Of a DNA stretch of 64,000 nt, positions 1 to 64,000 are shown one piece after another. The stretch covers positions 62,001 through 126,000 of the forward strand of contig NZ_FQWV01000001.1 in NCBI RefSeq assembly GCF_900129775.1. Direction: 5' to 3'. This stretch comes from Halobaculum gomorrense (GTDB lineage Archaea > Halobacteriota > Halobacteria > Halobacteriales > Haloferacaceae). Every line of letters starts with the position of its first letter. Position 1 is the stretch's first letter. The position numbers were made by a program, and so were the translations under genes. Under the pieces are notes generated by a model. That model was not told the DNA's origin. It saw nothing but the letters and a program-made list of their open reading frames with translations, and made no database searches.

Positions 1-132
1 GGGCCACTCGCGGTCGACCGCGCCGACGACCCGGCCGAACAGGGCGATCGGGTGCACGCGACCCGGCGGCTCCGCGAACGCCGCGTCGAGCGCCGCCGCC
101 AGCCCGACGGCGGCGAGGGCGGTCAGCCCCAT
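1..132 (-). CDS. cbiB: Adenosylcobinamide-phosphate synthase CbiB/CobD, N-terminal part (runs off window)
   Basis: Only the first 44 codons are in the window, read leftwards from an ATG at 132. The start matches the family: a short hydrophobic stretch, then LDAAFAEPPGRVHPIALFG, which fits the conserved LD..GEPP..HPV..FG opening of CbiB. CbiB is an integral membrane enzyme that attaches aminopropanol phosphate to adenosylcobyrate in cobalamin synthesis. The ATG overlaps the end of the upstream HAD gene by 10 bp, so it is the last visible gene of the cobT-cbiA-HAD-cbiB operon. The family call rests on this short stretch and on the context. Confidence 0.8.
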   Translation of the reverse strand, partial: MGLTALAAVGLAAALDAAFAEPPGRVHPIALFGRVVGAVDREWP

Positions 133-818
133 CGCTCCGCGACGACCGACGGCAGTTCCGGAAGCGACGCCTCGCCGACCTCGACGAACTGTGCGCCAGC
201 GTCGGCGGCCCCGCCGTCGGTCTCCGGGTCGTCGCCGACGTGGAGCAGTCGCTCGGCCGGGACGCCGAGGTCGGCGGCGACCGCCTCGAACGCCCGCGTG
301 TCGGGCTTGCGCCACCCGCACTCGACGCTGGGGACCACGGCGTCGAGGTCCCCGGCGTCGACGGCCGACCGCTCCAGCGTCCGTTCGACGAGTCCGGGAA
401 CGCTGCAGTTCGACAGCACGCCCACGGGCCGCTTCTCGGCCAGCGCCGCGACCGTCTCGGCGGCGCCGGATCTGGTCTCGACCGGCCGATCGAACGCCGC
501 GCGGACGGCCACCGCGGTGTCGTCGACGAACGTGCGCGCCTCGCGCTCGGACGCCCGGCTCGCGAGCGCCGCCGCGACGTGGTGGTGTAGGGGGTGCTCG
601 ACTCCCTTCTCATACTCCAGGTGTGGCTCGGCGTACGCGTCGGTCCAGTCGTCGGGGACGACGACGCCCCGCTCGCGGAGCTCGGCGGCGACGGCCGCGG
701 CGGGGTCGTCCGGCGCGTCCGCGTCGACGAGGGTGTCGAACAGGTCGAACGAGACGGCGGCGACGCCGTCGTCGGATCTCTCCTCTGTCCCGGCGTCGAC
801 GGCGCCGCCGGATCCCAT
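123..818 (-). CDS. HAD-superfamily hydrolase in the cobalamin operon
   Basis: 231 residues. HAD motif I is FDLFDTLVDAD (catalytic Asp pair), motif II is near LSNCS, the motif III lysine is in WRKPD, and motif IV is HVGDDPETDG. The length fits a HAD type I phosphatase with a small cap. The gene lies 1 nt after the cbiA stop and overlaps the cbiB start, so it is very probably translated with them. The substrate is not visible. Its position suggests a phosphate-removal step in the cobalamin or nucleotide-loop branch, but a housekeeping phosphatase captured by the operon is equally possible. Confidence 0.85.
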   Translation of the reverse strand: MGSGGAVDAGTEERSDDGVAAVSFDLFDTLVDADAPDDPAAAVAAELRERGVVVPDDWTDAYAEPHLEYEKGVEHPLHHHVAAALASRASEREARTFVDDTAVAVRAAFDRPVETRSGAAETVAALAEKRPVGVLSNCSVPGLVERTLERSAVDAGDLDAVVPSVECGWRKPDTRAFEAVAADLGVPAERLLHVGDDPETDGGAADAGAQFVEVGEASLPELPSVVAERWG

Positions 819-819
819 C

Positions 820-2118
820 TCAGATCGCCTCCAGGAACGCGTCGAACGCGCCGCTCTCGGGGTGAACGTGCGCGTAGGTGCCGAGCGTCCGGTGTTCGGT
901 CAGGCCGTCCAGCCCGTCGGCGATGCCGTCGCCGCGCTCCACCTCGAAGGCGAAGCGGGCGTCGTCGGCCACCTCGGCCGAGGAGTAATGGAACTCGTGA
1001 CCCCGACGGATCTCGCCAGCCCGGGCGGTGAGCGTGTCTCCGCGTGCGCGAAGCTCGACGTGATCGAGCGCCTGATACCGGTCGTGCATTCGCACGTCCG
1101 CCGGGAGGACGCCCGCCATCTCGTGGGTGTCGCCGTCGGCGGTCGTCAGCGTCTCCGCGAGCGCCATCAGCCCGCCGCACTCCCCGAGCACGGGGAGCCC
1201 CTCGGCGGCCCGGTCGGCGAGGTCGTCGAGGGCGTCGCTGTCGGCGAGTGCGGGCGCGTGGAGTTCGGGGTAGCCCCCGGGAAGGTAGACGGCGTCGCAG
1301 TCGGGCAGCGCGTCGCCGCGGGTCGGCGCGAACGTCGCCACCTCGGCGCGCTCCCGGAGGCACTCCAGCGTCGCCGGATACGAGAAGGCGAAGGCGGCGT
1401 CGTCGGCGACGGCGACGCGCTTCCCGGTCGGCGGTCGCGGGTCGCGCTCGGGCGGTCGCGGCGGCTCGCGCGCAAGACCGGCCAGCGCCTCGGCGTCGAG
1501 GTGGTCGGCCGCGGCGTCGAGCGCCTCGATCGGGAGCGGCGACTCATCGCCCATGTGGAGGCCGAGGTGGCGGTCGGGGATCTCCAGGTCCGGGTCCGGC
1601 GGGATCCGACCGAGGTAGGCCATCCCCTCGGGCAGCGCCTCGCAAATGCCCCGTTCGTGGCGCCCGCCGTGGGCGCGCTGGGCGATCACGCCCGCGACCT
1701 CGATGTCGCGGTCCGCGTGGGCGGCGTACTCGCGGAAGCCCAGCGCGGTCGCGGCGACGCTCTCCATCCCCGCCTTCGCGTCGACGACGAGCACGACCGG
1801 CAGGTCGAGCGCCTCGGCGACCATGGCGGTGCTGGAGCCGTCGCCGTCGTACAGGCCCATCACCCCCTCGACTACGCACAGGTCCCCCTCGCCGCGGCGG
1901 TAGTTCCGACGGAGCCCGTCTTCACCCTGTAGCCACGCGTCGAGCGTCCGGGAGGGAGTTCCGGCGACGGCCTCGTGGTGGCTCGGGTCGATGAAGTCCG
2001 GGCCGGCCTTCGCCGGCTGGACCGCGTAGCCGGCGGCGTCGAGCGCCCGGATCGCTGCCAGCGCCGCGACCGTCTTGCCGACCCCGGAGGCGGTGCCGCC
2101 GAGGACGAGCCCCCTCAT
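820..2118 (-). CDS. cbiA: Cobyrinate a,c-diamide synthase CbiA
   Basis: 432 residues from the ATG at 2118; longer upstream reading is antisense to cobT. Residues 1-200 form an ATP-dependent dethiobiotin-synthetase-like domain with P-loop GTASGVGKT near the start and the KAGPDFIDP motif. The C-terminal half is a class I glutamine amidotransferase with the nucleophile Cys in GECGGLM and a His in HEFHYSS. It amidates the a and c side chains of cobyrinate or Ni-sirohydrochlorin-like substrates using glutamine; the archaeal family mostly serves cobalamin synthesis. The start overlaps the cobT stop as ATGA, indicating translational coupling. Confidence 0.93.
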
Positions 2119-3167
2119 CGACCGCTCTCGGCCGCGTTCGACGCCTCGGTGGTCGACCCGCTCAGCGCGGGGTGATCGCGCCCCGCGAGCAGGCGGTCGT
2201 ACACGTCGACGATCCGCTCGCGGAGCTCGACCATCGACGCGGACGACTCCTCGACGAGGCTGAGCGCGCCGCCCATGCCGACGCCCTCTTTCGCCTCGCC
2301 GGCGACGTACGCGTCCATCGCGGGGTGATCGACCGCCTCGAACTCGGGGTCGGTGACGACCAACTCGACGTCGAGCGAGTCGGCGAGGCCGGCGATTTCT
2401 GCGGAGTCGTCGGCGGCGACGAACGACGTGGTCGCGAGCGTCAGGGGGGCGTCGACGCCCGCGTGTCGGACGAGCGCTGCGGCGGCCGCGAGCTGCGTCC
2501 CGCCCGCGAGCGTCACTCGGGTGCCCGACTCGACGGCACCCGCGGTCAGGCCGGCGACCGCCGCGAGCACGGGGTCGCCGACGGCCGCGACCGCCCGCAC
2601 CGGGTCGCCGGCGGCGTCGCCCGGCGCGAGCCCGCTTTCGTCCAGCCCCTCGGCGACGACCTCCCGCTTCAGCTCCAGGGGGTTCTCCGGCAGCGACGAC
2701 GACACCGACGGCTCCTCGCCCAGCGCCCGGAGGACGCCGAGCGCAGTCGTCGTCCCGCCCGGAATCGTCTCGCCGATCACGAGCCGGTCGTCGGGGAGCG
2801 CGGCGCCCAACTCCCGCGCCCGTTCGTACGTCTCCTCGGCCCCCGGGACCGCCGCCCGCTCTCGCACGTCCGCACCCGGTGCGTCGCCGACGGCGAGCGC
2901 GGGCGCGCCGGTGCGGCCGGCGATCCCGGCGTCGACGCACACCGCGTCGAACCCGAGCAGCTCCCGGGCGGCCCGGGTGACGACCGCTGGCGTCGGGCAG
3001 CCGCTCGGGCTCACGGGGACGACCGGCGCGAGGACCAACTCGCCGTGGGCCACGATGTCCAGGTCCGCGCCGGGGGTGTGACGCATCAGCTCCGGGTCGG
3101 CGCCGGCGGCGCTGATGCCCGGCACCTCGGCGGTCTCGGTCGTCCCGGCGACGAGGACGACCCTCAC
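2115..3167 (-). CDS. cobT: CobT-like nicotinate-nucleotide-dimethylbenzimidazole phosphoribosyltransferase family protein
   Basis: 350 residues from a GTG at 3167. It belongs to the archaeal CobT-like family (TIGR00303/UPF0284): a glycine-rich core with [20 protein letters not shown] and [10 protein letters not shown]. The family is thought to activate the lower-ligand base for nucleotide-loop assembly; direct biochemistry of archaeal members is limited. It is first in the operon with cbiA, the HAD gene and cbiB. A TATA-like element with an inverted repeat at the expected transcription start lies about 90-115 nt upstream, implying a leader unlike most genes here. Confidence 0.87.
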
Positions 3168-3246
3168 GCGCGACCCCCCGTCGGTCCGGGGTTCACCATC
3201 GACACCGTCGAGCGGGCTCCGCGATGGATCGCGGGCGACTGTTGCA

Positions 3247-3286
3247 TGTCTCTACGAGACACGGCGCCCGGTATAACAATTATGAG
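3247..3286 (-). promoter_or_regulatory. Putative cobT operon promoter with operator-like inverted repeat
   Basis: Read on the minus strand, a GTTATAC box at about 3280-3286 is followed by a perfect inverted repeat, TGTCTC-N3-GAGACA, at 3247-3261. That is 20-35 nt downstream of the box, where transcription should begin. A repressor bound there would block initiation, and a hairpin in the leader is the alternative reading. The distance to the GTG (about 85-110 nt) leaves an untranslated leader, but no B12-box or other cobalamin-riboswitch consensus was recognised in it. Confidence 0.4.
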
Positions 3287-3352
3287 TGCGCTAGGACAAT
3301 TCTGTTTGAACTGGGTCGGTATCGGCCACGCGTCGCTGCGCTTGGCGCCCGT

Positions 3353-4237
3353 TCACTCCTCCTCGCGCAGCGCTGTCACCATCGGCGAGCCGACCGCGGG
3401 GTCGTCGTTGACGGCGGCGCGGACGCCGAACGCCTCGGCGAGCGCGTCGTCCGAGAGCACCTCGCGGGGGGTTCCCTCCGCGCGGACCTCGCCGCCCGCC
3501 AGGAGGACGAGTCGGTCGCAGACGCGCGCCGCGAGGTTCAGGTCGTGGATCGCCGCGAGGGCGGCTTTCCCCTCGTCGACGACCGCGCGGACGAGTTCGA
3601 GCGTCCGGATCTGGTGGTTGATGTCGAGGCTCGCGGTCGGTTCGTCGAGCAGGAGGCCGGGCGTCTCGGCGGCCAGCGCGCGGGCGAACAGCACGCGCTG
3701 GCGCTCGCCCCCCGACAGCGTTGTCACCGAGCGGTCGGCGAACTCCAGCACCTCAGCGCGCTCCATCGCCCGGCGGATCGCCTCGCGGTCGGCCTCGGTC
3801 GTCGTGCCGAACCGGGAGACGTAGGCGGTGCGTCCCATCTCCACGACCGACTCGACGGGGAACTCGAACGCCGTGTTCGTCTCCTGGGGAACGGTGGCGA
3901 CGCGGCGGGCCACCTCGCGCTGGGACAGCGCTCGGCGGTCGGTGCCGTCGAGTTCGACGGCGCCGCCGTCGATCCCGAGCGTGCCGTTCACGGCGGCGAT
4001 GAGCGTGGTCTTGCCGGCGCCGTTCGGGCCGACGAGCCCCACGAGTTCGCCCCGGTCCACGGAGAGGGAAACACCGTCGAGGACACGCTCGCCGCCCCGG
4101 GCGACGACGAGGTCGCGGACGGCGATCAGCGGCGGCTCGTCGGCGTCGTCGGTGTCGGCGGCGTCGTCACTGTCGCCGATTCCGTCGGGGGCGGCCGCGC
4201 GGTCGTCGCCGCCGCCCGGGTCGCCGTGCTCGCTCAC
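3353..4237 (-). CDS. btuD: Vitamin B12 / siderophore-type ABC transporter ATP-binding protein BtuD
   Basis: 294 residues from a GTG at 4237 that overlaps the btuC stop as GTGA. An acidic, low-complexity N-terminal tail (about residues 1-36) precedes a complete nucleotide-binding domain: Walker A GPNGAGKT (70-77), signature LSGGERQ (174-180), Walker B LLLDEP (195-200) and the H-loop histidine at 231. It powers the BtuC permease. FecCD/BtuCD-type ATPases for iron-siderophores look the same; assignment to B12 comes from the adjoining cobalamin operon and the BtuF neighbour. Confidence 0.88.
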
Positions 4238-5376
4238 AGGTCGTACACCTCCCGAGTGCGAAGCAGGTACAAGAAGAAGGGCGCACCGGCGGCGGCGGTC
4301 ACGATGCCGACCGGAAGTTCGGCGACGCCCGAGCGCGCGAACGTGTCGGCGGCGACGAGGAAGCTCCCGCCTGCGAGCGCGCTCGTCGGGAGGAGCACCC
4401 GGTGGTCGGGGCCGACAAGCAGGCGGACGCCGTGGGGGACGATGAGCCCGACGAAGCCGATGACGCCGGAGACGGCGACGGCGGCGCCGGTCAGCACAGA
4501 CGAGACGGCAAGCAGCACGCGCTTGCTCCGCTCGGCGTCGACGCCGAGCGCGACGGCGTCGGTCTCCCCGAGCAGCAGGACGTTCAGGTCGCGGGCGTAC
4601 GCGAACAGCACGAGCGTCAAGACGGGGACCACCACGGCGGCGGCCGTCACCTCGGACCAGCTCGCGCCGCTGAGGTGGCCCATCAGCCAGTACGTCACCC
4701 GGCGGATCGACTCGCCCGAGTGGAGCAGTAGATACGAGACCACCGCCCCGAGGAACGTCTGGACCGCGACCCCCGCGAGCAGCAGCGTCGCCACGGGCGT
4801 GCGCCCGTCGCGGCTGGCGATCAGGTAGACGCCGAACCCCGCCGCCAGCGCGCCGCAGAAGGCGGCGATCTGGAGGCCGGCGCCATCGGCGAGCAGCGGG
4901 CGGAGCGGTCCCAGGACCGCGAGCACCGACGCGGGAGCGACGATCCACGAGACGGCGCCCACGGCCGCCCCCGAGGAGACGCCGATGATGCCCGGGTCGG
5001 CCATCGGGTTGCGGAAGAAGCCCTGCATCACCGTGCCGGCGGTGGCGAGGCCGACGCCGACGAACGCCGCCAGCAGGATGCGCGGCAGGCGGACCCGCAT
5101 CACGATCGCGCGGTGCGTCTCCGAGACCGGAAACGCGAACGGGTGCGCGAACTCGACTCGAAGGGGGAGGCCGGCGGTCAGCGGGCCGGCGCCGGCGCCC
5201 GCGATCGCGGCCCACTCGACGCCCACCGGCACCGCGACGGCGTTGGCGACGGCGGCCACCACCGTTCCGGCGGGGATCCGAACTGGCCCCACGCCGGCGC
5301 TCACCGTCACGACCGCGACGAGGAGCGCGAACAGGGCCGCCGAGTAGCCGGCGGTGCGGCGCCACACGCGTGTCAC
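4234..5376 (-). CDS. btuC: BtuC/FecCD-family ABC transporter permease
   Basis: 380 residues from the GTG at 5376, with about ten hydrophobic segments. Family motifs are present: RLPRILLA, the GMxxQ-like [23 protein letters not shown] region, and GFVGLIVPH near the C-terminus. It is the channel subunit for cobalamin (or siderophore) uptake. Translation is coupled to btuD by a GTGA overlap. It is transcribed away from btuF from a shared AT-rich promoter. The GTG is chosen because the TATA element lies about 25-30 nt upstream; longer reading would run into btuF antisense. Confidence 0.9.
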
Positions 5377-5381
5377 GAACG

Positions 5382-5416
5382 CAAAGCCGCTTTGGTTAGG
5401 TAAATATTTATTGTAA
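5382..5416. promoter_or_regulatory. Shared divergent promoter of btuC and btuF, with palindrome
   Basis: The 58-nt gap between the two GTG starts holds one AT-rich block (TAAATATTTATTGTAA, about 5401-5416). It sits 25-35 nt from each start, so it can serve as TATA for both strands with near-leaderless transcripts. A perfect 13-bp palindrome, CAAAGCCGCTTTG (5382-5394), lies between the TATA block and the btuC start. That is a likely repressor site for the permease side. No protein can be assigned to it. Confidence 0.5.
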
Positions 5417-5434
5417 TACCGGGTTCGTCGCCGT

Positions 5435-6652
5435 GTGAACAGAGGACGGACACGGACACTTGCGATAGCACTGCTCGTCGTACTCGCGGGCGTCGTTCCG
5501 GCGGTCGGCGCCGTCGGCGCCGTCGGCGCCACCGCGAGCCCGACGCATGCGGGAGCGACAGCGACCGACGCGGCCGCCGCCATCGGGAGCGACGCCGTCG
5601 CGGCCTCGCGGACCGTACAGGCCGACTGCGGCTTCCCGTACTCGGCTACGGACGCGACCGGGACCGAGGTGACGATCGAGGAGCGCCCCGAGCGGGTGAC
5701 GACGCTGAACCCCAGTGCGGCCCAGACGATGTGGGAGATCGGCGGGAAAGACCAGGTCGTCGGACTCTCGCAGTTCGCGCTGTACCTCGACGGCGCCGAC
5801 TCGCGCACGAACGTCTCCGCGTCGGGCTTCGGCGTCAGCGTCGAGAAGGTCGTCGGCACGAACCCCGACCTGGTGCTCGCGCCGAACGCGACCTCCGTCG
5901 AGACCGTCCAGTCCCTGCGCGACGCGGGGCTGACGGTGTTCCACTTCTCGGGGGCGACGACGATCGCGGACGTGCGCGAGAAGACGACGCTTATCGGTCG
6001 CCTCACGGGCAACTGCGAGGGGGCCGCCGAGGCGAACGCGTGGATGACTGCGAACGTCGAGACGGCGATCGAGGCGACCGCCGGCGCCGAGGACGTGCGC
6101 GTGCTGTACCCGCTCGGCGGCGGCTACATCGCCGGCACCGAGACGTTCATCTCGGCGATGATCCGAGCGGCCGGCGGGGCGAACGTCGCCGCCGAGCGCA
6201 ACCTCACCGGCTACCCGCAGATCAACGACGAGGTCGTGCTCGAACTCGCGCCCGACTACCTCGTCGTCACGGGCTACTCCTCGTACCTCCTCGGACAGGA
6301 GCCGTACGCGAGCACGCCCGCGGTGGAGAACAACAACACGGTGCGCGTGAACCGCAACTGGATGAATCAGCCCGCCCCGCGCTCGGTCGTCATGGCCGTG
6401 CGGACGCTGACCGAGGGCTTCCACCCCGAGGCGGCCGCCGCCGCCGACTTCGAGACGCGCGAGGAGGCCGTCGCCGCGATGGAGACTGCGACGGCGACCG
6501 AGAGCCAGTCGGCCACCGACACGCCCGCGACAACGACCGCGACCGTCGACGACACGCCCGCCGACACCGAGACCTCCGGGCCCGGCTTCGGCGTCGCGCT
6601 CGCGGTGCTGGCGGTGCTCGGCTCCGCGCTGCTGGCGCGTCGCGAGCGGTAG
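5435..6652 (+). CDS. btuF: BtuF-type substrate-binding lipoprotein-like receptor with PGF-CTERM anchor
   Basis: 405 residues from a GTG. There is an N-terminal signal segment (about 1-33) and then a periplasmic-binding fold of the BtuF/FhuD type, with [18 protein letters not shown] and NPDLVLAPN motifs. A Thr/Glu-rich linker follows (about 345-380). The C-terminus is [14 protein letters not shown]... plus a basic tail (383-405), a PGF-CTERM signal. In haloarchaea such proteins are processed by an archaeosortase and lipid-anchored outside the cell. It captures cobalamin (or a related metal chelate) for BtuC/BtuD, transcribed divergently next door. Confidence 0.88.
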
Positions 6653-6721
6653 GTCACGGGCGCGACGCGCCGACCGACCGAGTCGCGCGGTTTTATTTTC
6701 GCCACGAGCGATCGCCCGAGC

Positions 6722-7156
6722 ATGAGCGCGAGCCCCGCACAGCGCCTCCGCGAGAACCTCACCGGTGTCGTGAGCACGGCCGTCACCGGGATCTGGCTGG
6801 CGGCCATGTTCACCGGACAGGACTGGTGGCTCGCGGCGCTGCTGTTCGGCTACGTCGTCGTCGTGCCGGTCACGGCGATGCTGTTCGGCGACGAGGATGA
6901 CGTCGAGGAGTGGTGGGACGGCGCCGACGAACACGCCGAACAGTCCCGAGCGGGGCCGGAGGACGAGGACACCACCGACGCGCTCGACACCCTCCGCGAC
7001 CGCTACGCCCGCGGCGACCTCACCGACGAGCAGTTCGAACGCAAGCTGGAGCGGCTGCTGGAGTCGGAGTCGCTGGAGGACGTGGCGGACCGCGCCGCGC
7101 GCGAGCGCCGGGCGGCCGACCACGAGCACGACTCGCGCGAGGCCGAGCGGGAGTGA
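6722..7156 (+). CDS. SHOCT-domain membrane protein
   Basis: 144 residues. Two hydrophobic segments (about 15-32 and 36-54) are followed by an acidic linker and a SHOCT motif near residues 88-116 (DALDTLRDRYARGDLTDEQF). SHOCT domains are short oligomerisation modules often found at the ends of membrane proteins. The function is unknown. A TATA-like TTTTATTTT at 6691-6699 stands 23-31 nt before the ATG, so the transcript is probably leaderless and the gene separate from btuF. Confidence 0.82.
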   Translation: MSASPAQRLRENLTGVVSTAVTGIWLAAMFTGQDWWLAALLFGYVVVVPVTAMLFGDEDDVEEWWDGADEHAEQSRAGPEDEDTTDALDTLRDRYARGDLTDEQFERKLERLLESESLEDVADRAARERRAADHEHDSREAERE

Positions 7157-7240
7157 CGCGACCGCGCGGGCGACGGGCGGAGTCGGGTCCGGCCGCCCGC
7201 CGATGGCACCCTTTTTCCGCGCGGGCGCCGCCCCTCCGGT

Positions 7241-7522
7241 ATGGTCGAGAACGTCCTCTACCCCGCGTACTTCGACGCGGCGCGCACCCGTTCCGAGGGG
7301 CGACGCGTCCCCGGGGACCTCGCGGTGTCGGAGCCGACGGTCGACGAGATCGCAAAGGCCGTCCAGCAGGTCGGCTACGACGCGAGGATCGAACGCGACA
7401 CGACGTACAGCCGGGAGTACGAGCCCCGCGGGTCCGTGATCGTCACGGGCACCGACGAGACCGCCAAGAACGACCTCGTGCAGGCAGTCGGCGCCTACCT
7501 CGGCGTCATCCGCGGGGACTGA
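7241..7522 (+). CDS. srp19: Signal recognition particle 19 kDa protein
   Basis: 93 residues, the normal size for archaeal SRP19. The N-terminus [20 protein letters not shown] matches the conserved W/YPxYxDxxRTxxEGRRVP block that contacts helices 6 and 8 of 7S RNA, and a KNDLVQ segment lies near the C-terminus. SRP19 primes 7S RNA for binding SRP54. The gene lies 27 nt before the Gar1 gene, a common euryarchaeal pairing. A CTTTTT element about 25-30 nt upstream is the likely TATA box. Confidence 0.94.
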
Positions 7523-7549
7523 GACGGTGACTGACGCGGTGACGGACCA

Positions 7550-7780
7550 ATGAAGCGCGTCGGCGAGGTAGTCCGGACGGCGCAGGGGCTCGCGGTCGTG
7601 CGCGTCCCCGAGGGCGCCGACCCCGCGCGCGTCGGCAGCGAGGTCGTGGACGAGTCGCTCTCGACGGTCGGGCGCGTCGTCGACGTGTTCGGCCCGGTCG
7701 AGCGCCCCTACGTCGCGGTGTCGCCGACGGACCGCTCGCGGTTGACTGCGCTGCTCGGCGCGAAGCTGTACGCGCGGTAG
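7550..7780 (+). CDS. gar1: H/ACA ribonucleoprotein subunit Gar1
   Basis: 76 residues forming a single small beta-barrel, as in archaeal Gar1 without the GAR tails of eukaryotes. Recognisable elements are RVGEVVRTAQGLAVVR, the VGRVVDVFGPVERPYVAV core and the KLYAR end. It joins Cbf5, Nop10 and L7Ae in H/ACA guide RNPs that pseudouridylate rRNA and helps turnover by binding the Cbf5 thumb loop. It follows srp19 closely and is probably in the same transcript. Confidence 0.93.
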   Translation: MKRVGEVVRTAQGLAVVRVPEGADPARVGSEVVDESLSTVGRVVDVFGPVERPYVAVSPTDRSRLTALLGAKLYAR

Positions 7781-7863
7781 GGCGCCGTCCTCGTCGTCGG
7801 CCCCGCCCCCCCATGACCGTCCCGTCAGGCTTTACCTCCGGGGTCGCAAACCCCGGTTCAACG

Positions 7864-9381
7864 ATGGCACGAGCAGCCGAACGGGCCGAGTTGGTGCCCG
7901 TCATCGGGCTGGAGGTCCACGTCCAGCTCGAGACGGACACCAAGATCTTCTGCGGGTGTTCCACCGAGCCCGCCGACGACGAGGAGCCCAACACGCGCGT
8001 CTGCCCCACCTGTCTCGGGCTCCCGGGAGCCCTCCCGGTGTGCAACGAGGCGGCCGTCGAGGCCGCTGTCAAGGTGGGGAAGGCGCTCGACGCCGACATC
8101 CCCGAGGAGACGCGGTTCCATCGGAAGAACTACTACTACCCCGACCTCCCAAAGAACTTTCAGATCACCCAGTACGACGCGCCGCTGTGTGCTGACGGCG
8201 AACTCGAGTTCTCCCACGAGGGCACTCGGCGGACGGTGAACGTCCGCCGGGCGCACTTGGAGGAGGACCCCGGCAGCCTCCGACACGTCCGCGAGGGGCC
8301 GGCGGACCTGGACGTGCGTACCACCTCGGTCGACCGCGCGGACTACTCGCTGATCGACTACAACCGCGCCGGCACGCCGCTGATGGAGGTGGTGACGGAG
8401 CCGGACTTCCGTGACCCCAGGGAGGTACGCGCGTTCCTGGAGAAGCTCGAGGAGGTGCTGGAGTACCTCGGCGTGTTCGACGCCGGTCGCGACGGCAGCC
8501 TCCGCATCGACGCGAACCTCTCGATGATCGAGGCCGGCGAGGTCGGCGACGACGGCGCCATCGACGAGGACGTTCTGGAGTCCGCCAACCGCACGGAGGT
8601 CAAGAACATCTCCAGCCACAAGGGCGCCGAGCAGGCGCTGAGCTACGAGCGAAACCGTCAGGAGAACCTCATCAAGCGCGGGAAGGCCGTCGAACAGGAG
8701 ACGCGCCACTTCAACGAGACGCACGGCAACACCGTCTCGATGCGCTCGAAGGAAGAGGAGAAGGACTACCGCTACTTCGGGGAGGCCGACCTTCCAGCCC
8801 TGCAGGTGTCCGACTGGAAGGAGCGCATCGCCATCCCGGAGCTGCCGGACGCTCGCCGCGAGCGCTTCCGCGGAGCGTACGGGCTCGACGCGGAGGCCGC
8901 CTCGAAGCTGACCTCCCGGAAGGCGGTCGCCGACTTCTACGAGCAGGTCGCCGAGGAGTTCGATCCCGACCTCGCCGCGGCGTGGGTCGCGGACACCCTG
9001 CTCGGGGAACTCAACTACCGCGACATGGCCGTCGAGGACGTGACCGACCGCCTCGACGAGTTCACCCGCCTGATCGAGCTGGTTGCGACCGAGGAGGTCA
9101 CCACGAAGAACGCCGAGGAGGTCGTCCTCCGGACGATGCTCGACGAGGGGCTGACCCCCGACGAGGTCATCGAGCGGGAGGGACTGGGCACCGCCGCCGC
9201 CGACGAGGTCGCGGCGGCGGTCGCGGAGGCCATCGACGAGAACCCCGACGCGGTCGAGGACTACCACGCCGGCGAGGGCGGCGCGATCAACTTCCTCGTC
9301 GGGCAGGTGATGCAGAAGACGGGCGGCTCCGCGGACCCCGGCGACGTGAACGCGATGCTTCGCGAGCGACTGGACGGGTAG
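7864..9381 (+). CDS. gatB: Aspartyl/glutamyl-tRNA(Asn/Gln) amidotransferase subunit B
   Basis: 505 residues, full length for GatB. The N-terminal catalytic cradle begins VPVIGLEVHVQLET, followed by CPTCLGLPG and the KNYYYPDLPKNFQITQYD block. The C-terminal GatB/YqeY domain ends the protein. It amidates misacylated Asp-tRNA(Asn) or Glu-tRNA(Gln) with GatA and GatC. The ATG at 7864 is preferred to an in-frame ATG at 7813, because a CTTTACC box at 7830-7836 would put transcription start between them. The aspS-type gene at 20041 supplies the misacylated substrate. GatA/GatC are not in the window. Confidence 0.95.
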   Translation: MARAAERAELVPVIGLEVHVQLETDTKIFCGCSTEPADDEEPNTRVCPTCLGLPGALPVCNEAAVEAAVKVGKALDADIPEETRFHRKNYYYPDLPKNFQITQYDAPLCADGELEFSHEGTRRTVNVRRAHLEEDPGSLRHVREGPADLDVRTTSVDRADYSLIDYNRAGTPLMEVVTEPDFRDPREVRAFLEKLEEVLEYLGVFDAGRDGSLRIDANLSMIEAGEVGDDGAIDEDVLESANRTEVKNISSHKGAEQALSYERNRQENLIKRGKAVEQETRHFNETHGNTVSMRSKEEEKDYRYFGEADLPALQVSDWKERIAIPELPDARRERFRGAYGLDAEAASKLTSRKAVADFYEQVAEEFDPDLAAAWVADTLLGELNYRDMAVEDVTDRLDEFTRLIELVATEEVTTKNAEEVVLRTMLDEGLTPDEVIEREGLGTAAADEVAAAVAEAIDENPDAVEDYHAGEGGAINFLVGQVMQKTGGSADPGDVNAMLRERLDG

Positions 9382-9482
9382 GCGGCGGTGTCCCCGCCGA
9401 CCGCGCCGCCCGACGCGGGATGCAAAGGGTGATGCGGAACGCGCCCGGCGCGGCGGTCCTCCGGGAGGAGTAGCCCTCCCGA

Positions 9483-9968
9483 CTACATCCCGCCGCCGTC
9501 GTCGTCGCGGGTCGTCATGACGATCCCGCTGAACAGCATCAGCGCCGCGAGCGCGACCATGCCGAGGTCCCAGCCCGTACCCGCCGTCGCGGTCGAGCCC
9601 ATGCCGCCCGTGGAGCCCATCCCGCCGCCCATGCCGTCGGTCATCCCCGTTCCACCCGTCATTCCGGTCGCTCTGAGCGCCTGAAGCAGGAGCATCACGA
9701 GCGAGTAGGCGATCATCAACGGCCCGCTCGCGCTCCCGAGTCGATCTGCCGCCGGCGTCAGCAGCGCCGCGCCGTGAACCACGACGACGACGCCGATCGC
9801 GAGCATCGCCCAGCCGGCGACGCCGGTCCCGGTCCCCATCGCTCCGCCGGGTCCCATCGTCCCGCCCGACCCCGTCATCCCGCCGCCGACACTCGCGGAC
9901 GCCAGCGAGTACACGCCGGAGGCGATCGCGATCGCCGCGCCGTACAGTCGCGTCGTCGACCCGTTCAT
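9483..9968 (-). CDS. Small haloarchaeal membrane protein with Gly/Met-rich loops
   Basis: 161 residues from the ATG at 9968. Four hydrophobic segments (about 8-25, 51-70, 83-97, 133-152) are separated by two extracytoplasmic-looking loops made almost entirely of Gly, Met, Thr and Ser. No enzymatic motif was recognised. Met-rich loops can bind copper in some transporters, but spacing here is irregular and no metal role can be claimed. It is transcribed away from the MATE gene's stop, with a possible TATA (GTGTATCC) about 28 nt upstream. Confidence 0.7.
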   Translation of the reverse strand: MNGSTTRLYGAAIAIASGVYSLASASVGGGMTGSGGTMGPGGAMGTGTGVAGWAMLAIGVVVVVHGAALLTPAADRLGSASGPLMIAYSLVMLLLQALRATGMTGGTGMTDGMGGGMGSTGGMGSTATAGTGWDLGMVALAALMLFSGIVMTTRDDDGGGM

Positions 9969-10027
9969 GCCCTCCGGTTCGGGTGCCGCCCGCTTGGATA
10001 CACCGGCTGCGGCGACGCGACCTCGGG

Positions 10028-11542
10028 TCAGTCGTCGGTCGTGGGGTCGCCCTCGCCGTCGTCGTTGAGCGCTGCGGGCGTCGACTCCGCGTCGCGGTCG
10101 GTATCTGTCGCTGCGTCGCGGTCGGCTCTCGGATCCCTCTCGTGCCCGACGACGCCCTCGGTCCACGTCCCGCGGAGGAACCACAGCGCCCCGACGATCA
10201 GCGACCCGACCGCGCCAAACGTCCACGCCCACCAGAGGCCCTCGGGGCCGAGGCCCAGTCCGGACACCGGACCGACCCCCGGAACGACGACGGTGAACGA
10301 GTACGCCAGCACGACCGCCGCGGGGATGCGCAGCCCCCACCGCGACAGCAGCGACAGCCCCATGGCGGTGCGGGTGTCGCCGGCGCCGCGGAACGCCCCC
10401 TGCAACACCATTAGCCCGCCAAACGCGGCCCACGCGGGCGCGGTGATCCGGAGAAAGGAGACGCCCTCCTCGACGACGGCGCTGTCGTTGACGAACACCC
10501 GGATCGCCATCGCCGGGACGAACCAAACGCCAGCGCCCGCGAGCGCGAGGACGGCCATCGTGCCGCCGGTGCCGGTCCACGCGACCCTGCTCGCCCGGTC
10601 GGGCGTGTCGGCGCCGAGGTTCTGTCCCACCCCGGACGCAGTCGCCTGCCCGACCGCGCCGGCGACGGTCCACGAGACGGACATCAGGCGGACGCCGACG
10701 CCGTAGGCGGCGGTCGCGGCCGGCCCGAACCGCGCGACGAGGGCGGCCATCGCCACCGCGGCGAACGAGCGGGCCCAGCCGTCGAGGGTGCCGGGATAGC
10801 CAACGTCGACCAGCCTGCGGAGCACCGCGAGATTCGGCCGGAGGTCACCGAGGTGGAGTTGGATCCCCCAGTCGCCCTTCACGAGCACGTACACCCCGGC
10901 GACCGCCGCCAGCGCCCGCGCGATGAACGTCGCGACCGCCGCCCCGCGGGTCCCCATGGCGGGGATCGGTCCGAACCCGAGGATGAACACCGGGTCGATG
11001 ACGATGTTGACACCGGCGGAGGCGGCGACGAGCCACATCGCTGTCTTGGTGTCGCCCGCGCCCTGCAAGGAGGCGCGAAAAGCGAAGAAGAGGAACGTGA
11101 GCGGGAGGGTGAGAAAGATTACTTCGATGTACGCCAGCGCCTCCGTGAACACCACTCCCTCGGCACCGATCCAGTGCAGGAGGGGGCGGCGCGCGAGGAA
11201 GCCGGCGGCCGACAGCGCGACCGAGACGGCGATCGCCAGGATCGTCGTCTGCCCGACGACCTCGTCGGCGCGGCGGTCCTCGCCCGCGCCGACGTGCTGG
11301 GAGACGAGCGCGATCGTCGCGGCGGTGAGCCCCATCGCGGTCGAGACGAACAGCCACGAGAGGGGGAACATGAGCGACACCGCGGCGACGGCCTCGGGGC
11401 TGACGCGGCCGACCCAGAACACGTCAGCGAGGTTGTACAGCGTCTGGAGGAGGTTGCCGAGGACGAGCGGCCACGCCAGCGAGAACAGCCGCGGCGTCAC
11501 CGCGCCCTCGGTCATGTCGACGCGCGCGTCGGTGTTGGCCAT
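10028..11542 (-). CDS. MATE family efflux transporter
   Basis: 504 residues with about twelve membrane segments in two related halves. The opening PRLFSLAWPLVLGNLLQTLYNLADVFWVG and the repeated QGAGDTKTAM / QGAFRGAGDTRTAM motifs are typical of MATE (NorM/DinF-like) antiporters, which expel cationic drugs or metabolites in exchange for sodium or protons. The C-terminal 40 residues form an acidic hydrophilic tail common in haloarchaeal members. Substrate cannot be predicted. It stands alone, divergent from the truncated peptidase at 11703. Confidence 0.9.
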   Translation of the reverse strand: MANTDARVDMTEGAVTPRLFSLAWPLVLGNLLQTLYNLADVFWVGRVSPEAVAAVSLMFPLSWLFVSTAMGLTAATIALVSQHVGAGEDRRADEVVGQTTILAIAVSVALSAAGFLARRPLLHWIGAEGVVFTEALAYIEVIFLTLPLTFLFFAFRASLQGAGDTKTAMWLVAASAGVNIVIDPVFILGFGPIPAMGTRGAAVATFIARALAAVAGVYVLVKGDWGIQLHLGDLRPNLAVLRRLVDVGYPGTLDGWARSFAAVAMAALVARFGPAATAAYGVGVRLMSVSWTVAGAVGQATASGVGQNLGADTPDRASRVAWTGTGGTMAVLALAGAGVWFVPAMAIRVFVNDSAVVEEGVSFLRITAPAWAAFGGLMVLQGAFRGAGDTRTAMGLSLLSRWGLRIPAAVVLAYSFTVVVPGVGPVSGLGLGPEGLWWAWTFGAVGSLIVGALWFLRGTWTEGVVGHERDPRADRDAATDTDRDAESTPAALNDDGEGDPTTDD

Positions 11543-11702
11543 GCGGGTCTCGACCGTCCGGGCGGCGTGTCACGGCCTAAGGGTTGTGGAGACGGCCTCA
11601 GTGGCCGGAATCGATCCGTCGGTCCTGCGTCTTACGGCCGCACTCCCGGCACGCCGCGCCGCCGGCCAAACACCGAAGCCCCCGTGGCGCGCGAACGGAC
11701 GT

Positions 11703-11978
11703 ATGAGCGACGACACGGCCGACCCGGGCGCGCCCGCGAGCGCGGCCGACGCCGTCATTGACGAGCGCACCGACGGCTACCGCGAGTCGCTGTTCGACCT
11801 CCTTCGCCTGCGCACCGTCAGCGCGACGGGCGAGGGGATGGACGCCGGCGCCGACGCCGTCCGCGACCTGCTCGCAGAGCACGGCCTCGACGCCCGCCGC
11901 ATCGAGACGGACCGCTACCCGCTGGTGTACGGCGAGCGCGTCGCCGGCGACTCGGAGGCGCCGACCGTGCTGTTCTAC
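11703..11978 (+). pseudogene. M20-family peptidase, N-terminal fragment only
   Basis: About 92 codons read cleanly from the ATG: an acidic start, DAVIDERTDGYRESLFDLL, the RLRTVSATGEG substrate-loop start, DLLAEHGLDA and APTVLFY. This is the beginning of an ArgE/DapE/CPG2-type (M20) metallopeptidase. In intact members TVLFY is followed at once by GHYDVQP, carrying the first zinc ligands. Here homology stops at 11978 and the sequence changes to the terminator and 3' end of the oppositely oriented creatininase gene. About 350 residues with all metal ligands are missing, so it is a broken gene. Confidence 0.75.
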
Positions 11979-11982
11979 AGAG

Positions 11983-12020
11983 AAAACAAGGCGAGTGCCT
12001 CGGGGCTCGACCCCGAGGCA
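11983..12020 (-). terminator. Hairpin terminator behind the creatininase-family gene
   Basis: A perfect 10-bp stem, TGCCTCGGGG / CCCCGAGGCA, with a CTCGA loop (11996-12020) starts 2 nt after the minus-strand stop codon. In the direction of that gene it is followed by a T-rich stretch (TTGTTTTCT, about 11982-11990). This resembles a rho-independent-type stop and may end transcription from the minus strand. It also marks the edge of the block that replaced the end of the M20 peptidase. Confidence 0.55.
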
Positions 12021-12022
12021 GT

Positions 12023-12766
12023 TCACCATCCGTTCCCGATGTCCTCGTTTAGCGCCTCCAGGATCCGCTCGGTCGTGTTGTCCACCACCTCGGCCATGAA
12101 CTCAGGGTCGGAGTTCGTCGGGTCACCCATTCCCCCCAGCTCGGTCACGTCCGAGAAGTACGTCCACGAGCGGGTCTCCGGCGATTCTGCGGCCTCCTGA
12201 GGTTCCTTCCGGTCCGCCTTCACGAGGTCCTCGCGGACGAGTTCGACGAAGCTCGTCTCGTGATCGCCTGCGTGGCCCCACCCCTCGCCGAAGTGCTCCT
12301 CCAGCGCCTCGCGCCCGAAGTCCGTCCAGTGGACGAAGTGGGCCCCGATGTCGTGGTCGCGGTTCAGCCGGTCGCTCGCGAGCGCGAGCGCCTGCTTGTT
12401 GCCGCCGTGGCAGTTGAGAAAGACCACGCGTTCGGCGCCGTGCTCCGCGAGGGAGGCGCCCACGTCGATCAGGACCTGCTTGTACGTGTCCTGCGAGAGC
12501 GTGATCGTCCCGGGGAACGGCATGTGGTGCTCGCTGTCCCCGTACGGGATCGTCGGCGCGCGCAGCAGGTCGAGGCCGTGCTCGGGCGCCGCCTCGACCA
12601 GCGCCGCCGAAAGGTGCTCGGCGCGGAGGCTGTCGGTCGACAGTGGGAGGTGGACGGAGTGTTGCTCGGTGCTGCCTGTGGGGACGACGACCGCATCAGC
12701 GCTCAGAAACGCGTCGCCGGCGTCCTCCCACGTCATCGTCGCGAGGTCGTGTTCGGTCTCGGGCAT
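12023..12766 (-). CDS. Creatininase / ArfB-family amidohydrolase
   Basis: 247 residues, the usual family length. Metal-binding motifs are visible: VPTGSTEQHSVHLPLSTD (E, H and D ligands), FLNCHGGN and a GHAGDHETS segment in which Asp stands where many members have Glu (HAGExETS). The family hydrolyses cyclic amides or formamides with two divalent metals; archaeal members include the ArfB deformylase of flavin/F420 synthesis as well as creatininase-like enzymes. Sequence alone does not tell which. It carries its own downstream hairpin. Confidence 0.85.
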   Translation of the reverse strand: MPETEHDLATMTWEDAGDAFLSADAVVVPTGSTEQHSVHLPLSTDSLRAEHLSAALVEAAPEHGLDLLRAPTIPYGDSEHHMPFPGTITLSQDTYKQVLIDVGASLAEHGAERVVFLNCHGGNKQALALASDRLNRDHDIGAHFVHWTDFGREALEEHFGEGWGHAGDHETSFVELVREDLVKADRKEPQEAAESPETRSWTYFSDVTELGGMGDPTNSDPEFMAEVVDNTTERILEALNEDIGNGW

Positions 12767-12982
12767 ACCCGCCCGCGCGGGAGCCTGAGAAATACGCCTT
12801 CGGGAAGCGGCACGTCGGGGGACCTTGGGAGACGCCCGGAGCGGTCGGACGCGGTCCCCACGGTTTGGGGTCGCATCGTCGCGACCGGCTCCCCGGCGTC
12901 AGCGTCGCCGACCGCCGTTCGACCGTGTGACTGCGACCCGCGAAAGGGTTACAAAGGGATTCGGCATACTCTGCGCCAACTG

Positions 12983-15559
12983 ATGGAACTGATCGTCACC
13001 GAGAAGGACAACGCCGCGCGGCGTCTCTCGGAGATCCTCTCGAACGGTGACTTCGACACCGAGCGGCGCGCCGGCGTCAACGTCTACCGCTGGGGCGGCA
13101 CCCGCTGCATCGGGCTGTCGGGGCACGTCGTCGCGGTGGACTTCCCGCCGGAGTACGACGACTGGCGGGATGTCGAGCCGGTCGAGCTCATCGACGCCCC
13201 CGTCCGCAAACGGCCGACGCAGGAGGGGATCGTCCGGGCGCTGCGGCTGCTGTCGCGGGACGCCGACCGCGTCGTCATCGCCACCGACTACGACCGCGAG
13301 GGGGAGCTGATCGGCAAGGAGGCCTACGAGCTGATCCGCGAGGTGAACGAGGAGGTGCCCGTCGACCGCGTGCGCTTCTCGTCGATCACCGAGAACGAGG
13401 TGCGCGAGGCGTTCGACGACCGCGACGAGATCGACTTCGACCTCGCCGCGGCGGGCGAGGCCCGCCAGATTATCGACCTCATCTGGGGGGCGTCGCTGAC
13501 GCGGTTCCTCTCGCTGTCGGCCCGGCAACTCGGCGACGACTTCATCTCCGTGGGCCGGGTGCAGGGGCCGACCCTGAAGCTGATCGTCGACCGCGAGCGC
13601 GAGATCGAGGCGTTCGACCCCGAGGACTACTGGGAGCTGTTCGCCGACCTGCTCAAGCGCGAGGGCGCAGAGGCCGACCCGGAGGCGGACGCCTCCGACG
13701 GCCGTGACGCGCCGTCGGAATCCGCGCCCTTCGAGGCGCAGTACTTCTACGAGGACGACGACGGCACCGAGGCTGAGCGCGTGTGGGATGAGGCGACCGC
13801 AGAGGCGGTGTCCGAGCGCCTCGCCGGCGGCGAGGCCGCTGAGGTCTCGTCGGTGCGTCGCCGCCGGCGGATCGACGAGCCGCCCGCCCCGTTCAACACG
13901 ACGCAGTTCATCCGCGCGGCCTCCTCGCAGGGCTACTCGGCCCAGCGGGCGATGAGCATCGCCGAGGACCTCTACACGGCCGGGTTCATCACCTATCCCC
14001 GGACCGACAACACGGTGTACCCGGAGGACCTCGACGAGCGCGAACTGCTCGAGGAGCTGTCGATGGGCCGCGAGTTCGGCGACGACGCCGAGTCGCTGCT
14101 CGACCTGGACGACATCGAGCCGACGGAGGGCGACGAGGAGACGACCGACCACCCGCCGATCCACCCGACGGGCGAGCTTCCGGCCCCCTCGGAGGTCTCC
14201 GACGACGAGTGGGAGGTGTACGAGCTGGTGGTGCGGCGGTTCCTCGCGACCTGTGCGTCCGACGCCGAGTGGGAGCACCTCCGCGTCGTCAGCGAGATCG
14301 CCGAGGGCGACGACGCCGTCGGCGTCGACGACGGGCCGCTGCGGCTCAAGTCCAACGGAAAGCGGCTCGTCGAGGAGGGGTACCACGCGGTGTACCCGTA
14401 CCTCTCGACCAACGAGAGCTACGTCCCCGACGTCTCGGAGGGCGAGTCGCTGTCGGTCGTGGAGACGCGCTCGGCGGCCAAGCAGACCCAGCCGCCGCGG
14501 CGGTACGGCCAGTCGCGGCTCATCGAGACGATGGAGGACCTGGGGATCGGCACCAAGTCCACCCGCCACAACGTGATCCAGAAGCTGTACGACCGCGGCT
14601 ACATCGAGAGCGACCCGCCGCGGCCGACCGGACTGGCGAAGGCGGTCGTCGAGGCCAGCGAGGAGTTCGCCGATCGGATCGTGAGCGACGAGATGACCGC
14701 TCACCTGGAGGCGGACATGCGGGCCATCGCCGCCGGTGAGAAGGACCTCGACGAGGTGGCTGACGAGTCCCGCGAGATGCTGGAGCGGGTGTTCGAGGAG
14801 CTGACCGACTCGCGCGAGGAGGTCGGCGACCAGCTTCAAACGTCGCTGAAGGCGGATAAACAGCTCGGACCGTGCCCCGAGTGCGGCGACACGCTGCTCG
14901 TCCGCAAGTCCCGCGCCGGGTCGTACTTCGTCGGCTGCGACGGCTACCCCGACTGCGAGTACACCCTCCCGCTGCCGTCGACCGGGAAGCCGCTCATCCT
15001 CGACGAGACCTGCGAGGAGCACGGGCTGAACCACGTGAAGATGCTCGCCGGGCGCAAGACGTTCGTCCACGGCTGCCCGCAGTGTCAGGCCGACGAGGCC
15101 GACGAGGAGGACGACGAGGTGATCGGCGTGTGCCCGGACTGTGGCGACGAGGAGGGCGGAGAGCTGGCGATTAAGCGCCTCCGCTCGGGCTCGCGGCTCG
15201 TCGGCTGTACCCGCTACCCCGACTGCGACTACTCGCTCCCGCTCCCGCGCCGCGGCGAGATCGAGGTGACCGACGAGCGCTGCGGGGAGCACGACCTCCC
15301 GCACCTCATCGTCCACTCGGGCGACGAGCCGTGGGAACTCGGCTGTCCCATCTGCAACTACCGCGAGTACCAGTCGCGGCAGGCGGGGTCGGAGCTGGAG
15401 ACGATCGACGGGATCGGCGAGAAGACCGCTGAGAAGCTGAAAGACGCCGGCGTCGACGACGTGTCCTCGCTCAAGGAGATGGAGCCGGACGCGCTCGCCG
15501 AGCAGGTCGACGGCGTCGGAGCCGACACGGTACGCGACTGGCAGGCGAAGGCGAACTAG
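12983..15559 (+). CDS. topA: DNA topoisomerase I (type IA)
   Basis: 858 residues. The TOPRIM domain has IATDYDREGE; the catalytic tyrosine is Tyr338 in FITYPRTDN; the gate domain continues to about residue 620. Zinc ribbons follow (CPECGD...CDGYPDC, CPQC, CPDCGD...CTRYPDC, CPIC), and the protein ends in a helix-hairpin-helix segment (IDGIGEKTAEKLKDAGV) that adds DNA contacts. It relaxes negative supercoils by single-strand passage. The start is fixed by a TTACAAAG box 27-34 nt upstream and by the standard opening MELIVTEKDNAARRL. Confidence 0.95.
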   Translation: MELIVTEKDNAARRLSEILSNGDFDTERRAGVNVYRWGGTRCIGLSGHVVAVDFPPEYDDWRDVEPVELIDAPVRKRPTQEGIVRALRLLSRDADRVVIATDYDREGELIGKEAYELIREVNEEVPVDRVRFSSITENEVREAFDDRDEIDFDLAAAGEARQIIDLIWGASLTRFLSLSARQLGDDFISVGRVQGPTLKLIVDREREIEAFDPEDYWELFADLLKREGAEADPEADASDGRDAPSESAPFEAQYFYEDDDGTEAERVWDEATAEAVSERLAGGEAAEVSSVRRRRRIDEPPAPFNTTQFIRAASSQGYSAQRAMSIAEDLYTAGFITYPRTDNTVYPEDLDERELLEELSMGREFGDDAESLLDLDDIEPTEGDEETTDHPPIHPTGELPAPSEVSDDEWEVYELVVRRFLATCASDAEWEHLRVVSEIAEGDDAVGVDDGPLRLKSNGKRLVEEGYHAVYPYLSTNESYVPDVSEGESLSVVETRSAAKQTQPPRRYGQSRLIETMEDLGIGTKSTRHNVIQKLYDRGYIESDPPRPTGLAKAVVEASEEFADRIVSDEMTAHLEADMRAIAAGEKDLDEVADESREMLERVFEELTDSREEVGDQLQTSLKADKQLGPCPECGDTLLVRKSRAGSYFVGCDGYPDCEYTLPLPSTGKPLILDETCEEHGLNHVKMLAGRKTFVHGCPQCQADEADEEDDEVIGVCPDCGDEEGGELAIKRLRSGSRLVGCTRYPDCDYSLPLPRRGEIEVTDERCGEHDLPHLIVHSGDEPWELGCPICNYREYQSRQAGSELETIDGIGEKTAEKLKDAGVDDVSSLKEMEPDALAEQVDGVGADTVRDWQAKAN

Positions 15560-15728
15560 CCCACCGGTTGTCGTTCGAAGGGCGCTCCGGCCCGTTCGAT
15601 CCTCGGCCCGCTCGTTCGGTTCGCTCACGCTCTGAAGAGTTCTCTCGCTCACGTTCCGCCTCTCGAACGGATGAAGCGGCGATCTGGCCAACGCTTATCG
15701 CCTCAGCCACACTCTGTCTATCGGAACG

Positions 15729-15911
15729 ATGGGCGTTTTCGAACGGATAGGACGGCAGGTCGAACAGTTCAAACGGACCGTCAAGAAGGAGGCTGAGCGA
15801 ACCGCTGACTACCGGTGTCGGACCTGCGAGGAGCAGTTCCAAACCGATCAAGACGAGTGTCCCGAGTGCGGGGCCGAAACGGTCGTCGCGACGGCGGACG
15901 AAGAGGAGTGA
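15729..15911 (+). CDS. Small zinc-ribbon protein
   Basis: 60 residues. A basic amphipathic helix (about 1-28) is followed by one zinc ribbon with Cys30, Cys33, Cys44 and Cys47 (CRTC...CPEC) and an acidic tail. Micro-proteins of this type are abundant in haloarchaea and mostly uncharacterised. The upstream 170 nt are a low-complexity GTTCG/GCTC-rich stretch with no other gene. Confidence 0.75.
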   Translation: MGVFERIGRQVEQFKRTVKKEAERTADYRCRTCEEQFQTDQDECPECGAETVVATADEEE

Positions 15912-16014
15912 CCGCTCGAAACCGTTCGCCTCGCGTACCGGCGAGCGGACACCGGTCCCCGGCCAGCAGCCGAACAATCAGTATATTTATGACAAGCTGA
16001 ACGAGTGTTCAGCT

Positions 16015-16836
16015 GTGGCCCTCCAGACAGCCCTCCGGCGGACGCCGTCGACGCTCGTCCGCAACCCCGTCCTGTTCATGCCCGTGCTCGTGTTGTCGCT
16101 GTTGCAGGTCCCCCAGTTGCTCCTCCAGTCGAGCGCACCGATCCTCGCGAGCATCGTCTCGCTGGCGCTGTCGGCGCTGTACCTCGTGCTCGTCCCGTTT
16201 GTTCAGGCGGGGCTCATCGGCATGGCCGACGAGGCGCTCGACGGTCGCACGTCGGTCGCGACGTTCGTCGCCGCCGGGAAGGCGAACTTCGTATCGATGT
16301 TCGTGGTGTCCCTGATCCTCTTCGGCGTGAACATCGCTCTCGGCGCGATCGCGTTCGTCGCGGGGATCGTCGGGGTCGTGAGCTTCTACTCCGGCGGCGC
16401 GGTCGGCACCGGCGGCCCCAACACCGCGCTGCTGGCGGTCGTCGGGCTGGTCGTGCTCGCGGCCGTGCTCGCGTACCTCGTCGTCGCGTTCCTGATCCAG
16501 TTTTACGGACAGGCGATCGTGATCGACGGCTACGACGCGATCGACTCGGTCAAACGCAGCGTCGGCGTGGTTCGTCGCAATCTCGTGAGCGTGCTCGGGT
16601 ACACCGTCCTCGTCGGCGTGCTCGCGGGCGCGCTCGGGGCGGCAGTCGGCATCGGGTCGGCGATTGCGACGCCGCAGTTCGGAGCGAGCGCGGGCGCGCC
16701 CCCGGACCCGTTCGCCGTCTCGCCGCCGTCGCTGGGCGCGATCGCCGCCGCGGCGCTCCTAGTCGTGCTCGGGACGCTGTTCGGCGGCTTCTTCGGCGTC
16801 CTCTCGGTGTCGTACTACCGCGAACTCACTCGGTGA
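16015..16836 (+). CDS. Haloarchaeal integral membrane protein (DUF7847-like)
   Basis: 273 residues from a GTG, with a clear AT-rich TATA (GTATATTTAT, 15981-15990) 25 nt upstream. Six or so membrane segments are arranged in pairs with a central cytoplasmic loop carrying DGYDAIDSVKRSVGVVRRN. That arrangement recalls the glycerophosphodiester-phosphodiesterase-like/YIP-like membrane domains common in haloarchaea. No catalytic residues are visible and the role is unknown. Its stop overlaps the convergent small gene at 16826 by 11 bp. Confidence 0.75.
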   Translation: MALQTALRRTPSTLVRNPVLFMPVLVLSLLQVPQLLLQSSAPILASIVSLALSALYLVLVPFVQAGLIGMADEALDGRTSVATFVAAGKANFVSMFVVSLILFGVNIALGAIAFVAGIVGVVSFYSGGAVGTGGPNTALLAVVGLVVLAAVLAYLVVAFLIQFYGQAIVIDGYDAIDSVKRSVGVVRRNLVSVLGYTVLVGVLAGALGAAVGIGSAIATPQFGASAGAPPDPFAVSPPSLGAIAAAALLVVLGTLFGGFFGVLSVSYYRELTR

Positions 16837-17062
16837 TGCCGCTGAGCCCCGACAGCGGGGTCGCGCCGGCGACGATCGCGCCGGTCGCGAGGATCGCGGC
16901 CGACAGCACGATGAAGTCGCCGCTGGGCGAGTAGCCCGCGAGGCCCGCGCCGACCTGTACGATGAACACCGTGATGAAGAAGCTCAGGATGGCGAACACC
17001 AGCAGGACGAGCGAAGCGATCACGCTACTGACTAACGCACCAACGGAGTCGAAGAATCCCAT
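16826..17062 (-). CDS. Small two-helix membrane protein
   Basis: 78 residues from the ATG at 17062; the N-terminus MGFFDSVGALVSS follows family habit better than longer reading. Two hydrophobic segments (about 10-35 and 50-70) flank a short Ser/Gly loop. No function can be assigned. Its 3' end overlaps the convergent DUF7847-like gene by 11 bp. Confidence 0.65.
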   Translation of the reverse strand: MGFFDSVGALVSSVIASLVLLVFAILSFFITVFIVQVGAGLAGYSPSGDFIVLSAAILATGAIVAGATPLSGLSGITE

Positions 17063-17112
17063 GTCGGCTGCGACGAGACGCGAACGACGGTTACAAAGAA
17101 CTCCCGCGCTCA

Positions 17113-17577
17113 GAGGGATCACGCGTCGAGTTCAACGACGAGCTCGCGTTACAGTACTACCGTCTTGAGAAGAACGAGGAGGGAGGTATCAATCTCGGAC
17201 CGTCCGACGACGGCGTCGCCTCCCCCAGCGAGACGGGAACCGGTTCCTCGGAAAATGAAGAGGTCGAACTCTCCAGCATCGTCGACCGGATAAACGAGGA
17301 ACTCGGGACCGACTTCACCGATGCGGATCAGCTGTTCCTCGATCAGCTCAAGGAAGACGCGCTGGAGGACGACCACCTCCGACGCTCGGCGCAGGTGAAC
17401 TCCCGCGAGAACTTCGCCCTAGAGTTCGACGACACGCTGACCGAGATGTTCATCGACCGGATGGAACAGAATCAGGACCTGTTCGCGAAGTTCATGGACA
17501 ACGACGAGGTGCAGGAGGCGATCACCCGACACCTCAGGCGCGAGGTGTATCAAGCGAGTCAGAGTGCCGAGGGCTGA
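17113..17577 (+). pseudogene. hsdR: Type I restriction endonuclease HsdR, C-terminal remnant
   Basis: An open frame of about 154 codons ends at 17577 with the hallmark tail of HsdR subunits: VEFNDELALQYYRLEKNEEG, LSSIVDRINEELGTDF, DADQLFLDQL, NSRENFALEFDDTL, DRMEQNQDLFAKFMDN and a final LRREVYQ. Intact HsdR proteins are about 1000 residues with an N-terminal nuclease and a SWI2/SNF2 motor; both are absent, and there is no start or hsdM/hsdS nearby. This is the debris of a lost restriction system. An internal ATG at 17395 could give a 60-residue peptide, but nothing suggests it is used. Confidence 0.78.
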
Positions 17578-17648
17578 TCCCCTCCTGTCTGATTCATACC
17601 GCTCGCATCCGCGCCCTTTTTAGCACTCTATGAACCATCCCCACCAAC

Positions 17649-18371
17649 ATGAGCGCGCCCTGGGAGGAGTGGGACCACATTCTGAAGATCGACCCGGACA
17701 AGGAGCTCTACGGCGACGAGACGTTCGCCGACGCCTGCAAGACCGGCACGGACGCCATCGAGATCGGCGGCACGCTCGACGTGACCTCCGAGAAGGCCAC
17801 CCGCGTCATCGAGGCGTGCAAGGAGCACGGCGTCCCGCTGTATCAGGAGCCGTCGAACCCGGCGGTCGTCGTCGACGACGAGGCGCTCGACGGCTACCTC
17901 ATTCCGACCGTGTTCAACGCCGACGACCCGTTCTGGATCACCGGCGCGCATAAGGAGTGGGTGCGCATCGCCGACGACCTCGACTGGGACCGCACCCACA
18001 CCGAGGCGTACATCGTGCTCAACCCCGACGCCTCCGCCGCGGAGCTGACCGGCGCCGACTGCGACCTCACGCCCGAGGAGGTCGGCGCGTACGCCCGCGT
18101 CGCCGAGAAGATGTTCGGCCAGGACATCGTCTATGTCGAATACTCCGGCACCCTCGGCGACCGCGAGACCGTGAAGGCCGCTCACGACGCCTTGGAGGAG
18201 TCCACGCTCTTCTACGGCGGCGGCATCCACGACTACGACGACGCCCACGCGATGGGGAAGGTGGCCGACGCCGTCGTCGTCGGCGATCTGCTCCACGACG
18301 AGGGCGCCGACGCCGTGTGCGAGACCGTCGAGGGCGTCAAGGACGCCCACGCCGAGCTTGCCGACGCCTGA
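17649..18371 (+). CDS. Geranylgeranylglyceryl phosphate synthase
   Basis: 240 residues, TIM-barrel prenyltransferase of the GGGPS/PcrB family. Diagnostic stretches are HILKIDPDK near the N-terminus, [44 protein letters not shown] and [12 protein letters not shown] (phosphate-binding). It makes the first ether bond of archaeal lipids, joining geranylgeranyl diphosphate to sn-glycerol-1-phosphate. A CTTTTTAG box about 27-35 nt upstream gives a leaderless start. The gene is monocistronic here, right after the hsdR remnant. Confidence 0.95.
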
Positions 18372-18457
18372 TACCCTGACACGCGCCCGCCGACGTCCCG
18401 CGGCGCCTCCTCCCCGCCGCGTGACCCCCGCGTTGCCGGTCACCGACGTCCGGTCTC

Positions 18458-18480
18458 GTTTCCGTTCCCGTTCCCGTTCC
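18458..18480. repeat. Short TTCCCG tandem repeat between convergent genes
   Basis: The 154-nt gap between the GGGP synthase gene and the histidine kinase is C/T-rich. It contains four near-perfect copies of a 6-bp unit (GTTTCC, GTTCCC, GTTCCC, GTTCC), followed by degenerate copies to about 18520. Both flanking genes end here. It is probably a slippage-prone spacer with a possible role in ending transcription. Confidence 0.4.
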
Positions 18481-18525
18481 GCTTCTGCCTCCCCGTCCCT
18501 TTCACCTTCCCGTTCTCGCCGACGC

Positions 18526-19851
18526 TCACGCCCGCCCGTCGTCGCCGGCGCCGTCGTCGTCCACCCGCGGGAACAGCAGCGTGACGACGCTCCCGCCGTC
18601 CTCGCGGTCCGCGACCGTGGTGGCGCCGCCGACGGCGTCGACGATCCAGTGCACCACCCATAGCCCCATCCCGGAACTGGATTCCAGGGCGTCCTCGCCG
18701 CCCTCCTCGAGGACGACCCGCTCGCGCTCGGGGAAGCCCGGGCCGTTGTCCGCCACCGTGACCTCGACGACGCCGGCGGTGGCGGCGGCGACCGTGACGC
18801 CGGCGCCACGGTCTGCTCTCCCGACGCCGTCGGTCCCCGGCGCGAGGTCGCTGTCGGGGCGCACCCGGACGGCCACCTCGACGGTCGGGTCCGCGCGCTC
18901 GGCGTGTTCGACGGCGTTCTCGACGACGTTGTGCAGCGCCGACTCCAGCAGGTCGTGGCCCGGAACGACCGCCCGCCGATCGCCGGAGTCGGTCCGGATC
19001 GACACCGACGCGTCGGGGAAGTCGCGACCGATCGTGGCGACGACGCGCTCGGCGACGAGGCCCAGATCGGTCGTCCCCTCGACGGTCTCGTCGCCCAGCA
19101 CCGCGTCCTCCGCGAGCCTGGCGTGGTCGCTCAGGCGCTCGATCCGCTCGGCGCGGGCCTCGATCCCGTCGAGGTACTCGACGATGTCGGCGTCGCCCTC
19201 GCGGCGCGCTCGGTCGAGGTAGCCCGCGATCACCGTGAGGTCGTTGCGCACGTCGTGGCGAAGCACCCGATTGAGGACGGTCAGCACCTCGACGAGCCGC
19301 TCGTAGCGGGCGGTCGCCTCCTCGGCCTCGGCGGTCCGCATCCGGACGCGCACGTCGCCGATGCCGACGGCGGCGCCAAAGACGACCCCGCCGCAGGCCC
19401 AGCCGCCGGCCGCCGCCGGCGAGAACGAGTCGAGCGCCCCGACGGCGGCGCTGTACGCCTGCATCACCACCGCGCCCACGACCAGCGGGATCACCCCGAC
19501 AACGAGCCAGCCGGCGAGGCGTGTGTGGTGCTCGCGGGGCAGGTCGACGCGGGCGACCCACGCGAGCACCGTCGCGTACGCCCACACCGCACACAGCGGT
19601 CCGACGAGGCCCAACACGATCGATCCCGGACTCCGCCCCGCCGAGGTGAACGCCAGCGCGGCGGTGCCGACGACGAGCGCGCCGGTGAACGCCCCGCTGG
19701 CGGCCAGCGCCCCGGAGAACCACGCCGGCCCGCCGGTGTCGTCGGCGTCGCCCGCGGGTGCGGCGTCGGGGCCGGTGTCGGCCCGCCGGTCGCCGGTCGC
19801 GCGGCTGTCGGCGCCGCTACGGTTCCCTTCGGAGTGGCCCGCATCCGTCAC
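18526..19851 (-). CDS. Membrane-bound sensor histidine kinase
   Basis: 441 residues from the GTG at 19851, which lies 25 nt after a CTTATAG element. Four membrane helices (about 43-70, 76-100, 112-133, 147-166) precede a coiled linker, an HisKA-type dimerisation helix with phospho-acceptor His199 (LRHDVRNDL) and a HATPase_c domain with N-box Asn312 (VVENAVEH), G1 DNGPGF (369-373) and G2 SSGMGLWVVH. It presumably senses a membrane or extracellular cue and phosphorylates a response regulator, none of which is adjacent. Longer upstream reading is antisense to the aspS gene and is rejected. Confidence 0.88.
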   Translation of the reverse strand: MTDAGHSEGNRSGADSRATGDRRADTGPDAAPAGDADDTGGPAWFSGALAASGAFTGALVVGTAALAFTSAGRSPGSIVLGLVGPLCAVWAYATVLAWVARVDLPREHHTRLAGWLVVGVIPLVVGAVVMQAYSAAVGALDSFSPAAAGGWACGGVVFGAAVGIGDVRVRMRTAEAEEATARYERLVEVLTVLNRVLRHDVRNDLTVIAGYLDRARREGDADIVEYLDGIEARAERIERLSDHARLAEDAVLGDETVEGTTDLGLVAERVVATIGRDFPDASVSIRTDSGDRRAVVPGHDLLESALHNVVENAVEHAERADPTVEVAVRVRPDSDLAPGTDGVGRADRGAGVTVAAATAGVVEVTVADNGPGFPERERVVLEEGGEDALESSSGMGLWVVHWIVDAVGGATTVADREDGGSVVTLLFPRVDDDGAGDDGRA

Positions 19852-20040
19852 TGCGCGTGGATTCGAGTCCGGAGCTATAAGCGTACCTTCCCGGATATCA
19901 CCGCGCGGAACGGCTCCGGCCCGCCCGTGTCGGCCGCCCCCGCGCCCGGCGTCGGCCGCCGGGCCCGCCGTGGTACGCCGTCGCGAGGCGTGACAACGGG
20001 GATCGACCGAGTTTAAACCCTCGCGCCGGAACCCATCCGT

Positions 20041-21345
20041 ATGCACGGTCGAACCTACACGGCTGACGCGACCCCCGGCGAGGCGGTCACCGTCGCCGGG
20101 TGGATCCACGAGACCCGCGACCTGGGCGGTATCGCCTTCCTGATCCTCCGCGACAAGACCGGGAGGATCCAGGTTAAACTCGAGAAGGACGAGATGGACG
20201 AGGCGATGGTCGAGACCGGCCTTGACGCCCACCGCGAGTCCGTCCTGAGAGTCGAGGGCGACGTGAAGGAGGAGCCGCGCGCACCCACCGGCGTCGAGGT
20301 CGTCCCGACCGCCATCGAGGTCGTCGCGCCCGCCGACCCCGAACTCCCGCTGGACCCCTCGGGCAAGGTCGACGCCGAGCTCCCCACGCGGCTGGACAAC
20401 CGCACGCTGGATCTCCGCAAGCCCGAGGTGCAGGCGGTCTTCGAGATCCGCGCGGAGCTGCTGCGCGCCGTCCGCGAGGCGTTCCGGAGCCACGACGCCA
20501 CCGAGATCAACACGCCGAAGATCGTCGCCACCGGCACCGAGGGCGGCACGGAGCTGTTCCCCATCTCCTATTTCGGCGAGGAGGCGTTCATGAACCAGAG
20601 CCCCCAGCTGTTCAAGCAGCTCATGGCCGGCTCCAACCTCGAACGCGTCTTCGAGATCGGCCCGATCTTCCGCGCCGAGGAGCACAACACGCCGCGGCAC
20701 CTCAACGAGGCCCACTCGATCGACTTCGAGGGCGCCTTCTGCGACCACACCGAGGCGATGGATGTCGCCGAGGCGGTCACGACGGCCGCCTACGAGGCCG
20801 TCGCCGAGCACTGTGCCGAGGAGCTCGAGACGCTCGGCCTCGCCGACGACTTTGCGGTCCCCTCCGGCGACTTCCCGCGTCTGAGCTATCAGGACGCCCT
20901 CGACCGCGTCAACGCGACCGGCGAACTCGACGAGCACCTCGTGTGGGGCGACGACCTCTCGACGGAGGCCGAACACGTGCTCGGGCAGGAGGTCGGTGAG
21001 CACTACTTCATCACCGACTGGCCCTCGGAGGTCAAGCCGTTCTACATCAAGGACCACGACGACGACGCCGAGACGTCCACCGGCTTCGACATGATGCACC
21101 CGCGCATGGAGCTCGTCTCCGGCGGGCAGCGCGAGCACCGCCACGACGAGCTCATCGCCGGCTTCGAGCAGCAGGGGCTCGACCCCGAGGAGTTCGAGTA
21201 CTACACGAAGATGTTCCGCTATGGCATGCCGCCCCACGCCGGCTGGGGGATGGGCTGTGAGCGCCTCCTCATGACGATGCTCGGCCTCGACAACATCCGC
21301 GAGGCCGTGCTCTTCCCGCGCGACCGCCAGCGCCTCTCGCCCTGA
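20041..21345 (+). CDS. aspS: Aspartate--tRNA(Asp/Asn) ligase (archaeal type)
   Basis: 434 residues. An OB-fold anticodon-binding domain (about 1-105) leads to a class II core with motif 2 [21 protein letters not shown] and motif 3 [11 protein letters not shown]. Archaeal AspRS of this size without an AsnRS partner is often non-discriminating, charging both tRNA(Asp) and tRNA(Asn) with Asp; Gat enzymes then make Asn-tRNA. gatB in the same window fits this. Specificity determinants were not checked residue by residue. TTTAAA at 20011-20016 is a textbook TATA. Confidence 0.93.
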
Positions 21346-21405
21346 CCGGCCGCGACCCGTCCGCTCGCGGTCGCCGGCGTCCCGCGTTCGGGCCGCCGCC
21401 GCGAC

Positions 21406-21978
21406 TCACCTGACCCGCTCGTTCTCCCCGTCGTCGCCGCGTCGCCACCGCGCAACCTCCGCGCCGCAGTCCCCACAGACGGTGATCAGCTCCGACTCGT
21501 CGTCCGAGGCGCGCTCGATCGACACCGCGACCTCGTCGCCGCAGGCGGGGCAGTCGTCGCGCTTCAGCTGCTCGCCGTACGCCAGCGGCGCGCCGAGTGC
21601 GAGCGCGGTCACCCGATCCTCGCCGAAGTTCCACCCGCGCTGGAACTGCCCCGGCGGGACCCGGATCGCCTCCATCGGCCCGACCCTGACCTCGCGGCGC
21701 TCCCCCGGCGCGCCGGGGTCGACCGGGTCGACCAGGTCCGCCGAGTCCTCCGAGCCCGCTGGTTCGGGACCGACGACCCACGTCGCCGTCCCCGAGAGGA
21801 CGACGAACACCTCCTCCTGTACCTCGTGGTTGTGGTACGCGAACGCGAAGGAGTCGCCGGGCGCGAGCTCGTAGTAGTTGATCGCCAGGTCCGCGCAGCC
21901 GAGCGGATCGGTCAGGTGGCGCATCACCGCCGCGGGTTGCAGGGAGTTGTCGAGGTCGTCGACGACGACGTGGTCCAT
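21406..21978 (-). CDS. Cupin-domain protein with C-terminal zinc ribbon
   Basis: 190 residues from the ATG at 21978. A cupin barrel spans about residues 25-135: the first motif is around YHNHEVQEEVFVVLSG (two His and a Glu as metal ligands), the second around the PPGQFQRGWNFG turn. A short ribbon with CPACGD...CGDCGA follows at the C-terminus. The halves suggest metal-dependent sugar/small-molecule binding with a zinc clip; no substrate can be named. A CCTTTTGTC element about 25 nt upstream gives it its own promoter. Confidence 0.8.
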   Translation of the reverse strand: MDHVVVDDLDNSLQPAAVMRHLTDPLGCADLAINYYELAPGDSFAFAYHNHEVQEEVFVVLSGTATWVVGPEPAGSEDSADLVDPVDPGAPGERREVRVGPMEAIRVPPGQFQRGWNFGEDRVTALALGAPLAYGEQLKRDDCPACGDEVAVSIERASDDESELITVCGDCGAEVARWRRGDDGENERVR

Positions 21979-22097
21979 GCGTTGACGCGCCGCGCCGACG
22001 GACAAAAGGCCGCGGGTCCGGGTCGGGGTCCGCACGGGTCGGGCTCAAAAGCCTGCTGGCAGTCGATTTACACGCCCGGCGTGCCACGTGTCGGCCG

Positions 22098-22715
22098 ATG
22101 AGCGACACCGACGCCGAAGCACACGACACCGAACTGCACGACGCGGTGCTCACGGAGGCCGGCACCCGCGGGCCGACGATGCGGATCCGCGATCTCGTCT
22201 CGATCGTCGAGCGGTCTCACCGCGACGGTCCCGGCGCGGCGGCGTCACTCGTCGAACGCTACATCGAGGCGGTCGGCGAGGCGGGTCCCGCCGAGGGCGA
22301 CCGCCTGCGCGCGGCCCTCTCGGAGCAGCGCACGAGCGCGGTCTCGTGGGTCGATCCGGACGCGGTGTACGAGCTCGGCGACGACCGCGTGAGCGCCTTC
22401 CCCGGACGCTGGCACGACCGACTCGGCCCGGATGCCGACCTGCCCGCGTTCGTCGAGACCATCCGGAGCGACGTGGACGACACGAACGAGGCGTTCGAGG
22501 TCGGCGGCGCGGGCCACGGCGTTCCCAAGAGCGTCCTCGTGGAGGCGGTGGCCGTGATCGCCGGCGGCGACCCCGAGGAGACGGAGGCTGCGCTGGACGG
22601 CTTCCGCCGCGAGGGCGTGTTCAGGGTCGACGCGGACCAGCACCCGCACGCGCGAGTGCGGTTCACCGACGACGCGCGACCCGACTCGCTCGACCCCGAG
22701 GAACCGGCCGAGTGA
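22098..22715 (+). CDS. Haloarchaeal hypothetical protein upstream of pantoate kinase
   Basis: 205 acidic residues, soluble, no membrane segment. The N-terminal half (RDLVSIVERSHRDGPGAAASLVERYIEAVG) looks helical. The C-terminal part (KSVLVEAVAVIAGGDPEETEAALDGFRREGVFRVD) resembles a winged-helix-like segment, but I do not recognise a family. It has its own ATTTAC box near 22067 and lies 57 nt before the pantoate kinase gene on the same strand, so it may be co-expressed with the CoA genes. Confidence 0.7.
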   Translation: MSDTDAEAHDTELHDAVLTEAGTRGPTMRIRDLVSIVERSHRDGPGAAASLVERYIEAVGEAGPAEGDRLRAALSEQRTSAVSWVDPDAVYELGDDRVSAFPGRWHDRLGPDADLPAFVETIRSDVDDTNEAFEVGGAGHGVPKSVLVEAVAVIAGGDPEETEAALDGFRREGVFRVDADQHPHARVRFTDDARPDSLDPEEPAE

Positions 22716-22772
22716 GGCGCCCGCCCAACCCGGAACCGAAACCCATACTCTCGCGTCGCCGTTCTGGCGCGT

Positions 22773-23666
22773 ATGGACGAGGCGACCGCCTTCGCGCCGG
22801 GCCACATCACCGCCTTCTTCGCGCCGTACCCCGACCGCGACCCGGTCCGCGCCGGCTCGCGCGGCGCCGGCCTCGCGCTCTCGGACGGCGTCGCGGTGAC
22901 CGTCCGGCCCGTCGACGCCGACGCCGCGGACTCGGACGGGCACCGCGACGCGGGATCCCGTGCCGACGCGAGCGGCCTCGCGTCCCTCGACCTCGACGGC
23001 GTGCCCGCCGAGATGGCGCCCGTCGAGCGGGTGCTCGCAGAGCTGAACGTCGCCGCCGAGGTCGAGGTGGAAAGCAGCGTGCCCGTCGGCGCGGGGTTCG
23101 GCGTCTCGGGCGCCGCGGCGCTGGCGACCGCCCTCGCCGCGAACGCCGCCTTCGGAATCGGGCGCTCGGAGAACGACCTCGTGCGGGTCGCTCACGCCGC
23201 GGAGGCGGCGGCAGGCACCGGCCTCGGCGACGTGGTCGGGCAGTTCCGCGGCGGCCTCCCGGTCAGGCTGGAGCCCGGCGCGCCCGGCTACGGTCGGCTG
23301 GACGGCGTGCCAGCCCGGCCCCAGATCGAGTACGTCTCCTTCGGCGAGCTGTCGACCGAGCGGGTGCTCGGCGGCGACCTCGACCCCGTCCGCGAGGCGG
23401 GCGAGGCGGCGCTGACGCGGCTGATGCGCGCCCCCGACGACCTGGAGCTGCTCGCCGCGGGCCGGGAGTTCGCCGGCGAGGCCGGCCTGCTGGTTCCGGA
23501 AGTCGCCGAGGCCGTCGACGCCGTCGAGGCCGAGGGCGGGCTGGCGTCGATGGCGATGCTCGGCCGCACGGTGTACGCGCTCGGCACCGGACTCACCGAC
23601 GCCGGCTACGACGCCGCGGCGTGTTCGGTTCACCCGACGGGCGCGACGCTGCGCCCCGAGGGGTAG
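22773..23666 (+). CDS. Pantoate kinase (GHMP family)
   Basis: 297 residues. The archaeal pantoate kinase signature is present: N-terminal FAPGHITAFFAP and the GHMP ATP loop SSVPVGAGFGVSGAAAL, then GLGDVVGQFRGGLPVR. Archaea make CoA by phosphorylating pantoate before condensation with beta-alanine, and this enzyme does the first step. The partner phosphopantothenate synthetase follows at 23741 on the same strand, 74 nt away, making the two-step module complete. Confidence 0.93.
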   Translation: MDEATAFAPGHITAFFAPYPDRDPVRAGSRGAGLALSDGVAVTVRPVDADAADSDGHRDAGSRADASGLASLDLDGVPAEMAPVERVLAELNVAAEVEVESSVPVGAGFGVSGAAALATALAANAAFGIGRSENDLVRVAHAAEAAAGTGLGDVVGQFRGGLPVRLEPGAPGYGRLDGVPARPQIEYVSFGELSTERVLGGDLDPVREAGEAALTRLMRAPDDLELLAAGREFAGEAGLLVPEVAEAVDAVEAEGGLASMAMLGRTVYALGTGLTDAGYDAAACSVHPTGATLRPEG

Positions 23667-23740
23667 CCCCGTCACCGCGGAGCGTTCCCGCTTCGCGTCG
23701 AGTGAACGCGCTTTTCGTCTCGTGTCGACGAGTCGGGAGT

Positions 23741-24595
23741 ATGACCGAGGACGCCGGCGGCGATGCCGACGCCGAGACGGGTACCGGAACCGAGACGGAC
23801 GCGACAGACGAGCGAACCGCCGACCCCGAGGTCCCAGCGGACCCCGAACACGAGTCGGCGATCCCCGAGGACCACCCTCGGTACCAGTCGCTGCTCACCC
23901 GCCACCGCATCGAGCACGGCGTCGACATCGGCATCACCTCGAAGCAGGGACTCATCGCGGAGGGTCGCGGCGAGGCGTTCGACTACCTGCTCGGCGAGGA
24001 GACGCTCCCGAGCGCGGACGCCGCCGCCCGCGCGGCCGCCGCGCACCTCCTGCTGGCCGAGCGCCCCGTCCTCTCGGTGAACGGCAACGTCGCGGCGCTG
24101 GTACCCGGCGAGATCGTCGATCTCGCCGAGGCCACGGGCGCCGACATCGAGGTGAACCTCTTCAACCGCACCGACGAGCGGATGGACGCCATCGCCGACC
24201 ACCTCCGCGAGCACGGGGCCGGCGATGTGAAGGGACTGACCGCCGACGGCCGTATCCCGGGGTTGAGCCACGAACGCGCGAAGGTCGACGCCGACGGCAT
24301 CGGCGCCGCCGACGTGGTCGTCGTCCCGCTGGAGGACGGCGACCGCGCTGAGGCGCTTGGCGCGATGGGGAAAACCGAGATCGTGATCGACCTCAACCCG
24401 ATGAGCCGGTCGGCGCGGGTCGCCGCGGTGCCCATCGTCGACAACATCATCCGCGCGGTCCCCAACGTCACCCGCCACGCGGCGGACCTGCGCGGGGAAA
24501 GCGACGAGGAACTCCGCGATATCGTCGACTCGTTCGACCGCGAGGCCGCACTGCAGGAGGCCGAGCGCGCGATCAGGCAGGGCGACCTCGACTGA
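23741..24595 (+). CDS. 4-phosphopantoate--beta-alanine ligase (phosphopantothenate synthetase)
   Basis: 284 residues. A disordered acidic Thr/Glu/Asp-rich N-terminus of about 45 residues, typical of haloarchaeal versions, precedes the conserved core: HPRYQSLLTRHRI, SVNGNVAALVPGEIV, GADIEVNLFNRT, VVVPLEDGDR and KTEIVIDLNPMSRSA. It joins 4-phosphopantoate to beta-alanine using ATP. It is paired with pantoate kinase just upstream. The last segment (ESDEELRDIVDSFDREAALQEAE) is a helical tail. Confidence 0.93.
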   Translation: MTEDAGGDADAETGTGTETDATDERTADPEVPADPEHESAIPEDHPRYQSLLTRHRIEHGVDIGITSKQGLIAEGRGEAFDYLLGEETLPSADAAARAAAAHLLLAERPVLSVNGNVAALVPGEIVDLAEATGADIEVNLFNRTDERMDAIADHLREHGAGDVKGLTADGRIPGLSHERAKVDADGIGAADVVVVPLEDGDRAEALGAMGKTEIVIDLNPMSRSARVAAVPIVDNIIRAVPNVTRHAADLRGESDEELRDIVDSFDREAALQEAERAIRQGDLD

Positions 24596-24718
24596 CCTCG
24601 ACCGACCGCGGCACGGTGTGAGGGAGGCGTTCGCCGGCGTCGCGGCCGCGGTCCCCGCGTCCCCCCCAGCGAGCGAACCGACACCGACTTTGACCGCTCG
24701 CGAGACAGCATCGGACCC

Positions 24719-25237
24719 ATGACCGACATCCGCGGCGCCGTCCTCGGTGCGATCCGCCACCCTGACACCGGCGAGTACCTCGTGCAGCGCCTCTCGGGCA
24801 CCGACGAGACTCACTTCCACCGGTTCGTCGGCGGCGGCATCGAACCCGGAGAGCCGAGCGACGAGGCGCTCGAACGTGAGTTCGCGGAGGAACTCGACGT
24901 CACCGTCGACGCGGGTTCCCCTGTCTGCACCGTCGAGAATCTGTTCGAGTTCGGCGGCGAGTCGCACCACGAGTTCGCGGTGGTGCGTGCGGCGACGTTC
25001 GCGGATCGATCGCTGTACGACCGGGAGACGTTCTCGGGCGTCGACAACGTCGACGGCGACGGGGAGCGGGTCGAGTACGAGGCGTACTGGCGCACGCTCG
25101 CCGACCTTCGCGACGACGACGCGCCGTTCTTCCCCGCAGGCGTCGCCGAGGCGGTCGAACGCGACGGGCACGCTCACGTCGTCAGTACGCCGGATGCCGA
25201 CCGCGATGCGGTCGACGCCGACGGCAACGACGGCTAA
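24719..25237 (+). CDS. NUDIX hydrolase
   Basis: 172 residues with a full Nudix box near residues 38-60 (GGIEPGEPSDEALEREFAEEL; the REFAEEL glutamates bind metal). The rest of the fold contains RGAVLGAI and HHEFAVVRAA strands. Such enzymes hydrolyse nucleoside diphosphates linked to another group; the substrate is not predictable. The 3' end overlaps the convergent oxidoreductase gene by 4 bp. The last 20 residues form an Asp-rich tail. Confidence 0.88.
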   Translation: MTDIRGAVLGAIRHPDTGEYLVQRLSGTDETHFHRFVGGGIEPGEPSDEALEREFAEELDVTVDAGSPVCTVENLFEFGGESHHEFAVVRAATFADRSLYDRETFSGVDNVDGDGERVEYEAYWRTLADLRDDDAPFFPAGVAEAVERDGHAHVVSTPDADRDAVDADGNDG

Positions 25238-26379
25238 TCGAAGCCGGACACTAGCGTCACGAGCCACTGCATCGGGTCGCCGCGCTCGCGAACCTCCACC
25301 GACTCCACCCACTTCACCCACTGGAACCCCCGGCGACCGGGAGCGACCAGCCTCGCCGGCCCGCCGTGGCCGTGGCTCAAGCGACTCCCCCGAACGTGCG
25401 TCGCCAGCAACGCGTCGCGCGCCTCGTCGATCGGCAGCGACCAGCGGTAGCCCGTGACCGACGTGAATCGCACGTACCGGGCACGCTCGTCGGCGCCCGC
25501 CGCGTCGAGCAGGTCGCCGACGCGGACGCCGCCCCAGCGCTGGACGGTGTACCACCCCGAGGTGCAGTCGAGCGTCGCCTCCAGCTCCGCGGTCGGGGCG
25601 TCCCCACCGCCCACGTCGCCCGCGAGGTCGTCGTAGCCGAGATCCAGTTCCTCCCCGACGAGCCTGCGAACCGACAGCGTCCACGCCCCGCGGTCGACCG
25701 GGTCGGGGTCGTCGGCGACCCACGAGGTGACGGGAAAGCCCCCGCCCTCGGTTTCGGTGTCGTACAGGTCGCCGGTCGGTTTCGACCCCGTGAAGCGCCT
25801 GCTCGCGCCGCCGAGGACGCGGTCGGCCGTCTCGGTCGCCCGCCACGCGACCGTCCCGGCGACGAGCAGCGCGCCGACGCGGAGGGCGGACCGGCGGTCC
25901 GGGTCCACCTCGCGCGGCGAGTGGTAGCGCCCGCGAAGGTGCCACAGCACGAGCGGCACAAGGAGTACGCCGAGGCCGACGTGGAGGTTCAGCGTCGTCC
26001 ACGCGAAGACCGGGACGTTGCCGCCGAGCACCCAGAAGACGCCAGTCGCCAGCGCCGCGAGCGCGACGACCGCCTGGAGGACGGAGACGGGGGTGAACCG
26101 GTCCCACGCCGCGGCGGTCGCGACGCGCCGGCGGACGCGCCACAGTTTGAAGCCGACGAGCGCGACGAGGGTGAGCCCGACCGACGAGTGAAGCCAGAAC
26201 ACCCACGCGCCGCTTGGAGCGCCCCGGGTGAACGAGTACAGCCCGGAGGCGACTTCCACGGCGACGCAGACGGCGATAGCCCAGTCGACGACGCGGGCCG
26301 GCGGCTCGACCGAGCGGATAGCGCCGGCGACGGTCCGACGGACACGGCCCATAGCCGTGTGGAGGGCCCGAACGGACAT
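25234..26379 (-). CDS. Membrane-anchored molybdopterin-dependent (sulfite-oxidase-family) oxidoreductase
   Basis: 381 residues from the ATG at 26379 (an ATG at 26352, giving MGRVRRT, is an alternative). Four membrane helices in the first 190 residues resemble a cytochrome-b561-like anchor. A sulfite-oxidase/YedY molybdopterin domain follows (about 205-381), with the Mo-ligand cysteine in TLDCTSGWYTVQRW and the HGHGGPARL pocket. This single-chain arrangement joins what YedY/YedZ (MsrPQ) does in two subunits. The likely role is reduction or oxidation of a small S/N compound at the membrane; electron partners are unknown. Confidence 0.85.
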   Translation of the reverse strand: MSVRALHTAMGRVRRTVAGAIRSVEPPARVVDWAIAVCVAVEVASGLYSFTRGAPSGAWVFWLHSSVGLTLVALVGFKLWRVRRRVATAAAWDRFTPVSVLQAVVALAALATGVFWVLGGNVPVFAWTTLNLHVGLGVLLVPLVLWHLRGRYHSPREVDPDRRSALRVGALLVAGTVAWRATETADRVLGGASRRFTGSKPTGDLYDTETEGGGFPVTSWVADDPDPVDRGAWTLSVRRLVGEELDLGYDDLAGDVGGGDAPTAELEATLDCTSGWYTVQRWGGVRVGDLLDAAGADERARYVRFTSVTGYRWSLPIDEARDALLATHVRGSRLSHGHGGPARLVAPGRRGFQWVKWVESVEVRERGDPMQWLVTLVSGFD

Positions 26380-26453
26380 AGGTTCGTGGCCGACCGCCAG
26401 CGGTCGCCGCCGCGACACGAACGCCCAAGTTCCAGTCAGCCGTCGCTCCCACG

Positions 26454-27188
26454 ATGACAGTCGCACTCGTCACCGGGTCGTCGCGGGGGATCGGCGCGGC
26501 CACCGCGGAGCGTTTCGCCGCCGCCGGCCACGACGTGGCCGTCAACTACCACACGTCCGAGGGCGCCGCCGAGGAGACCGCCGCCGCCGTCCGCGAGCAC
26601 GGACAACACGCCACGGTCGTCGGCGCGGACGTGTCGAACCCCGAAGCTGCGAGTCGCTTCGTCGACACCGCGGTCGCGGAACTCGGGGGGGTGGACCACG
26701 TCGTCAACAACGCCGGCGTCGACCAGCACGTCTACACCGAGGACCTCTCGCCCGCCGACTTCGACCGCGTGATGGACGTGAACGTCAACTCCGTGTTCAC
26801 CGTCACCAAGGCCGCCCTGCCGCACCTGCGCGAGAGCGACGCGCCCCCGACGCCGTCGATCACGAACGTCTCCTCGATCCTCGCGTTCACCGGCGCGCCG
26901 ATCGAGGTCCACTACGCGGGCTCGAAGGGGGCGATCCTCTCGGTCACGAAGAGCCACGCGCGCGACTTCGCGCCCGACATCAGGGTGAACGCGGTCGCGC
27001 CGGGCCACGTCGAGACGGACATGACGAGCGACCGCACCGAGGCGGAGAAGCGGGAGGAACTGACCGACATCCCGATGGGCTCCTTCGGCGACCCCGCCGA
27101 CATCGCCGAGGCGGTCGCGTACCTCCGCGACGCGCGGTTCGTCACCGGCGAGACGCTACACGTGAACGGCGGGGAGCTGCTGCGGTAG
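26454..27188 (+). CDS. SDR-family 3-oxoacyl-ACP-reductase-like oxidoreductase
   Basis: 244 residues, classical short-chain dehydrogenase: cofactor motif TGSSRGIG near residues 7-14, NNAG near 85, catalytic Ser in NVSSI and the YAGSK motif, and the C-terminal NGG end typical of FabG-like enzymes. It reduces or oxidises a ketone/alcohol with NAD(P)H. It is transcribed away from the molybdopterin gene from a short shared spacer and stands upstream of the vapBC operator. No substrate is implied. Confidence 0.9.
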   Translation: MTVALVTGSSRGIGAATAERFAAAGHDVAVNYHTSEGAAEETAAAVREHGQHATVVGADVSNPEAASRFVDTAVAELGGVDHVVNNAGVDQHVYTEDLSPADFDRVMDVNVNSVFTVTKAALPHLRESDAPPTPSITNVSSILAFTGAPIEVHYAGSKGAILSVTKSHARDFAPDIRVNAVAPGHVETDMTSDRTEAEKREELTDIPMGSFGDPADIAEAVAYLRDARFVTGETLHVNGGELLR

Positions 27189-27224
27189 CCGGGCGGACAG
27201 GGTGTCGGGAGGGAGGCGACTTCT

Positions 27225-27250
27225 TAGTGTGATCTCACACTAGGTTTTTG
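27225..27250 (+). promoter_or_regulatory. vapBC promoter with perfect palindromic operator
   Basis: TAGTGTGA-TC-TCACACTA (27225-27242) has two perfect 8-bp arms. It is followed immediately by a T-rich TATA-like stretch (GGTTTTTG, about 27243-27250), 25 nt before the antitoxin ATG at 27275. The site would overlap the BRE/TATA region, the usual place for an antitoxin or toxin-antitoxin complex to repress its own operon. Confidence 0.6.
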
Positions 27251-27274
27251 ACCGACCCCGGCGTACCGTGGTAT

Positions 27275-27520
27275 ATGAGCAATTCTGTCGCTGACGCCGA
27301 AAGCACCGTGTCGGGGAATCAGGCGAACATCCCGGCACGGATCCGGCGCAAACTGGACATTGACGACGGGGACCATCTCCGGTGGAAGATCCGGGACGAC
27401 GGCACCCTCCACGTTGAGGTTGTCCAGCAGCGTGAGGGAACGTTCGCCGAGTTCGACGGCTACGAGGGTGCAGCAGACACGGACGCGGCAGTCGACCACG
27501 ACGACTGGGGGGTCGAGTAG
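27275..27520 (+). CDS. vapB: AbrB-family antitoxin VapB
   Basis: 81 residues from the ATG at 27275. An AbrB/SpoVT swapped-hairpin DNA-binding core (SGNQANIPARIRRKLDIDDGDHLRWKI, residues about 12-38) is followed by an acidic C-terminal tail expected to wrap the toxin. It binds operator DNA and neutralises VapC. The stop TAG overlaps the VapC GTG by one base (TAGTG), so the two are translationally coupled. An 18-bp palindrome precedes it. Confidence 0.85.
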   Translation: MSNSVADAESTVSGNQANIPARIRRKLDIDDGDHLRWKIRDDGTLHVEVVQQREGTFAEFDGYEGAADTDAAVDHDDWGVE

Positions 27521-27954
27521 TGCCGCGCGCGCTCGTCGACACGTCGGTCCTCTTCGCGGCCGCCTACCGTCGGGACGCCGCCCACGAGGAAGGGCTCGCT
27601 ATCGTCCGAGGAATCGACTCCGGTGCCCTCCCAGAGGGAGTCGTGCTGGAGTACGTTCTCGCCGAGACGCTCAACGGACTCGCGACCCACGCGGGACACG
27701 ATCCGGCGGTTGACTTCCTCGACCGGTTGGAGGAGAACGCGAACTTCCACATCGAGCCCATCACGGGATCCGTCCACGCCTCCGCAAAATCCATGTTCCG
27801 TCGACATGCGCGGCTCTCGTTCGCCGACGCCGCCGTCGTCGCCCACATGCGGACCGCCGGACTCGGATACCTCTACGCCTTCGACGACGACTTCGACGGT
27901 ATCGACGATGTCTATCGACTCGACTCCGCGACGGATCCGTACCGACCCGACTGA
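27520..27954 (+). CDS. vapC: PIN-domain ribonuclease toxin VapC
   Basis: 144 residues from a GTG. PIN domain acidic residues are in place: LVDTSVLFAA (first Asp), the E of LAETLNGL, the LSFADAAVVAHM segment (third Asp) and FDDDFDGIDDV (fourth). VapC toxins cut tRNA or rRNA when free of VapB. The order antitoxin-toxin, one-base overlap and upstream palindrome fit an intact self-regulated module. Its target cannot be read from sequence. Confidence 0.88.
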   Translation: MPRALVDTSVLFAAAYRRDAAHEEGLAIVRGIDSGALPEGVVLEYVLAETLNGLATHAGHDPAVDFLDRLEENANFHIEPITGSVHASAKSMFRRHARLSFADAAVVAHMRTAGLGYLYAFDDDFDGIDDVYRLDSATDPYRPD

Positions 27955-27962
27955 ATCGACGC

Positions 27963-29114
27963 CTACAGCGCCGCCTCGATCCGGTCAAGTCCCTCCTCCA
28001 GCCGGTCCATCGAGTTTGCGAACGAGAGGCGAAGCTGCCCCGCGCCGGCCTCGCCGAAGCCGTCGCCGGGGGCGAGCACGACGCCCGCCTCGCGGCACAG
28101 GCGCTTCGCCACCGGGAGGCTCGCCTCGTCGGTGTCGGGGTCGAGGAAGGCGTAGAACGCACCCTCCGGCCGGGGCGCGGTCACACCGTCCATGTCGGCC
28201 AGGCGGTCGGCGACGTAGTCGCGGCGCTCGCGGAACGCCTCGTACATCTCCTCAACCGGCTCCTGCGGGCCGGTGAGCGCGGCGATGGCGGCGTGTTGGG
28301 CGACGCTCCCGGTGCAGGCGGTCGTCGACTCGCGGACCTTCGTCGCCTCGTCGACGACGGCCGAGTCGCCCGCGAGCCACCCGACGCGCCACCCCGTCAT
28401 CGCGTACGTCTTCGAGCAGGAGCCGACCGTGAGCACGTGTTCAGGGTGGCCGGTCAGGGCGGCTGCGCCCGTGAGGTCGCGGTCGTAGGTTAGCTTCGCG
28501 TACACCTCGTCGGCGACGACGTACGCGTCGTGCTCGGCGGCGGCGTCGACGACCGCGCGCACCTCGTCGGGATCGGCGACGCGACCGGTGGGGTTCGACG
28601 GCGAGCAGAGGATCACCAGCGAGCTGTCTGCGCCCATCCGCTCGGTGACGCGCTCGGCGTCGAGGTCGTAGTCTGGCGCGGCCATCGGCACCTCGACGGG
28701 CGTCGCGTCGGCCAGCTTCGCCTGCGTCCAGTAGTTCGGCCACGACGGGGAAGGGATGAGCACCTCCGATCCGGGCTCGGCCGTCGCGAGCACCGCGAGG
28801 TGGAGCGCCTCCATCCCGCCGGTGGTGGTGAGGATCTCGTCGGGTGCGTGGCGCACGCCGTACTCGCGGTCGAGCGTGTCGGAGATGGCCCCGCGCAGCT
28901 CCGGGAGGCCGGCGTTGCTCGTGTAGTGGGTGTGGCCGCCGCGGGCGGCGGCGCAGGCGGCGTCGAGGACGTGCTCGGGCGTGTCAAAGTCGGGCTCGCC
29001 GACCTCGAGACGGACGAGGTCGCGCCCCTCGCGTTCCAGCTCCTGGGCGAGGTCGAACATCACGCGGATCCGCGAGCGGTCGCACGCGCGGACGCGGGCG
29101 GTGGGTTGGTGCAT
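27963..29114 (-). CDS. PLP-dependent class I/II aminotransferase
   Basis: 383 residues, fold type I. Visible features are RLEVGEPDFDTPEHV, HTHYTSNAGLPELR, SPSNPTGRV, VADEVYAKL and the PLP lysine in SCSKTYAMTGWRVGWLAGD, with the terminal LRLSFANS arginine for the carboxylate. It is an aspartate-aminotransferase-like enzyme of the archaeal family that moves amino groups between amino and keto acids. The substrate is not settled. It is convergent with vapC (8 bp apart) and about 130 bp from the next regulator. Confidence 0.88.
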   Translation of the reverse strand: MHQPTARVRACDRSRIRVMFDLAQELEREGRDLVRLEVGEPDFDTPEHVLDAACAAARGGHTHYTSNAGLPELRGAISDTLDREYGVRHAPDEILTTTGGMEALHLAVLATAEPGSEVLIPSPSWPNYWTQAKLADATPVEVPMAAPDYDLDAERVTERMGADSSLVILCSPSNPTGRVADPDEVRAVVDAAAEHDAYVVADEVYAKLTYDRDLTGAAALTGHPEHVLTVGSCSKTYAMTGWRVGWLAGDSAVVDEATKVRESTTACTGSVAQHAAIAALTGPQEPVEEMYEAFRERRDYVADRLADMDGVTAPRPEGAFYAFLDPDTDEASLPVAKRLCREAGVVLAPGDGFGEAGAGQLRLSFANSMDRLEEGLDRIEAAL

Positions 29115-29248
29115 GGTCGTCGGTGGCCGCGGGGCGTGTTGAAACTACGCGTGGGGGCGAGGCGGGCGGTCGAGGGGTGCCGTCGGTGCCGCGGCCGCTA
29201 GACCGCGCCGTAGAGCCGTGGGTGGCGGCGCCCGCGGCACCGCCGCCC

Positions 29249-30064
29249 TCACCGCTCGGCGACCGCGTCGTCGAGCGTTCCGGGATCGATGAGTTCCCCC
29301 TCGCGCCAGTAGCGTTCGTGGGCCTCGGCGGCCCACTCGCGAACCGCGTCGTCGTCGGTGTCGACGGCGGCTCGGAGGAGTCCCTCGTCGTCGCGCAATA
29401 GCAGGTGCACCACGTCGTCGGTGATCGTCACCGCGAGCGGAACGGGCCCGTCATGGAGCCGGATCTCGACCCCCTCGGCCGCGATCAGCTCCCGGAGATC
29501 CGCCCCCAGCCCGGCGTCGCGCGCCACCGCGTCGAGGGCCGTCCGCGAGAATACCCCCTCGAACGTCAACTCGCCCGCGACGGCCCGCTCGCGGATGGCG
29601 TCGAGGCTCCCCTCATTGAACGCGTGGGAAACGATCCGGACCCGATCGGCGTCCCTCAGAAGATCGAGCACCCGGCCGACGGGCGCGCCCGGTCGGGTCC
29701 GGCTGGGGCGGGTGATACGCGCGTCTGCCAGCCGCCGAAGGTCGAATCCCAACGCCTCTGTCGGCAGCCACTCCACGACCTCACGGAGGCGTCGCTCGGT
29801 CTCGACGGTCTCGCGCAGGCTCGTGAACTCCGCTGCGACGAGGCGGCCGGTCGCCGTCGCACAGTACTCGCCTCCGTCGTCGTCCCTGATGATCCATCGA
29901 CGGTCTGCGAAGTCGCGGAGGATCCGTCCGAGCGTCGGCTGGGAGGCTCCGGTCGCCTCGACGAGGTCGCGCCTCGTGTGGGGTCCGGCCGCGAGGCGTT
30001 CGAGCACCGTCACCCGATTGGCCGACAACGCGAGGAACTCGATCTCTTCGAGCGCCGAATCCAT
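29249..30064 (-). CDS. Winged-helix transcriptional regulator with FilR1-type sensor domain
   Basis: 271 residues. An ArsR/MarR-like winged helix occupies about residues 1-85 (NRVTVLERLAAGPHTRRDLVEATGASQPTLGRIL). The rest matches the haloarchaeal FilR1-type domain (LADARITRPSRTRPGAPVGRVLDLLRDADRVRIVSHAFNEGSLD), thought to bind small ligands. It is divergent from the EamA exporter gene with a 212-nt spacer that contains direct repeats, so it may control that gene and itself. A TATA-like CAGCTATGCG lies about 26 nt upstream. Confidence 0.83.
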   Translation of the reverse strand: MDSALEEIEFLALSANRVTVLERLAAGPHTRRDLVEATGASQPTLGRILRDFADRRWIIRDDDGGEYCATATGRLVAAEFTSLRETVETERRLREVVEWLPTEALGFDLRRLADARITRPSRTRPGAPVGRVLDLLRDADRVRIVSHAFNEGSLDAIRERAVAGELTFEGVFSRTALDAVARDAGLGADLRELIAAEGVEIRLHDGPVPLAVTITDDVVHLLLRDDEGLLRAAVDTDDDAVREWAAEAHERYWREGELIDPGTLDDAVAER

Positions 30065-30102
30065 ACCCCGGATCGCGGCCCCCGACGCATAGCTGTTTTC
30101 GT

Positions 30103-30129
30103 GGCGTGAAACCGTATTGCGGCGTGAAA
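30103..30129. promoter_or_regulatory. Direct repeats in the regulator/EamA divergent promoter region
   Basis: GGCGTGAAA occurs twice in the same orientation, at 30103-30111 and 30121-30129, 18 nt start to start. The second copy is followed by an AT-rich AAAAATATACA block. The repeats lie just upstream of the minus-strand TATA for the regulator gene at 30064. Spacing close to two helical turns suits a dimeric regulator or two molecules on one face. This is inference; no binding protein is known. Confidence 0.35.
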
Positions 30130-30276
30130 AATATACAGATCCGGCAGCTCGTGCGCCCTACGAGGTGATTTCTGGACAGATACTCTACCCTCCGGAGCGT
30201 AGGCGGTGACGAGTGAGCCGGAACGATTCGACCGAGCGTCGGAGCAGGCGGCCGGCGGCCCGGCGGGGGCGGTGAG

Positions 30277-31233
30277 ATGGGGCGCGGAGAGTATCGGCTG
30301 TTCGGGCTGTTCCTCGCGGCGAGCGTCTGCTTCGGCGGCACGTTCGTCGCGGCGAAAGCCGGGCTGGCGTACGTCCCGCCGCTGCTGTTCGTCGCGTTGC
30401 GGTTCGACCTGGGCGCGGTGCTCCTCTTGGGCTACGTCTTCTTCGCGTTCCCCCGCGGGCAGCGGCTCCCTCGGAGCCGCGGCGACCTCGCGGCCGTGGT
30501 CGCGGCCGGGGTGTTCGCGGTCGGTCTGACGAACGCGTTCATCTTCCTCGCCCAGCAGGACGTGAGCAGCGGGGTTGCGTCCGTCCTCTACAGCCTCAAC
30601 CCGATCGTGACGCCCGTCCTCGCGGCGGTCCTGCTGTCAGACGAGCGGCTCTCGCGCGGAAAGACCGCCGGGATGCTCCTCGGGTTCGCCGGCGTGGCGA
30701 TGGTCGTCGGCGTCGACCCCGACAGCCTGCTCGGGGGAGGGCTGGCCGCCAAGGCGCTGCTGCTGGCGGCCGCCGCCAGCGGCGCACTCGGGAGCGTCCT
30801 CGTGCGGCGGGCGTCGTCGTCGCTCCCGAACGCGGTGCGGACCGCGTGGGCGGTCCCCGTCGCCGCGACGGTGTGCCACGCGCTGAGCTTCGCGGCCGGG
30901 GAGACGCCGGCGGCGATCGCGTGGACGCCGACGGCACTGCTCGCGCTCGCGTACGTCGGGGCGTTCTCGACGGCGGTTGCGTTCGTCGCGTACTTCGGCC
31001 TACTCGATGCGGTCGGGGCCATCAGGGGGAACCTCGTCTTCTACGTCGTCCCCGTCGTGGCGACGCTCGGCGGGTGGGCGCTGCTGGGAGAGTCGGTGTC
31101 GGCGTCGACGATCGCGGGCTTCGCCGTCATCGCGGTCGGCTTCGGGGTCGTCGGCCACGAGGCGATCGGGACCGAACTGTCGCGACTGCGGGTCGCGCTC
31201 GGTCGCCGGAGCGAGTCCCCCCGCTCGCACTGA
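30277..31233 (+). CDS. EamA/DMT-family transporter
   Basis: 318 residues with ten membrane helices in two EamA repeats: ...LFLAASVCFGGTFVAAKAG... (first) and ...ALLLAAAASGALGSVLVRR... (second), and the typical YSLNPIVTPVLAAVLLSDERLS break between. Members export metabolites or amino acids. The transcript, if from the AT-rich block at 30126-30136, has a leader of more than 100 nt; no closer TATA was seen. The facing FilR1-type regulator is the obvious candidate controller. Confidence 0.88.
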   Translation: MGRGEYRLFGLFLAASVCFGGTFVAAKAGLAYVPPLLFVALRFDLGAVLLLGYVFFAFPRGQRLPRSRGDLAAVVAAGVFAVGLTNAFIFLAQQDVSSGVASVLYSLNPIVTPVLAAVLLSDERLSRGKTAGMLLGFAGVAMVVGVDPDSLLGGGLAAKALLLAAAASGALGSVLVRRASSSLPNAVRTAWAVPVAATVCHALSFAAGETPAAIAWTPTALLALAYVGAFSTAVAFVAYFGLLDAVGAIRGNLVFYVVPVVATLGGWALLGESVSASTIAGFAVIAVGFGVVGHEAIGTELSRLRVALGRRSESPRSH

Positions 31234-31301
31234 CCCGCCCGGACGATCCGACCGCACCGACCCTGACTCCGGGTGTCGACGGCGGTGGTCGGGGTACCGA
31301 C

Positions 31302-32333
31302 TCAGTTCGCCGTCGCGTCGGCGCCCAACTCCGCGGGCGGGCCGCCGGGCAGCTCGTCGCGGTCGTGTGCCTCGGCGAAGTCGATGTCCGGCCCGGTCGG
31401 CACGATCCGCTTGGGGTTCAGGCTCTCGTGGGAGCTGTAGTAGTGTCGGGTGATGTGGTCCAGGTTGACCGTTTCGGCGACGCCTGGCGTCTGGAACAGG
31501 TCCTTCGTGTACGCCCAGAGGTGGTCGTACTCGTGGACGCCGCGGCGGTTACACCGGAAGTGAGTGTGATACACGTGGTCGAAGCGGACGAGCGTCGCGA
31601 ACATCGCCACGTCGGCCTCGGTGAGGCGGTCGCCCGCGAGGTAGCGCCGGTCTGCGAGCAGGTCGTCGTACTCGTCCAGCGCCTCGAACAGCTCCTCGAC
31701 CGCCTCGTCGTACGCCGCCTGCGTGCTCGCGAAGCCGGCGCGGTAGACGCCGTTGTTGATCCGCGGGTAGATGTCGTCGATCAGGTCGTCGATCTCCTCG
31801 CGGGACCCCTCGGGGTAGAGGTCGACACCGTTCCCGAGGTCGTCGAAGGCGGTGTCGAGCATCCGCATGATATCCTCGCTCTCGTTGTTGACGACGGTCT
31901 CCGTCTCCTTGTCCCACAGCACCGGCACCGTCACCCGCCCGGTGTAGTCGTCGTCCGCGCGCTGGTAGATCTCCCGGAGGTAGTCGGCGCCGTACAGCGG
32001 GTCCGGCTGCTCCTCGGAGAACTCCCACCCCTCGTCGTAGCGCTCGGGCTGGGTGAGCGACAGCGAGATCGCGTCCTCCAGTCCCTTCAGCGCGCGCGTC
32101 ATGGCGACGCGGTGGGCCCACGGGCACGCCCGGCAGATGTACACGTGGTAGCGGCCGGGCTCGACGGGGAACTCGGGGTTGTCGACGGGGTCGGCGCCGG
32201 GCTCCGGCACCGAGCCGTCGATCCAGTTCCGGAAGCTGGTCTCGCTGCGCTCGAACTCGCCGGAGTCGCCCGTGTCGCGGCGCACGCCGGTGCGCCACTC
32301 GCCGTCGACAAGCATGTTTGTCGCATCGCTCAT
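31302..32333 (-). CDS. Glutathionyl-hydroquinone-reductase-type (YqjG/ECM4) glutathione-S-transferase-family protein
   Basis: 343 residues from the ATG at 32333. The N-terminal thioredoxin-like part carries the redox motif CRACPWAHR (nucleophile Cys70), then WEFSEEQPDPLYGADYLREIY; the C-terminal helical domain has HTHFRCNRRGVHEYDHLWAYTKDLFQTPGV. This is the Xi-class GST family that reduces glutathionylated quinones. Haloarchaea use gamma-glutamylcysteine rather than glutathione, so that is the more likely thiol partner (inference). It is a stand-alone gene. Confidence 0.92.
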   Translation of the reverse strand: MSDATNMLVDGEWRTGVRRDTGDSGEFERSETSFRNWIDGSVPEPGADPVDNPEFPVEPGRYHVYICRACPWAHRVAMTRALKGLEDAISLSLTQPERYDEGWEFSEEQPDPLYGADYLREIYQRADDDYTGRVTVPVLWDKETETVVNNESEDIMRMLDTAFDDLGNGVDLYPEGSREEIDDLIDDIYPRINNGVYRAGFASTQAAYDEAVEELFEALDEYDDLLADRRYLAGDRLTEADVAMFATLVRFDHVYHTHFRCNRRGVHEYDHLWAYTKDLFQTPGVAETVNLDHITRHYYSSHESLNPKRIVPTGPDIDFAEAHDRDELPGGPPAELGADATAN

Positions 32334-32477
32334 TGGTCGTAGGAGTCGATGGGCGGCCACACGCTAAAGCCGTGTGGCGGCGGAAGCCGCCGGATTGGCC
32401 CGTGAGCCGATCGGGCGCCCGGATATATTCTCGATCGGATAAAATAAATTATGTCGATCAGAGCGGATCGATGCGCC

Positions 32478-32636
32478 ATGGGACGGACGTGCCAGAACTG
32501 CGGGGGAACGGTGACGGAGCGCTACGCTCGGGTGTTCGCGCCCGATGCAACGGCCGGACCGCGGGTGTGCCCGAACTGTGAGGACCTCGTGCGCGACGGC
32601 GCGAGCGTCCGCGAGGCCCGAGCCAACCGCGGGTAG
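32478..32636 (+). CDS. DUF7563-like small zinc-finger protein
   Basis: 52 residues with two CxxC pairs: Cys5/Cys8 (CQNC) and Cys31/Cys34 (CPNC), separated by a TERYARVFAPD segment. It belongs to the tiny haloarchaeal zinc-finger proteins with CxxCG...RYARVF. An in-frame ATG at 32451 is too close to the AT-rich promoter (GATAAAATAAATTA, about 32436-32449); the ATG at 32478, about 30-35 nt after it, fits a leaderless transcript better. Role unknown. Confidence 0.78.
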   Translation: MGRTCQNCGGTVTERYARVFAPDATAGPRVCPNCEDLVRDGASVREARANRG

Positions 32637-32668
32637 CGACGCGGCCGGGGCCCGCGCGGGAACGCGGT

Positions 32669-33448
32669 CTACTCGCGCTCGACGGTCCCCGCGCTCACCC
32701 GCGCGAATCCGCCGAGGAGCGTCCGGTACTCCGCGTCCGCGCACACCTCCCGGAGCGCCCGGTGCGCAGCGGCGACGCGCTCGTCCTGCACGGTCGCCGG
32801 CGACCGTCCCAGCGACTCCGCCGTCCCCGGCGGAGAACCGGCGCGAACGAACAGGTCGAACGCCGGGTTCAGCGCCTGCCATCCCGGTCGCGTCGTCCGC
32901 GCCAGGTCCAGCAGCGCGATCCGGCCGCACGGGCCGACGAGATCGGCCCACTCGCGGACGGCGGCCGCCGGGTCCGGGAGCATCCCGACGACGAACGCGC
33001 CGCAGCAGGCGTCGACCGCCTCGGCACGCAGCGGCGGGCGGGTCGCGTCGCCGCGGACGAGGTGTCCGACCCCGGCGTCCGCGCCGCCGGCTCCGGTTCC
33101 GGGCCCGTCTCCGTCTCCGGCGCCGTCCTCGCGTCTGCCCCTGCTCGCGTTCCGGTCTCGCTCGCGCGCGACGCGGAGCACGCCCGGCGAGAAGTCGACG
33201 CCGACGTACGTTCCGTCGCCCCCGAGGCGGCGCTCGACGTACGGTCTGTTCGCACCGGTTCCGCAGCCGAACTCGACGACGGTCGAGCCAGGGTCGGGGT
33301 CGAGCGCGTCCGCGAGCGCACGGCGGAGCGTCGCCACGACGGGGCCGCGCCTGGCGAGCGCGTCGTACGCGCGAGCGAGGCGGGTGTAGAACTCCGGGGC
33401 GGACGACCCCGCAAAATCGGACGACTGCGGGAGGGTCGTCGAGCGCAT
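32669..33448 (-). CDS. Class I SAM-dependent methyltransferase
   Basis: 259 residues from the ATG at 33448. SAM-binding motif I is VVEFGCGTGANRPYV; motif II is YVGVDFSPGVL; FVVGMLPDPAAAVREWADLVGPCGRIALLDLA continues the Rossmann-like fold. An acidic Gly-rich insertion lies near residues 110-140. The substrate is not recognised. It directly follows the ThiN-type regulator gene (2 nt between them) as the last gene of the dcd-thiR-methyltransferase run; the link to thiamine is only positional. Confidence 0.82.
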   Translation of the reverse strand: MRSTTLPQSSDFAGSSAPEFYTRLARAYDALARRGPVVATLRRALADALDPDPGSTVVEFGCGTGANRPYVERRLGGDGTYVGVDFSPGVLRVARERDRNASRGRREDGAGDGDGPGTGAGGADAGVGHLVRGDATRPPLRAEAVDACCGAFVVGMLPDPAAAVREWADLVGPCGRIALLDLARTTRPGWQALNPAFDLFVRAGSPPGTAESLGRSPATVQDERVAAAHRALREVCADAEYRTLLGGFARVSAGTVERE

Positions 33449-33450
33449 CG

Positions 33451-34389
33451 CTACCGGAGGTCCCGGACGACCCGCGCCACCGTCGGCGCGTCCGGGCCGA
33501 GCACGTACAGGACGGCCTCGACGCCGACGCCGCCGGTCTGGTACACCGCGAACACGTCTCCGAGAGCGTCGGCGGGGCCGTCCAGGCGGTCCGCCACCGC
33601 CGCGTGAACCGGGTCGTCTGGACCGCCGTCGGTCTCGCTGTGGTCGCGGGGCTCGAACTCGACGGCCTCGATCCCGGCGTCGGACAGCGCCGCCAGGAGG
33701 GACGGGTCGTAGCGGACGTTCACCGCCGCGCGGGCGTCGACGCCGGCGGCCCGCACCGACAGCAGCACGCCGGCGACGTGCTCGCTGACCCCGAACTCGG
33801 GGTCGCTCGGCACGCGCGCGGTCCCCTTCACGTCGAAGATGCGCCCCGGGACGGCCGCCACGTCGTCGATGGCGACGGCGTCGGGCACGCACTCCGCGAG
33901 GTTCGAGCCGACGTTGGGGATCAGCCCCGCGAACCCCGAGGTCGCGGTGAGCGTGCGGACGCCCCGCCGCAGCGACGCGAGCGTCCGCTCGCGGTCGCGA
34001 AGGCCGCTGTCGGGGTCGTGGACCGCGAAGTCGTACTCGGCGCCAGCCAGCTCGGGCATCGCCGCCTCGTGGAGGTCCGCCAGGAGGTCGCCGGCCTCCA
34101 GGCGTCGGATCAGCACCTCCACCTCGACGAGCGCGCCGACGCGGCTGAGGTCGCCCGACGCCAGCCCCGCGGCGACGCGCTCGACGGTCTCGCGGACGCG
34201 GTCGTCCGCGGCGACGCGGTCGTTCGTCGCCACGTCGCCGTGGGCGTACTTCGACACCGCAGACTGGCTGATGCCGAGCGCGTCGGCGACCTCCCGCTGT
34301 GTCAGGTCGCGCTCGCGCAGCGCCTCCGCCAGCATCGCGCGGACGGTGGGCAAGAACTCGTCGACGACGACCTCCTCGATGAACCTCAT
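33451..34389 (-). CDS. ThiR-like regulator: HTH plus ThiN thiamine-phosphate-synthase-like domain
   Basis: 312 residues. An HTH occupies about residues 20-55 ([23 protein letters not shown]). After a helical linker comes a ThiN-like domain with [48 protein letters not shown] and [10 protein letters not shown]. In archaea this fusion (ThiR type) represses thiamine genes in response to thiamine phosphate or TPP, with the ThiN part acting as sensor; no thiamine enzyme is next to it here. Its start overlaps the dcd stop as ATGA. A catalytic ThiN cannot be excluded without an alignment. Confidence 0.8.
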
Positions 34390-35021
34390 CGGTCGAGCTC
34401 CCCGGGGTCGGCCCCTCCGCCGTCGCCGTCGTCGCTCGCCTCGGGAGCGAATTCGGGGTCGTCGCCGATGCGCGACGCCTGCGGCCCCGACTGCCCCTGG
34501 TACTTCGATCCGCGCTCGACGCCGTACGGCCGCTCGGCGGGCGTCTTCAGCTCCGTGAAGATGAGCTGGGAGACGCGCATGCCCGGCGAAAGCGCCACCG
34601 GCGCCGCGCCGAGGTTCGACAGCTCGAGGGTGATCTGGCCGTCGTATCCGGGGTCGACGATCCCGGCGGTCGCGTGGATGACGACCGCGAGGCGACCCAG
34701 CGAGGAGCGGCCCTGCACGGTCGCGAGCAGGTCCGCCGGCACCTCCACGCGCTCTTTCGTCGTCCCGAGCACGAAGTCGCCGGGGTGGAGGATGAAGTCG
34801 TCGCCCTCGGGGACGTGCGTCTCCTCGACGTACTCGTCGACCTCGCGGGCGTCGTTCGGGTGGATGCAGGGGATGTTCGTCCGACGGAACTCCAGGAACT
34901 CCGAGCCCAGCCGGAGGTCGACGCTCGCGGGCTGGACCTGCGTGTCCACGTCGTCGAGCGGGTCGACGACGAGGTCGCCGTCCCGGAGCCGTGCGAGGAT
35001 GTCGGTGTCCGAGAGTATCAT
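34386..35021 (-). CDS. dcd: dCTP deaminase
   Basis: 211 residues from the ATG at 35021. The family opening [15 protein letters not shown], and the active-site stretch [27 protein letters not shown] followed by GQITLELSN, fit dCTP deaminase/dUTPase-fold enzymes. The first half carries the [14 protein letters not shown] loop. The C-terminal 25 residues are an Asp/Gly tail of haloarchaeal type. It feeds dUMP supply for dTMP synthesis. First gene of a run with the ThiR-like regulator and a methyltransferase, coupled by ATGA. Confidence 0.92.
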
Positions 35022-35100
35022 TACCGGAGGGGCGGCCGCCGCGGGCCTAAAGCCCCCGCATCGAGGGCACGCCGCCGCCGTCTCGCGGGCGCCGACCCCC

Positions 35101-35449
35101 TCAGAACAACTCGAACACCAGCCCGAGCGCGGTGAGAGCGCCGACGACCGTCGCGGCGCTCCCAAGCGAGAGGTCGCACGCGTCCGCCAGTCCGTACGTC
35201 CGGATCACGCCCGCCCAGCCGGCGACCGCGAGCGTGTCGGCGAACGCGCCCTCGCCGTCGGCGAGCGCGCTCGCGGCGTGGAGGACGCCGCCCTGCACGA
35301 GCCAGAACACCGGGACGAGCACGACCGCCGCCGGCGGTGACGATCGTGACGAATGCGACGACTGCGGCCGCATGGGCGAACGGCGGGGAGCCGTCGTGGC
35401 GCTCGAAGTAGCTGTCCAGTCGGAGGAGGGGCGTGCGGGGACCTACCAT
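35101..35449 (-). pseudogene. YIP1-like membrane protein, shortened and frameshifted
   Basis: From the ATG at 35449 the first 39 codons (MVGPRTPLLRLDSYFERHDG..., then a hydrophobic run) match the start of haloarchaeal YIP1-like proteins. The continuation VVLVPVFWLVQGGVLHAASALADGEGAFADTLAVAGW...LVFELF is in another frame, crossing near 35330-35345. Intact relatives are roughly 200 residues, with an extracytoplasmic loop between these parts, and that loop is missing. I read it as a gene with an internal deletion plus a frameshift; a sequencing error is less likely because the loop is missing too. Confidence 0.55.
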
Positions 35450-35529
35450 CGTCGGCTGCTCTCCCGGCTCCGTGAAACGTCTTGTCCTCGCCGGTCGGTC
35501 GTCAGGTCGTCACGACGGATCGGCCGGCC

Positions 35530-35907
35530 TCAGGCCGTCACGACGGGTTGGTCGTCGCCGTGGTAGGCGTCGTGGAACCGGTCGAGCCGGCGGTAGAACT
35601 CCGGCAGCAGACGGTTGCGGAGGTGCAGCCGATCACCGTCGGACTCCGCACGGGTCCACGCGACCGCGTCGTCGATCGCCGCCTCGATGTCGTCGGGGGG
35701 TCGCTCGCCGGCCACGGCCGCGAACGACTCGCGGAAGGCGGCCGCCACCGTCGCCAGCAGGAGATCGTCGACGACCGCGGTCTCTTCGGGCGGGGTGCCG
35801 AGGCTCCTGACCGCGCCGGCGAGGAAGACGCGCCCGTCGCGGATCCCGTGGTCGGCGAACGATCCCGGCATCGGTCGGTCGTCGTCGTCGTCGTTTCTGA
35901 TCCTCAT
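35530..35907 (-). CDS. Haloarchaeal hypothetical protein
   Basis: 125 residues from the ATG at 35907, acidic and soluble, rich in helices. Recognisable words are [34 protein letters not shown] and [21 protein letters not shown], but I know no family function. A CCTATACG element at about 35913-35920 is only about 10 nt from this ATG; an in-frame ATG at 35871 (MPGSFAD) would fit leaderless spacing better, so the start is uncertain. Confidence 0.6.
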
Positions 35908-36107
35908 ACGTGCGTATAGGGCCGCTGGATGGTTGAACCCCCGCGGCCTGTGCGGGCCGGGCACATTCGAGGCGCCAGAGTATCCCCCGTGGCTGGGGCC
36001 GGCGCCGGTCGAGCGGGGCCCGCTGGCGATCATCGGTTCCAGCACCGAGTTCCCGTCCCCGACCGCGCTCCCGAAGCGCTTTCGGCGCCCCCCGCCCAGC
36101 GCGACGT

Positions 36108-36452
36108 ATGAGCATGAAGCAGGCCCTCGTCGTCCGCACCGACCTGGGGATGGGGACGGGGAAGCTGGCCGCACAGGTCGCGCACGCGTCGCTGTCGGCG
36201 TACGAGGACACCGGCACCAAGACGCGCAAAGCGTGGAAGGGCGAGGGCCAGAAGAAGGTCGTCCTCAAGGCCGCCGGCGAGTCGCAGATCTTCGAGCTGG
36301 CGGACCGCGCCGAGCGCGAGGGGCTCCCGAACGCGGTCATCCGCGACGCGGGCCACACCCAACTCGACCCCGGGACGGTGACGACGCTGGCGGTCGGGCC
36401 GGGCGAGGAGTCGATCGTCGACAAGGTGACCGGCGACCTCTCGCTGTACTGA
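36108..36452 (+). CDS. pth2: Peptidyl-tRNA hydrolase Pth2
   Basis: 114 residues, archaeal/eukaryal Pth2 type: [25 protein letters not shown] (catalytic Lys/His region), [28 protein letters not shown] and a C-terminal DLSLY. It recycles tRNA from peptidyl-tRNAs released by stalled ribosomes. The stop codon overlaps the truD start by one base (TGATG), so the two tRNA genes are coupled. Either ATG at 36108 or 36114 could start. Confidence 0.94.
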
Positions 36453-37810
36453 TGCGCGAGGCCCACCCCCGCGAGCGAGCCACGGGCGTCGACCACTACG
36501 TCAGCGAGGCCGACGGCATCGGCGGCCGCCTCCGGGTCGCCCCCGAGGACTTCCGGGTCCGCGAGCGCGAGCGGATGGACCCCGAGCCGCTCGACGCCCA
36601 CGCGGGGTCGTACCCGTGCGTCCTCCTGCGGGCGACCCTGCGCGGCTGGGACACCAACGACTTCGCGAGCGCGCTGTCGAACGCGATGGGCGCCAGCCGC
36701 GAGCGCGTCTCGTGGGCCGGCACGAAGGACAAACACGCCGTCACCACGCAACTGTTCACGATCCGCGACGCCGACCCCGACGATATCCCGGACCTCGACG
36801 GTGCCGAGGTCGAGGTGCTGGGTCGCGTCGGGCGCGACCTCTCGTTCGGCGACCTCGCGGGCAACGAGTTCGCGATCCGCGTGCGCGAGACCGACGGAGA
36901 CCCCGATCCGATCACCCGCGACCTGCGCGCCTTCGCCGCCGGCGACGACCCCGACGAGGTCGCGGCGGCGGACGACGGCAACGCGGACGAGGTCGCGGTC
37001 CCAAACTACTTCGGCCACCAGCGCTTCGGAAGCCGCCGCCCGGTCACCCACGAGGTCGGCCTCGCGGCGATCCGCGGCGACTGGCGGGGCGCGGTGCTCG
37101 CGTACTGCGGGAACCCCTACGACACCGAACCCGAGGACTCCCAGCGCGCCCGCGAGGTGGTCGAGGACGAGGCCGGGAGCGGCAGCCCCGACTGGAGCGC
37201 CGCCCTCGACGCCATGCCGGGCCGCCTGCGCTACGAACGCTCGATGCTCCACCGACTCGACGAGGGGGCCGACTGGCGCGCGGCGCTGGAGGCGGTCCCG
37301 TCGAACCTCCAGCGGCTGTTCGTCAACGCCGCGCAGTCGTACGTGTTCAATCGGATCCTCTCGGAGCGCCTGCGCCGCGGGCTGCCGTTCGCGTGCCCCG
37401 TCGCGGGCGACGTGGTCGCGTTCGTCGAGCGCGAGGTGGCGTTCCCGAAGCCCGACATGGACCGCCTCCAGCGGGCGACCGGCGGGCGGGTCGACACGCT
37501 CGCGCGCCACTGCGAGCGCGGGAGGGCGTTCGTCACCGCGCCGCTGGTGGGCACAGAGACGGCCCTCGCGGGCGGCGAGCCCGGCGAGACCGAACGCGAG
37601 GTGCTCGCAGATCTCGACGTGGAGCCGGACGACTTCGAACTTCCGGGGGAGTTCGCCTCCAGCGGCACCCGTCGGGCGGTCCTGCTCCCGACGGATCTGA
37701 CGGTCTCCGCGGAGGAGGGCGACCCCGTGTTCGAGTTCGCGCTGCCGTCGGGCTCGTACGCGACGGTGCTGTTGCGGGAGTACCTGAAGTGCGATCCGGA
37801 CCGGCTCTGA
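36452..37810 (+). CDS. truD: tRNA pseudouridine(13) synthase TruD
   Basis: 452 residues from the ATG at 36452. Catalytic Asp93 lies in [13 protein letters not shown]. The [17 protein letters not shown] block and the [12 protein letters not shown] segment identify the TruD family, as does an internal insertion (the TRUD domain, about 185-330). It converts U13 (and related sites) of tRNAs to pseudouridine. An in-frame upstream extension is antisense/hypothetical and ignored. It is coupled to pth2 by a one-base overlap. Confidence 0.93.
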
Positions 37811-37920
37811 GGGCGGGCACGGAGGTGGCGGTTTCCGGATTTCCCCCACCCGGACCTATTTCTCGCGGACTGGCGAACGACGCCCATGACGCGCTTACTC
37901 GACGCGCCGGAGGACCGGCG

Positions 37921-38295
37921 ATGAACACCACGGCGATCGACCACTTCGTGCTCACCGTCTCGGACGTGAGCGCGAGCTGCGACTTCTACGAGTCGCTGGG
38001 CGCGGAGGTCGTGACGTTCGGCGACGACCGGAAGGCCGTCCGGTTCGGCGACCAGAAGATCAACCTCCACCCGACCGACGGCGACGTGACGCCCGTCGCG
38101 GCCAAGCCGACGGTCGGCGCCGGCGACTTCTGTCTGTTGACGGAGACGCCGGTCGAGATGGTCGAGGCCGAACTCCGCGAGCACGGGATCGAGATAGTCG
38201 AGGGACCGGTCGAGCGCACCGGCGCGGTAGCGCCGATCACGTCGGTGTACGTCCGCGACCCCGACGGGAACCTCGTCGAGATCGCGACGACCTGA
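37921..38295 (+). CDS. VOC-family (glyoxalase/bleomycin-resistance-like) protein
   Basis: 124 residues with paired beta-alpha-beta-beta-beta repeats: IDHFVLTVSDVSASCDFYESLGAEVV and the SVYVRDPDGNLVEI C-terminal motif. Candidate metal ligands are His8, His51 (INLHPTD) and the terminal Glu. The VOC fold covers glyoxalases, dioxygenases and resistance proteins, so function is open. No operon partner; DUF2103 follows after 76 nt. Confidence 0.87.
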   Translation: MNTTAIDHFVLTVSDVSASCDFYESLGAEVVTFGDDRKAVRFGDQKINLHPTDGDVTPVAAKPTVGAGDFCLLTETPVEMVEAELREHGIEIVEGPVERTGAVAPITSVYVRDPDGNLVEIATT

Positions 38296-38371
38296 CCGGT
38301 CGCGCAAGCGCGAGCCAGCGAGCGAGGCTCGAACGAACGCGTTTATCCTCGCGCCGTCCCTTCCGACGGTA

Positions 38372-39142
38372 ATGAACTGCCGGCGGTGCGGCTCGTCGCT
38401 CCGCAAGCCCGGGGACTACTGTCTCGCCTGCGACACCGCCAACTGCGAGAGCGTCGTGATCGATTTCGGGGCCGAGCGCGCGACGCTGACGATGGTCGGC
38501 TTCGAACCCGAGCACCCGCCCGACGACTTCAACCCCGAGTCGCTGGTGCTGGGCGAGACGACGATCACGACGGTCCCCGACGACGGCGAGCGCACCGCGC
38601 AGGTCCAACTTCGCAACTTCGCGGGTCGCGTCGCCGACGAGGTCCGTCGCAAGCGCCCCGAGACGGTGTACGCCGCCGGCGAACGCGAGCCGCTGCGGGA
38701 GACCCGCGCGCAGTTGCACTACGCGTTCTACCGCGTCCCCGACGACGACCCCGTCGGCGCCGTGCTCGCGCGCCGCGGAGAGCCGGCGCTGGAGGTGGTC
38801 GACGCGCCCCCGGAGGCGAAGATCGGCGGCTCGCACTCGACGCTCATCGGCGAGCGGACCGGGATGAAAGCGATCCTGACGGCCGCCGACCATCCACACG
38901 TCAAGAAGGTGATCCCCGGCCCCATCGACGCCGGCGGCTCGGGCTCGCGCACGGGGCTGCGGGCGAAGGTGACGCGCGCGGACGAACACGGGAACGTCCG
39001 GATGCTCCTGCGCGACGGGTCGAGCGTGCAGGAGAACCGCGTCGTCACGACCGCGGGCGACCGCGAGACCGGCGAGCGCGTGCGCGACGACCTGAACGAG
39101 GTGCTCTCGGAGTCGGGGTTCGGCGAAGGCGGGGGTATCTAG
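38372..39142 (+). CDS. DUF2103 archaeal metal-binding protein
   Basis: 256 residues. An N-terminal ribbon (MNCRRCGSSL...YCLACDTANC) precedes a mixed domain and the DUF2103 core, KIGGSHSTLIGERTGMKAILTAADHPHVKKVIPGPI, about residues 149-195. The family is widespread in Euryarchaeota and its biochemistry is unknown. A GTTTATC TATA-like box 25-30 nt upstream of the ATG suggests a leaderless transcript. It ends 3 nt from the end of the truncated regulator. Confidence 0.85.
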   Translation: MNCRRCGSSLRKPGDYCLACDTANCESVVIDFGAERATLTMVGFEPEHPPDDFNPESLVLGETTITTVPDDGERTAQVQLRNFAGRVADEVRRKRPETVYAAGEREPLRETRAQLHYAFYRVPDDDPVGAVLARRGEPALEVVDAPPEAKIGGSHSTLIGERTGMKAILTAADHPHVKKVIPGPIDAGGSGSRTGLRAKVTRADEHGNVRMLLRDGSSVQENRVVTTAGDRETGERVRDDLNEVLSESGFGEGGGI

Positions 39143-39145
39143 CCG

Positions 39146-39634
39146 TCAGACCGTCCCCTGGTCGCCGGCGAGGCCGTGCTCGTCGGCCTCGGCGTGGGGG
39201 TCGGCGCGCTCGTACAGCGCGTGGAGGGTGAACGAGACGTTCCGCTCGCGGCAGCTGTCGCGGTAGGCCGCCAGCGCTGCGCGGTCGGGGAACTGCACGC
39301 GGACGTTCCAGCCGGTGTGGTCGCCGCTCGCGGACACCGGACGAGCGCCGGTGTCGGCGAACACGTGGTAGGCGGTTCGCTGGGTCGTCTCGGGCGCGAG
39401 GGTAGCCCGGTAGAACCGGAAGTCCGGCCCCTCGCCGAGCACGCGCACGTCCTCGACGGACGCGTCGTTTCCGAGGGCGTCCTCGAAGCGGGTCAGGTCC
39501 TCGCCGCGGGCGAAGAACTCGATACGCGTGGTGTCTCCCTCGACCGTTCGCTCCAGGTCGGCCGTCACCTCGGGTGCGGCCGCGAGGGCGTCGCGGAGGA
39601 CGGGCGTCGACAGCGTGAATTCGGCGATGAGCAT
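39146..39634 (-). pseudogene. Bat-like (HTH-10 family) regulator lacking its DNA-binding domain
   Basis: 162 residues from the ATG at 39634: the N-terminal sensor module of bacterio-opsin-activator-like regulators ([23 protein letters not shown]..., ...[22 protein letters not shown]..., [21 protein letters not shown]). In intact relatives this is followed by GLTxxQREAL and an HTH-10 domain of 50 residues that binds DNA. Here the text changes to GLAGDQGTV and stops, 3 nt from the convergent DUF2103 stop, so the HTH has been deleted. A CTTTATTTTC TATA (about 39670-39679) remains intact, so a truncated sensor protein may still be made. Confidence 0.7.
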
Positions 39635-39799
39635 TCCGGCGGTCTCCCGTGGCCATACGCGACCACGCACGAAAATAAAGCTGTGCCACGGACCCACGTC
39701 GGCGGCTGCGCGGAGGGTCCCCCCCGCGCTGTCGGCCCCTCGACGGCGACGGGTCGAATTCGCGGGGTTTTTGACGCCCAACGGCGAATCAGTCTCCAT

Positions 39800-40078
39800 A
39801 TGGCTGAACAGCAGAAGGCGCGGACGGTCGGCAGCGCTGGCCGCTTCGGCGCGCGATACGGTCGCGTCGCCCGCAAGCGCGTGTCGGACATCGAGGCAGA
39901 AATGGAGAACGCGACCGTCGACGGCGACTCGGTCAAGCGCATCGGCACGGGCGTCTGGGTCAACGAGGAGACCGGCGAGACGTTCACCGGCGGCGCCTAC
40001 CGGCCGGAGACGCCGGGCGGGCGCTCGGTCCGTCGGAGCATCCGCGCGGCGCTCGAAGACGAGAGCGCCGAGGAGTAA
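39800..40078 (+). CDS. rpl37ae: Ribosomal protein L37Ae, cysteine-free variant
   Basis: 92 residues. The N-terminus ([23 protein letters not shown]) and C-terminus ([18 protein letters not shown]) match L37Ae (eL43) without doubt. In the standard protein the middle has a Cys4 zinc ribbon (CPxC ... CxxC) around residues 40-60; here it reads [21 protein letters not shown], with no cysteine at all. The protein sits in the usual L37Ae-rpo12-pcc1 cluster with a good TATA (GGTTTTTG), so it is the working copy or a neighbour-bound variant; whether a zinc-bearing copy exists elsewhere cannot be seen. Confidence 0.88.
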
Positions 40079-40098
40079 CCACCTCGACTCTCACACAG

Positions 40099-40233
40099 AT
40101 GAGCTACAAGTGTTCCCGATGTAAGCGCGACGTCGAACTCGACGAGTACGGCGGCGTGCGCTGCCCGTACTGCGGGCACCGCGTGCTCCTCAAGGAGCGC
40201 GCCCCCGACGTGAAGGAAGTCAGCGTCAACTGA
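40099..40233 (+). CDS. rpo12: DNA-directed RNA polymerase subunit Rpo12 (RpoP)
   Basis: 44 residues, a gene easily missed for its size. The zinc ribbon CSRCKRDV...CPYCGHR (Cys5, Cys8, Cys22, Cys25) is followed by [12 protein letters not shown], the signature of archaeal Rpo12 (eukaryotic Rpb12). It lies 21 nt after the L37Ae gene and 16 nt before the Pcc1 start, all on the same strand, the conserved euryarchaeal order. Confidence 0.93.
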
Positions 40234-40248
40234 GCGGGCACCGCACCC

Positions 40249-40509
40249 GTGTCCGACGACTCCGACCACCGCGCGGTTCTTCGCTTTCCGTTTCCCGACG
40301 AGCGACGCGCCCGCGTCGTTCACGAGGCGATCGGGGTCGAGATCGGCGAGATTGTCGACGACCGATCGGCGGCCGAGGCGACTCGCGACGGCGCCGCGGT
40401 CGAAGTGACCGTCTGCGCGCGCGACCTCATCGCGCTCCGCGCGGGCGTGAACACCTGGACGCGCCTCGTCGAGACGGCCGAGACGGTGGCGACGACGGCC
40501 GAGCGGTAG
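40249..40509 (+). CDS. pcc1: KEOPS complex subunit Pcc1
   Basis: 86 residues from a GTG. The short alpha-beta Pcc1 fold shows [21 protein letters not shown], a middle acidic strand, and [28 protein letters not shown], the dimerisation helix. Pcc1 dimerises the KEOPS complex that makes t6A in ANN-decoding tRNAs. It is cotranscribed after rpo12 in the conserved cluster. Confidence 0.9.
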
Positions 40510-40616
40510 CGACCACCTCGGTCACGGCCGGGGTCTCGGTCGCTCGCGTTCGCTCACTCCCGTCCGCCGCGCTCCCAATGACCGGGCTTTTCACCCCGAA
40601 GCCCAACCTCCCTGGT

Positions 40617-41009
40617 ATGCAGGGTAATCTGCCGCCGGAAGCACAAGAGAAGATCGAGGAACTCCAGGACCTGCAGGAGCAGGCCCAGCAGCTCGCCGAG
40701 CAGAAACAGTCCACGCAGACCTCGCTGACCGAGGCGCAGGCCGCGCTGGACGCGATGGACGACATCGACGAGGACTCCACGATGTACCGCGAGGTCGGCG
40801 AGATCCTTGTCGAGACCGACTACGCGACCGCCTACGACGACCTCGAGGAGAAAGTCGACACGCTGGAGCTGCGCGCAGAGCGCTTCGACTCCCAGGAGGA
40901 GAAGGTCCAGCAGCAGTTCGAGGAGCTGCAAGAGGAGCTCCAGCAGATGCTGCAGGGCGGCGCGGGCGGCGGCCCGGCGGGCATGGGCCCCGGCGCGGGC
41001 GGCGCATAA
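40617..41009 (+). CDS. pfdB: Prefoldin subunit beta
   Basis: 130 residues from the ATG at 40617; a CTTTTC box 25-30 nt upstream and the standard [16 protein letters not shown] opening set this start over an ATG at 40578. Two long coiled-coil helices (about 9-50 and 75-117) with a beta-hairpin between ([16 protein letters not shown]) identify beta prefoldin. The tail is Gly-rich. Beta and alpha subunits form the jellyfish-shaped chaperone that hands unfolded proteins to the thermosome. The DUF3194 gene follows after 3 nt. Confidence 0.93.
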
Positions 41010-41012
41010 GCC

Positions 41013-41273
41013 GTGAGCGACGACCGCCCCGAGCCGACCGACGAGGAGGTCGTCGAGACCGCCTCCGAGGCGGCCGAAGGGGTCGTGCTCGCGCGGTACC
41101 GGCAATCTGACCTCCGTGACTTCGACGTGACGGTGACGTTCGAGGAGGGCGTCCTCGACGTGGACGTGTACGTCAATCCGCCCGCGGACGCAGCGGCGGA
41201 CGCCGACGAGGTGGCCGAGGAAGCGGTCAGCGCGGCTCGCGACGCCGTCGACGAACTGTTCGGACTGGCGTAA
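41013..41273 (+). CDS. DUF3194 family protein
   Basis: 86 residues from a GTG. An acidic N-terminal helix (EEVVETASEAAEGVVLARY) is followed by a beta pair (DFDVTVTFEEGVLDVDVYVN) and a terminal helix, matching DUF3194, which almost always follows prefoldin beta in euryarchaea. The function is unknown, but conserved linkage suggests co-expression with prefoldin. Spacing of 3 nt indicates one transcript. Confidence 0.85.
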   Translation: MSDDRPEPTDEEVVETASEAAEGVVLARYRQSDLRDFDVTVTFEEGVLDVDVYVNPPADAAADADEVAEEAVSAARDAVDELFGLA

Positions 41274-41352
41274 CCCTCGGCCGATCCCGTCTCCGTTCTC
41301 TGACAGCAGAGTGATACGAACGGTTAAGCCGTATCGGGTGCTATGTCATGGC

Positions 41353-41562
41353 ATGTCATCCAGGCGTGCCGCCGGCGCGACCGCACTCGACGCGTACCGC
41401 GACCGCCTGCGGGAGGAGCCCACCTGTCCCGAGTGCGGCTACACGGACGAGGGCGGCGACTGGCAGACGCGCTACCGCGAGCGGCGCCTCGTCTACCGAC
41501 ACATCTGTCGGCGGTGTGCCGCCGTCGACACGCGCGTGCTCCGGCTCGACGGCGCGGAGTGA
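41353..41562 (+). CDS. HVO_0649-like small zinc-finger protein
   Basis: 69 residues with a C2C2 finger: Cys25/Cys28 (CPECGYTDEGGDW) and Cys52/Cys55 (CRRCAAVDTRVLRL). The pattern matches a haloarchaeal small zinc-finger family. The ATG at 41353 sits about 25-30 nt after a GGTTAAG box (41322-41328). Function unknown. Confidence 0.8.
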   Translation: MSSRRAAGATALDAYRDRLREEPTCPECGYTDEGGDWQTRYRERRLVYRHICRRCAAVDTRVLRLDGAE

Positions 41563-41684
41563 GTGCGAACCGACCGCGGGCGGCCCCGAGCAAGCGGGTC
41601 GGTCGCTGGGGTCTTCCGGGGCGGTGTATACCGCTCCGTACGGTTCATAGCAACGCTTACCAGCCGCTCCCCCGACTGAGGATC

Positions 41685-43187
41685 GTGACTTCCGCAGGCG
41701 ACTCCCGCTCGCGCGGCGTCTTCCTCATCACCGTCGACTCCCTGCGTGCCGACGCCCTCGGTCCGCACACGCCGACGCTGCGCGGCCTCGCTCGCCGCGG
41801 AACGACCTTCGAGACCGCCGTCGCCGGCGGCAACTGGACTCCCTTCTCGTTTCCCGACCTCCTGGGCGCCCGGCCCGTCTTCGCCGACGCGTCGACGCCG
41901 GGGCCGGCGGCCGACCCGACGCTCGCGGAGGCGCTGTCGGCCGCCGGCGTCCGGACCGCCGGGGTCAACGCCGGAAACGGCTTTCTCACGGAGTACTACG
42001 GCTACGACCGCGGTTTCGACGCGTTCGAATCGTTCCTCGACGGCGCCCGAACCCCGATCGGCCGCTTTCTCGCGACCCACCCGACGGTCAACGGTTGGGT
42101 GCAGTACCTCGGATGGCCGCTCGGGAGCGCCGCCGCGACGCTCCGCGGGCACCAGCGCCGCCACGCCGTCGACACGTCACACCTCCACGCGCTCGAACGC
42201 CGGGCGGTCGACGCCGTCGACGCCGTCGCCGCCGGCGACCCGGACCGGCGGTTCTTCCTGTGGCTCCACTACATGGATACCCACACGCCGTACGTCCCCG
42301 CACCGCGCCACGTCCGCGCGGTCACCGACGGCGCGGTCGGCTCCTCGCAGACGCTGCTGGGTCACCTCCGTGCCGGGCTCGGCCAGGGGGTCGACGAGGA
42401 GACGCTCCGCACGCTCCGGGCGCTGTACGACGCGGCCGCCCGACAGGTGGACGAGTCGGTCGAGCGCGTGCTCGGCGAGCTCTCGGCGGCCGGACTGCGT
42501 GCGGACACCGCCGTGATCCTCGCCGGCGACCACGGCGAGGAGTTCCTCGATCACGGCCACCTCGCGCACTACCCGAAGCTGTACGACGAGCTCGTTCGTG
42601 TGCCGCTGGTCGTCGACCTCCCCGGCGCCCCCGCGCGCCGCGAGCCCGCGCCCGTGCCCTTGCGCGACGTTCCGTCGACGGTCTGTGACGCCCTGGGGGT
42701 CGAGCCGCCGGCCGCCTTCGCCGGCGAGAGCCTCCTGCCGACGGTGACGACGGCGGTCGCCCCGGACCGCGCTCCGGTCACGTCGCTGGCGCTGCGGGGC
42801 GAGTCGGTGACGAGCCAGCCCATCCCCCGGCGCCTCGGCGACGGCGACCCCCTCGTCGCCGCCCGCACCGACCGCTGGACGTACATCCGCGGTCCCGTCG
42901 GCGACGGCGACCGTGGCGGTGCAGGCGGCGGGGCCGACAGGGCCGTCGAGGTTCGCGTGTTCGACCGCGAGCGCGACCCCAACGAGCACGAGCTTGTCGA
43001 TCGCTCGGCGGTCCCGAAGGCGACCCTACGCGACCTCGAACGCGCGGCCGACGACCGGCTCGCGCTCCTCCCCGACACCCGCGCTGTGGACGGGAGCCGC
43101 CGTGGCGGCGGCGACCGCGACGGCGCCACGGGCCGGAACCTCCCCGACGAGATCGAGCGGCGCCTCGACGCGCTCGGCTATCGCTGA
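41685..43187 (+). CDS. Sulfatase / alkaline-phosphatase-superfamily hydrolase
   Basis: 500 residues from a GTG at 41685. Core motifs are VFLITVDSLRADALG (metal-binding Asp), WTPFSFPDLLG where a sulfatase has its Cys/Ser nucleophile region, FLWLHYMDTHTPYVPAP, and ILAGDHGEEFLDHGHLAH. There is no CxPxR sulfatase motif, so it may not be a formylglycine sulfatase; a phosphatase- or phosphoethanolamine-transferase-like activity is possible. Haloarchaeal members of this type are often linked to surface glycans. No signal peptide is evident. Confidence 0.8.
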   Translation: MTSAGDSRSRGVFLITVDSLRADALGPHTPTLRGLARRGTTFETAVAGGNWTPFSFPDLLGARPVFADASTPGPAADPTLAEALSAAGVRTAGVNAGNGFLTEYYGYDRGFDAFESFLDGARTPIGRFLATHPTVNGWVQYLGWPLGSAAATLRGHQRRHAVDTSHLHALERRAVDAVDAVAAGDPDRRFFLWLHYMDTHTPYVPAPRHVRAVTDGAVGSSQTLLGHLRAGLGQGVDEETLRTLRALYDAAARQVDESVERVLGELSAAGLRADTAVILAGDHGEEFLDHGHLAHYPKLYDELVRVPLVVDLPGAPARREPAPVPLRDVPSTVCDALGVEPPAAFAGESLLPTVTTAVAPDRAPVTSLALRGESVTSQPIPRRLGDGDPLVAARTDRWTYIRGPVGDGDRGGAGGGADRAVEVRVFDRERDPNEHELVDRSAVPKATLRDLERAADDRLALLPDTRAVDGSRRGGGDRDGATGRNLPDEIERRLDALGYR

Positions 43188-43285
43188 CCGGCGGACGCCG
43201 CCGGTCGGCGCTCGACAACCGACGCGCCGTAGTTTTCACCGGCGGCGACCCGAACGTATTTGTAGGAACCCGAGCCAGCGAGAGT

Positions 43286-44071
43286 ATGGTCGAAGCGTTC
43301 GCGGTGGCGAGCGGGAAAGGTGGCACCGGCAAGACCACCACCACGCTCGCGCTCGGGATGGCGCTCGCGCAACGGTACGACGTGACCGTCGTCGACGCCG
43401 ACACGGGCATGGCGAATCTCCTGTTTCACGCCGGTCTCGCGGACGCGCCCGTCACCCTCCAGGACCTGCTCGCGCCCGACGCGCGCGGCCCCGACGGCGC
43501 CGCCGTCGACGTTGCTGACGCGACGTACGAGCGCCACGGCATGCGCGTCGTTCCCTGCGGCACCAGCCTCGCGGCGTTCGAGCGCTCGGACCCCTCGCGC
43601 CTGCGGGAGGTGGTCGCCGAACTCGCCGCCGACGCCGACGTGCTCCTCCTCGACTCGCCGGCGACGCTCGCCTCGAAGTCCGCCGTCCTCCCGATCGTGC
43701 TCGCCGACCGCGTCGTCGTCGTCACCCAGCCCACCATCCCCGCGCTCTCGGACGCGCTGAAGGTGCAGGAGTACGCCGCCTCCTACGGTACGGGGGTCGC
43801 GGGCGTCCTGTTCAACAAGGTCCGCGGCGACCTCGGCTCCGTGGGCGACCAGGCCGAGCGCTACTTCGAGGGACCGACGCTCGGGTCGATCCCCGACAGC
43901 GACGCCGCCCGCGCGGCCCGCGACGCGGGCGAGCCCCTGCTCGCGCACGCGCCCGACAGCGACGCCGCCGCGGCCTACCGGGCGGCCGCCGCCGGGATCG
44001 ACCCCAAGCCGAAGGCCGCCGGCGACGTGGCCGACCGGTTCCGGAGCGCGGTCGTCCCCGAGCGGCCATGA
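43286..44071 (+). CDS. minD: MinD/ParA-family ATPase
   Basis: 261 residues. Deviant Walker A SGKGGTGKTTTT (about residues 9-20), then VVDADTGMANLLFHAGL (switch I/Walker A prime) and LLLDSPATLASKSAVLPIV (Walker B), as in archaeal MinD-like ATPases. The C-terminus is a loose acidic helix, not the amphipathic membrane helix of bacterial MinD, so membrane targeting is doubtful. In haloarchaea MinD homologues affect positioning of motility and chemosensory machines. Its stop overlaps the next gene (ATGA). Confidence 0.85.
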   Translation: MVEAFAVASGKGGTGKTTTTLALGMALAQRYDVTVVDADTGMANLLFHAGLADAPVTLQDLLAPDARGPDGAAVDVADATYERHGMRVVPCGTSLAAFERSDPSRLREVVAELAADADVLLLDSPATLASKSAVLPIVLADRVVVVTQPTIPALSDALKVQEYAASYGTGVAGVLFNKVRGDLGSVGDQAERYFEGPTLGSIPDSDAARAARDAGEPLLAHAPDSDAAAAYRAAAAGIDPKPKAAGDVADRFRSAVVPERP

Positions 44072-44667
44072 CCGAGGGACACTCGCCGGCGGCGACCGAG
44101 CCCGTCCGCGAGCGGCTCCCCCGCGGCGACCTGGTCGGCGCCGGCGTCGCCACCGACTTCGCCGCCCCGCTGGCGGCGTCGCTCGACGACGAACTCACCG
44201 GCTACCTCCGGCTCGAACCCGGGGACGCGCTGCTGGGCGGCGGCGGGAGCGAGGCCGTGATCACGCTCGCCGACGGCGTCCCCGTGCTCACGTACGACGC
44301 CGGCGGCGACGCCGACGGTCCGGCCGCGCTGGCGGCGCTGGCGGGTACGACGCCTGTTCGAGTGGAACGCTACCGGCTCCCGACGGAGGCGCTGGCGCCG
44401 CTGCACGACGCAGTCGCCGACGGGAGCGACCCGTTCCGCGTCGCCCCCGACGCGCCCGCCCGAGAGCTCGCGGACGACGACGAACTCGCCGATCGGAGCC
44501 GCCGGGCCGCGCCGCCGGAGCGACGCGACGCGACGGGCGACCACGACGCGTTGGCGGCGTTTCTCGCCGACGAGGAGCGCGTCGAATCGGTCCGCCGGGA
44601 GGCGCGAGCGGAGGCCCGCGCCCGCGCGGACGAGTGGGGACTAACCGACCAACTCGACGGGGACTGA
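44068..44667 (+). CDS. Uncharacterised acidic partner of MinD
   Basis: 199 residues, coupled to minD by an ATGA overlap. The N-terminal half is a small alpha/beta domain (LRLEPGDALLGGGGSEAVITLADGVPVLTYDAGGD); the C-terminal half is a charged helical tail (about 150-195) rich in Ala/Arg/Glu. I do not recognise a functional family. Strict coupling suggests it works with the MinD ATPase as an adaptor or regulator, which is inference from order only. Confidence 0.75.
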   Translation: MTEGHSPAATEPVRERLPRGDLVGAGVATDFAAPLAASLDDELTGYLRLEPGDALLGGGGSEAVITLADGVPVLTYDAGGDADGPAALAALAGTTPVRVERYRLPTEALAPLHDAVADGSDPFRVAPDAPARELADDDELADRSRRAAPPERRDATGDHDALAAFLADEERVESVRREARAEARARADEWGLTDQLDGD

Positions 44668-44787
44668 TACCGTCGGGCGTCCCCGCGTGAACTCGTTCGC
44701 CGCCCCGGGGCGGCGATGTTCGTGAACTGCGCACGCCCGACAGTACGAACCATAGACTACACGTCGGTCGGCGGCGAAGCCGACGGT

Positions 44788-45975
44788 ATGGACCTGCGGA
44801 CGCCCGAGCGGTCACGCCGGCTGTGGCTCGCGGCCGCCGTCGTCGCGGTCGGGGTGGTGGGTCTGTTCGTCTACTCGTTCGTGGGGACGCTCGTCTTCGG
44901 GCTGTTCGTCTACTACGGGGCCCGCCCGATCCGCCGGGCGGTCGAGCGCCGGGTGGACGACCGCTCGGTCGCGGCGACGCTGACGATGCTGGCGCTGGTT
45001 CTCCCGCTGCTCGTGCTGGTGGGGTACGCGGGCGTCGTCGCGTTCCGCGAGTTCGCGACGGTCGTGGGGCCGGACGCGGTGCAGGCGGTCCTCTCCCGGC
45101 TTCCGGGGGACCCGCGGTCGGTCTCGGCGGTGCTGCGCGACCCCCGGGCGTTCCTGCGGCGACTCGACCGACTGGGGGCGCTGCGCGAGCAGGCGCTTGC
45201 CGTCGTCCGCACCGCCGGTGCCGCCGCGGGGGCGGTGCTCCACCTCACCCTGTCGCTGTCGCTGGCGTTCTTCCTTCTGCGCGACGACGAGCGGGTCGCG
45301 GCGTGGGCGCGCGGGAACGTCGCCGGCGAGGAGTCCTCGGCGTACGCGCTGGCCCGGGCGGTCGACGCGGACCTCGAACGGGTGTACATCGGCAACGTCG
45401 CCACCGTGTTCGGCGTGACCGTCGCGGCGCTGGTCGTCTACAACGGGTACAACGCGCTCGTCGCGCCCGCCGTCGCGCTGCCGGTGCCGACGCTGCTCGC
45501 GCTGCTCACGGGGCTGGCGACGTTCGTCCCGATCGTCGTCGGGAAGCTGGTGTACGTCCCGGCGGGCGCGTACCTGCTCCGGGAGGCGGCCGTCTCGGAT
45601 GCGGGGTTCGCCGCGCCGCTGGCGTTCCTCGTGGTCTCGTTCCTCCTGCTCGACGTGCTCCCGCAGACGGTGGTGCGGCCGCTGCTGTCCGGGCGGACGC
45701 TTCACGACGGGCTGATCCTCTTCGCGTACGTCCTCGGGGCGGCGCTGTTCGGCTGGTACGGTCTGTTTTTCGGCCCCCTGCTCGCGGTCGTCGTCGTCCA
45801 GGTGGCCGCACACGCGTTCCCCCACGTCATCACGGGCGAACCGGTCGACGCGGGAGGAGCCGATGTCGGCACGGACCCGACGACCGGGGACGGCGAGCGG
45901 GCCGCCGGAGACGGATCGGGGGCGGGAGGGGCCGACGCGGAGACGCCGGAGCGGTCGCCCAACGCCGACTCCTGA
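44788..45975 (+). CDS. AI-2E-family transporter-like membrane protein
   Basis: 395 residues. About eight membrane segments: an N-terminal pair, a soluble central region with FREFATVVGPDAVQAVLSRL and DADLERVYIGNVATVFGVTVAALVVYNGY, and a C-terminal set with LFGWYGLFFGPLLAVVVVQVAAHAF. The fold is that of the AI-2 exporter/PerM/YdgG group, which in archaea has no proven substrate and includes Na+/H+ antiporters. A 45-residue acidic tail ends it. No TATA was obvious in the 120 nt upstream. Confidence 0.85.
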   Translation: MDLRTPERSRRLWLAAAVVAVGVVGLFVYSFVGTLVFGLFVYYGARPIRRAVERRVDDRSVAATLTMLALVLPLLVLVGYAGVVAFREFATVVGPDAVQAVLSRLPGDPRSVSAVLRDPRAFLRRLDRLGALREQALAVVRTAGAAAGAVLHLTLSLSLAFFLLRDDERVAAWARGNVAGEESSAYALARAVDADLERVYIGNVATVFGVTVAALVVYNGYNALVAPAVALPVPTLLALLTGLATFVPIVVGKLVYVPAGAYLLREAAVSDAGFAAPLAFLVVSFLLLDVLPQTVVRPLLSGRTLHDGLILFAYVLGAALFGWYGLFFGPLLAVVVVQVAAHAFPHVITGEPVDAGGADVGTDPTTGDGERAAGDGSGAGGADAETPERSPNADS

Positions 45976-46061
45976 CCGCGCGGCGGATTGTCGGCCGGCG
46001 GGCGGGTCGCCACGTGGTCTGTGACCGGGACAGCTACGGTCGGGCGTCACCTCCTCCCGCT

Positions 46062-46838
46062 GTGACCCTCCTGCGACTGCTGGCCGCCCGCGGGGTGGCG
46101 GACTTCGCCGAGTGGTACCGCGCGGGCGCCGAGTACACCGACCGCGTCGCCGACGGGATGGGCTTCGACCGCGGCGGCGCGGACGCGACGGGCGCCGATC
46201 CGCTCGCTGACCCGGCGGAGCCGGTCGCCGCGCTGCGCGAGGGGCGAACGGACGTGTCGCCGGCGACCGCGCGGGTCATCGCCGCGACGTACTCGGGGGA
46301 CGCCGCGTTCTGCCGGCCGTTCCTGCGGTACACGCCGCGGTGGTACCGGCTCGCGCTCGCCGCGCCGGTCGCGCTGGCGGAGCGCCGCCTCCGGCGGGTC
46401 GCTGCGCCGTTCCGGGTGCGCGCCGGCGCGCCGTCGGCGGACGGCCCCACGTTCACGCCGCCGTCGGGGCTCGCCGTCGGCGCCGACGCGGTCGCCGCGG
46501 TCCGGGACGCGGGCGGGTTCGAGGCGTTCGAGCGCTCGTTCGTGCTCGCGGACGCCGTGTTGCACACGGAGTGGTTCGCCCACGTCGCCGCAGCGGCCGG
46601 GATCGCGGTCCCCGGAGACCTGCTCGACCGGACGATCCGCGAGTCGGCGGCGTACTACACCGGCGGTCGCGACGACCTCTCGCCGGCGGTGCGACGGTTT
46701 CAGCGGCTGCTGTTCGCCGACGACGCGTGGGTGAGGGACATCGATACGAGCTATCGGTTGAACTCGGTGCTGTTCGGGGTCTGGGAGCGGATCCTTCGCG
46801 AGGAGCGCCGTCGGCTCGAACGCGGAAGTCGGCGCTGA
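46062..46838 (+). CDS. Haloarchaeal protein of unknown function
   Basis: 258 residues from a GTG at 46062. It is an Ala/Arg-rich, mostly helical protein with conserved-looking words (YRAGAEYTDRVADGMGFDRGG, CRPFLRYTPRWYRLALAAPVALAERRLRR, SYRLNSVLFGVWERILREERRR) but no recognised domain. It may be a soluble or peripheral protein; one weak hydrophobic stretch lies near 100-120. Codon bias fits a real gene; the start is uncertain. Confidence 0.55.
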   Translation: MTLLRLLAARGVADFAEWYRAGAEYTDRVADGMGFDRGGADATGADPLADPAEPVAALREGRTDVSPATARVIAATYSGDAAFCRPFLRYTPRWYRLALAAPVALAERRLRRVAAPFRVRAGAPSADGPTFTPPSGLAVGADAVAAVRDAGGFEAFERSFVLADAVLHTEWFAHVAAAAGIAVPGDLLDRTIRESAAYYTGGRDDLSPAVRRFQRLLFADDAWVRDIDTSYRLNSVLFGVWERILREERRRLERGSRR

Positions 46839-46903
46839 CCGCGGCCGGGGACCGGAGCGCGCCGCGATCGCCGGTATCGCGCGGTCGGCTGGGCGACGCC
46901 CGA

Positions 46904-47230
46904 TCAGCGGTCGGCAGCGCTGTCGCCGACTGCGTCGTCCGCGTCGCTCGCGTCGCTCGCGTGCCCGCGGCCGAGCACCAGCGCGGCCGCGTGGGCGGTG
47001 ACCAGCCCGGCGAGGAGGAGGGGTCGGGCCGACGCGATGCCGGAGGCGAGCGCCGGGAGGTACGCCAGCGGGAGGAGGGCTGCAAGCCAGAAGGCGACGG
47101 TCTCGCCGATGCGGGCGGCCCCGTCGAACGCCGCGCTCGCGGAGGCGGCCGCTCGGTGAGCGAGCCGGGGTGCCGACATATCGTCGGCGTCGGGAACGGG
47201 AACGGAGGATGTTCGATCGGTCGTGGACAT
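46904..47230 (-). CDS. Two-helix membrane protein with acidic tails
   Basis: 108 residues from the ATG at 47230. An N-terminal Ser/Thr/Asp-rich tail, two membrane helices (about 46-64 and 68-87) and an Asp/Ser-rich end. A GGGTATAGG TATA element near 47268 is followed by a small palindrome at 47239-47251, in the expected transcription-start region. Function not recognised. Confidence 0.65.
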   Translation of the reverse strand: MSTTDRTSSVPVPDADDMSAPRLAHRAAASASAAFDGAARIGETVAFWLAALLPLAYLPALASGIASARPLLLAGLVTAHAAALVLGRGHASDASDADDAVGDSAADR

Positions 47231-47538
47231 GGGTCGGGCGTACCTGGTACGTGCAACCGCGACCACCTATACCCGCCAGACCGTTGGCGGCGCTTCGCTC
47301 GGTTCACGGGCCGTTCACGACCGTTCGCGGCTCCGACCGGCTGCACCGCCGTGAGTTCACGACGCTTTCTGCGTGGTCGAGACCGTTTATTTCCGCCGCT
47401 CCGGTCGTCGATCTGATCGATAACCGGCCGTCGACGGCGCGGCCGCGGTCCGCACGACTCGTGGGGTCGAACCGCACGCTTTCCGGCGATCTCCGCCGCG
47501 AGCCGAGGACTTTGGTCGCCGGGAGTGTTTCGGTTCGT
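47231..47538. other. 308-nt divergent intergenic region
   Basis: It holds the minus-strand promoter for the small membrane gene, including the CGTACC-T-GGTACG palindrome, and the plus-strand promoter for the MFS gene (an ACTTTGG box near 47509-47515). An AT-rich GTTTATTTCC block at about 47388-47397 is a second possible TATA. No gene was found; both strands were read. Confidence 0.5.
47239..47251 (-). promoter_or_regulatory. Palindrome near the transcription start of the small membrane gene
   Basis: CGTACC-T-GGTACG is a perfect inverted repeat with a 1-nt centre, 10-20 nt upstream of the ATG at 47230 and after its TATA element. Placement over the transcription start suits a repressor. It could be chance: 6-bp arms occur randomly in 64 kb, so the position is the main argument. 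Confidence 0.3.
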
Positions 47539-48861
47539 ATGAACTTCCCCTCCGCACGTCGCCCCCGCATCGATCGCGAGACGGCGCTCGTCGGACTCGC
47601 GGCGGTCACGCGAGTCACCGCGGGGGCCCTCCTCGGCACGTCGCTGGCGGTCCACGTCGGACGCACCGGGTCGGCGCTCGAGGTGTCGCTGCTCGCGACC
47701 GCGTTCTCGCTCGGCATCATCCTGTTCGCGCCCGTCTGGGGCGCGCTCGCGGATGTGACCGGTCGTCGACGGGCCATCCTCGTCGGCACCGGACTCGGCG
47801 CGACACTCGCGCTGACGCCGCTGTTCGTGGTCGACGTCGTCGCGGGCGCCGCCTCGGATGCGCTCCCGATAGCCGTCGACCCTGTGTGGGTCCAAGTGCT
47901 CGTGCGGGGGCTGTACGCCGTCTTCATCGCCGGCTTCGGCCCGCTGATGTTGACGGTGGCCTCCGAGCGCGGCGGTCCCGGCGGCCGCGGGAAATCCGTC
48001 GGCTCGTACAACGCGTTCACCGCCGCCGGCGCCGGAACGGGACAGTTCGCCGCCGGCCTGGTGCTCGGGGCGCTCGTCCCCGGCGACGTGTACGTCGTCG
48101 TCGCGGCCGTCTCGCTGGTCGCGACCGTCGCCGTCGCGCTCGTCGATCCCGGCGACGCGACGCCCGACCCCGACGCGGAGTCGCTCCCACGGGAGGTCCA
48201 CTCGCGACTGTTGCCCGCGGCGGGCGAACGCGGCCACCTCTCGACGAACGGGCTCGGCTGGCTCTACCTCGGCTTATCGGCCCGCCAGGCGACGGTGTCC
48301 GGCGTCGGCGCGCTCATGCCCGTCTACATCGTGACGACGCTCGGGCTCCCCGAGGCGTGGATGGGCGCGGTGCTGGCGTTCAACCCCGTCTCCCAGACCG
48401 CGCTGATGTACTACCTCGGGGGCGTCGTCGACGAGCGCGGCCGGAAGCCGATGATCACGCTGGGAATGGCCGGCTCGGCCGCCTTCGGCCTCGTCGCCGC
48501 CGCAGCGGTGTTCGCTCCCGGCGGGATCGCTGCGGCGGCGGTCGTCGCGCTCGGCTACGTCACGCTCGCGGTGGCGTTCTCCGCGATGTGGACCGGCTCG
48601 GTCGCGTTCGTCGGCGACGTGGCGCCCGAGAACCGCGAGTCGGAGCTGATGGGGTTGGCGTCGACCGCGCGGTCGGTCGGCGGCGTCGTCGGCCCGCTGG
48701 GGGTGGGCGCGGTCGCCACCGTCGCGGGCTACCCGACGGCCTTTGCGGCGGCGTCGGTGCTCGCGCTGGCGGCGGCGGCGGTCGTCTCGCTCCGGGTCGC
48801 CGAGAGCCGTCCGGCTGTCACCGGCGCGGGTGGACCGACCGGGGTCCCCGCGGACGACTGA
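47539..48861 (+). CDS. MFS transporter
   Basis: 440 residues with twelve helices. The A-motif-like GALADVTGRRRAILVG lies between helices 2 and 3; the second half carries GGVVDERGRKPMITLG. It belongs to the sugar/drug MFS superfamily with no identified substrate. The ATG at 47539 follows an ACTTTGG box by about 25 nt; in-frame upstream reading to 47170 crosses the divergent promoter and is ignored. Confidence 0.88.
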   Translation: MNFPSARRPRIDRETALVGLAAVTRVTAGALLGTSLAVHVGRTGSALEVSLLATAFSLGIILFAPVWGALADVTGRRRAILVGTGLGATLALTPLFVVDVVAGAASDALPIAVDPVWVQVLVRGLYAVFIAGFGPLMLTVASERGGPGGRGKSVGSYNAFTAAGAGTGQFAAGLVLGALVPGDVYVVVAAVSLVATVAVALVDPGDATPDPDAESLPREVHSRLLPAAGERGHLSTNGLGWLYLGLSARQATVSGVGALMPVYIVTTLGLPEAWMGAVLAFNPVSQTALMYYLGGVVDERGRKPMITLGMAGSAAFGLVAAAAVFAPGGIAAAAVVALGYVTLAVAFSAMWTGSVAFVGDVAPENRESELMGLASTARSVGGVVGPLGVGAVATVAGYPTAFAAASVLALAAAAVVSLRVAESRPAVTGAGGPTGVPADD

Positions 48862-48943
48862 CGTGACCGTCGGGAGGAACCCTCGGCCCACGCGTCCGCG
48901 CGCCGCCGACCCACTTTTGCCCTCCGGGGTCGACCGCCCGTTT

Positions 48944-49681
48944 ATGCGAGACATCGACGGCGACGCGGTCGCGATCACGGGCGCGAGTTCGGGCATCGGC
49001 GCGGCGACGGCGCGGACGCTCGCGGCGGCGGGCGTCGACCTCGCGCTGGGCGCCAGACGCGAGGACAAACTGGCCGACCTCGCGGCCGACCTGGAGGCCG
49101 AACACGGCGTGACCGTCGAGGCGACCGCCGTCGACGTGACCGAGCGCGAGCGGGTCGAGGCGTTCATCGAGGGCGCCGCCGAGGCGCTCGACGGGCTCGA
49201 CGGCGTGGTCGCCAACGCGGGCGTCGGCCTCGACGGCGATCTCGACTCGATGTCGATCGACGACTACCGGACGATGATGGCCGTCAACGTCGACGGCGCC
49301 TTCCACACGGCGCGGGCGGCGCTCCCCCACCTCCGCGAGTCCGACGGGACGCTGGTGTTCGTCGCCAGCTTCGCCAGCGAGTACCCCCGTCCCGGCAACC
49401 CGGTGTACGCCGCGAGCAAGTGGTGGGTGCGCGGCTTCGCCCACAGCCTGGAGGGGAGCGTCGGCCCCGACGGCGTCGCCGTCAGCGTGATCAACCCCAC
49501 CGAGGTGCGCACCGAGTTCGCCAGCGAGCAGGGGGCCTCGTTCGAGGAGCAGTTCGACTCCGCGGACGTGACGGACCCGGACGCCATCGCCGACGGGATC
49601 CGCTTTTGTCTCTCGCAGGCGGGCACCGACACCGTGAGCGAGTTGGATCTGTACCGCCGGGACAAGTTCGCCGGGTGGTAA
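48944..49681 (+). CDS. SDR-family NAD(P)-dependent oxidoreductase
   Basis: 245 residues. Cofactor motif TGASSGIG (residues 12-19), NAG near 85, catalytic Ser region VASFASEYP and YAASKWW. The C-terminal variable region differs from the FabG-like enzyme at 26454. A CTTTTG box 25-30 nt upstream suggests its own leaderless transcript. Substrate unknown. Confidence 0.9.
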   Translation: MRDIDGDAVAITGASSGIGAATARTLAAAGVDLALGARREDKLADLAADLEAEHGVTVEATAVDVTERERVEAFIEGAAEALDGLDGVVANAGVGLDGDLDSMSIDDYRTMMAVNVDGAFHTARAALPHLRESDGTLVFVASFASEYPRPGNPVYAASKWWVRGFAHSLEGSVGPDGVAVSVINPTEVRTEFASEQGASFEEQFDSADVTDPDAIADGIRFCLSQAGTDTVSELDLYRRDKFAGW

Positions 49682-49774
49682 ACGCCGAGTCGTCACCGCC
49701 GGACGGTCGTCGGCTGGGCAGTCGAGACGGCCATCCGCGGGCGTTTCTTATTTAGGATATACGAGGGTACACGC

Positions 49775-50353
49775 ATGAGCCACCGCGACGATGACACCCG
49801 GTTGTTCGAGTGTGACGACTGCGGGGCGCTGAGCGTCGGCTCCGGCGGAATCTCCTGCTGCGGGTCGGCGATGGCGCAGATCGACTCCGCCGGCGACGCC
49901 GGCTCCGGACGCGATCCCGCCGACGACCGCGACTCCGCCGCGGCGGAGCCGATTCCAGAGCCAGCCCTCGACGACCTCCTGCGCGTCGTGTTCGGCATGT
50001 CGCCGGCGGAGCTTGATGTCTGTCTGTGCGTGATGGAGGGAGGCACGCTTACGGTCGCGGAGCTGACCGACCGAGTCGACTACGACCGCAGCGTCGTCGC
50101 CCGGCATCTCAACCACCTCGCGAGCCTCGGCGTCGTGAAGAAACGTCGGCAGATCCTCGACCGCGGCGGCGACGTGTACGCCTACTCGCCGGAGCCGCCC
50201 GAGGCAGTCCGTCGTCGCTTCCACGAGGTGTTCCTCTCGTGGGCGGCGACGGCGACGGACAAGATCGACGAACTCAGCCGCGAGAAGGTGGAGGGGATCG
50301 CCGACGCAGACGCGGGATCGGCGACGCAGTGGACCGTGTTCAGAGAGCCGTAA
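49775..50353 (+). CDS. Zinc-ribbon plus winged-helix transcriptional regulator
   Basis: 192 residues. The N-terminus has a ribbon-like CDDCGAL...SCCGSAM segment (Cys13, Cys16 and two near 30); after an acidic linker a MarR/TrmB-type winged helix covers about 67-140 (LTVAELTDRVDYDRSVVARHLNHLASLGVVKKRRQ). The combination recalls haloarchaeal redox/metal-responsive regulators. A strong TATA (TTTCTTATTTAGG) lies 20-30 nt upstream. It may control the convergent/adjacent membrane gene at 50396 or the SDR; no operator was identified. Confidence 0.8.
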   Translation: MSHRDDDTRLFECDDCGALSVGSGGISCCGSAMAQIDSAGDAGSGRDPADDRDSAAAEPIPEPALDDLLRVVFGMSPAELDVCLCVMEGGTLTVAELTDRVDYDRSVVARHLNHLASLGVVKKRRQILDRGGDVYAYSPEPPEAVRRRFHEVFLSWAATATDKIDELSREKVEGIADADAGSATQWTVFREP

Positions 50354-50395
50354 CGCGTTTGCCGCGGCTGGTCGGTGTGGGCTCGGCGTCCGCGC

Positions 50396-50869
50396 TCACA
50401 GCCGGCCGACCGTCGCGGCGTAGACTCCGCCGAGGCCGAGTCCGTACACCGCGTGCCACAGCAGCGACGGGGGCGCGAAGTTCGGAAGCGGCGGGTTCGC
50501 GGGCGAGCCGACAGCGCCGAGCCACACCGGCATCACCAGCGCCGCGAGCACCGCCCAGGTCACGACGCCCCAACCGAGACCGAGCCCGACGATCCGCGCG
50601 TCCGAGTCGACTCCGAGCGCAGCCACGATCCCCGCGAACACCACGCCGAGAACCGCACCGTGGGAGACGTGGACGACGAGCCCGACCCCCGGCGCCGGCG
50701 GCGGAGCCAGTCCGTACAGCGAGGGGATCGCGACCGCGAGCGTCGCCGCGTTCATCGCGAGCACCAGCGCGCCCATCGCGAGCCCCCCGACGATGCCACC
50801 GAGCGCGCCTGCCCGCCAGTTACCCGGAACCGATTCGGTCGAATGGTCTGCCGCTGTCGTCGTTGACAT
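50396..50869 (-). CDS. Four-helix membrane protein (DUF6789-like)
   Basis: 157 residues from the ATG at 50869. Hydrophobic segments lie at about 22-48, 64-84, 93-118 and 138-156. Repeated GGIVGGLAMGALVLAMN and LVVHVSHGAVLGVVFAG patterns, with a conserved His in HVSHG and a PPSLLWHAVYGL end, match a haloarchaeal membrane family of unknown role. The gene is convergent with the zinc-ribbon regulator (42 bp apart). Confidence 0.72.
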   Translation of the reverse strand: MSTTTAADHSTESVPGNWRAGALGGIVGGLAMGALVLAMNAATLAVAIPSLYGLAPPPAPGVGLVVHVSHGAVLGVVFAGIVAALGVDSDARIVGLGLGWGVVTWAVLAALVMPVWLGAVGSPANPPLPNFAPPSLLWHAVYGLGLGGVYAATVGRL

Positions 50870-51042
50870 GCGAACGCTCGGTTCGCCGGCCCCGGGTATG
50901 ACGGTCCGTCGGTTGTTCGGGGCACGCCCGAGACAGCGAAGCAATTATGTGGACTTCTCACTCGCCGGGAACTCCCCCCGACGACCGCGCCGACGGCGAT
51001 AGCGTCCGATTACTTATTGTGTCGTGTTACCAAGCGTCACAT

Positions 51043-51228
51043 ATGGCGCTCGAATGTGCGATCTGGCGGGCCTGCACCGGAGGCGACGCCGTCGTCCGCG
51101 GGAGCGACGCGTCGCCGCCGCGGTCGTTCCGGAATCGACCGATCTGTCGGGCGTGTCTCGACGCGCTCGACGCCGACCCGACGGTCGATCTGGAGATCGC
51201 CGAACGGTTCTCGACGCAGGCGGCGTGA
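51043..51228 (+). CDS. Small cysteine-containing protein
   Basis: 61 residues from the ATG at 51043, about 25-30 nt after a TTACTTATTG promoter element. Four cysteines (Cys5, Cys11, Cys35, Cys38; CIxRxC-type spacing at the end, RPICRACLDAL) may bind a metal, but spacing of the first pair is unusual for a zinc ribbon. No family recognised. Confidence 0.55.
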   Translation: MALECAIWRACTGGDAVVRGSDASPPRSFRNRPICRACLDALDADPTVDLEIAERFSTQAA

Positions 51229-51271
51229 GTCGTTCGGACGGGTGGTCGGGGCAACTCGGGTAGTGGGCCCC

Positions 51272-51643
51272 TCAGGCGTCCGCGGCGTCGAGCAGCATCA
51301 CCGCACACCCCATCAGCGCGACATTCTTCAGGAAGTTGATCTTGTTACCCTGTCGCTTGCCGCCCTCCTGGTTCCAGAAGTCGTGGATCACGGGGGTCGT
51401 GCTCGCGAAGAACACGAGCACTGCGCCTGCGGCGAGCCGCGGGAACCGCCACAGGAGGATCCCGACATTCGCGACCAACAGCATCCCGGTCGCGAACGGG
51501 ACCATCACGTCCGGCACGGGGACATCCTTCTCCTCGGCGATCCCCACGCGTTTCTCGTTGTTCCGGAAGCCGTCGATCGCCATGTACGCGAGGATGCCGG
51601 CGTACATGAGCCGGCCGAGCCGGGAGGGCGCGTCGCTCTTCAT
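51272..51643 (-). CDS. DoxX-family membrane protein
   Basis: 123 residues with four membrane segments and DoxX traits: LMYAGILAYMAIDGFRNNEKRV near the start, FATGMLLVANVGILLWRFPRLAAGAVLVFF in the middle and GNKINFLKNVALMGC at the end. DoxX-type proteins are poorly defined small membrane proteins, some linked to quinol oxidation or thiosulfate. Its ATG lies 2 nt after the stop of the BNR-repeat gene, so the two are made together and share the TetR-type operator upstream of that gene. Confidence 0.85.
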   Translation of the reverse strand: MKSDAPSRLGRLMYAGILAYMAIDGFRNNEKRVGIAEEKDVPVPDVMVPFATGMLLVANVGILLWRFPRLAAGAVLVFFASTTPVIHDFWNQEGGKRQGNKINFLKNVALMGCAVMLLDAADA

Positions 51644-51645
51644 CG

Positions 51646-52692
51646 TCAGATCGCCTCGATCCGGCTCACGTTCGTCGGCACGCGCCCGACGGTGTGGTAC
51701 TTGCCGTCGTCGCCGCGGCGGATGATCCGCCCCTCCACGTCGTTGCGGGCGTCGGGCACGTCAAACAGCCCCGACCCGCACAGCACGTCGCCGTCGTGGA
51801 CGGTCCACGTCTCGATCACCTCGTGGGGCTCGCCGGGGTACGACACGCGCTCGAAGTCGCGCCCGAAGTTGGTCGACTCGAACAGTGCGGTCTCGTGCTC
51901 GTCGTTCACCCACGCGGGCGGTGCCTCCTCGCCGCCGCAGAAGAACACCGAACCGTCGTGGACGAACACCTGCCGGATGTACGAGAAGTCGTTGCCGCGG
52001 TCGACCCGCGTCCACGAGTCGCCGGCGTCGGTCGTCCGCCACAGCCCGCCCTCGCCGACCGCGTGGCCGAGCCCGAGGTTCTCCAAGTTGTGATCCAGAT
52101 AGCCGGTCGTCGCGAGCCACACGTCCTCGGAGACTGGGAGGACCTGGTGGATGTCGTCGACGATGGTGTCGCGGCGGTCGCGCCACGTCCGCCCGCCGTC
52201 GTCGCTCAGGTGGATCCCGCCGGCTTCCACGCCCGCGATGAGGGAGTCGGGGCGCCCCGGCACGGCCTCGAGGGCGCGCAGGCGGGCGTAGTGGGGGTCG
52301 ATCGGCGACTCCCAGTGACCGCGCGAGGGGAGGTTGCGAAAGCCCTTCAGCTCCGACCACGTCTCGCCCTCGTCGACCGAGCGGAACACGTACGGGTCGT
52401 TGGTGCCGGCGTACCACGCGCCGTCGCGGGTCGCGAGGATCGACCACACCTCGCTTTGCCCGGCGTGCCAGAAGCGGTCGCCCAGCGGGACGCCCAGGTC
52501 GGTCCACGTGTCGCCGCCGTCGGTCGAGCGGAACGCACCCTCCGAGGAGGCGACGAACACGCCTTCGGCGTGGTCGAACGTGCGGACCGCCGTGACGACG
52601 CCACAGTCAAGCACCTGTTCGGGATCGCCTCGCTCGAACGGAACGTCGTCGACGCGGTACAGCCCCGCGTCGGTCCCGATCAACAGTGACAT
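51646..52692 (-). CDS. BNR/Asp-box repeat beta-propeller protein
   Basis: 348 residues without signal peptide. At least four Asp boxes are spelled S-x-D-x-G-x-T-W: STDGGDTW, SVDEGETW, SDDGGRTW and TTDAGDSW, spaced as propeller blades. Similar proteins are named sialidase- or photosystem-assembly-like, but no sialidase catalytic residues were seen; a lactonase or binding role is possible. It is the first gene of the operon with DoxX. Its promoter (AATATTTATTAT, about 52715-52724) is 22-32 nt upstream and a TetR-type palindrome adjoins it. Confidence 0.82.
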   Translation of the reverse strand: MSLLIGTDAGLYRVDDVPFERGDPEQVLDCGVVTAVRTFDHAEGVFVASSEGAFRSTDGGDTWTDLGVPLGDRFWHAGQSEVWSILATRDGAWYAGTNDPYVFRSVDEGETWSELKGFRNLPSRGHWESPIDPHYARLRALEAVPGRPDSLIAGVEAGGIHLSDDGGRTWRDRRDTIVDDIHQVLPVSEDVWLATTGYLDHNLENLGLGHAVGEGGLWRTTDAGDSWTRVDRGNDFSYIRQVFVHDGSVFFCGGEEAPPAWVNDEHETALFESTNFGRDFERVSYPGEPHEVIETWTVHDGDVLCGSGLFDVPDARNDVEGRIIRRGDDGKYHTVGRVPTNVSRIEAI

Positions 52693-52724
52693 ACCGAGTG
52701 CCAGCGCACCCCAGATAATAAATA

Positions 52725-52740
52725 TTTACCAAACTGTAAA
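52725..52740. promoter_or_regulatory. TetR-type operator copy 1 (BNR gene / TatD-type hydrolase intergenic)
   Basis: TTTACC-AAAC-TGTAAA, the island palindrome with one mismatch to TTTACC-N4-GGTAAA. It sits immediately upstream of the minus-strand TATA of the BNR/DoxX operon and 157 nt before the divergent TatD-type hydrolase gene. It probably binds the TetR regulator encoded at 57337. Placement upstream of the TATA may hinder TFB/TBP or act from a distance. Confidence 0.6.
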
Positions 52741-52896
52741 CCACTACGTGCCGCCACAATCATCGCCGGAGTATCGACGGTTTCGACACGCCGGCGGAGA
52801 CGACCGGGCATCGACCCACGCACCGACGCACCCTGCCTGACAGCCCGTGACGACACCGACGCACCGACCTCCATCGACTCCCGACAGCCTGTTCCC

Positions 52897-53895
52897 ATGA
52901 CCGACTACCCCACCGCCCGCCCGACGGACGCGACGTACCTGAACGAGGACCTCGATCTCCCGACGGAGCTGCTGAACACCCCGTGGATCGACGGCCACAA
53001 CCACGCGCACACCCTCTCGTACGAGGACCGCGAGCGGTACGCCCTCTCGGGCTGTGCCGGAATGGTGATGGTCTCCTCGGGCTACCACTGGACGCCGTAT
53101 AAGCCGGTGCGTGCGTCGGACATCCGGTACCTCTGGGACGACGCCATCAACCGCCGCGCGGCCATCGAGCGCAACCACTTCTTCGAGGCGAAACTCGGCC
53201 TCGGCATCCACACCGGCGTCCGCATCGAGGACCCCGACGCGGTGCTCGCGGCGATGGACGAGTACTGCGAACTCGACGAGGTCACCGTCGTCGGCGAGAC
53301 CGGCGTCACGCCGAGCCAGCACGTCGAAGCGTGGGACCTCGACGAACAGCGCGCCGTCGTCGAAGCGCAGATGGCCATCGCCGACGACCACGACCTCCCG
53401 GTGATCCTCCACACGCCGAACACGTCGCCGCCGGCGAAGCGTTCGTACCGACCCGAACTCGGGACGCCGGGCTATGAGAAGAATCCCGGCCTCGGCACGG
53501 ACCCAGTCATCAACGGCGACAACCCGGCGCTGGAGGCGGTGAAGATCGACGTGACGGCGGCCCACGACGCCGGCCTGCCGGAGGAGCGGGTGATCGCGTC
53601 CCACGCCGACGAGAACAACACGGCGTACCTGATGGCGGAGACCGACTGCTACCTCAGCTACACCATCGGCCACTCGTGGCTCGTCGGCGTCGACGCCGCG
53701 ACCGTCGCCGACGCCATCGACGAGTACGGCCCCGAGCGGATCATGATCGACACCGACTGCGCGAACGTCCTCCGAACCGACCCGTACGCGATCAAGCGGG
53801 CGATGTTCGAGTTGTATCGCTACGGCATCGACATCGACGACATCCGAAGGGTCGTGTGGGAGAATCCGCGGCGGGTGCTCGGGTTCGACGAGTAG
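52897..53895 (+). CDS. TatD-like metal-dependent hydrolase
   Basis: 332 residues in a TIM-barrel amidohydrolase-like fold. Metal ligands are evident: IDGHNHAHT (His pair), VVGETGV (Glu), PVILHTPN (His), IASHADENN (His) and MIDTDCAN (Asp). TatD enzymes are nucleases or esterases in some species, but this subfamily, with an unusual long insertion near residues 175-215, may attack small amide or lactone substrates. It is divergent from the BNR gene, sharing the operator region. No TATA was recognised close to the ATG. Confidence 0.83.
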   Translation: MTDYPTARPTDATYLNEDLDLPTELLNTPWIDGHNHAHTLSYEDRERYALSGCAGMVMVSSGYHWTPYKPVRASDIRYLWDDAINRRAAIERNHFFEAKLGLGIHTGVRIEDPDAVLAAMDEYCELDEVTVVGETGVTPSQHVEAWDLDEQRAVVEAQMAIADDHDLPVILHTPNTSPPAKRSYRPELGTPGYEKNPGLGTDPVINGDNPALEAVKIDVTAAHDAGLPEERVIASHADENNTAYLMAETDCYLSYTIGHSWLVGVDAATVADAIDEYGPERIMIDTDCANVLRTDPYAIKRAMFELYRYGIDIDDIRRVVWENPRRVLGFDE

Positions 53896-53953
53896 TCGGG
53901 AGAACGATCCAACAAACCAAACAGCTATTTTCCAACAGTACCAACAACGAGGT

Positions 53954-54313
53954 ATGTCGAGCGGCACCATCGATATCGACGAGTTCGAGAACGCCGACCA
54001 CGACGACTTCGATGACCGGACCGACACCGAACGCATCGTCCTGTTCCTCGATGAGCACGACGACCGGGCGTGGAAGGCGGCGACGATCGCGGCGGAACTG
54101 GAACTGGATCCCGACGCCGTGAGCGCGATCCTCTCTCGACTCAAGGAACGCGGCCTCGTCCGACACAAGCGGCCGTACTGGGCGATCACGGACGACGCGG
54201 AGCGGCTTCGGAACGCCTACCGGCTCCACCGGCACCACGAGACTGCGGACGAACAGTACGGCGAGGAGCGTCTCGACGACCTCCAGACCGACGACATGGA
54301 GCGGGTGCAGTGA
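53954..54313 (+). CDS. MarR/winged-helix antitoxin-like protein
   Basis: 119 residues. An acidic N-terminus leads to a winged helix (about 25-85: ERIVLFLDEHDDRAWKAATIAAELELDPDAVSAILSRLKERGLVRHKRPYWAITDDAERL). The C-terminal tail (YRLHRHHETADEQYGEERLDDLQTDDME) is suited to embrace a toxin. It overlaps the PemK-type toxin by GTGA. Upstream, CCAACA occurs three times (53909, 53932, 53941) and may be its operator. It probably represses its own operon. Confidence 0.7.
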   Translation: MSSGTIDIDEFENADHDDFDDRTDTERIVLFLDEHDDRAWKAATIAAELELDPDAVSAILSRLKERGLVRHKRPYWAITDDAERLRNAYRLHRHHETADEQYGEERLDDLQTDDMERVQ

Positions 54314-54651
54314 CCGCGTTCGACGAACTGGAACGCGGCGATGTCGTCTGGGCCACCGATCCGCTCTCGGACAAGGGCCGCCCGATGCTCGTTCTCGGAG
54401 GACCAAAATTCCCCACTCACGGGATCCAGCTGATCACCGCTTTGATTACTACGAGGACCTACCACGAGGAGTCACTCACGCTTCGAGACACCGACTACGA
54501 GGGCGACCCACTTGGGAAACCGAGCCACGTCCTCCCGTGGTCGCTCGCGACGCTCAACAGCCCTGACGAGGTAGAATTTCATCTGACTTCTCTCGTCGAC
54601 GATCGAGTTGCGGACGTGGCAGCGAAATCGATCGGCTACATCTCCTCGTGA
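54310..54651 (+). CDS. PemK/MazF-family toxin-like endoribonuclease
   Basis: 113 residues from a GTG overlapping the HTH gene by GTGA. The SH3-like MazF/PemK barrel shows RGDVVWATDPLSDKGRPMLVLGG and IQLITALITT, matching the family core. MazF toxins cut mRNA at specific short sequences. Pairing with an HTH protein rather than a typical MazE-type AbrB antitoxin is noteworthy. Base composition is less GC-rich than neighbours. The 3' neighbour is a region of nested inverted repeats. Confidence 0.75.
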   Translation: MTAFDELERGDVVWATDPLSDKGRPMLVLGGPKFPTHGIQLITALITTRTYHEESLTLRDTDYEGDPLGKPSHVLPWSLATLNSPDEVEFHLTSLVDDRVADVAAKSIGYISS

Positions 54652-54683
54652 CCGATCCGGAAGACGAACCTACGTTCAATACA

Positions 54684-54839
54684 GGTCGTTCACCCACCGC
54701 GAGCGAGCGCAGCGAGCGAGCGGGCCAAGGAACCCTCGAAGCGCGGCTTCGCCGCGCTGAGTGGGTGACACAGTGCTTTTGATCCACATTTTGCAAGCGA
54801 GGAGCCGGAGGCTCCGAGCGCAGCAAAAGGTGGGTGGGC
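54684..54839. repeat. Nested inverted-repeat element between the toxin gene and the FAH gene
   Basis: Two large hairpins follow each other. The first has outer arms TCACCCAC (54690-54697) / GTGGGTGA (54761-54768), with an inner perfect hairpin GCGCGGC-TTC-GCCGCGC (54741-54757) and a run of GAGCGAGCGC-like repeats (54699-54721). The second has outer arms CCACATTTTGC (54784-54794) / GCAAAAGGTGG (54823-54833, one mismatch), with inner GGAGCC-GGA-GGCTCC (54801-54815). The element is gene-free. It may be a bidirectional terminator, a MITE or the scar of an insertion element; no transposase or target duplication was found. Confidence 0.5.
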
Positions 54840-54911
54840 AGCACCTTCCCATCGCCTGTTTCACCGACGAGAGGTCGAACGAACCAGGACGGAACGGACT
54901 GCGGTCCCCGC

Positions 54912-55799
54912 TTACCGATACTCGCAGTCGTTCGTCAACTCACCCAGTCCCTCGACGCCGATAGTGACGGTGTCGCCCTCAGCCAGCAACACCGGCGGCT
55001 CGCGGTAGACGCCGACGCCCGGCGGCGTCCCGGTGAAGATGAGGTCGCCCGGCTTCAGCGTGAACGCCTGGCTGCAGAAGGAGACCAACTCGTCGACGCC
55101 GAAGATGAGTTGGTCGGTCGAGGAGTCCTGCAGGCGCTCGCCGTTGACCTCGGCGTAGATCGCGAGGTCGTGCGGGTCGTCGACCTCGTCGGCCGTGACC
55201 AGCTCCGGTCCGGTCGGGGCGAACCCGTCGAGGCTCTTCCCGCGGACCCACTGGCCGTCGCCGTGCTGGAGGTCGCGGGCGGACACGTCGTTGCCGACGA
55301 GGTAGCCGGCGACGTGGTCCATCGCCTCGTCCTCGCTTACTCGGCGGGCCTCCTCGCCGATCACGACGACGAGCTCGGCCTCGTAGTCGACCTTCTCGGT
55401 GAGGTCGGGGTCCCAGCCGATCGCGTCGTCGGGCCCGGCGACGGTCGTCGGGAACTTCGAGAACAACACCGGCGTCTCGGGGAGGTCGTAGCCCCCCTCC
55501 TCGGCGTGGTCGCGGTAGTTCAGCCCGACGCAGACCACCTTCTCGGGGTCGCTCACGGGCGCGTGCCTGTCCACCTCGCTCGCGTCGTACAGGCCGGTTC
55601 CGGTCTCCTCGGCGTACTCGACGGCCAGTTCCGCCTTTCGTCGCCACTCCCAGTCAGCGAGGAGGTCGACGGTCGCGCCGGGGATGTCGACGCCCGCGGC
55701 CGCGCCGGCTTCGGGGAGGCGAACGATCGTGTCGTCGTCGCGGACGGCGCCGGTCCACGCGGCGTCGTCCTCGGGTGTGCTATATTGTCCGAATCGCAT
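54912..55799 (-). CDS. Fumarylacetoacetate-hydrolase-family protein
   Basis: 295 residues from the ATG at 55799. The metal site appears as YEAELVVVIGE (E..E), with GNDVSARDLQ and KSLDGFAPTGPELVT and a typical C-terminal FTGTPPGVG. FAH-family enzymes hydrolyse, isomerise or decarboxylate acylpyruvates and hydroxymuconates in aromatic or amino-acid degradation. It follows the AtzA/TrzA-like amidohydrolase gene by 72 nt, so both are probably in the TetR-controlled transcript. It ends beside the inverted-repeat element. Confidence 0.9.
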   Translation of the reverse strand: MRFGQYSTPEDDAAWTGAVRDDDTIVRLPEAGAAAGVDIPGATVDLLADWEWRRKAELAVEYAEETGTGLYDASEVDRHAPVSDPEKVVCVGLNYRDHAEEGGYDLPETPVLFSKFPTTVAGPDDAIGWDPDLTEKVDYEAELVVVIGEEARRVSEDEAMDHVAGYLVGNDVSARDLQHGDGQWVRGKSLDGFAPTGPELVTADEVDDPHDLAIYAEVNGERLQDSSTDQLIFGVDELVSFCSQAFTLKPGDLIFTGTPPGVGVYREPPVLLAEGDTVTIGVEGLGELTNDCEYR

Positions 55800-55871
55800 C
55801 TGTGTATCGTGAATGGGTGTCGTGCCGTGGTGTGTTTGCCGTGCCGTGCTTCGGCGTCGCCGCACCGTCCC

Positions 55872-57227
55872 TCAGAGGTCGATCCCGGCCTCGTCGATGA
55901 GCCGGTGTCCGGACTCGACGAACCGGTCGAATTCGGCGTCGACGAGGTCGTTCGTCAGTTCGCCGTTCCGCTTGACGGGCTCGCCGTCGACGAGCACGGT
56001 GTCGATGTGGGAGGGATCCGACTGGAAGACGATCGTCTGCACAGCCGAGTGCGACGGCGCAGTCATGAAGTCGCTCGCGTCGAGCACCACCACGTCAGCG
56101 CGCTTGCCGGGGGTGAGCGTGCCGATCTCGTCGTCCAGCTCAAGGGCGCGGGCGCCCTCGATCGTCGCCATCTCCAGCGTGTCGCGAGCGGTGATGCCCA
56201 GTTCGGTCACTTCCTCGCCGGCCTCGATGATCTCCTGGTTGCGGAACATCCGCTGAACCTGCATCCCGACCCGCATCTGGCTGCTCATGTCGCCGCTGAC
56301 GTTCGAGCAGACGTCGACGCCCCACGTCGGGCGGCCGCCGGCCTCGAGCACCTTCCCGGTGACTGGAATGCCGTGACCCATCTGCATCTCGACCTCCGGC
56401 GTCGAGGAGAAGGAGACGCCCTGCTCGACGGCGTGATCGATGTCTTCCTGTGAGAAGTGGTTCCCGTGGGCGACGTTCACGTCGGGACCGAGCATGTCCT
56501 CGTAGGCGCCGAAGCCCTGGTACTCGGGGTTGTACTCCGAAGAGGTCCACTGCGCGGCGCCCATGTGGATGGTCGAGAGCGCGTCCAGCTCCCGCGCCAG
56601 CTCCAGGTCGGCGACGGCGGTCTCGTCGGTGCAGAAGTCGGGGCCGCGGAGCCCGATTGCCAGGCTGAGGAGGTCGTCGTCGTCGATCTTCTCGCCGTAC
56701 AGTTCGCGGATGTTCTCCTCGGGAAGCCCCACGTCGCTGTCGTACCACCACGTCGCCGCGTCGTCGCCCGGCGGGCCGTAAGTGTACACCGCGCGCAGTC
56801 CGGCGTCCTGCAGCGCGTCGACGGCGCGCTCGCCGTGTTCGAGCGTGTTGGGGTACGACCAGTCGAGGGCGGTGGTCGTCCCCGTGGCGAGCTTCTCGAA
56901 GGCGCCGAACAGGCCGCCGAGGTACATGTCCTCGGGTCGGTAGAGCCCGGTGATGTTGCCGAGCATGTGCTCGAAGTACTCACCCATGAGCGACCAGTCG
57001 CCGGCGATGCCCCTGACCTGCGTCTGTGCGAGGTGAATGTGCGAGTCGACGAGTCCGGGGAAGACAATCTTCCCCGACGCGTCGATCTCCTCGGCGTTCG
57101 CGTCCGAGAGGTCCTCGCCGACCTCGACGATCTTGCTGTCCTCGATCAGCACGTCGCCGCCGTCGATCTCCCCGATATCGGGATCCAGCGTGACGACCGT
57201 CCCATTCTTAATGATCGTTTGTCCCAT
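55872..57227 (-). CDS. AtzA/TrzA-like amidohydrolase (deaminase superfamily)
   Basis: 451 residues from the ATG at 57227 (an ATG at 57242 in the same frame is equally possible). Composite domain (ends of the chain) plus TIM barrel: metal His pair VDSHIHLAQT, then STIHMGAAQ and VAHGNHFS, and the TWGVDVCSN Asp. This is the group with S-adenosylhomocysteine deaminase, guanine deaminase and triazine hydrolases; haloarchaeal substrates are unknown. The operator copy at 57263-57278 overlaps its likely TATA, so repression by the divergent TetR gene is strongly implied. Confidence 0.87.
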   Translation of the reverse strand: MGQTIIKNGTVVTLDPDIGEIDGGDVLIEDSKIVEVGEDLSDANAEEIDASGKIVFPGLVDSHIHLAQTQVRGIAGDWSLMGEYFEHMLGNITGLYRPEDMYLGGLFGAFEKLATGTTTALDWSYPNTLEHGERAVDALQDAGLRAVYTYGPPGDDAATWWYDSDVGLPEENIRELYGEKIDDDDLLSLAIGLRGPDFCTDETAVADLELARELDALSTIHMGAAQWTSSEYNPEYQGFGAYEDMLGPDVNVAHGNHFSQEDIDHAVEQGVSFSSTPEVEMQMGHGIPVTGKVLEAGGRPTWGVDVCSNVSGDMSSQMRVGMQVQRMFRNQEIIEAGEEVTELGITARDTLEMATIEGARALELDDEIGTLTPGKRADVVVLDASDFMTAPSHSAVQTIVFQSDPSHIDTVLVDGEPVKRNGELTNDLVDAEFDRFVESGHRLIDEAGIDL

Positions 57228-57262
57228 GTGCATCGGCAACATGGGTGTGTGGGTATGAAAGT

Positions 57263-57278
57263 ATTACCATTTGGTAAA
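57263..57278. promoter_or_regulatory. TetR-type operator copy 2 (between amidohydrolase and tetR)
   Basis: ATTACC-ATTT-GGTAAA, one base off the TTTACC-N4-GGTAAA consensus. It lies between the divergent amidohydrolase and TetR genes, covering the minus-strand promoter about 21-36 nt upstream of a possible ATG at 57242. The TetR gene has its own TATA (GCTATATG, about 57306-57313) some 30 nt to the right. The site would let the regulator control its neighbour and perhaps itself. Confidence 0.65.
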
Positions 57279-57336
57279 CAAAAGCGTCGGCGGTCGAGAC
57301 AAAGTGCTATATGTGGCTCGGCGCAATCTCCCGGCA

Positions 57337-57981
57337 ATGAGCAAGTCGGAGGAGGGGTCCGTCCCGGCGGACACCCGCGAGGACATCATGGAGGCGACGT
57401 TTCGCGCGCTCAGCGAGCACGGCTACTCCGACCTCCGCATGCGCGACATCGGCGAGGAGATGGAGATGACGCGCCAGGTGATCCACTACCACTACGACGG
57501 GAAGCAGGACCTCATGTCGAGTTTCCTCGAGTACATCATCGACCAGTACGAGGGCAGCGTCGAGGTCGACGGCGACGCCCCGCCGCGGAAGGAGTTGGAG
57601 GTCCGCGTCCACCAGTGCCTGTTCGGCCCCGGGTTCGAGGAGTTCTCCCACTGGGACCGCATGAAAGTATACCACGAGCTGTTCACCCACGCCCAGAACG
57701 ACGCCGAGCACCGCGCCATCTTCAACGAGCACTACGACCGCATCCGCGGCAGCATCACCGAGGTGATCGAGGACGGCATCGATCGGGGCGTCTTCCGCGA
57801 CACCGACCCCGAGCGGGCGGGGCAACTGATCACCGACATCATTCACGCCGCCCGCGGCCGGAAGCTCTCGCTGGGCCACGACGACGCCCCCGATCAGGCG
57901 TGGCGTTCCATCGACGAGTTCGTCGTCGATTCGCTGCTCGCCGACGGCGTCGAGCCCGGCGCCGACGGGTCCGACGCCTGA
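57337..57981 (+). CDS. TetR/AcrR-family regulator
   Basis: 214 residues from the ATG at 57337, 25-30 nt after a CTATATG box. The N-terminal TetR helix-turn-helix (residues about 11-57) reads ADTREDIMEATFRALSEHGYSDLRMRDIG, then EMTRQVIHYHYDGKQDLMSSF. The all-helical C-terminal domain is of the size for ligand binding and dimerisation. Inferred operator: the TTTACC-N4-GGTAAA palindrome present in three promoters of this island, including the divergent one. The inducer is unknown, possibly an acyl-CoA given the CaiB/thiolase genes nearby. Confidence 0.88.
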   Translation: MSKSEEGSVPADTREDIMEATFRALSEHGYSDLRMRDIGEEMEMTRQVIHYHYDGKQDLMSSFLEYIIDQYEGSVEVDGDAPPRKELEVRVHQCLFGPGFEEFSHWDRMKVYHELFTHAQNDAEHRAIFNEHYDRIRGSITEVIEDGIDRGVFRDTDPERAGQLITDIIHAARGRKLSLGHDDAPDQAWRSIDEFVVDSLLADGVEPGADGSDA

Positions 57982-58025
57982 CCGGCTCCCGACGGCGCGA
58001 CCCTCCGCACTCCGCACGCTCGCGC

Positions 58026-59039
58026 TCATCTCTCGTCCTCGTTTTCCCCGTGCTCGACCACGCGCAGCCGCGGCTGTCGCTCCTCGTCGCCGTTGCGGAG
58101 CCTGAACGCCCCCGCGAACGCGACCCGGTCGCCGACGGCCGCCTCGCCGTCGACCTGCGCGATCAGGCCGACGCCGTCGAAGTCGGCCAGCGCGAGCGAG
58201 TTCGGCGAGCGCACGTCGCCGGGGGCGACGCCAGCGGCGTCGAACAGGCGCTCGCCGGCGACGCGAACGCTGTCGATAGCCAGCGGGTCCGGTCGCTCGG
58301 CGACCGGGTGGGTTCCGGTCGCGCTCGCGTGGGCCGCCACTCGGACTGCGTGATCGGTGTCGGCAACGGAATCGGTGCGCGTCACGACGATCGCCGCCGC
58401 GCCGTCGCTCATCGGGCAGCAGTCGTACAGCCTGAGCGGCTCGGCGACGACCGGCGAGTCGAGCGCCTCGTCGACGCTCACCTCACGGCGGAACTGCGCG
58501 ACCTCGTTGGCGACGGCGTTGCGGTGGTTCTTCGCGGCGACGGCCGCCAGCGCCTCCCGCGGGGCGTCGTACCTGTCGAGGTACGCGCCGGCCGCGAGCC
58601 CGGCGAACGACGGGAGCGTGAGTCCCTGCGCGTACTCGCGGGAGTGTGTGAGTCGACTGATGGCGTCGGTCACCGCCGAGGTGTCGGCGGCGGACATCCG
58701 ATCGGCGCCGACGACGAGCGCGACCTCGGAGGCGCCGCTCGCGACCGCCTCGATGCCGCGGTGGACCGCCGTCGCCCCGGTCGCGCTCGTGTTCTCGACG
58801 CGGTCGGCGGCGACGCCCTCGATCCTGAGCGCCCCCGCGAGCGCGTTCGCGAGCCCCGACTGCTGGCCGAGCGCCTCTGCCAGCGCGGTGCCCGCGTGTA
58901 GCGAGGTTACGTCCGCGCGGTCGAGGCCGGCGTCGTCGAGGCACCGCCAACAGGCCGTCGCCGCCAGGTCGACGAGCGGGCGGTCGTCGGCCGAGGTGAA
59001 ACGGGTCATGCCGACGCCGGGGAGCGCGACCTCCGTCAT
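58026..59039 (-). pseudogene. Thiolase, truncated and apparently fused to a DUF35/OB-fold tail
   Basis: 337 residues from the ATG at 59039 (TGATG overlap with the upstream remnant). Residues 1 to about 275 are a thiolase of the SCP2-like type (VENTSATGATAVHRGIEAV..., LYDCCPMSDGAAAIVV). The site usually holding the nucleophile Cys is Ser85. The last 58 residues (LALADFDGVGLIAQVDGEAAVGDRVAF, then PRLRVV) look like the C-terminal OB fold of DUF35 partners, and the GHPxGATG catalytic end is gone. I infer that a deletion joined the two neighbouring genes in frame. A folded non-catalytic product is possible. Confidence 0.65.
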
Positions 59040-59340
59040 CACTCCTCGGCGTCGTCCGCGTCGCCGAAGACCCCCGCGGCCGCCAGCTCGTCGAGTTCCG
59101 CCTCCGAGTAGCCCAACTCCGCGAACACCTCGCGGTTGTGCTCGCCCAACAGCGGCGGCGCCCGGTCGGACCCGCTCTCGCCGTTCGCGAACTTGAGCGG
59201 GTGCTCGATCACCGGAATATCGCCCAGATCGGGGTGTTCGATCATAGATCGAGGACCTTCACGCCCCCCAGCATCTTCCCCTGCGTCGGTGGTGCGTCGG
59301 TGTCGGTGTCTGTGTCGGTGTCAGTGTCTGTGTCGGACAT
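59039..59340 (-). pseudogene. CaiB/BaiF CoA-transferase reduced to its two ends
   Basis: From the ATG at 59340 there are 32 codons: an Asp-Thr repeat, then GKMLGGVKVLDL, the CaiB opening; the frame then stops at 59242. Overlapping it, the C-terminal 68 residues (MIEHPDLGDIPVIEHPLKFANGESG...APPLLGEHNREVFAELGYSEAELDELAAAG) read on in another frame from 59245 to 59039. Intact CaiB proteins have about 390 residues, so some 300 in the middle are deleted, with loss of frame. A perfect TetR-type operator lies upstream, so the operon promoter has outlived the enzyme. Confidence 0.8.
59291..59336 (-). repeat. Six-base (GACACN)n repeat coding Asp-Thr
   Basis: At the start of the CaiB remnant the coding strand runs GACACA/GACACT/GACACC, giving about six Asp-Thr dipeptides. 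Such acidic, low-complexity N-terminal repeats vary in number by slippage and are common in haloarchaeal proteins; nothing more is implied. Confidence 0.5.
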
Positions 59341-59694
59341 TGTGGTGTTCCGTGCCGCGAGGCGTCCCGCGGCGGCTTCGTCGTCTCTCGTTTGGTTTAC
59401 CGCTCGGTAAATCTTTCGGCGGCGCCGACCGGTTCCCCGCCATGCTCACCGTTCTCACGCGCACTGTTTCACGTGCCACGCGACCCCAAACACCGCGATG
59501 GGACCGGATCGGCGTGCGGGCGGAGCGAAGAGGCCCGATCGCACATCCGCCACCGCGGATCAGGAACCGCGCTGTGGTTGACCTCGGTTCCGGGAGACGT
59601 GCTGAACGAGCGGGGGGTACAGACGGATCGGGCGGGTGGCAGGAGCGGCTGAGGAACGGGTGAGCGGAGTCGGCCGGCGGGCGCCCCGGCGACG
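59341..59694. other. 354-nt region with operator copy 3 and no gene
   Basis: Both strands were read. The left part holds the operator for the CaiB/thiolase operon, then GC-rich sequence follows with no open frame of plausible codon pattern, up to the end of the DUF2249 gene at 59695. It contains a short CACGTG-type palindrome but no tRNA-like or repeat structure. Confidence 0.5.
59396..59411. promoter_or_regulatory. TetR-type operator copy 3, perfect palindrome (upstream of CaiB remnant)
   Basis: TTTACC-GCTC-GGTAAA, a perfect 6+6 inverted repeat and the best match in the window to the consensus. It lies 55-71 nt upstream of the CaiB-remnant ATG on the minus strand. No separate AT-rich TATA stands out, so the ATTTACC part may double as the core promoter. 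Confidence 0.65.
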
Positions 59695-59928
59695 CTACTC
59701 CTTCGGCAGTTCGACGACGAACTCGCCGGGGCCGCGCTGTTCGACCTCGTAGCCGCCGGCGTCGAAGTCGTCGACTTCCGCCTGGAACTCGTAGAACAGC
59801 GGTTGCGGGTCGTGGTCGTTGATCAGCTCCAGCGACTCGCCGGCGTCGAGGTCGGCGAACGCGTCGTGGATGGTCGGGTGGCGCTTCGCGGGCGGGACGT
59901 CGCGAACGTCGAGTGTCTCTGCTGGCAT
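59695..59928 (-). CDS. DUF2249 protein (first of a tandem pair)
   Basis: 77 residues from the ATG at 59928, a TusA/SirA-like fold: ETLDVRDVPPAKRHPTIHDAFADLDAGESLELINDHDPQPLFYEF, with the DHDPxPLxYE motif typical of DUF2249. These small proteins often accompany nitrite/NO or [4Fe-4S]-linked metabolism and hemerythrins, but the function is not settled. It is downstream of the second copy (59997), about 70 nt apart, same strand, probably co-transcribed. Confidence 0.85.
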   Translation of the reverse strand: MPAETLDVRDVPPAKRHPTIHDAFADLDAGESLELINDHDPQPLFYEFQAEVDDFDAGGYEVEQRGPGEFVVELPKE

Positions 59929-59996
59929 GCACCCCGTCATGGAGGTCGCAGGCGGGGTAGCCTTCTCCCCGAACACGTTCGTCTGTCCCGCGCCTC

Positions 59997-60263
59997 TCAC
60001 CCGTATTCGATGGCGACGCGCCACTCATCGTCGCCCACCCGCGTGGTCCGATACGCGAACCCCCGTCGCTCGAGTTCCCCGTACAGCGGCTCCGGCTCGA
60101 AGCTGTTCACGATCACCAGCGTCTCTTCGGGGCCGAGTTCGGCCAGCGCGGTGGTGATGTGGTCGAACGGGGGGTCGTCGACTTCGCGAACATCAAGCAG
60201 GCTGGCGTCGTCGCTGTCGATGTCGATACCGGTGTCGGCGTCGTCGGCGTTGACGCGTGCCAT
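59997..60263 (-). CDS. DUF2249 protein (second copy)
   Basis: 88 residues. The same fold as the neighbour, with an extra acidic N-terminus; LDVREVDDPPFDHITTALAELGPEETLVIVNSFEPEPLYGELERRGF replaces the DHDPQPLFYE motif by SFEPEPLYGE. The tandem copies are only moderately similar, so they probably arose by an old duplication. No TATA stands out. Confidence 0.82.
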   Translation of the reverse strand: MARVNADDADTGIDIDSDDASLLDVREVDDPPFDHITTALAELGPEETLVIVNSFEPEPLYGELERRGFAYRTTRVGDDEWRVAIEYG

Positions 60264-60351
60264 ACTCGACCCTTCGCCGCGCGGCAGGTTGGTGGTTCGG
60301 CCGATGATGTTCGCTCGCCTCGCTGTCCACGTCGTCGCGTCGCCGGCCGCT

Positions 60352-60876
60352 TCACTTGATCGGTAGTACGACGGTCAACGCGGCGGTCCCGTCCGGTTCG
60401 GTCACTCGAATATCCACTCCGACCGCGAGCGGGGTGGTCTCGCCGGCGCGCTCCTGCACGACGACGCCGTCGATCGCCTCGCAGGCGCCGAACGCGCGGT
60501 TCGGACCCCGCGGGCAGTTCGTGGTCGCCCACCGCTCGGCGACGGTCGCGTTTCGCGCCACGTCGACGGCCACCGTCTCCGTGAGCCATGCGGACTCGAT
60601 CTCGCGAACGTCACTCGCGATCGCGGCGTCGAACTCGTCGACGGCCCGCTCGCGCTCACCCCACGGATGGCGGCCGACGGCGGTCGAGGCGTTCGTCGCC
60701 GCCCGATCGAGGGCGCGAAGCGCGTCTTCGGCCGGCCGGTCGTGCTCGGCCGTCGCGGCGACGTCAGGATGCGCGCTCAGGGTGAGGTACGCCAGCGCCA
60801 TCGGCACCAGTGCGGCGGCGGCGACGGCGGCCGCGAGCAGTATCAATTGCCCGCGATCACGGTCCTCGCAGCTCAT
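60352..60876 (-). CDS. Pilin-like secreted protein (DUF7261-like)
   Basis: 174 residues from the ATG at 60876, overlapping the upstream stop as ATGA. The N-terminus DRGQLILLAAAVAAAALVPMALAYLTL looks like a class III/type IV pilin-like hydrophobic helix after a short basic/acidic leader. The rest is an exterior domain with a CPRG...GACEA pair of cysteines that may form a disulfide. It is the last gene of the pilus-like chain. Confidence 0.72.
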   Translation of the reverse strand: MSCEDRDRGQLILLAAAVAAAALVPMALAYLTLSAHPDVAATAEHDRPAEDALRALDRAATNASTAVGRHPWGERERAVDEFDAAIASDVREIESAWLTETVAVDVARNATVAERWATTNCPRGPNRAFGACEAIDGVVVQERAGETTPLAVGVDIRVTEPDGTAALTVVLPIK

Positions 60877-61313
60877 ACGTACCACACCCACAGCACTACC
60901 TTGCCGCCGGCGGTCGCGACCGACGCGCGACCGGTCGCGACACCGGTCGGGCGATCGAAGCCGACCGCGCCGTGAGGCGTCTCGATGCGGTACAAGAGAT
61001 TGTCGCCGAGTATCCGGCGGACGCGGTCGCGCAGCGCGGCGCGCTCGCGGTCGAACGCGGCCGGCGATCGGCTCACTTCCGCGAGCCGCGTGTCGCCGCC
61101 GTGTCGCGGCGGTTCCTCGGCGAGCACGGTGACCGCGTCGTCCGCGTACGCGTCCAGTTGCGCCTCCCCGATACTCGGTGCCGGCAGTGCGAGGCCGAAC
61201 GATGCCGCGACCGCCAGCAGGAACGCGACGCCGACCGCCGCCTCCACAACTGGCAGCGACAGCTGCGCGCGGTCCGCGCGCTCCGGTCGGGTATCGGCGG
61301 TTCGATCACGCAT
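60873..61313 (-). CDS. Pilus-associated protein (DUF7262-like)
   Basis: 146 residues. A basic leader (about 1-17) precedes a hydrophobic helix (QLSLPVVEAAVGVAFLLAVAASFGLAL), then a small extracellular-looking domain ending KVVLWVWYV. It overlaps the next gene's start (ATGA) and its own ATG lies within the end of the upstream gene (8-bp overlap). The whole chain is transcribed together with the secretion core. Confidence 0.7.
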   Translation of the reverse strand: MRDRTADTRPERADRAQLSLPVVEAAVGVAFLLAVAASFGLALPAPSIGEAQLDAYADDAVTVLAEEPPRHGGDTRLAEVSRSPAAFDRERAALRDRVRRILGDNLLYRIETPHGAVGFDRPTGVATGRASVATAGGKVVLWVWYV

Positions 61314-62004
61314 CCACGGTCACCTCTAAGATGGCTTTTCTGGTGCGTTCGGGGACGGATGTCACGTCGACGCTGCCGGTCGCGTTCGCATCGAAGGAGA
61401 TCGTGAGTGTCTCGGCTCTGGAAACGGACACCGTCTCGATGCCGCGGAGCCCGCCCGGACGGTGGAGCACGACTCGCCCGTTCACCCGAACCGTCTCGAC
61501 ATCCGCGTCCACGAACTCGACGCGCACCTGATCGGTTCGCCTCGGTAGCGTTACCGCGTCAGCCGCGTCGACCGTTCGCGTTCGCTCCGCTGCGGCCGAC
61601 ACGAGGACGATCCGCCGGAATGAGACGCCGCCGGTCGGGTCGCCGCGCTCGACGACCGTGGCGCCGCCGACCCGGACGACGAACGCGGTGCCCGCGAGCG
61701 GCGGCACGAGATCGACCATCCGCGGGGCGTCGAGCATCTCGAGGGCGCTCTCGTTCACCACGTTTTCTCGGCGGGTCACGGGAGAGTCCGCGGCTGTAAG
61801 GCGCTCGGTCGCGACCACCGCGGCGCGGCGCTCGCCCGGGTTCCGGTCGGTGCCCGCGAGCGCCGCGTCGGCGAGGCCCACCGCGACGCCGATCGTCGCC
61901 GTGAGGACGATCAGCGCGGCGACGAGCGCCGTGAGGTTCGCTTGGGCGCGATCGACCGATATCGCGGTCGTAGCCACCGGCGGGGAGTCGCTCGCGGCGC
62001 TCAT
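61306..62004 (-). CDS. Pilus-associated protein (DUF7263-like)
   Basis: 232 residues from the ATG at 62004 (ATGA overlap with the upstream gene). One hydrophobic helix (ANLTALVAALIVLTATIGVAVGLADAAL, about 22-49) is anchored near the N-terminus, and a beta-rich exterior domain follows (RMVDLVPPLAGTAFVVRVGGATVVERG..., VDVTSVPERTRKAI). It resembles the minor pseudopilins that come with haloarchaeal Pil/Tad machinery. Function in the machine is unknown. Confidence 0.7.
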   Translation of the reverse strand: MSAASDSPPVATTAISVDRAQANLTALVAALIVLTATIGVAVGLADAALAGTDRNPGERRAAVVATERLTAADSPVTRRENVVNESALEMLDAPRMVDLVPPLAGTAFVVRVGGATVVERGDPTGGVSFRRIVLVSAAAERTRTVDAADAVTLPRRTDQVRVEFVDADVETVRVNGRVVLHRPGGLRGIETVSVSRAETLTISFDANATGSVDVTSVPERTRKAILEVTVDA

Positions 62005-62549
62005 CGACTCACCAACTTGATTGCGAGCCGTCCGTTCCCGCCGGTCACGGTGACCGCTGTCTTCGCACCGCTTCGCCACGTTCCGGTGACCGACGCGACG
62101 CGGTCGGGGACCGCCAGCCGCAGCGTTCCTCCGATCGACGGATTCGGGTGATCGAGCGTCACCCTCCCGTCGGCGGCGACGACGCGGTAGCCGGCGCCGC
62201 GGATCGTCGCCGGGAGGTCGACGCGTCGTTCGATCCGCGCCGCCGTCGCCGGCGGCGGAACCGCCCCCTCGATCTCCGTCGCCACGCCGGCGAGGGTCCG
62301 GTCGGCCACGCGATCCCCCGCGGCGTCGCGGTAGTCGGGGACGATGCCCCCGAACAGCGCCGTCGTTAGTCCGCCGACGAACAGCAGCACGAGCCCGATC
62401 TCCAGCGTCTTCGAGACGACCGGGGTCACCGCGCGGTCAGGTTGAGGCCGCCGGTCGGGTCGCGGGCGTCGGTCACGCCGAGTGGACCGGTCGCGATGCG
62501 GGCGGCGGTTCCGTCCGATGCGCCGCTCGCTGCGGGTTCGCCGGCTCAT
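62001..62549 (-). CDS. Pilus-associated protein (DUF7266-like)
   Basis: 182 residues from the ATG at 62549, which overlaps the upstream stop as ATGA. A very basic Arg-rich N-terminus (about 1-40) leads to AVTPVVSKTLEIGLVLLFVGGLTTALFGG, a hydrophobic helix like that of pilin-like haloarchaeal proteins, and a beta domain (AVPDRVASVTGTW...AVTVTGGNGRLAIKLVSR). A GTG start at 62429 would skip the Arg-rich leader; the ATGA coupling favours the longer form. Confidence 0.72.
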   Translation of the reverse strand: MSRRTRSERRIGRNRRPHRDRSTRRDRRPRPDRRPQPDRAVTPVVSKTLEIGLVLLFVGGLTTALFGGIVPDYRDAAGDRVADRTLAGVATEIEGAVPPPATAARIERRVDLPATIRGAGYRVVAADGRVTLDHPNPSIGGTLRLAVPDRVASVTGTWRSGAKTAVTVTGGNGRLAIKLVSR

Positions 62550-63268
62550 CGACCCGCCTCCGCGTGCAACCGGTGGACCACGAGGTGGAACTCGCGCGTC
62601 CCGGGAAACCGGGCGACGACGCTGTCGACGCCGTCGCCGTCGAAGTCGCGGACGCTCGTCACTGCGCCTCGCTGCTCGAAGAACGCGCGCCACGGACGCG
62701 CCGTCGCGGTCTCGACGGCGACCCGCCACTCGCCGTCGCCGTGGACGGTGCGGCTGTGGCTCACCCGCGTCGAGACGGGGACCCGTCCTCCGCCGGCGTA
62801 CGAGAAGCGCGCGTCGCCGAGGACGGCGACGCCGACGACGGCCGTCCTGGCCGAGAGCGCGAGCGCCGGATCGGCGTCCATGACGGCGTTCCCCGGCGGC
62901 CCGCGGACGACGGCGCCGGCGACGAACGCCACGCGGTGTCCGTGACTCGACCAGACTACGCCGCCGGCGTCCACGCGGCGAACCTCCCCGCTCGCGTTCA
63001 GTATCCGGACGGTGCGCTCGACGGTGCGGAGGCGACCGTCCGTGTACGAGACGATGCCCCGGTGGTGACCGGTCACCTCGACCGGAGCGAACGCGGCGTC
63101 GAGGTCCGCCGACACACGGCCCGCGTCGACGCCCGCGGTGTTCGACTCGACGACGGTGCCGACGGTCGCGGTGAGGCCGGCCATCGACAGGGCCGTGATC
63201 CCGAGGAGGAGCGCGACGCCGATGACGTGCGACTGCGCCCGGCCGCCGGGGCTTCGCTCGGGGGTCAA
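62546..63268 (-). CDS. Type IV pilin-like protein (DUF7289-like)
   Basis: 240 residues. The reading frame has no ATG/GTG close to the expected beginning; TTG at 63268 overlaps the stop of the upstream secretion gene as TTGA and gives RSPGGRAQSHVIGVALLLGITALSMAGLTA, a pilin-like leader and helix. A beta-rich domain follows (ATVGTVVESNTAGVDAGRVSADLDAAF... to VVHRLHAEAG). The TTG start is inferred from coupling and the motif, not proven. Confidence 0.7.
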   Translation of the reverse strand: MTPERSPGGRAQSHVIGVALLLGITALSMAGLTATVGTVVESNTAGVDAGRVSADLDAAFAPVEVTGHHRGIVSYTDGRLRTVERTVRILNASGEVRRVDAGGVVWSSHGHRVAFVAGAVVRGPPGNAVMDADPALALSARTAVVGVAVLGDARFSYAGGGRVPVSTRVSHSRTVHGDGEWRVAVETATARPWRAFFEQRGAVTSVRDFDGDGVDSVVARFPGTREFHLVVHRLHAEAGR

Positions 63269-63999
63269 AGCAACCCCGCGGCCGCGAACACGGCATAGCA
63301 GAGGGCCACGAGCGTTCCGGAGTGCAGCAGCATCGCGTAGCCCCCGCGACCGGCGGCACCCGCGAACAGCCCGGACGCGAGCACCGTCGCCTGCGCGACG
63401 ACGTAGAAGCGGCGGCGGTCCCGCTCGGGATCGACGGCGGTCGGATCCAGCGCGCCGCCGCCGGTCGACAGCGACGCGAGGTCCGCGAAGCCGTCGAGGA
63501 CGGTGAGGTTCACGGCGACGACGATGCCGACGACCAGCAGCGCGGTCGTCCAGCCGACGGCGACGTAGACGAACATGTTGGCGCGCAGCGCGCGCTTCTC
63601 GTGATAGAGTCGCCCGACCTCCGCCTGTAACGTCTCGAACACCGCCTCGGCGTCGCTCCCGGCGTCGAGCGCCCCGGAGACGAGACCGATCGTCTGGGCC
63701 GCGAGCGGCGTACCGACGCGCTCGGTGAAGCGTTCCAGTGCACCCGTCCGGAGGTCCTCGTCGCGACCGCTTCCGATCGCGAGCGCGAACGCGAGGTCGG
63801 CCACGTCCGGGTTCAGCGGTCCGAGATCCACGTTGCACGCGGCGTGATCGACCGCGGCCGAGAGCGGCTCGCCGAGAGAGACGCGCCCCGCGACCGCGTG
63901 GACGAAGTCGCTGATCTCGCGGTCTTTGGCGTCGTCGCGCCGGCCGCACCGGAGTGCGACGCCGCCGACGGGGACGGCGTACGCCGCATAGCCGAGTAA
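63265..63999 (-). CDS. Type II/IV secretion system F-family (TadC/PilC-like) membrane protein, C-terminal part
   Basis: About 244 codons are in the window; the 5' end lies beyond it. A cytoplasmic four-helix T2SSF domain (AKDREISDFVHAVAGRVSLGEPLSAAVDHAACNVDLGPL..., DAGSDAEAVFETLQAEVGRLYHEKRALRANM) precedes three membrane helices (VYVAVGWTTALLVVGIVVAVNL, VVAQATVLASGLFAGAAG, LVALCYAVFAAAGLL). Such proteins are the inner-membrane platform of haloarchaeal type IV pili. The overlapping pilin-like genes downstream make a coherent pilus locus; its ATPase gene is presumably further upstream, outside the window. Confidence 0.85.
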   Translation of the reverse strand, partial: LLGYAAYAVPVGGVALRCGRRDDAKDREISDFVHAVAGRVSLGEPLSAAVDHAACNVDLGPLNPDVADLAFALAIGSGRDEDLRTGALERFTERVGTPLAAQTIGLVSGALDAGSDAEAVFETLQAEVGRLYHEKRALRANMFVYVAVGWTTALLVVGIVVAVNLTVLDGFADLASLSTGGGALDPTAVDPERDRRRFYVVAQATVLASGLFAGAAGRGGYAMLLHSGTLVALCYAVFAAAGLL

Positions 64000-64000
64000 C

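Follow-up and report, generated by a model that had tools for sequence, protein, structure and literature searches.

Is the eL43 (L37Ae) gene of Halobaculum gomorrense, whose product lacks the cysteines of the zinc ribbon, a spare copy kept for zinc shortage or the ordinary ribosomal gene of its lineage, and by what route was the ribbon replaced? The gene lies in the 64,000-nucleotide stretch of DNA analyzed here (the window; contig NZ_FQWV01000001.1, positions 62,001 to 126,000) at 39800..40078 on the + strand, with an ATG at 39800 and a stop codon at 40076-40078. Its translation has 92 residues and no Cys, so that the C4 zinc ribbon typical of eL43 is absent, and a 30-residue middle (39896..39985, +) stands in place of the 34-residue ribbon. 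We propose that this middle is an exchanged stretch. It includes the Cys-free segment of 20 residues singled out by an earlier reading of the sequence alone (residues 40-59; 39917-39976). The Pfam family PF01780 (Ribosomal_L37ae) matches with 79.2 bits against a cut-off of 21.9 and is covered over profile positions 2-83 of 85, which bears out the description of a Cys-less L37Ae in that sequence-only reading. Its statement that the termini match L37Ae exactly is fair, yet both NCBIfam equivalog cut-offs are missed (NF003058, 84.8 versus 87 bits; TIGR00280, 74.2 versus 95.8 bits). Such misses would be expected if the equivalog models lean on the ribbon. The gene is filed here as a Cys-free eL43 and not as the standard zinc-binding equivalog; its orthology is taken from gene order, single copy, and a matching PDB chain. 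Sequencing error is excluded by the protein of Halobaculum litoreum, which is 96% identical, Cys-free, and the nearest named relative among the best 80 of 287 found in a contig search. These best 80 are all Cys-free and include Halorubrum, Haloferax, Natronomonas, Halovivax, and Halocatena.

The surroundings of the gene agree with the L37Ae-rpo12-pcc1 cluster previously recognized. The gene is followed by rpo12 (RNA polymerase subunit P; 40099..40233, +; NCBIfam and ORF list), which retains its four Cys, and pcc1 (KEOPS subunit; 40249..40509, +; Pfam and NCBIfam). Prefoldin beta (40617..41009, +; Pfam, NCBIfam, and ORF list), the start of which we set at an internal ATG, and a DUF3194 protein (41013..41273, +; Pfam) come next. 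The upstream neighbor is a DUF2103 protein (38372..39142, +; Pfam), a relative of which occurs near eL43 in 113 of 132 Halobacteria loci. ORF 39146-39799 (-) contains a BAT domain (PF15915), the only Pfam domain found there; its first ATG abuts the ATG of eL43, and translation of this ORF probably starts at a more internal codon, for example the ATG at 39634. A T-run at -32 to -28 (39768..39772, +) is the probable core of an archaeal promoter, judged by conservation: the box GGGGTTTTTGACGCC, with TTTTT at -32 to -28, is kept in the four nearest relatives compared (L104, L291-L293), and a T-run is found at about the same place in four more family members. This conserved box would correspond to the "good promoter" of the earlier reading; a sigma-70 scan upstream of eL43, whose scope does not cover archaeal promoters, gave no promoter.

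The presence of a Cys-free form first suggested a zinc-sparing paralogue, that is, a copy used in zinc shortage beside a C4 copy, and the Cys-free and C4 forms of eL43 do differ in the manner of bacterial C- and C+ forms, as far as the available part of PMC3087516 describes them. However, a profile search for a second, C4-containing L37Ae found exactly one eL43 match in the window genome, which is 99.89% complete, and at an E-value of 0.001 not one of the 389 matched Halobacteria genomes contained both forms. We regard a conditional paralogue as highly improbable. Two matches were obtained in eight genomes, and none of these pairs proved to be a C4 and a Cys-free eL43: one was the same gene repeated (G222) and seven were other zinc-ribbon proteins. 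When read, and named from their sequences, the seven were a TFS-like protein (G118), transposase-like and short unknown ribbons, and a ribbon on a UspA-like protein. The two equal-scoring eL43 genes of G222 are at C1:609-842 and C1:2880673-2880906 of a contig of 2929000 bases; perhaps they reflect an untrimmed circular assembly, an assembly overlap, or a duplication. No eL43 match was found in G331 and G348 (2 of the 391 Halobacteria genomes), possibly owing to assembly gaps. The window eL43 is the ordinary form in its lineage and the only copy found in its genome, and the interesting part is the pattern that surrounds it.

This pattern was drawn from a class sample of 391 Halobacteria genomes, in which the form of eL43 was called by the E-value of the profile search. 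Among the 389 genomes with a match, 123 score as C4 and 266 as Cys-free, and the E-values fall into two separate bands (123 genomes at or below 1.7e-30 and 266 at or above 6.3e-24). We read 132 sequences drawn from both bands and covering all 86 genera; every high-scoring row contains CxxC...CxxC and every low-scoring row is without Cys. In the window genus, all 11 genomes are Cys-free by score, two of which (the window genome and G087) were read. A Cys-free gene as the only copy across the lineage, which the sequence-only reading had named as evidence against its own proposal, is therefore what the genus contains; the same is true, by score, of every matched genome of the window family (f1) except G258, and two further f1 members are without a match. 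Family f4 is likewise Cys-free except for G238 and G265, families f2, f5, f6, f10, and f11 are represented in the sample by C4 genomes only, and f3, f7, f8, and f9 contain both forms. Both forms are also present within three genera: g41 (seven C4, two Cys-free), g47 (three and three), and g65 (two and two). The eL43 forms of Halobacteria hence alternate as C+/C- proteins do, being scattered and found one per genome.

Outside Halobacteria but in the same phylum, an eL43 match was found in 156 of 163 genomes. Nine of these were read and all have a C4 ribbon, six of them from outside g98 and three, belonging to g98, with diverged ends; the remainder were assigned by score. The g98 sequences (L138-L140) score low and keep the ribbon Cys; the usual GSAGRFG start is missing and the C-terminal end differs too. 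In this group, G533 has a weak eL43 fragment only, and G408, G438, G491, and G514 each have more than one L37Ae match. The two matches of G514 (g133, as is G491), at C2:69518-69757 and C46:734-976, both exceed 106 bits and represent a duplicate gene or a mixed assembly.

How often the form has changed was estimated on a tree of the five genes beside eL43, built by a quick method that left 40 of its 129 inner branches open. The tree largely recovers the families and requires 14 form changes, and 10 are still required after branches with SH-aLRT below 95 are collapsed; 200 shuffles of the labels on the uncollapsed tree gave at least 35 changes. Trees of the eL43 ends, from which the ribbon was omitted, reject a single Cys-free clade (p-AU 0.0038 for all positions and 0.0026 for codon positions 1+2). 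These ends-only trees have 18 and 22 form changes and 16 and 18 family changes, and because the minimum number of family changes for the 11 families is 10, they carry a weak lineage signal.

Two explanations of these changes can be taken first. One assumes an ancient duplication or polymorphism in early Halobacteria that was followed by differential loss, and it would fit the wide distribution and discreteness of both forms. However, no surviving genome with both forms was found, the ends are not sorted by form, and one and the same site holds either form, because rpo12 directly follows eL43 on the same strand in all 132 loci. This constant neighbor, together with the varying form and the uniformly Cys-free window genus, is also the outcome of the comparison across related genera that had been proposed for this locus. 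The other explanation, repeated loss of Cys in place with convergence of the sequences, would agree with ends that partly follow lineage and with the degeneration of a zinc ribbon in another haloarchaeal protein, TFE alpha (available part of PMC5861453). It is at odds with the uniformity of the replacement: the middle has 30 residues in 78/78 Cys-free rows and 34 in 54/54 C4 rows, the lengths by which the proposed exchanged stretch was delimited, so that the identical shortening by four residues recurs throughout. The Cys-free middles share TGE (78/78), VDGD (67/78), and NEETGE (62/78), and no intermediate with one to three Cys in the middle was found among the 132 rows. Moreover, C4 genes nested within Cys-free families would require rebirth of a whole ribbon. 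We consider in-place loss very unlikely, and the ancient duplication marginally more so.

The remaining choice is between replacement of the whole gene and exchange of a stretch inside it, and the pairs of related genomes that differ in form bear on both. Genus g47 is the clearest case, with the promoter and gene ends alike and the ribbon different. Between G215 (C4) and G225 (Cys-free), identity is 0.75-0.95 across 700 bp upstream and 0.92 at CDS positions 20-80, falls to 0.52 and 0.62 at positions 80-200, which include the ribbon, and rises again to 0.88 at 200-320 and 0.97 at 320-380 (rpo12), before dropping below 0.55 beyond approximately 620. The N and C parts of G215 are about as close to Cys-free G225 (0.92 and 0.87) as to C4 G133 (0.92 and 0.89). 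G133 in turn has an identity of 0.98 to Cys-free G060 over -40 to +20, with little similarity further upstream. On average, the ends of the g47 Cys-free genes have identities of 0.850 (N) and 0.858 (C) to C4 genus mates, 0.899 and 0.947 to Cys-free genus mates, and 0.799 and 0.755 to their Cys-free counterparts in other families. Since the ends are closer to the Cys-free than to the C4 mates, some of their sequence may have been transferred as well. In g41, the ends of the Cys-free genes are again nearer to C4 genus mates (N 0.879, C 0.875) than to Cys-free sequences from outside the family (N 0.785, C 0.778), and the region from -100 to -40 is poorly conserved between the pairs (0.22-0.61). 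G258, the sole C4 member of f1, resembles Cys-free G080 in its promoter stretch, and G080 is also the closest genome for its ends (0.85); for its ribbon, the closest match is family f3 (0.87).

Among the ten pairs compared, well conserved flanks occur only in those of g47 and g41, and not in all of these does the conservation include the upstream side; in the g65, g76/g71, g67/g36, and g21/g14 pairs the upstream regions are largely dissimilar. No donor could be pinned down, because similarity between families is nearly the same for the ribbon as for the ends (mean identity 0.781 and 0.755, respectively). When the own genus is excluded, the nearest ends are often in other families and of either form. 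The gene is short and its ends hold little signal, and codon usage common to a genus could inflate the likeness of its ends. Horizontal transfer of a complete Cys-free eL43 gene would account for the patchy spread over families and within genera, for ribbons of distant families that are up to 0.95 identical (G249 of f8 and G225 of f9), and for the N-terminal tails of g41, which split by form (MVNKKAG versus MGNQEVG). On the other hand, it would predict the single Cys-free clade that the ends-only trees reject, and in g47 the promoter and the N-terminal end are common to both forms. As a general account we judge whole-gene replacement unlikely, although it is possible in some cases; the most probable route is a swap of a short internal segment.

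Our preferred explanation, which we consider reasonably probable, is a constitutive zinc-free version of the eL43 ribbon; swaps of a short intragenic segment would have spread it and in some cases undone it. The C4 ribbon would have been replaced by an acidic, Cys-free stretch shorter by four residues; this stretch is likely to adopt a beta hairpin and to pack against rRNA with no zinc involved. Homologous recombination between the conserved 5' and 3' parts of eL43 would swap approximately 90-120 bp, and the promoter, the gene ends, and the neighboring genes would stay. Reverse exchange to C4 probably took place in G258 and in genus g76. From the sequences, we infer that the Cys-free eL43 binds no zinc and that recombination was the route; the protein would keep its normal job, and one zinc per ribosome would be saved. 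The zinc-free form may be tolerated because of high salt in the cell and the trend to fewer Cys in haloarchaeal proteomes.

The closest solved relative of the window protein is eL43 of PDB entry 9l94 (9l94_R), together with seven further entries (E 3.9e-38), and it shows no Cys over the aligned part, 85 of 89 residues. It has been deposited as a protein of the large ribosomal subunit. As this chain has an identity of 92% to the eL43 of Haloferax larsenii/elongans and of no more than 84% to that of any other genus within the best 80 of 287, entry 9l94 is probably a Haloferax ribosome; we found no paper on it in the open-access literature. The AlphaFold model of the window eL43, with a mean pLDDT of 59, is too weak to establish the proposed hairpin; residues 41-60 reach 74-77, and strands are placed at 43-49, 52-55, and 61-63. 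With this model, the best Foldseek rows were eL43 chains, but at a TM-score of approximately 0.3 and E 0.006, and VIA-align returned three chains of other proteins (Z 2.2-2.5) and no eL43. According to the available part of PMC12605026, eL43 contributes to an intersubunit bridge, close to where the subunits meet, and is, in one study's count, among the three 50S proteins with the most RNA contacts; the same source refers to work on the YL37a zinc finger in yeast.

Other zinc ribbons of the haloarchaeal ribosome were compared with eL43. Reading of eL24 in 30 genomes (L261-L290) gave a four-Cys form in 16 and a form with one or two Cys in 14, an example of the latter being CDYSGEEIEPGTG...DSKAEKN and similar sequences. 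The eL24 of the window genome has four Cys, and that of 9l94 (9l94_M) is of the Cys-poor kind. In the window genome (L287; G000:C6:74776-74943), a TGA lies within the profile match near the C-terminal end, probably a true stop that the profile overruns. A DNA pattern for C4 eL24 agrees with all 30 reads and matches 151 of the 391 genomes. Among the 389 genomes with eL43, both proteins are C4 in 111, eL43 is C4 without the eL24 pattern in 12, eL43 is Cys-free with the pattern in 40, and 226 have neither; absence of the C4 pattern does not prove the Cys-poor form, as a Cys-poor pattern matched 44 of 80 genomes and missed seven of the 14 that read as Cys-poor. The 12 genomes comprise four with a Cys-poor eL24 (G133, G155, and G215 read, G158 by pattern) and eight that match neither pattern. 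The association was examined on the tree with 128 of the 132 rows, omitting seven of these eight genomes and G022 and keeping G200 as without C4. In independent pairs that differ in eL43, eL24 differs in the same direction in 4-5 of 10 and never in the opposite direction; in pairs that differ in eL24, eL43 does so in approximately five of six, again never in the opposite direction (median p 0.06 in both cases). The correlation is suggestive, not significant. Four Cys are present in eL37 and eS27 in all 30 genomes read, and eL42 was found in all 30. A broader picture, which we hold at slightly less than an even chance, is that an internal cassette of a single-copy archaeal ribosomal gene has alternated between ribbon and zinc-free hairpin at least 10 times, in both directions, by intragenic recombination, that eL24 loses its zinc ligands in a correlated way, and that zinc content is thereby a constitutive difference among haloarchaeal ribosomes.

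If the ribbon has been exchangeable many times, zinc would not be needed for the role of eL43 under high salt. If true, the exchange would also mean that a ribosomal protein gene serving as a phylogenetic marker can itself be a mosaic, and close haloarchaea with either form would provide a natural experiment on the reason for zinc in ribosomes.

Zinc-sparing C- paralogues of bL31, bL36, uS14, and other ribosomal proteins were reportedly described by Makarova in 2001 and Panina in 2003, and bacterial C- paralogues are often extra copies under zinc control. In them, as in the window eL43, a ribosomal zinc ribbon has lost its Cys ligands, but the window eL43 is a sole copy. The eL43 of Haloarcula marismortui (1s72, 3cc2) is the same protein, in the same place of the ribosome by orthology, but is C4 and has a middle four residues longer; the eL43 of 9l94 is Cys-free in its aligned part, as is the window protein, and Haloferax-like in sequence. 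A trend to fewer Cys in haloarchaeal proteins, and degenerate metal sites in haloarchaeal TFE, are described in the available part of PMC5861453. There, TFE alpha of Haloferax volcanii appears as a core information protein with a degenerate zinc ribbon that varies between haloarchaeal groups; TFE alpha retains one Cys and weak zinc binding, whereas the window eL43 retains none of the four Cys. Halobacteria account for 17 of the 26 archaeal ribosomal paralogues counted in a 2012 survey, and the term "L37ae" is absent from its main text as available (PMC3353972). Searches of the open-access literature turned up no description of a Cys-free eL43 or eL24 from haloarchaea. The closest parallel is the bacterial case of 2009 (PMC3087516), in the available part of which single ribosomal proteins exist in zinc and zinc-free forms with horizontal transfer. 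The protein described there resembles eL43 in being a core ribosomal protein with two patchily distributed forms, mostly one per genome; unlike eL43, it is bacterial and universal, 26 of 660 genomes have both forms, and genes were transferred. For eL43, the exchange seems to be intragenic, and no genome with both forms was found. The kind of system is already known from the bacterial C+/C- proteins, and the haloarchaeal pattern of Cys-free eL43 appears to be a new instance of it.

Follow-up and report, generated by a model that had tools for sequence, protein, structure and literature searches.

The window analysed here is a stretch of 64,000 nucleotides from Halobaculum gomorrense. It contains a minus-strand open reading frame (58026–59039) that begins as a thiolase-like gene and ends as a DUF35 gene. 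The frame is open for 337 codons from the ATG at 59039, or for 338 from a GTG one codon upstream, which is also a possible start. A preliminary description, made from the sequence alone, had proposed that this is an in-frame thiolase-DUF35 chimera that has lost its catalytic residues, and that it is either a scaffold or a dead protein. Is this ORF a new protein that has been retained for some function? Or, is it the broken remains of two genes that happen to have been left open? Comparison with other species of the genus indicates that it is very probably a recent pseudogene, generated by a repeat-mediated deletion within a dispensable TetR-controlled acyl-CoA operon that is being lost.

The thiolase-like part of the ORF, residues 1–272 (58224–59039, minus strand), is 88–91% identical to the thiolases of sister genomes. 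It contains a complete Thiolase_N domain (Pfam PF00108, residues 12–223), with a serine, Ser85, at the usual position of the nucleophilic cysteine. Of the C-terminal domain only the start is present; Pfam identifies no Thiolase_C in the fused ORF, and PF22691, the C-terminal thiolase domain at residues 248–391 of the sister protein, is mostly gone. The closest relatives, from the congeners G002, G004 and G006, align over residues 1–276 or 1–277 at 88–91% identity. The remainder is a DUF35 OB-fold tail (58026–58212, minus strand), 76% identical to the last 68 or so residues (64–131) of the sister DUF35 protein. Neither this tail alone nor the DUF35 protein of G006 is recognised by Pfam above its cut-off. 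The fused product comprises approximately 276 residues from the thiolase and 60 from the OB fold. It has neither the HDAF and GHPLGATG motifs nor the DUF35 zinc ribbon, and the OB fold is without its first residues. The absence of the GHPxGATG end, which had been noted before, is real: the GHP motif of catalytic thiolases is present in the intact orthologues and has been deleted here. Likewise, of the zinc ribbon and OB fold (PF12172 and PF01796) that make up a DUF35/ChsH2 protein, the chimera has only the approximately 60 OB-fold residues.

In the sister genomes the gene order is class III CoA-transferase (PF02515), thiolase-like gene, DUF35 gene, a convergent TetR gene, amidohydrolase and fumarylacetoacetate (FAA) hydrolase. 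The thiolase-like proteins are 384–392 amino acids long, with both the N- and C-terminal domains complete, and the DUF35 protein of G006 has 132 amino acids. The thiolase and DUF35 genes are separate and intact in G004 and G006. In G002 the thiolase gene is intact and the DUF35 gene (L021) has a one-base frameshift, which may be a sequencing error or else an independent decay of the module. Since the sisters hold both ancestral genes, the proposed chimera did arise by deletion, and its likeness to two families is not fortuitous.

The DUF35 assignment was checked on 16 orthologues, of which PF01796 and PF12172 each match 13 (best E values 1.6e-07 and 2e-05, respectively). A profile of these orthologues matches the DUF35 chains in the PDB of thiolase/HMGCS, benzoylsuccinyl-CoA thiolase and ChsH2. 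The orthologues also show the C-x2-C-x10-C-x2-C pattern, which is known from the zinc ribbons of DUF35 proteins (PMC12329534). In SSO2064, residues 43–76 form the zinc ribbon and residues 77–144 the OB fold (PMC2954200). Zinc ribbon and OB fold are likewise combined in the known thiolase/DUF35 complexes, which include the archaeal acetoacetyl-CoA thiolase/HMGCS (6ESQ), PhlABC, BbsAB, Ltp2-ChsH2 and Sal-Shy. These have the same partner architecture as the ancestral pair, whereas in the window the pair has collapsed into one broken ORF.

Between the BLAST segments that flank the missing stretch, the window lacks 539 bp in comparison with G006 and 559 bp in comparison with G002, and in the window itself these segments share 12 bases. 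At the base level, the junction falls in ACGTCGCCGGG (58213–58223), close to the 58200–58220 region where it had been expected. This is the one remaining copy of an 11-bp direct repeat, ACGTCGYCGGG, coding on the minus strand for P273-G-D-V276. There are two copies in the sisters, ACGTCGCCGGG within the DUF35 gene and ACGTCGTCGGG within the thiolase gene, with one mismatch between them; their offset is 551 bp in G006 and 571 bp in G002. When pairs of positions are drawn at random from this region, only 0.06% have a repeat of this length with no more than one mismatch. The sister genomes bear out a deletion with one end in each gene and the frame kept, and it has the features of a repeat-mediated event: sequence is missing between short direct repeats and one copy is left at the junction. 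The retention of the frame had been regarded as rare. On the coding strand of G006, however, the repeat is read as P-D-D-V in the thiolase and as P-G-D-V in the DUF35 protein. Because the phase (P-x-D-V) is the same in both genes, an in-frame join needs no selection and is not remarkable in itself.

Such a mechanism has a documented haloarchaeal precedent. In Haloquadratum walsbyi, deletions between repeats of 4–20 bp have been reported, including 16 cases with direct repeats of 10–19 bp in which one copy is left, as is the case here (PMC3119063). In both systems the copies vary slightly in the undeleted genome, and in Haloquadratum the frame is sometimes conserved. The Haloquadratum comparison was made between two strains of one species with 98.6% identity, whereas the window is compared with other congeneric species at 85–90% DNA identity, so the ancestral repeat is deduced rather than observed.

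What of the serine at position 85? It had been taken for a decayed nucleophile, one base from a cysteine codon. The codon is AGC in the window ORF and also in all three sisters. Over 105 related loci, a few of which represent one gene counted twice, the position is serine in 96, proline in eight, threonine in one and cysteine in none. ST0096 of Sulfolobus tokodaii (PDB 4YZO) also has NTS there. The sister codons and the lack of any cysteine in the 105 loci rule out a lost cysteine and, together with ST0096, show that Ser85 is the ancestral state. The N-terminal nucleophilic cysteine of catalytic thiolases is absent from the chimera and from all of the intact orthologues alike. ST0096 shares with these orthologues both the serine (NTS[AG].G) and the GHP motif; it has HDMA where they have HDAF, and the chimera differs from it in lacking the C-terminal domain. 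In contrast, the nucleophile is cysteine in 6ESQ and PhlC (PMC6392133). Ltp2 and Sal demonstrate that a protein of the thiolase fold with a DUF35 partner can act as an aldolase even though it has no nucleophilic cysteine (PMC12329534). A steroid aldolase of this type was rejected for the orthologues, in which HDAF is found and the catalytic motifs YDHF of Ltp2 and YDCY of Sal (PMC12329534) are missing. A large archaeal thiolase-like family (L028–L107) was also observed to have serine or proline in place of the nucleophilic cysteine, and some of its members adjoin DUF35 genes.

The damage extends beyond the fused ORF. There are three separate deletions, and two genes upstream of the chimera, overlooked in the preliminary description, have been destroyed by deletions of their own. 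The class III (CaiB-type) CoA-transferase is reduced to a C-terminal remnant of about 68 amino acids (59039–59246, minus strand; 87% identity to sister residues 342–411) and a 5' remnant of 32 codons (59242–59340, minus strand). The latter ends in a TGA at 59242–59244 that was made by the deletion junction. Here 967–969 bp are missing at 59243/59244–59246, which breaks the frame and leads to an immediate stop. No repeat was found at this junction, so this deletion arose another way. The next gene upstream, for a DUF6498 membrane protein of approximately 413 amino acids in G006, has lost about 1.2 kb. It is present as a 5' stub (59491–59617, minus strand), with the 3' end joined near 59500. Elsewhere in the genome no intact thiolase was found, the best other match having 45% identity, and no intact backup copy of the DUF35 or CoA-transferase gene.

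Other parts of the window also differ from both sisters. At 35101–35373 and 35214–35337, a second gene has two internal deletions of approximately 158 and 187 bp; at their junctions are short repeats of about 5 bp and 8 bp. This gene codes for a Yip1-domain membrane protein in G006, and only fragments of it are present in the window. Additionally, there are three places within 11613–12920 where both sisters hold an extra 1.6–5.2 kb that the window lacks.

On the other side of the fused ORF the genes are intact. These are the TetR-family regulator (57337–57981, plus strand; assigned by Pfam, 92–94% identity in four congeners), an ATZ/TRZ-like amidohydrolase (55872–57242, minus strand; window-branch ω 0.023) and a fumarylacetoacetate-hydrolase family protein (54912–55865, minus strand; window-branch ω 0.030). 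A palindrome, TTTACCGAGCGGTAAA (59396–59411), is located upstream of the CoA-transferase start and is a probable TetR operator that the sisters have too. Another, TTACCATTTGGTAA (57264–57277), lies between the TetR and amidohydrolase genes and is also a probable operator. The motif TTACCN4GGTAA has three copies genome-wide. Since two of these are at the CoA-transferase promoter and in the TetR/amidohydrolase intergenic region, control of both transcripts by TetR is likely. The third copy is at G000:C5:189328. With the start region and the upstream operator preserved, the fused ORF could still be expressed.

Could it then be a functional protein, for example a non-catalytic scaffold or regulatory subunit in which an OB fold is attached to a thiolase N-domain? 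The preserved start and operator and the open frame of 337 codons would fit this explanation, as would the thiolase part, in which ω is not raised on the window branch (0.072 versus 0.062). Most of the divergence of this part therefore predates the deletion: the event is recent, or some constraint on the part persists. The DUF35 tail is weakly relaxed (ω 0.69 versus 0.12, 2ΔlnL 2.2). Against a retained function are the loss of half of the thiolase fold, of the zinc ribbon and of the start of the OB fold, and the death of the neighbouring gene. In the remnant of that CoA-transferase, ω in the window is 0.30 versus 0.022 (2ΔlnL 5.8) and the window-unique changes are four non-synonymous to no synonymous. 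The chimera itself has changes, G71R and E112D (numbered without the initial Met), at two positions invariant in 24 homologues, whereas the three sister proteins have none. The tail is predicted to be unfolded: in an alignment-based AlphaFold2 model it is below pLDDT 50, with residues 294–336 at approximately 31–37, although this is weak evidence as MAFFT placed the DUF35 rows badly. That model is usable for the thiolase part only, where the N-domain is mostly at pLDDT 70–95. A single-sequence model of the chimera was uninformative (mean pLDDT 34). No other fusion of the thiolase/DUF35-tail type was found among 60 relatives searched, and the phase of the repeat alone accounts for the open frame. 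A functional protein is thus improbable, and slightly more so is the specific case in which the TetR-controlled promoter still drives the ORF and its product has been maintained as a small binding or scaffold protein without catalytic activity. A functional fusion, if true, would be a new combination of folds, but nothing here supports function.

We give equally little credence to an artefact of assembly or sequencing in an organism whose operon is intact. Several separate deletions within 1.5 kb do look odd. However, the k-mers normally used in assembly are far longer than an 11-bp repeat, and the CoA-transferase junction lacks repeats altogether; a mis-join would therefore be hard to produce. 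Deletions of the same style occur elsewhere in the window, genome completeness is 99.89%, the contig that carries the window is 703 kb long, and the thiolase part has unique changes of its own at invariant sites. Finally, a normal subfamily of 337-residue thiolases with an OB tail, the alternative that the preliminary description had raised against itself, is ruled out by the sister genomes and the other close relatives, none of which has a thiolase with such a tail: they align over residues 1–277 only and then continue into a full thiolase C-terminus, and most have a separate DUF35 gene.

The pseudogene reading is also consistent with the distribution of the thiolase/DUF35 pair, which from the available sequences is often lost or absent across the genus. 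In G009 (L120) and G007 (L121) the CoA-transferase and TetR genes are approximately 70–110 bp apart and the pair is absent. The flanks in G009 are 94% identical to those of G006, which suggests loss rather than gain of the pair in that genome. In G005 the CoA-transferase is present, and both the pair and the corresponding TetR are absent. No close CoA-transferase or TetR was found in G001, G003, G008 and G010.

The ancestor of this locus had, as the sisters do, an operon of a class III CoA-transferase, a Cys-less thiolase-like gene and a DUF35 gene, beside the TetR, amidohydrolase and FAA hydrolase genes. Some 540–560 bp were deleted between the approximately 11-bp direct repeats of the thiolase and DUF35 genes, leaving one copy, and the shared P-x-D-V frame kept the product open. 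Without a C-terminal domain, a zinc ribbon or the start of the OB fold, this product is expected neither to adopt the thiolase fold nor to assemble into a thiolase/DUF35 complex, and parts essential to the ancestral fold or activity have been lost, as in a pseudogene. The CoA-transferase and the gene upstream of it were destroyed by separate deletions. For this reason this lineage could probably do without the pathway, which is probably disappearing piece by piece, like the pair in other congeners. Of scaffold and dead protein, the lost parts, the gutted neighbours and the changes at invariant sites favour the latter.

For the family, serine at the thiolase nucleophile is a trait of an archaeal Cys-less subfamily that is paired with DUF35, and not a sign of decay. 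For the genome, a direct repeat in matching codon phase in adjacent genes can convert a deletion into an open chimeric frame that automated annotation would list as a protein.
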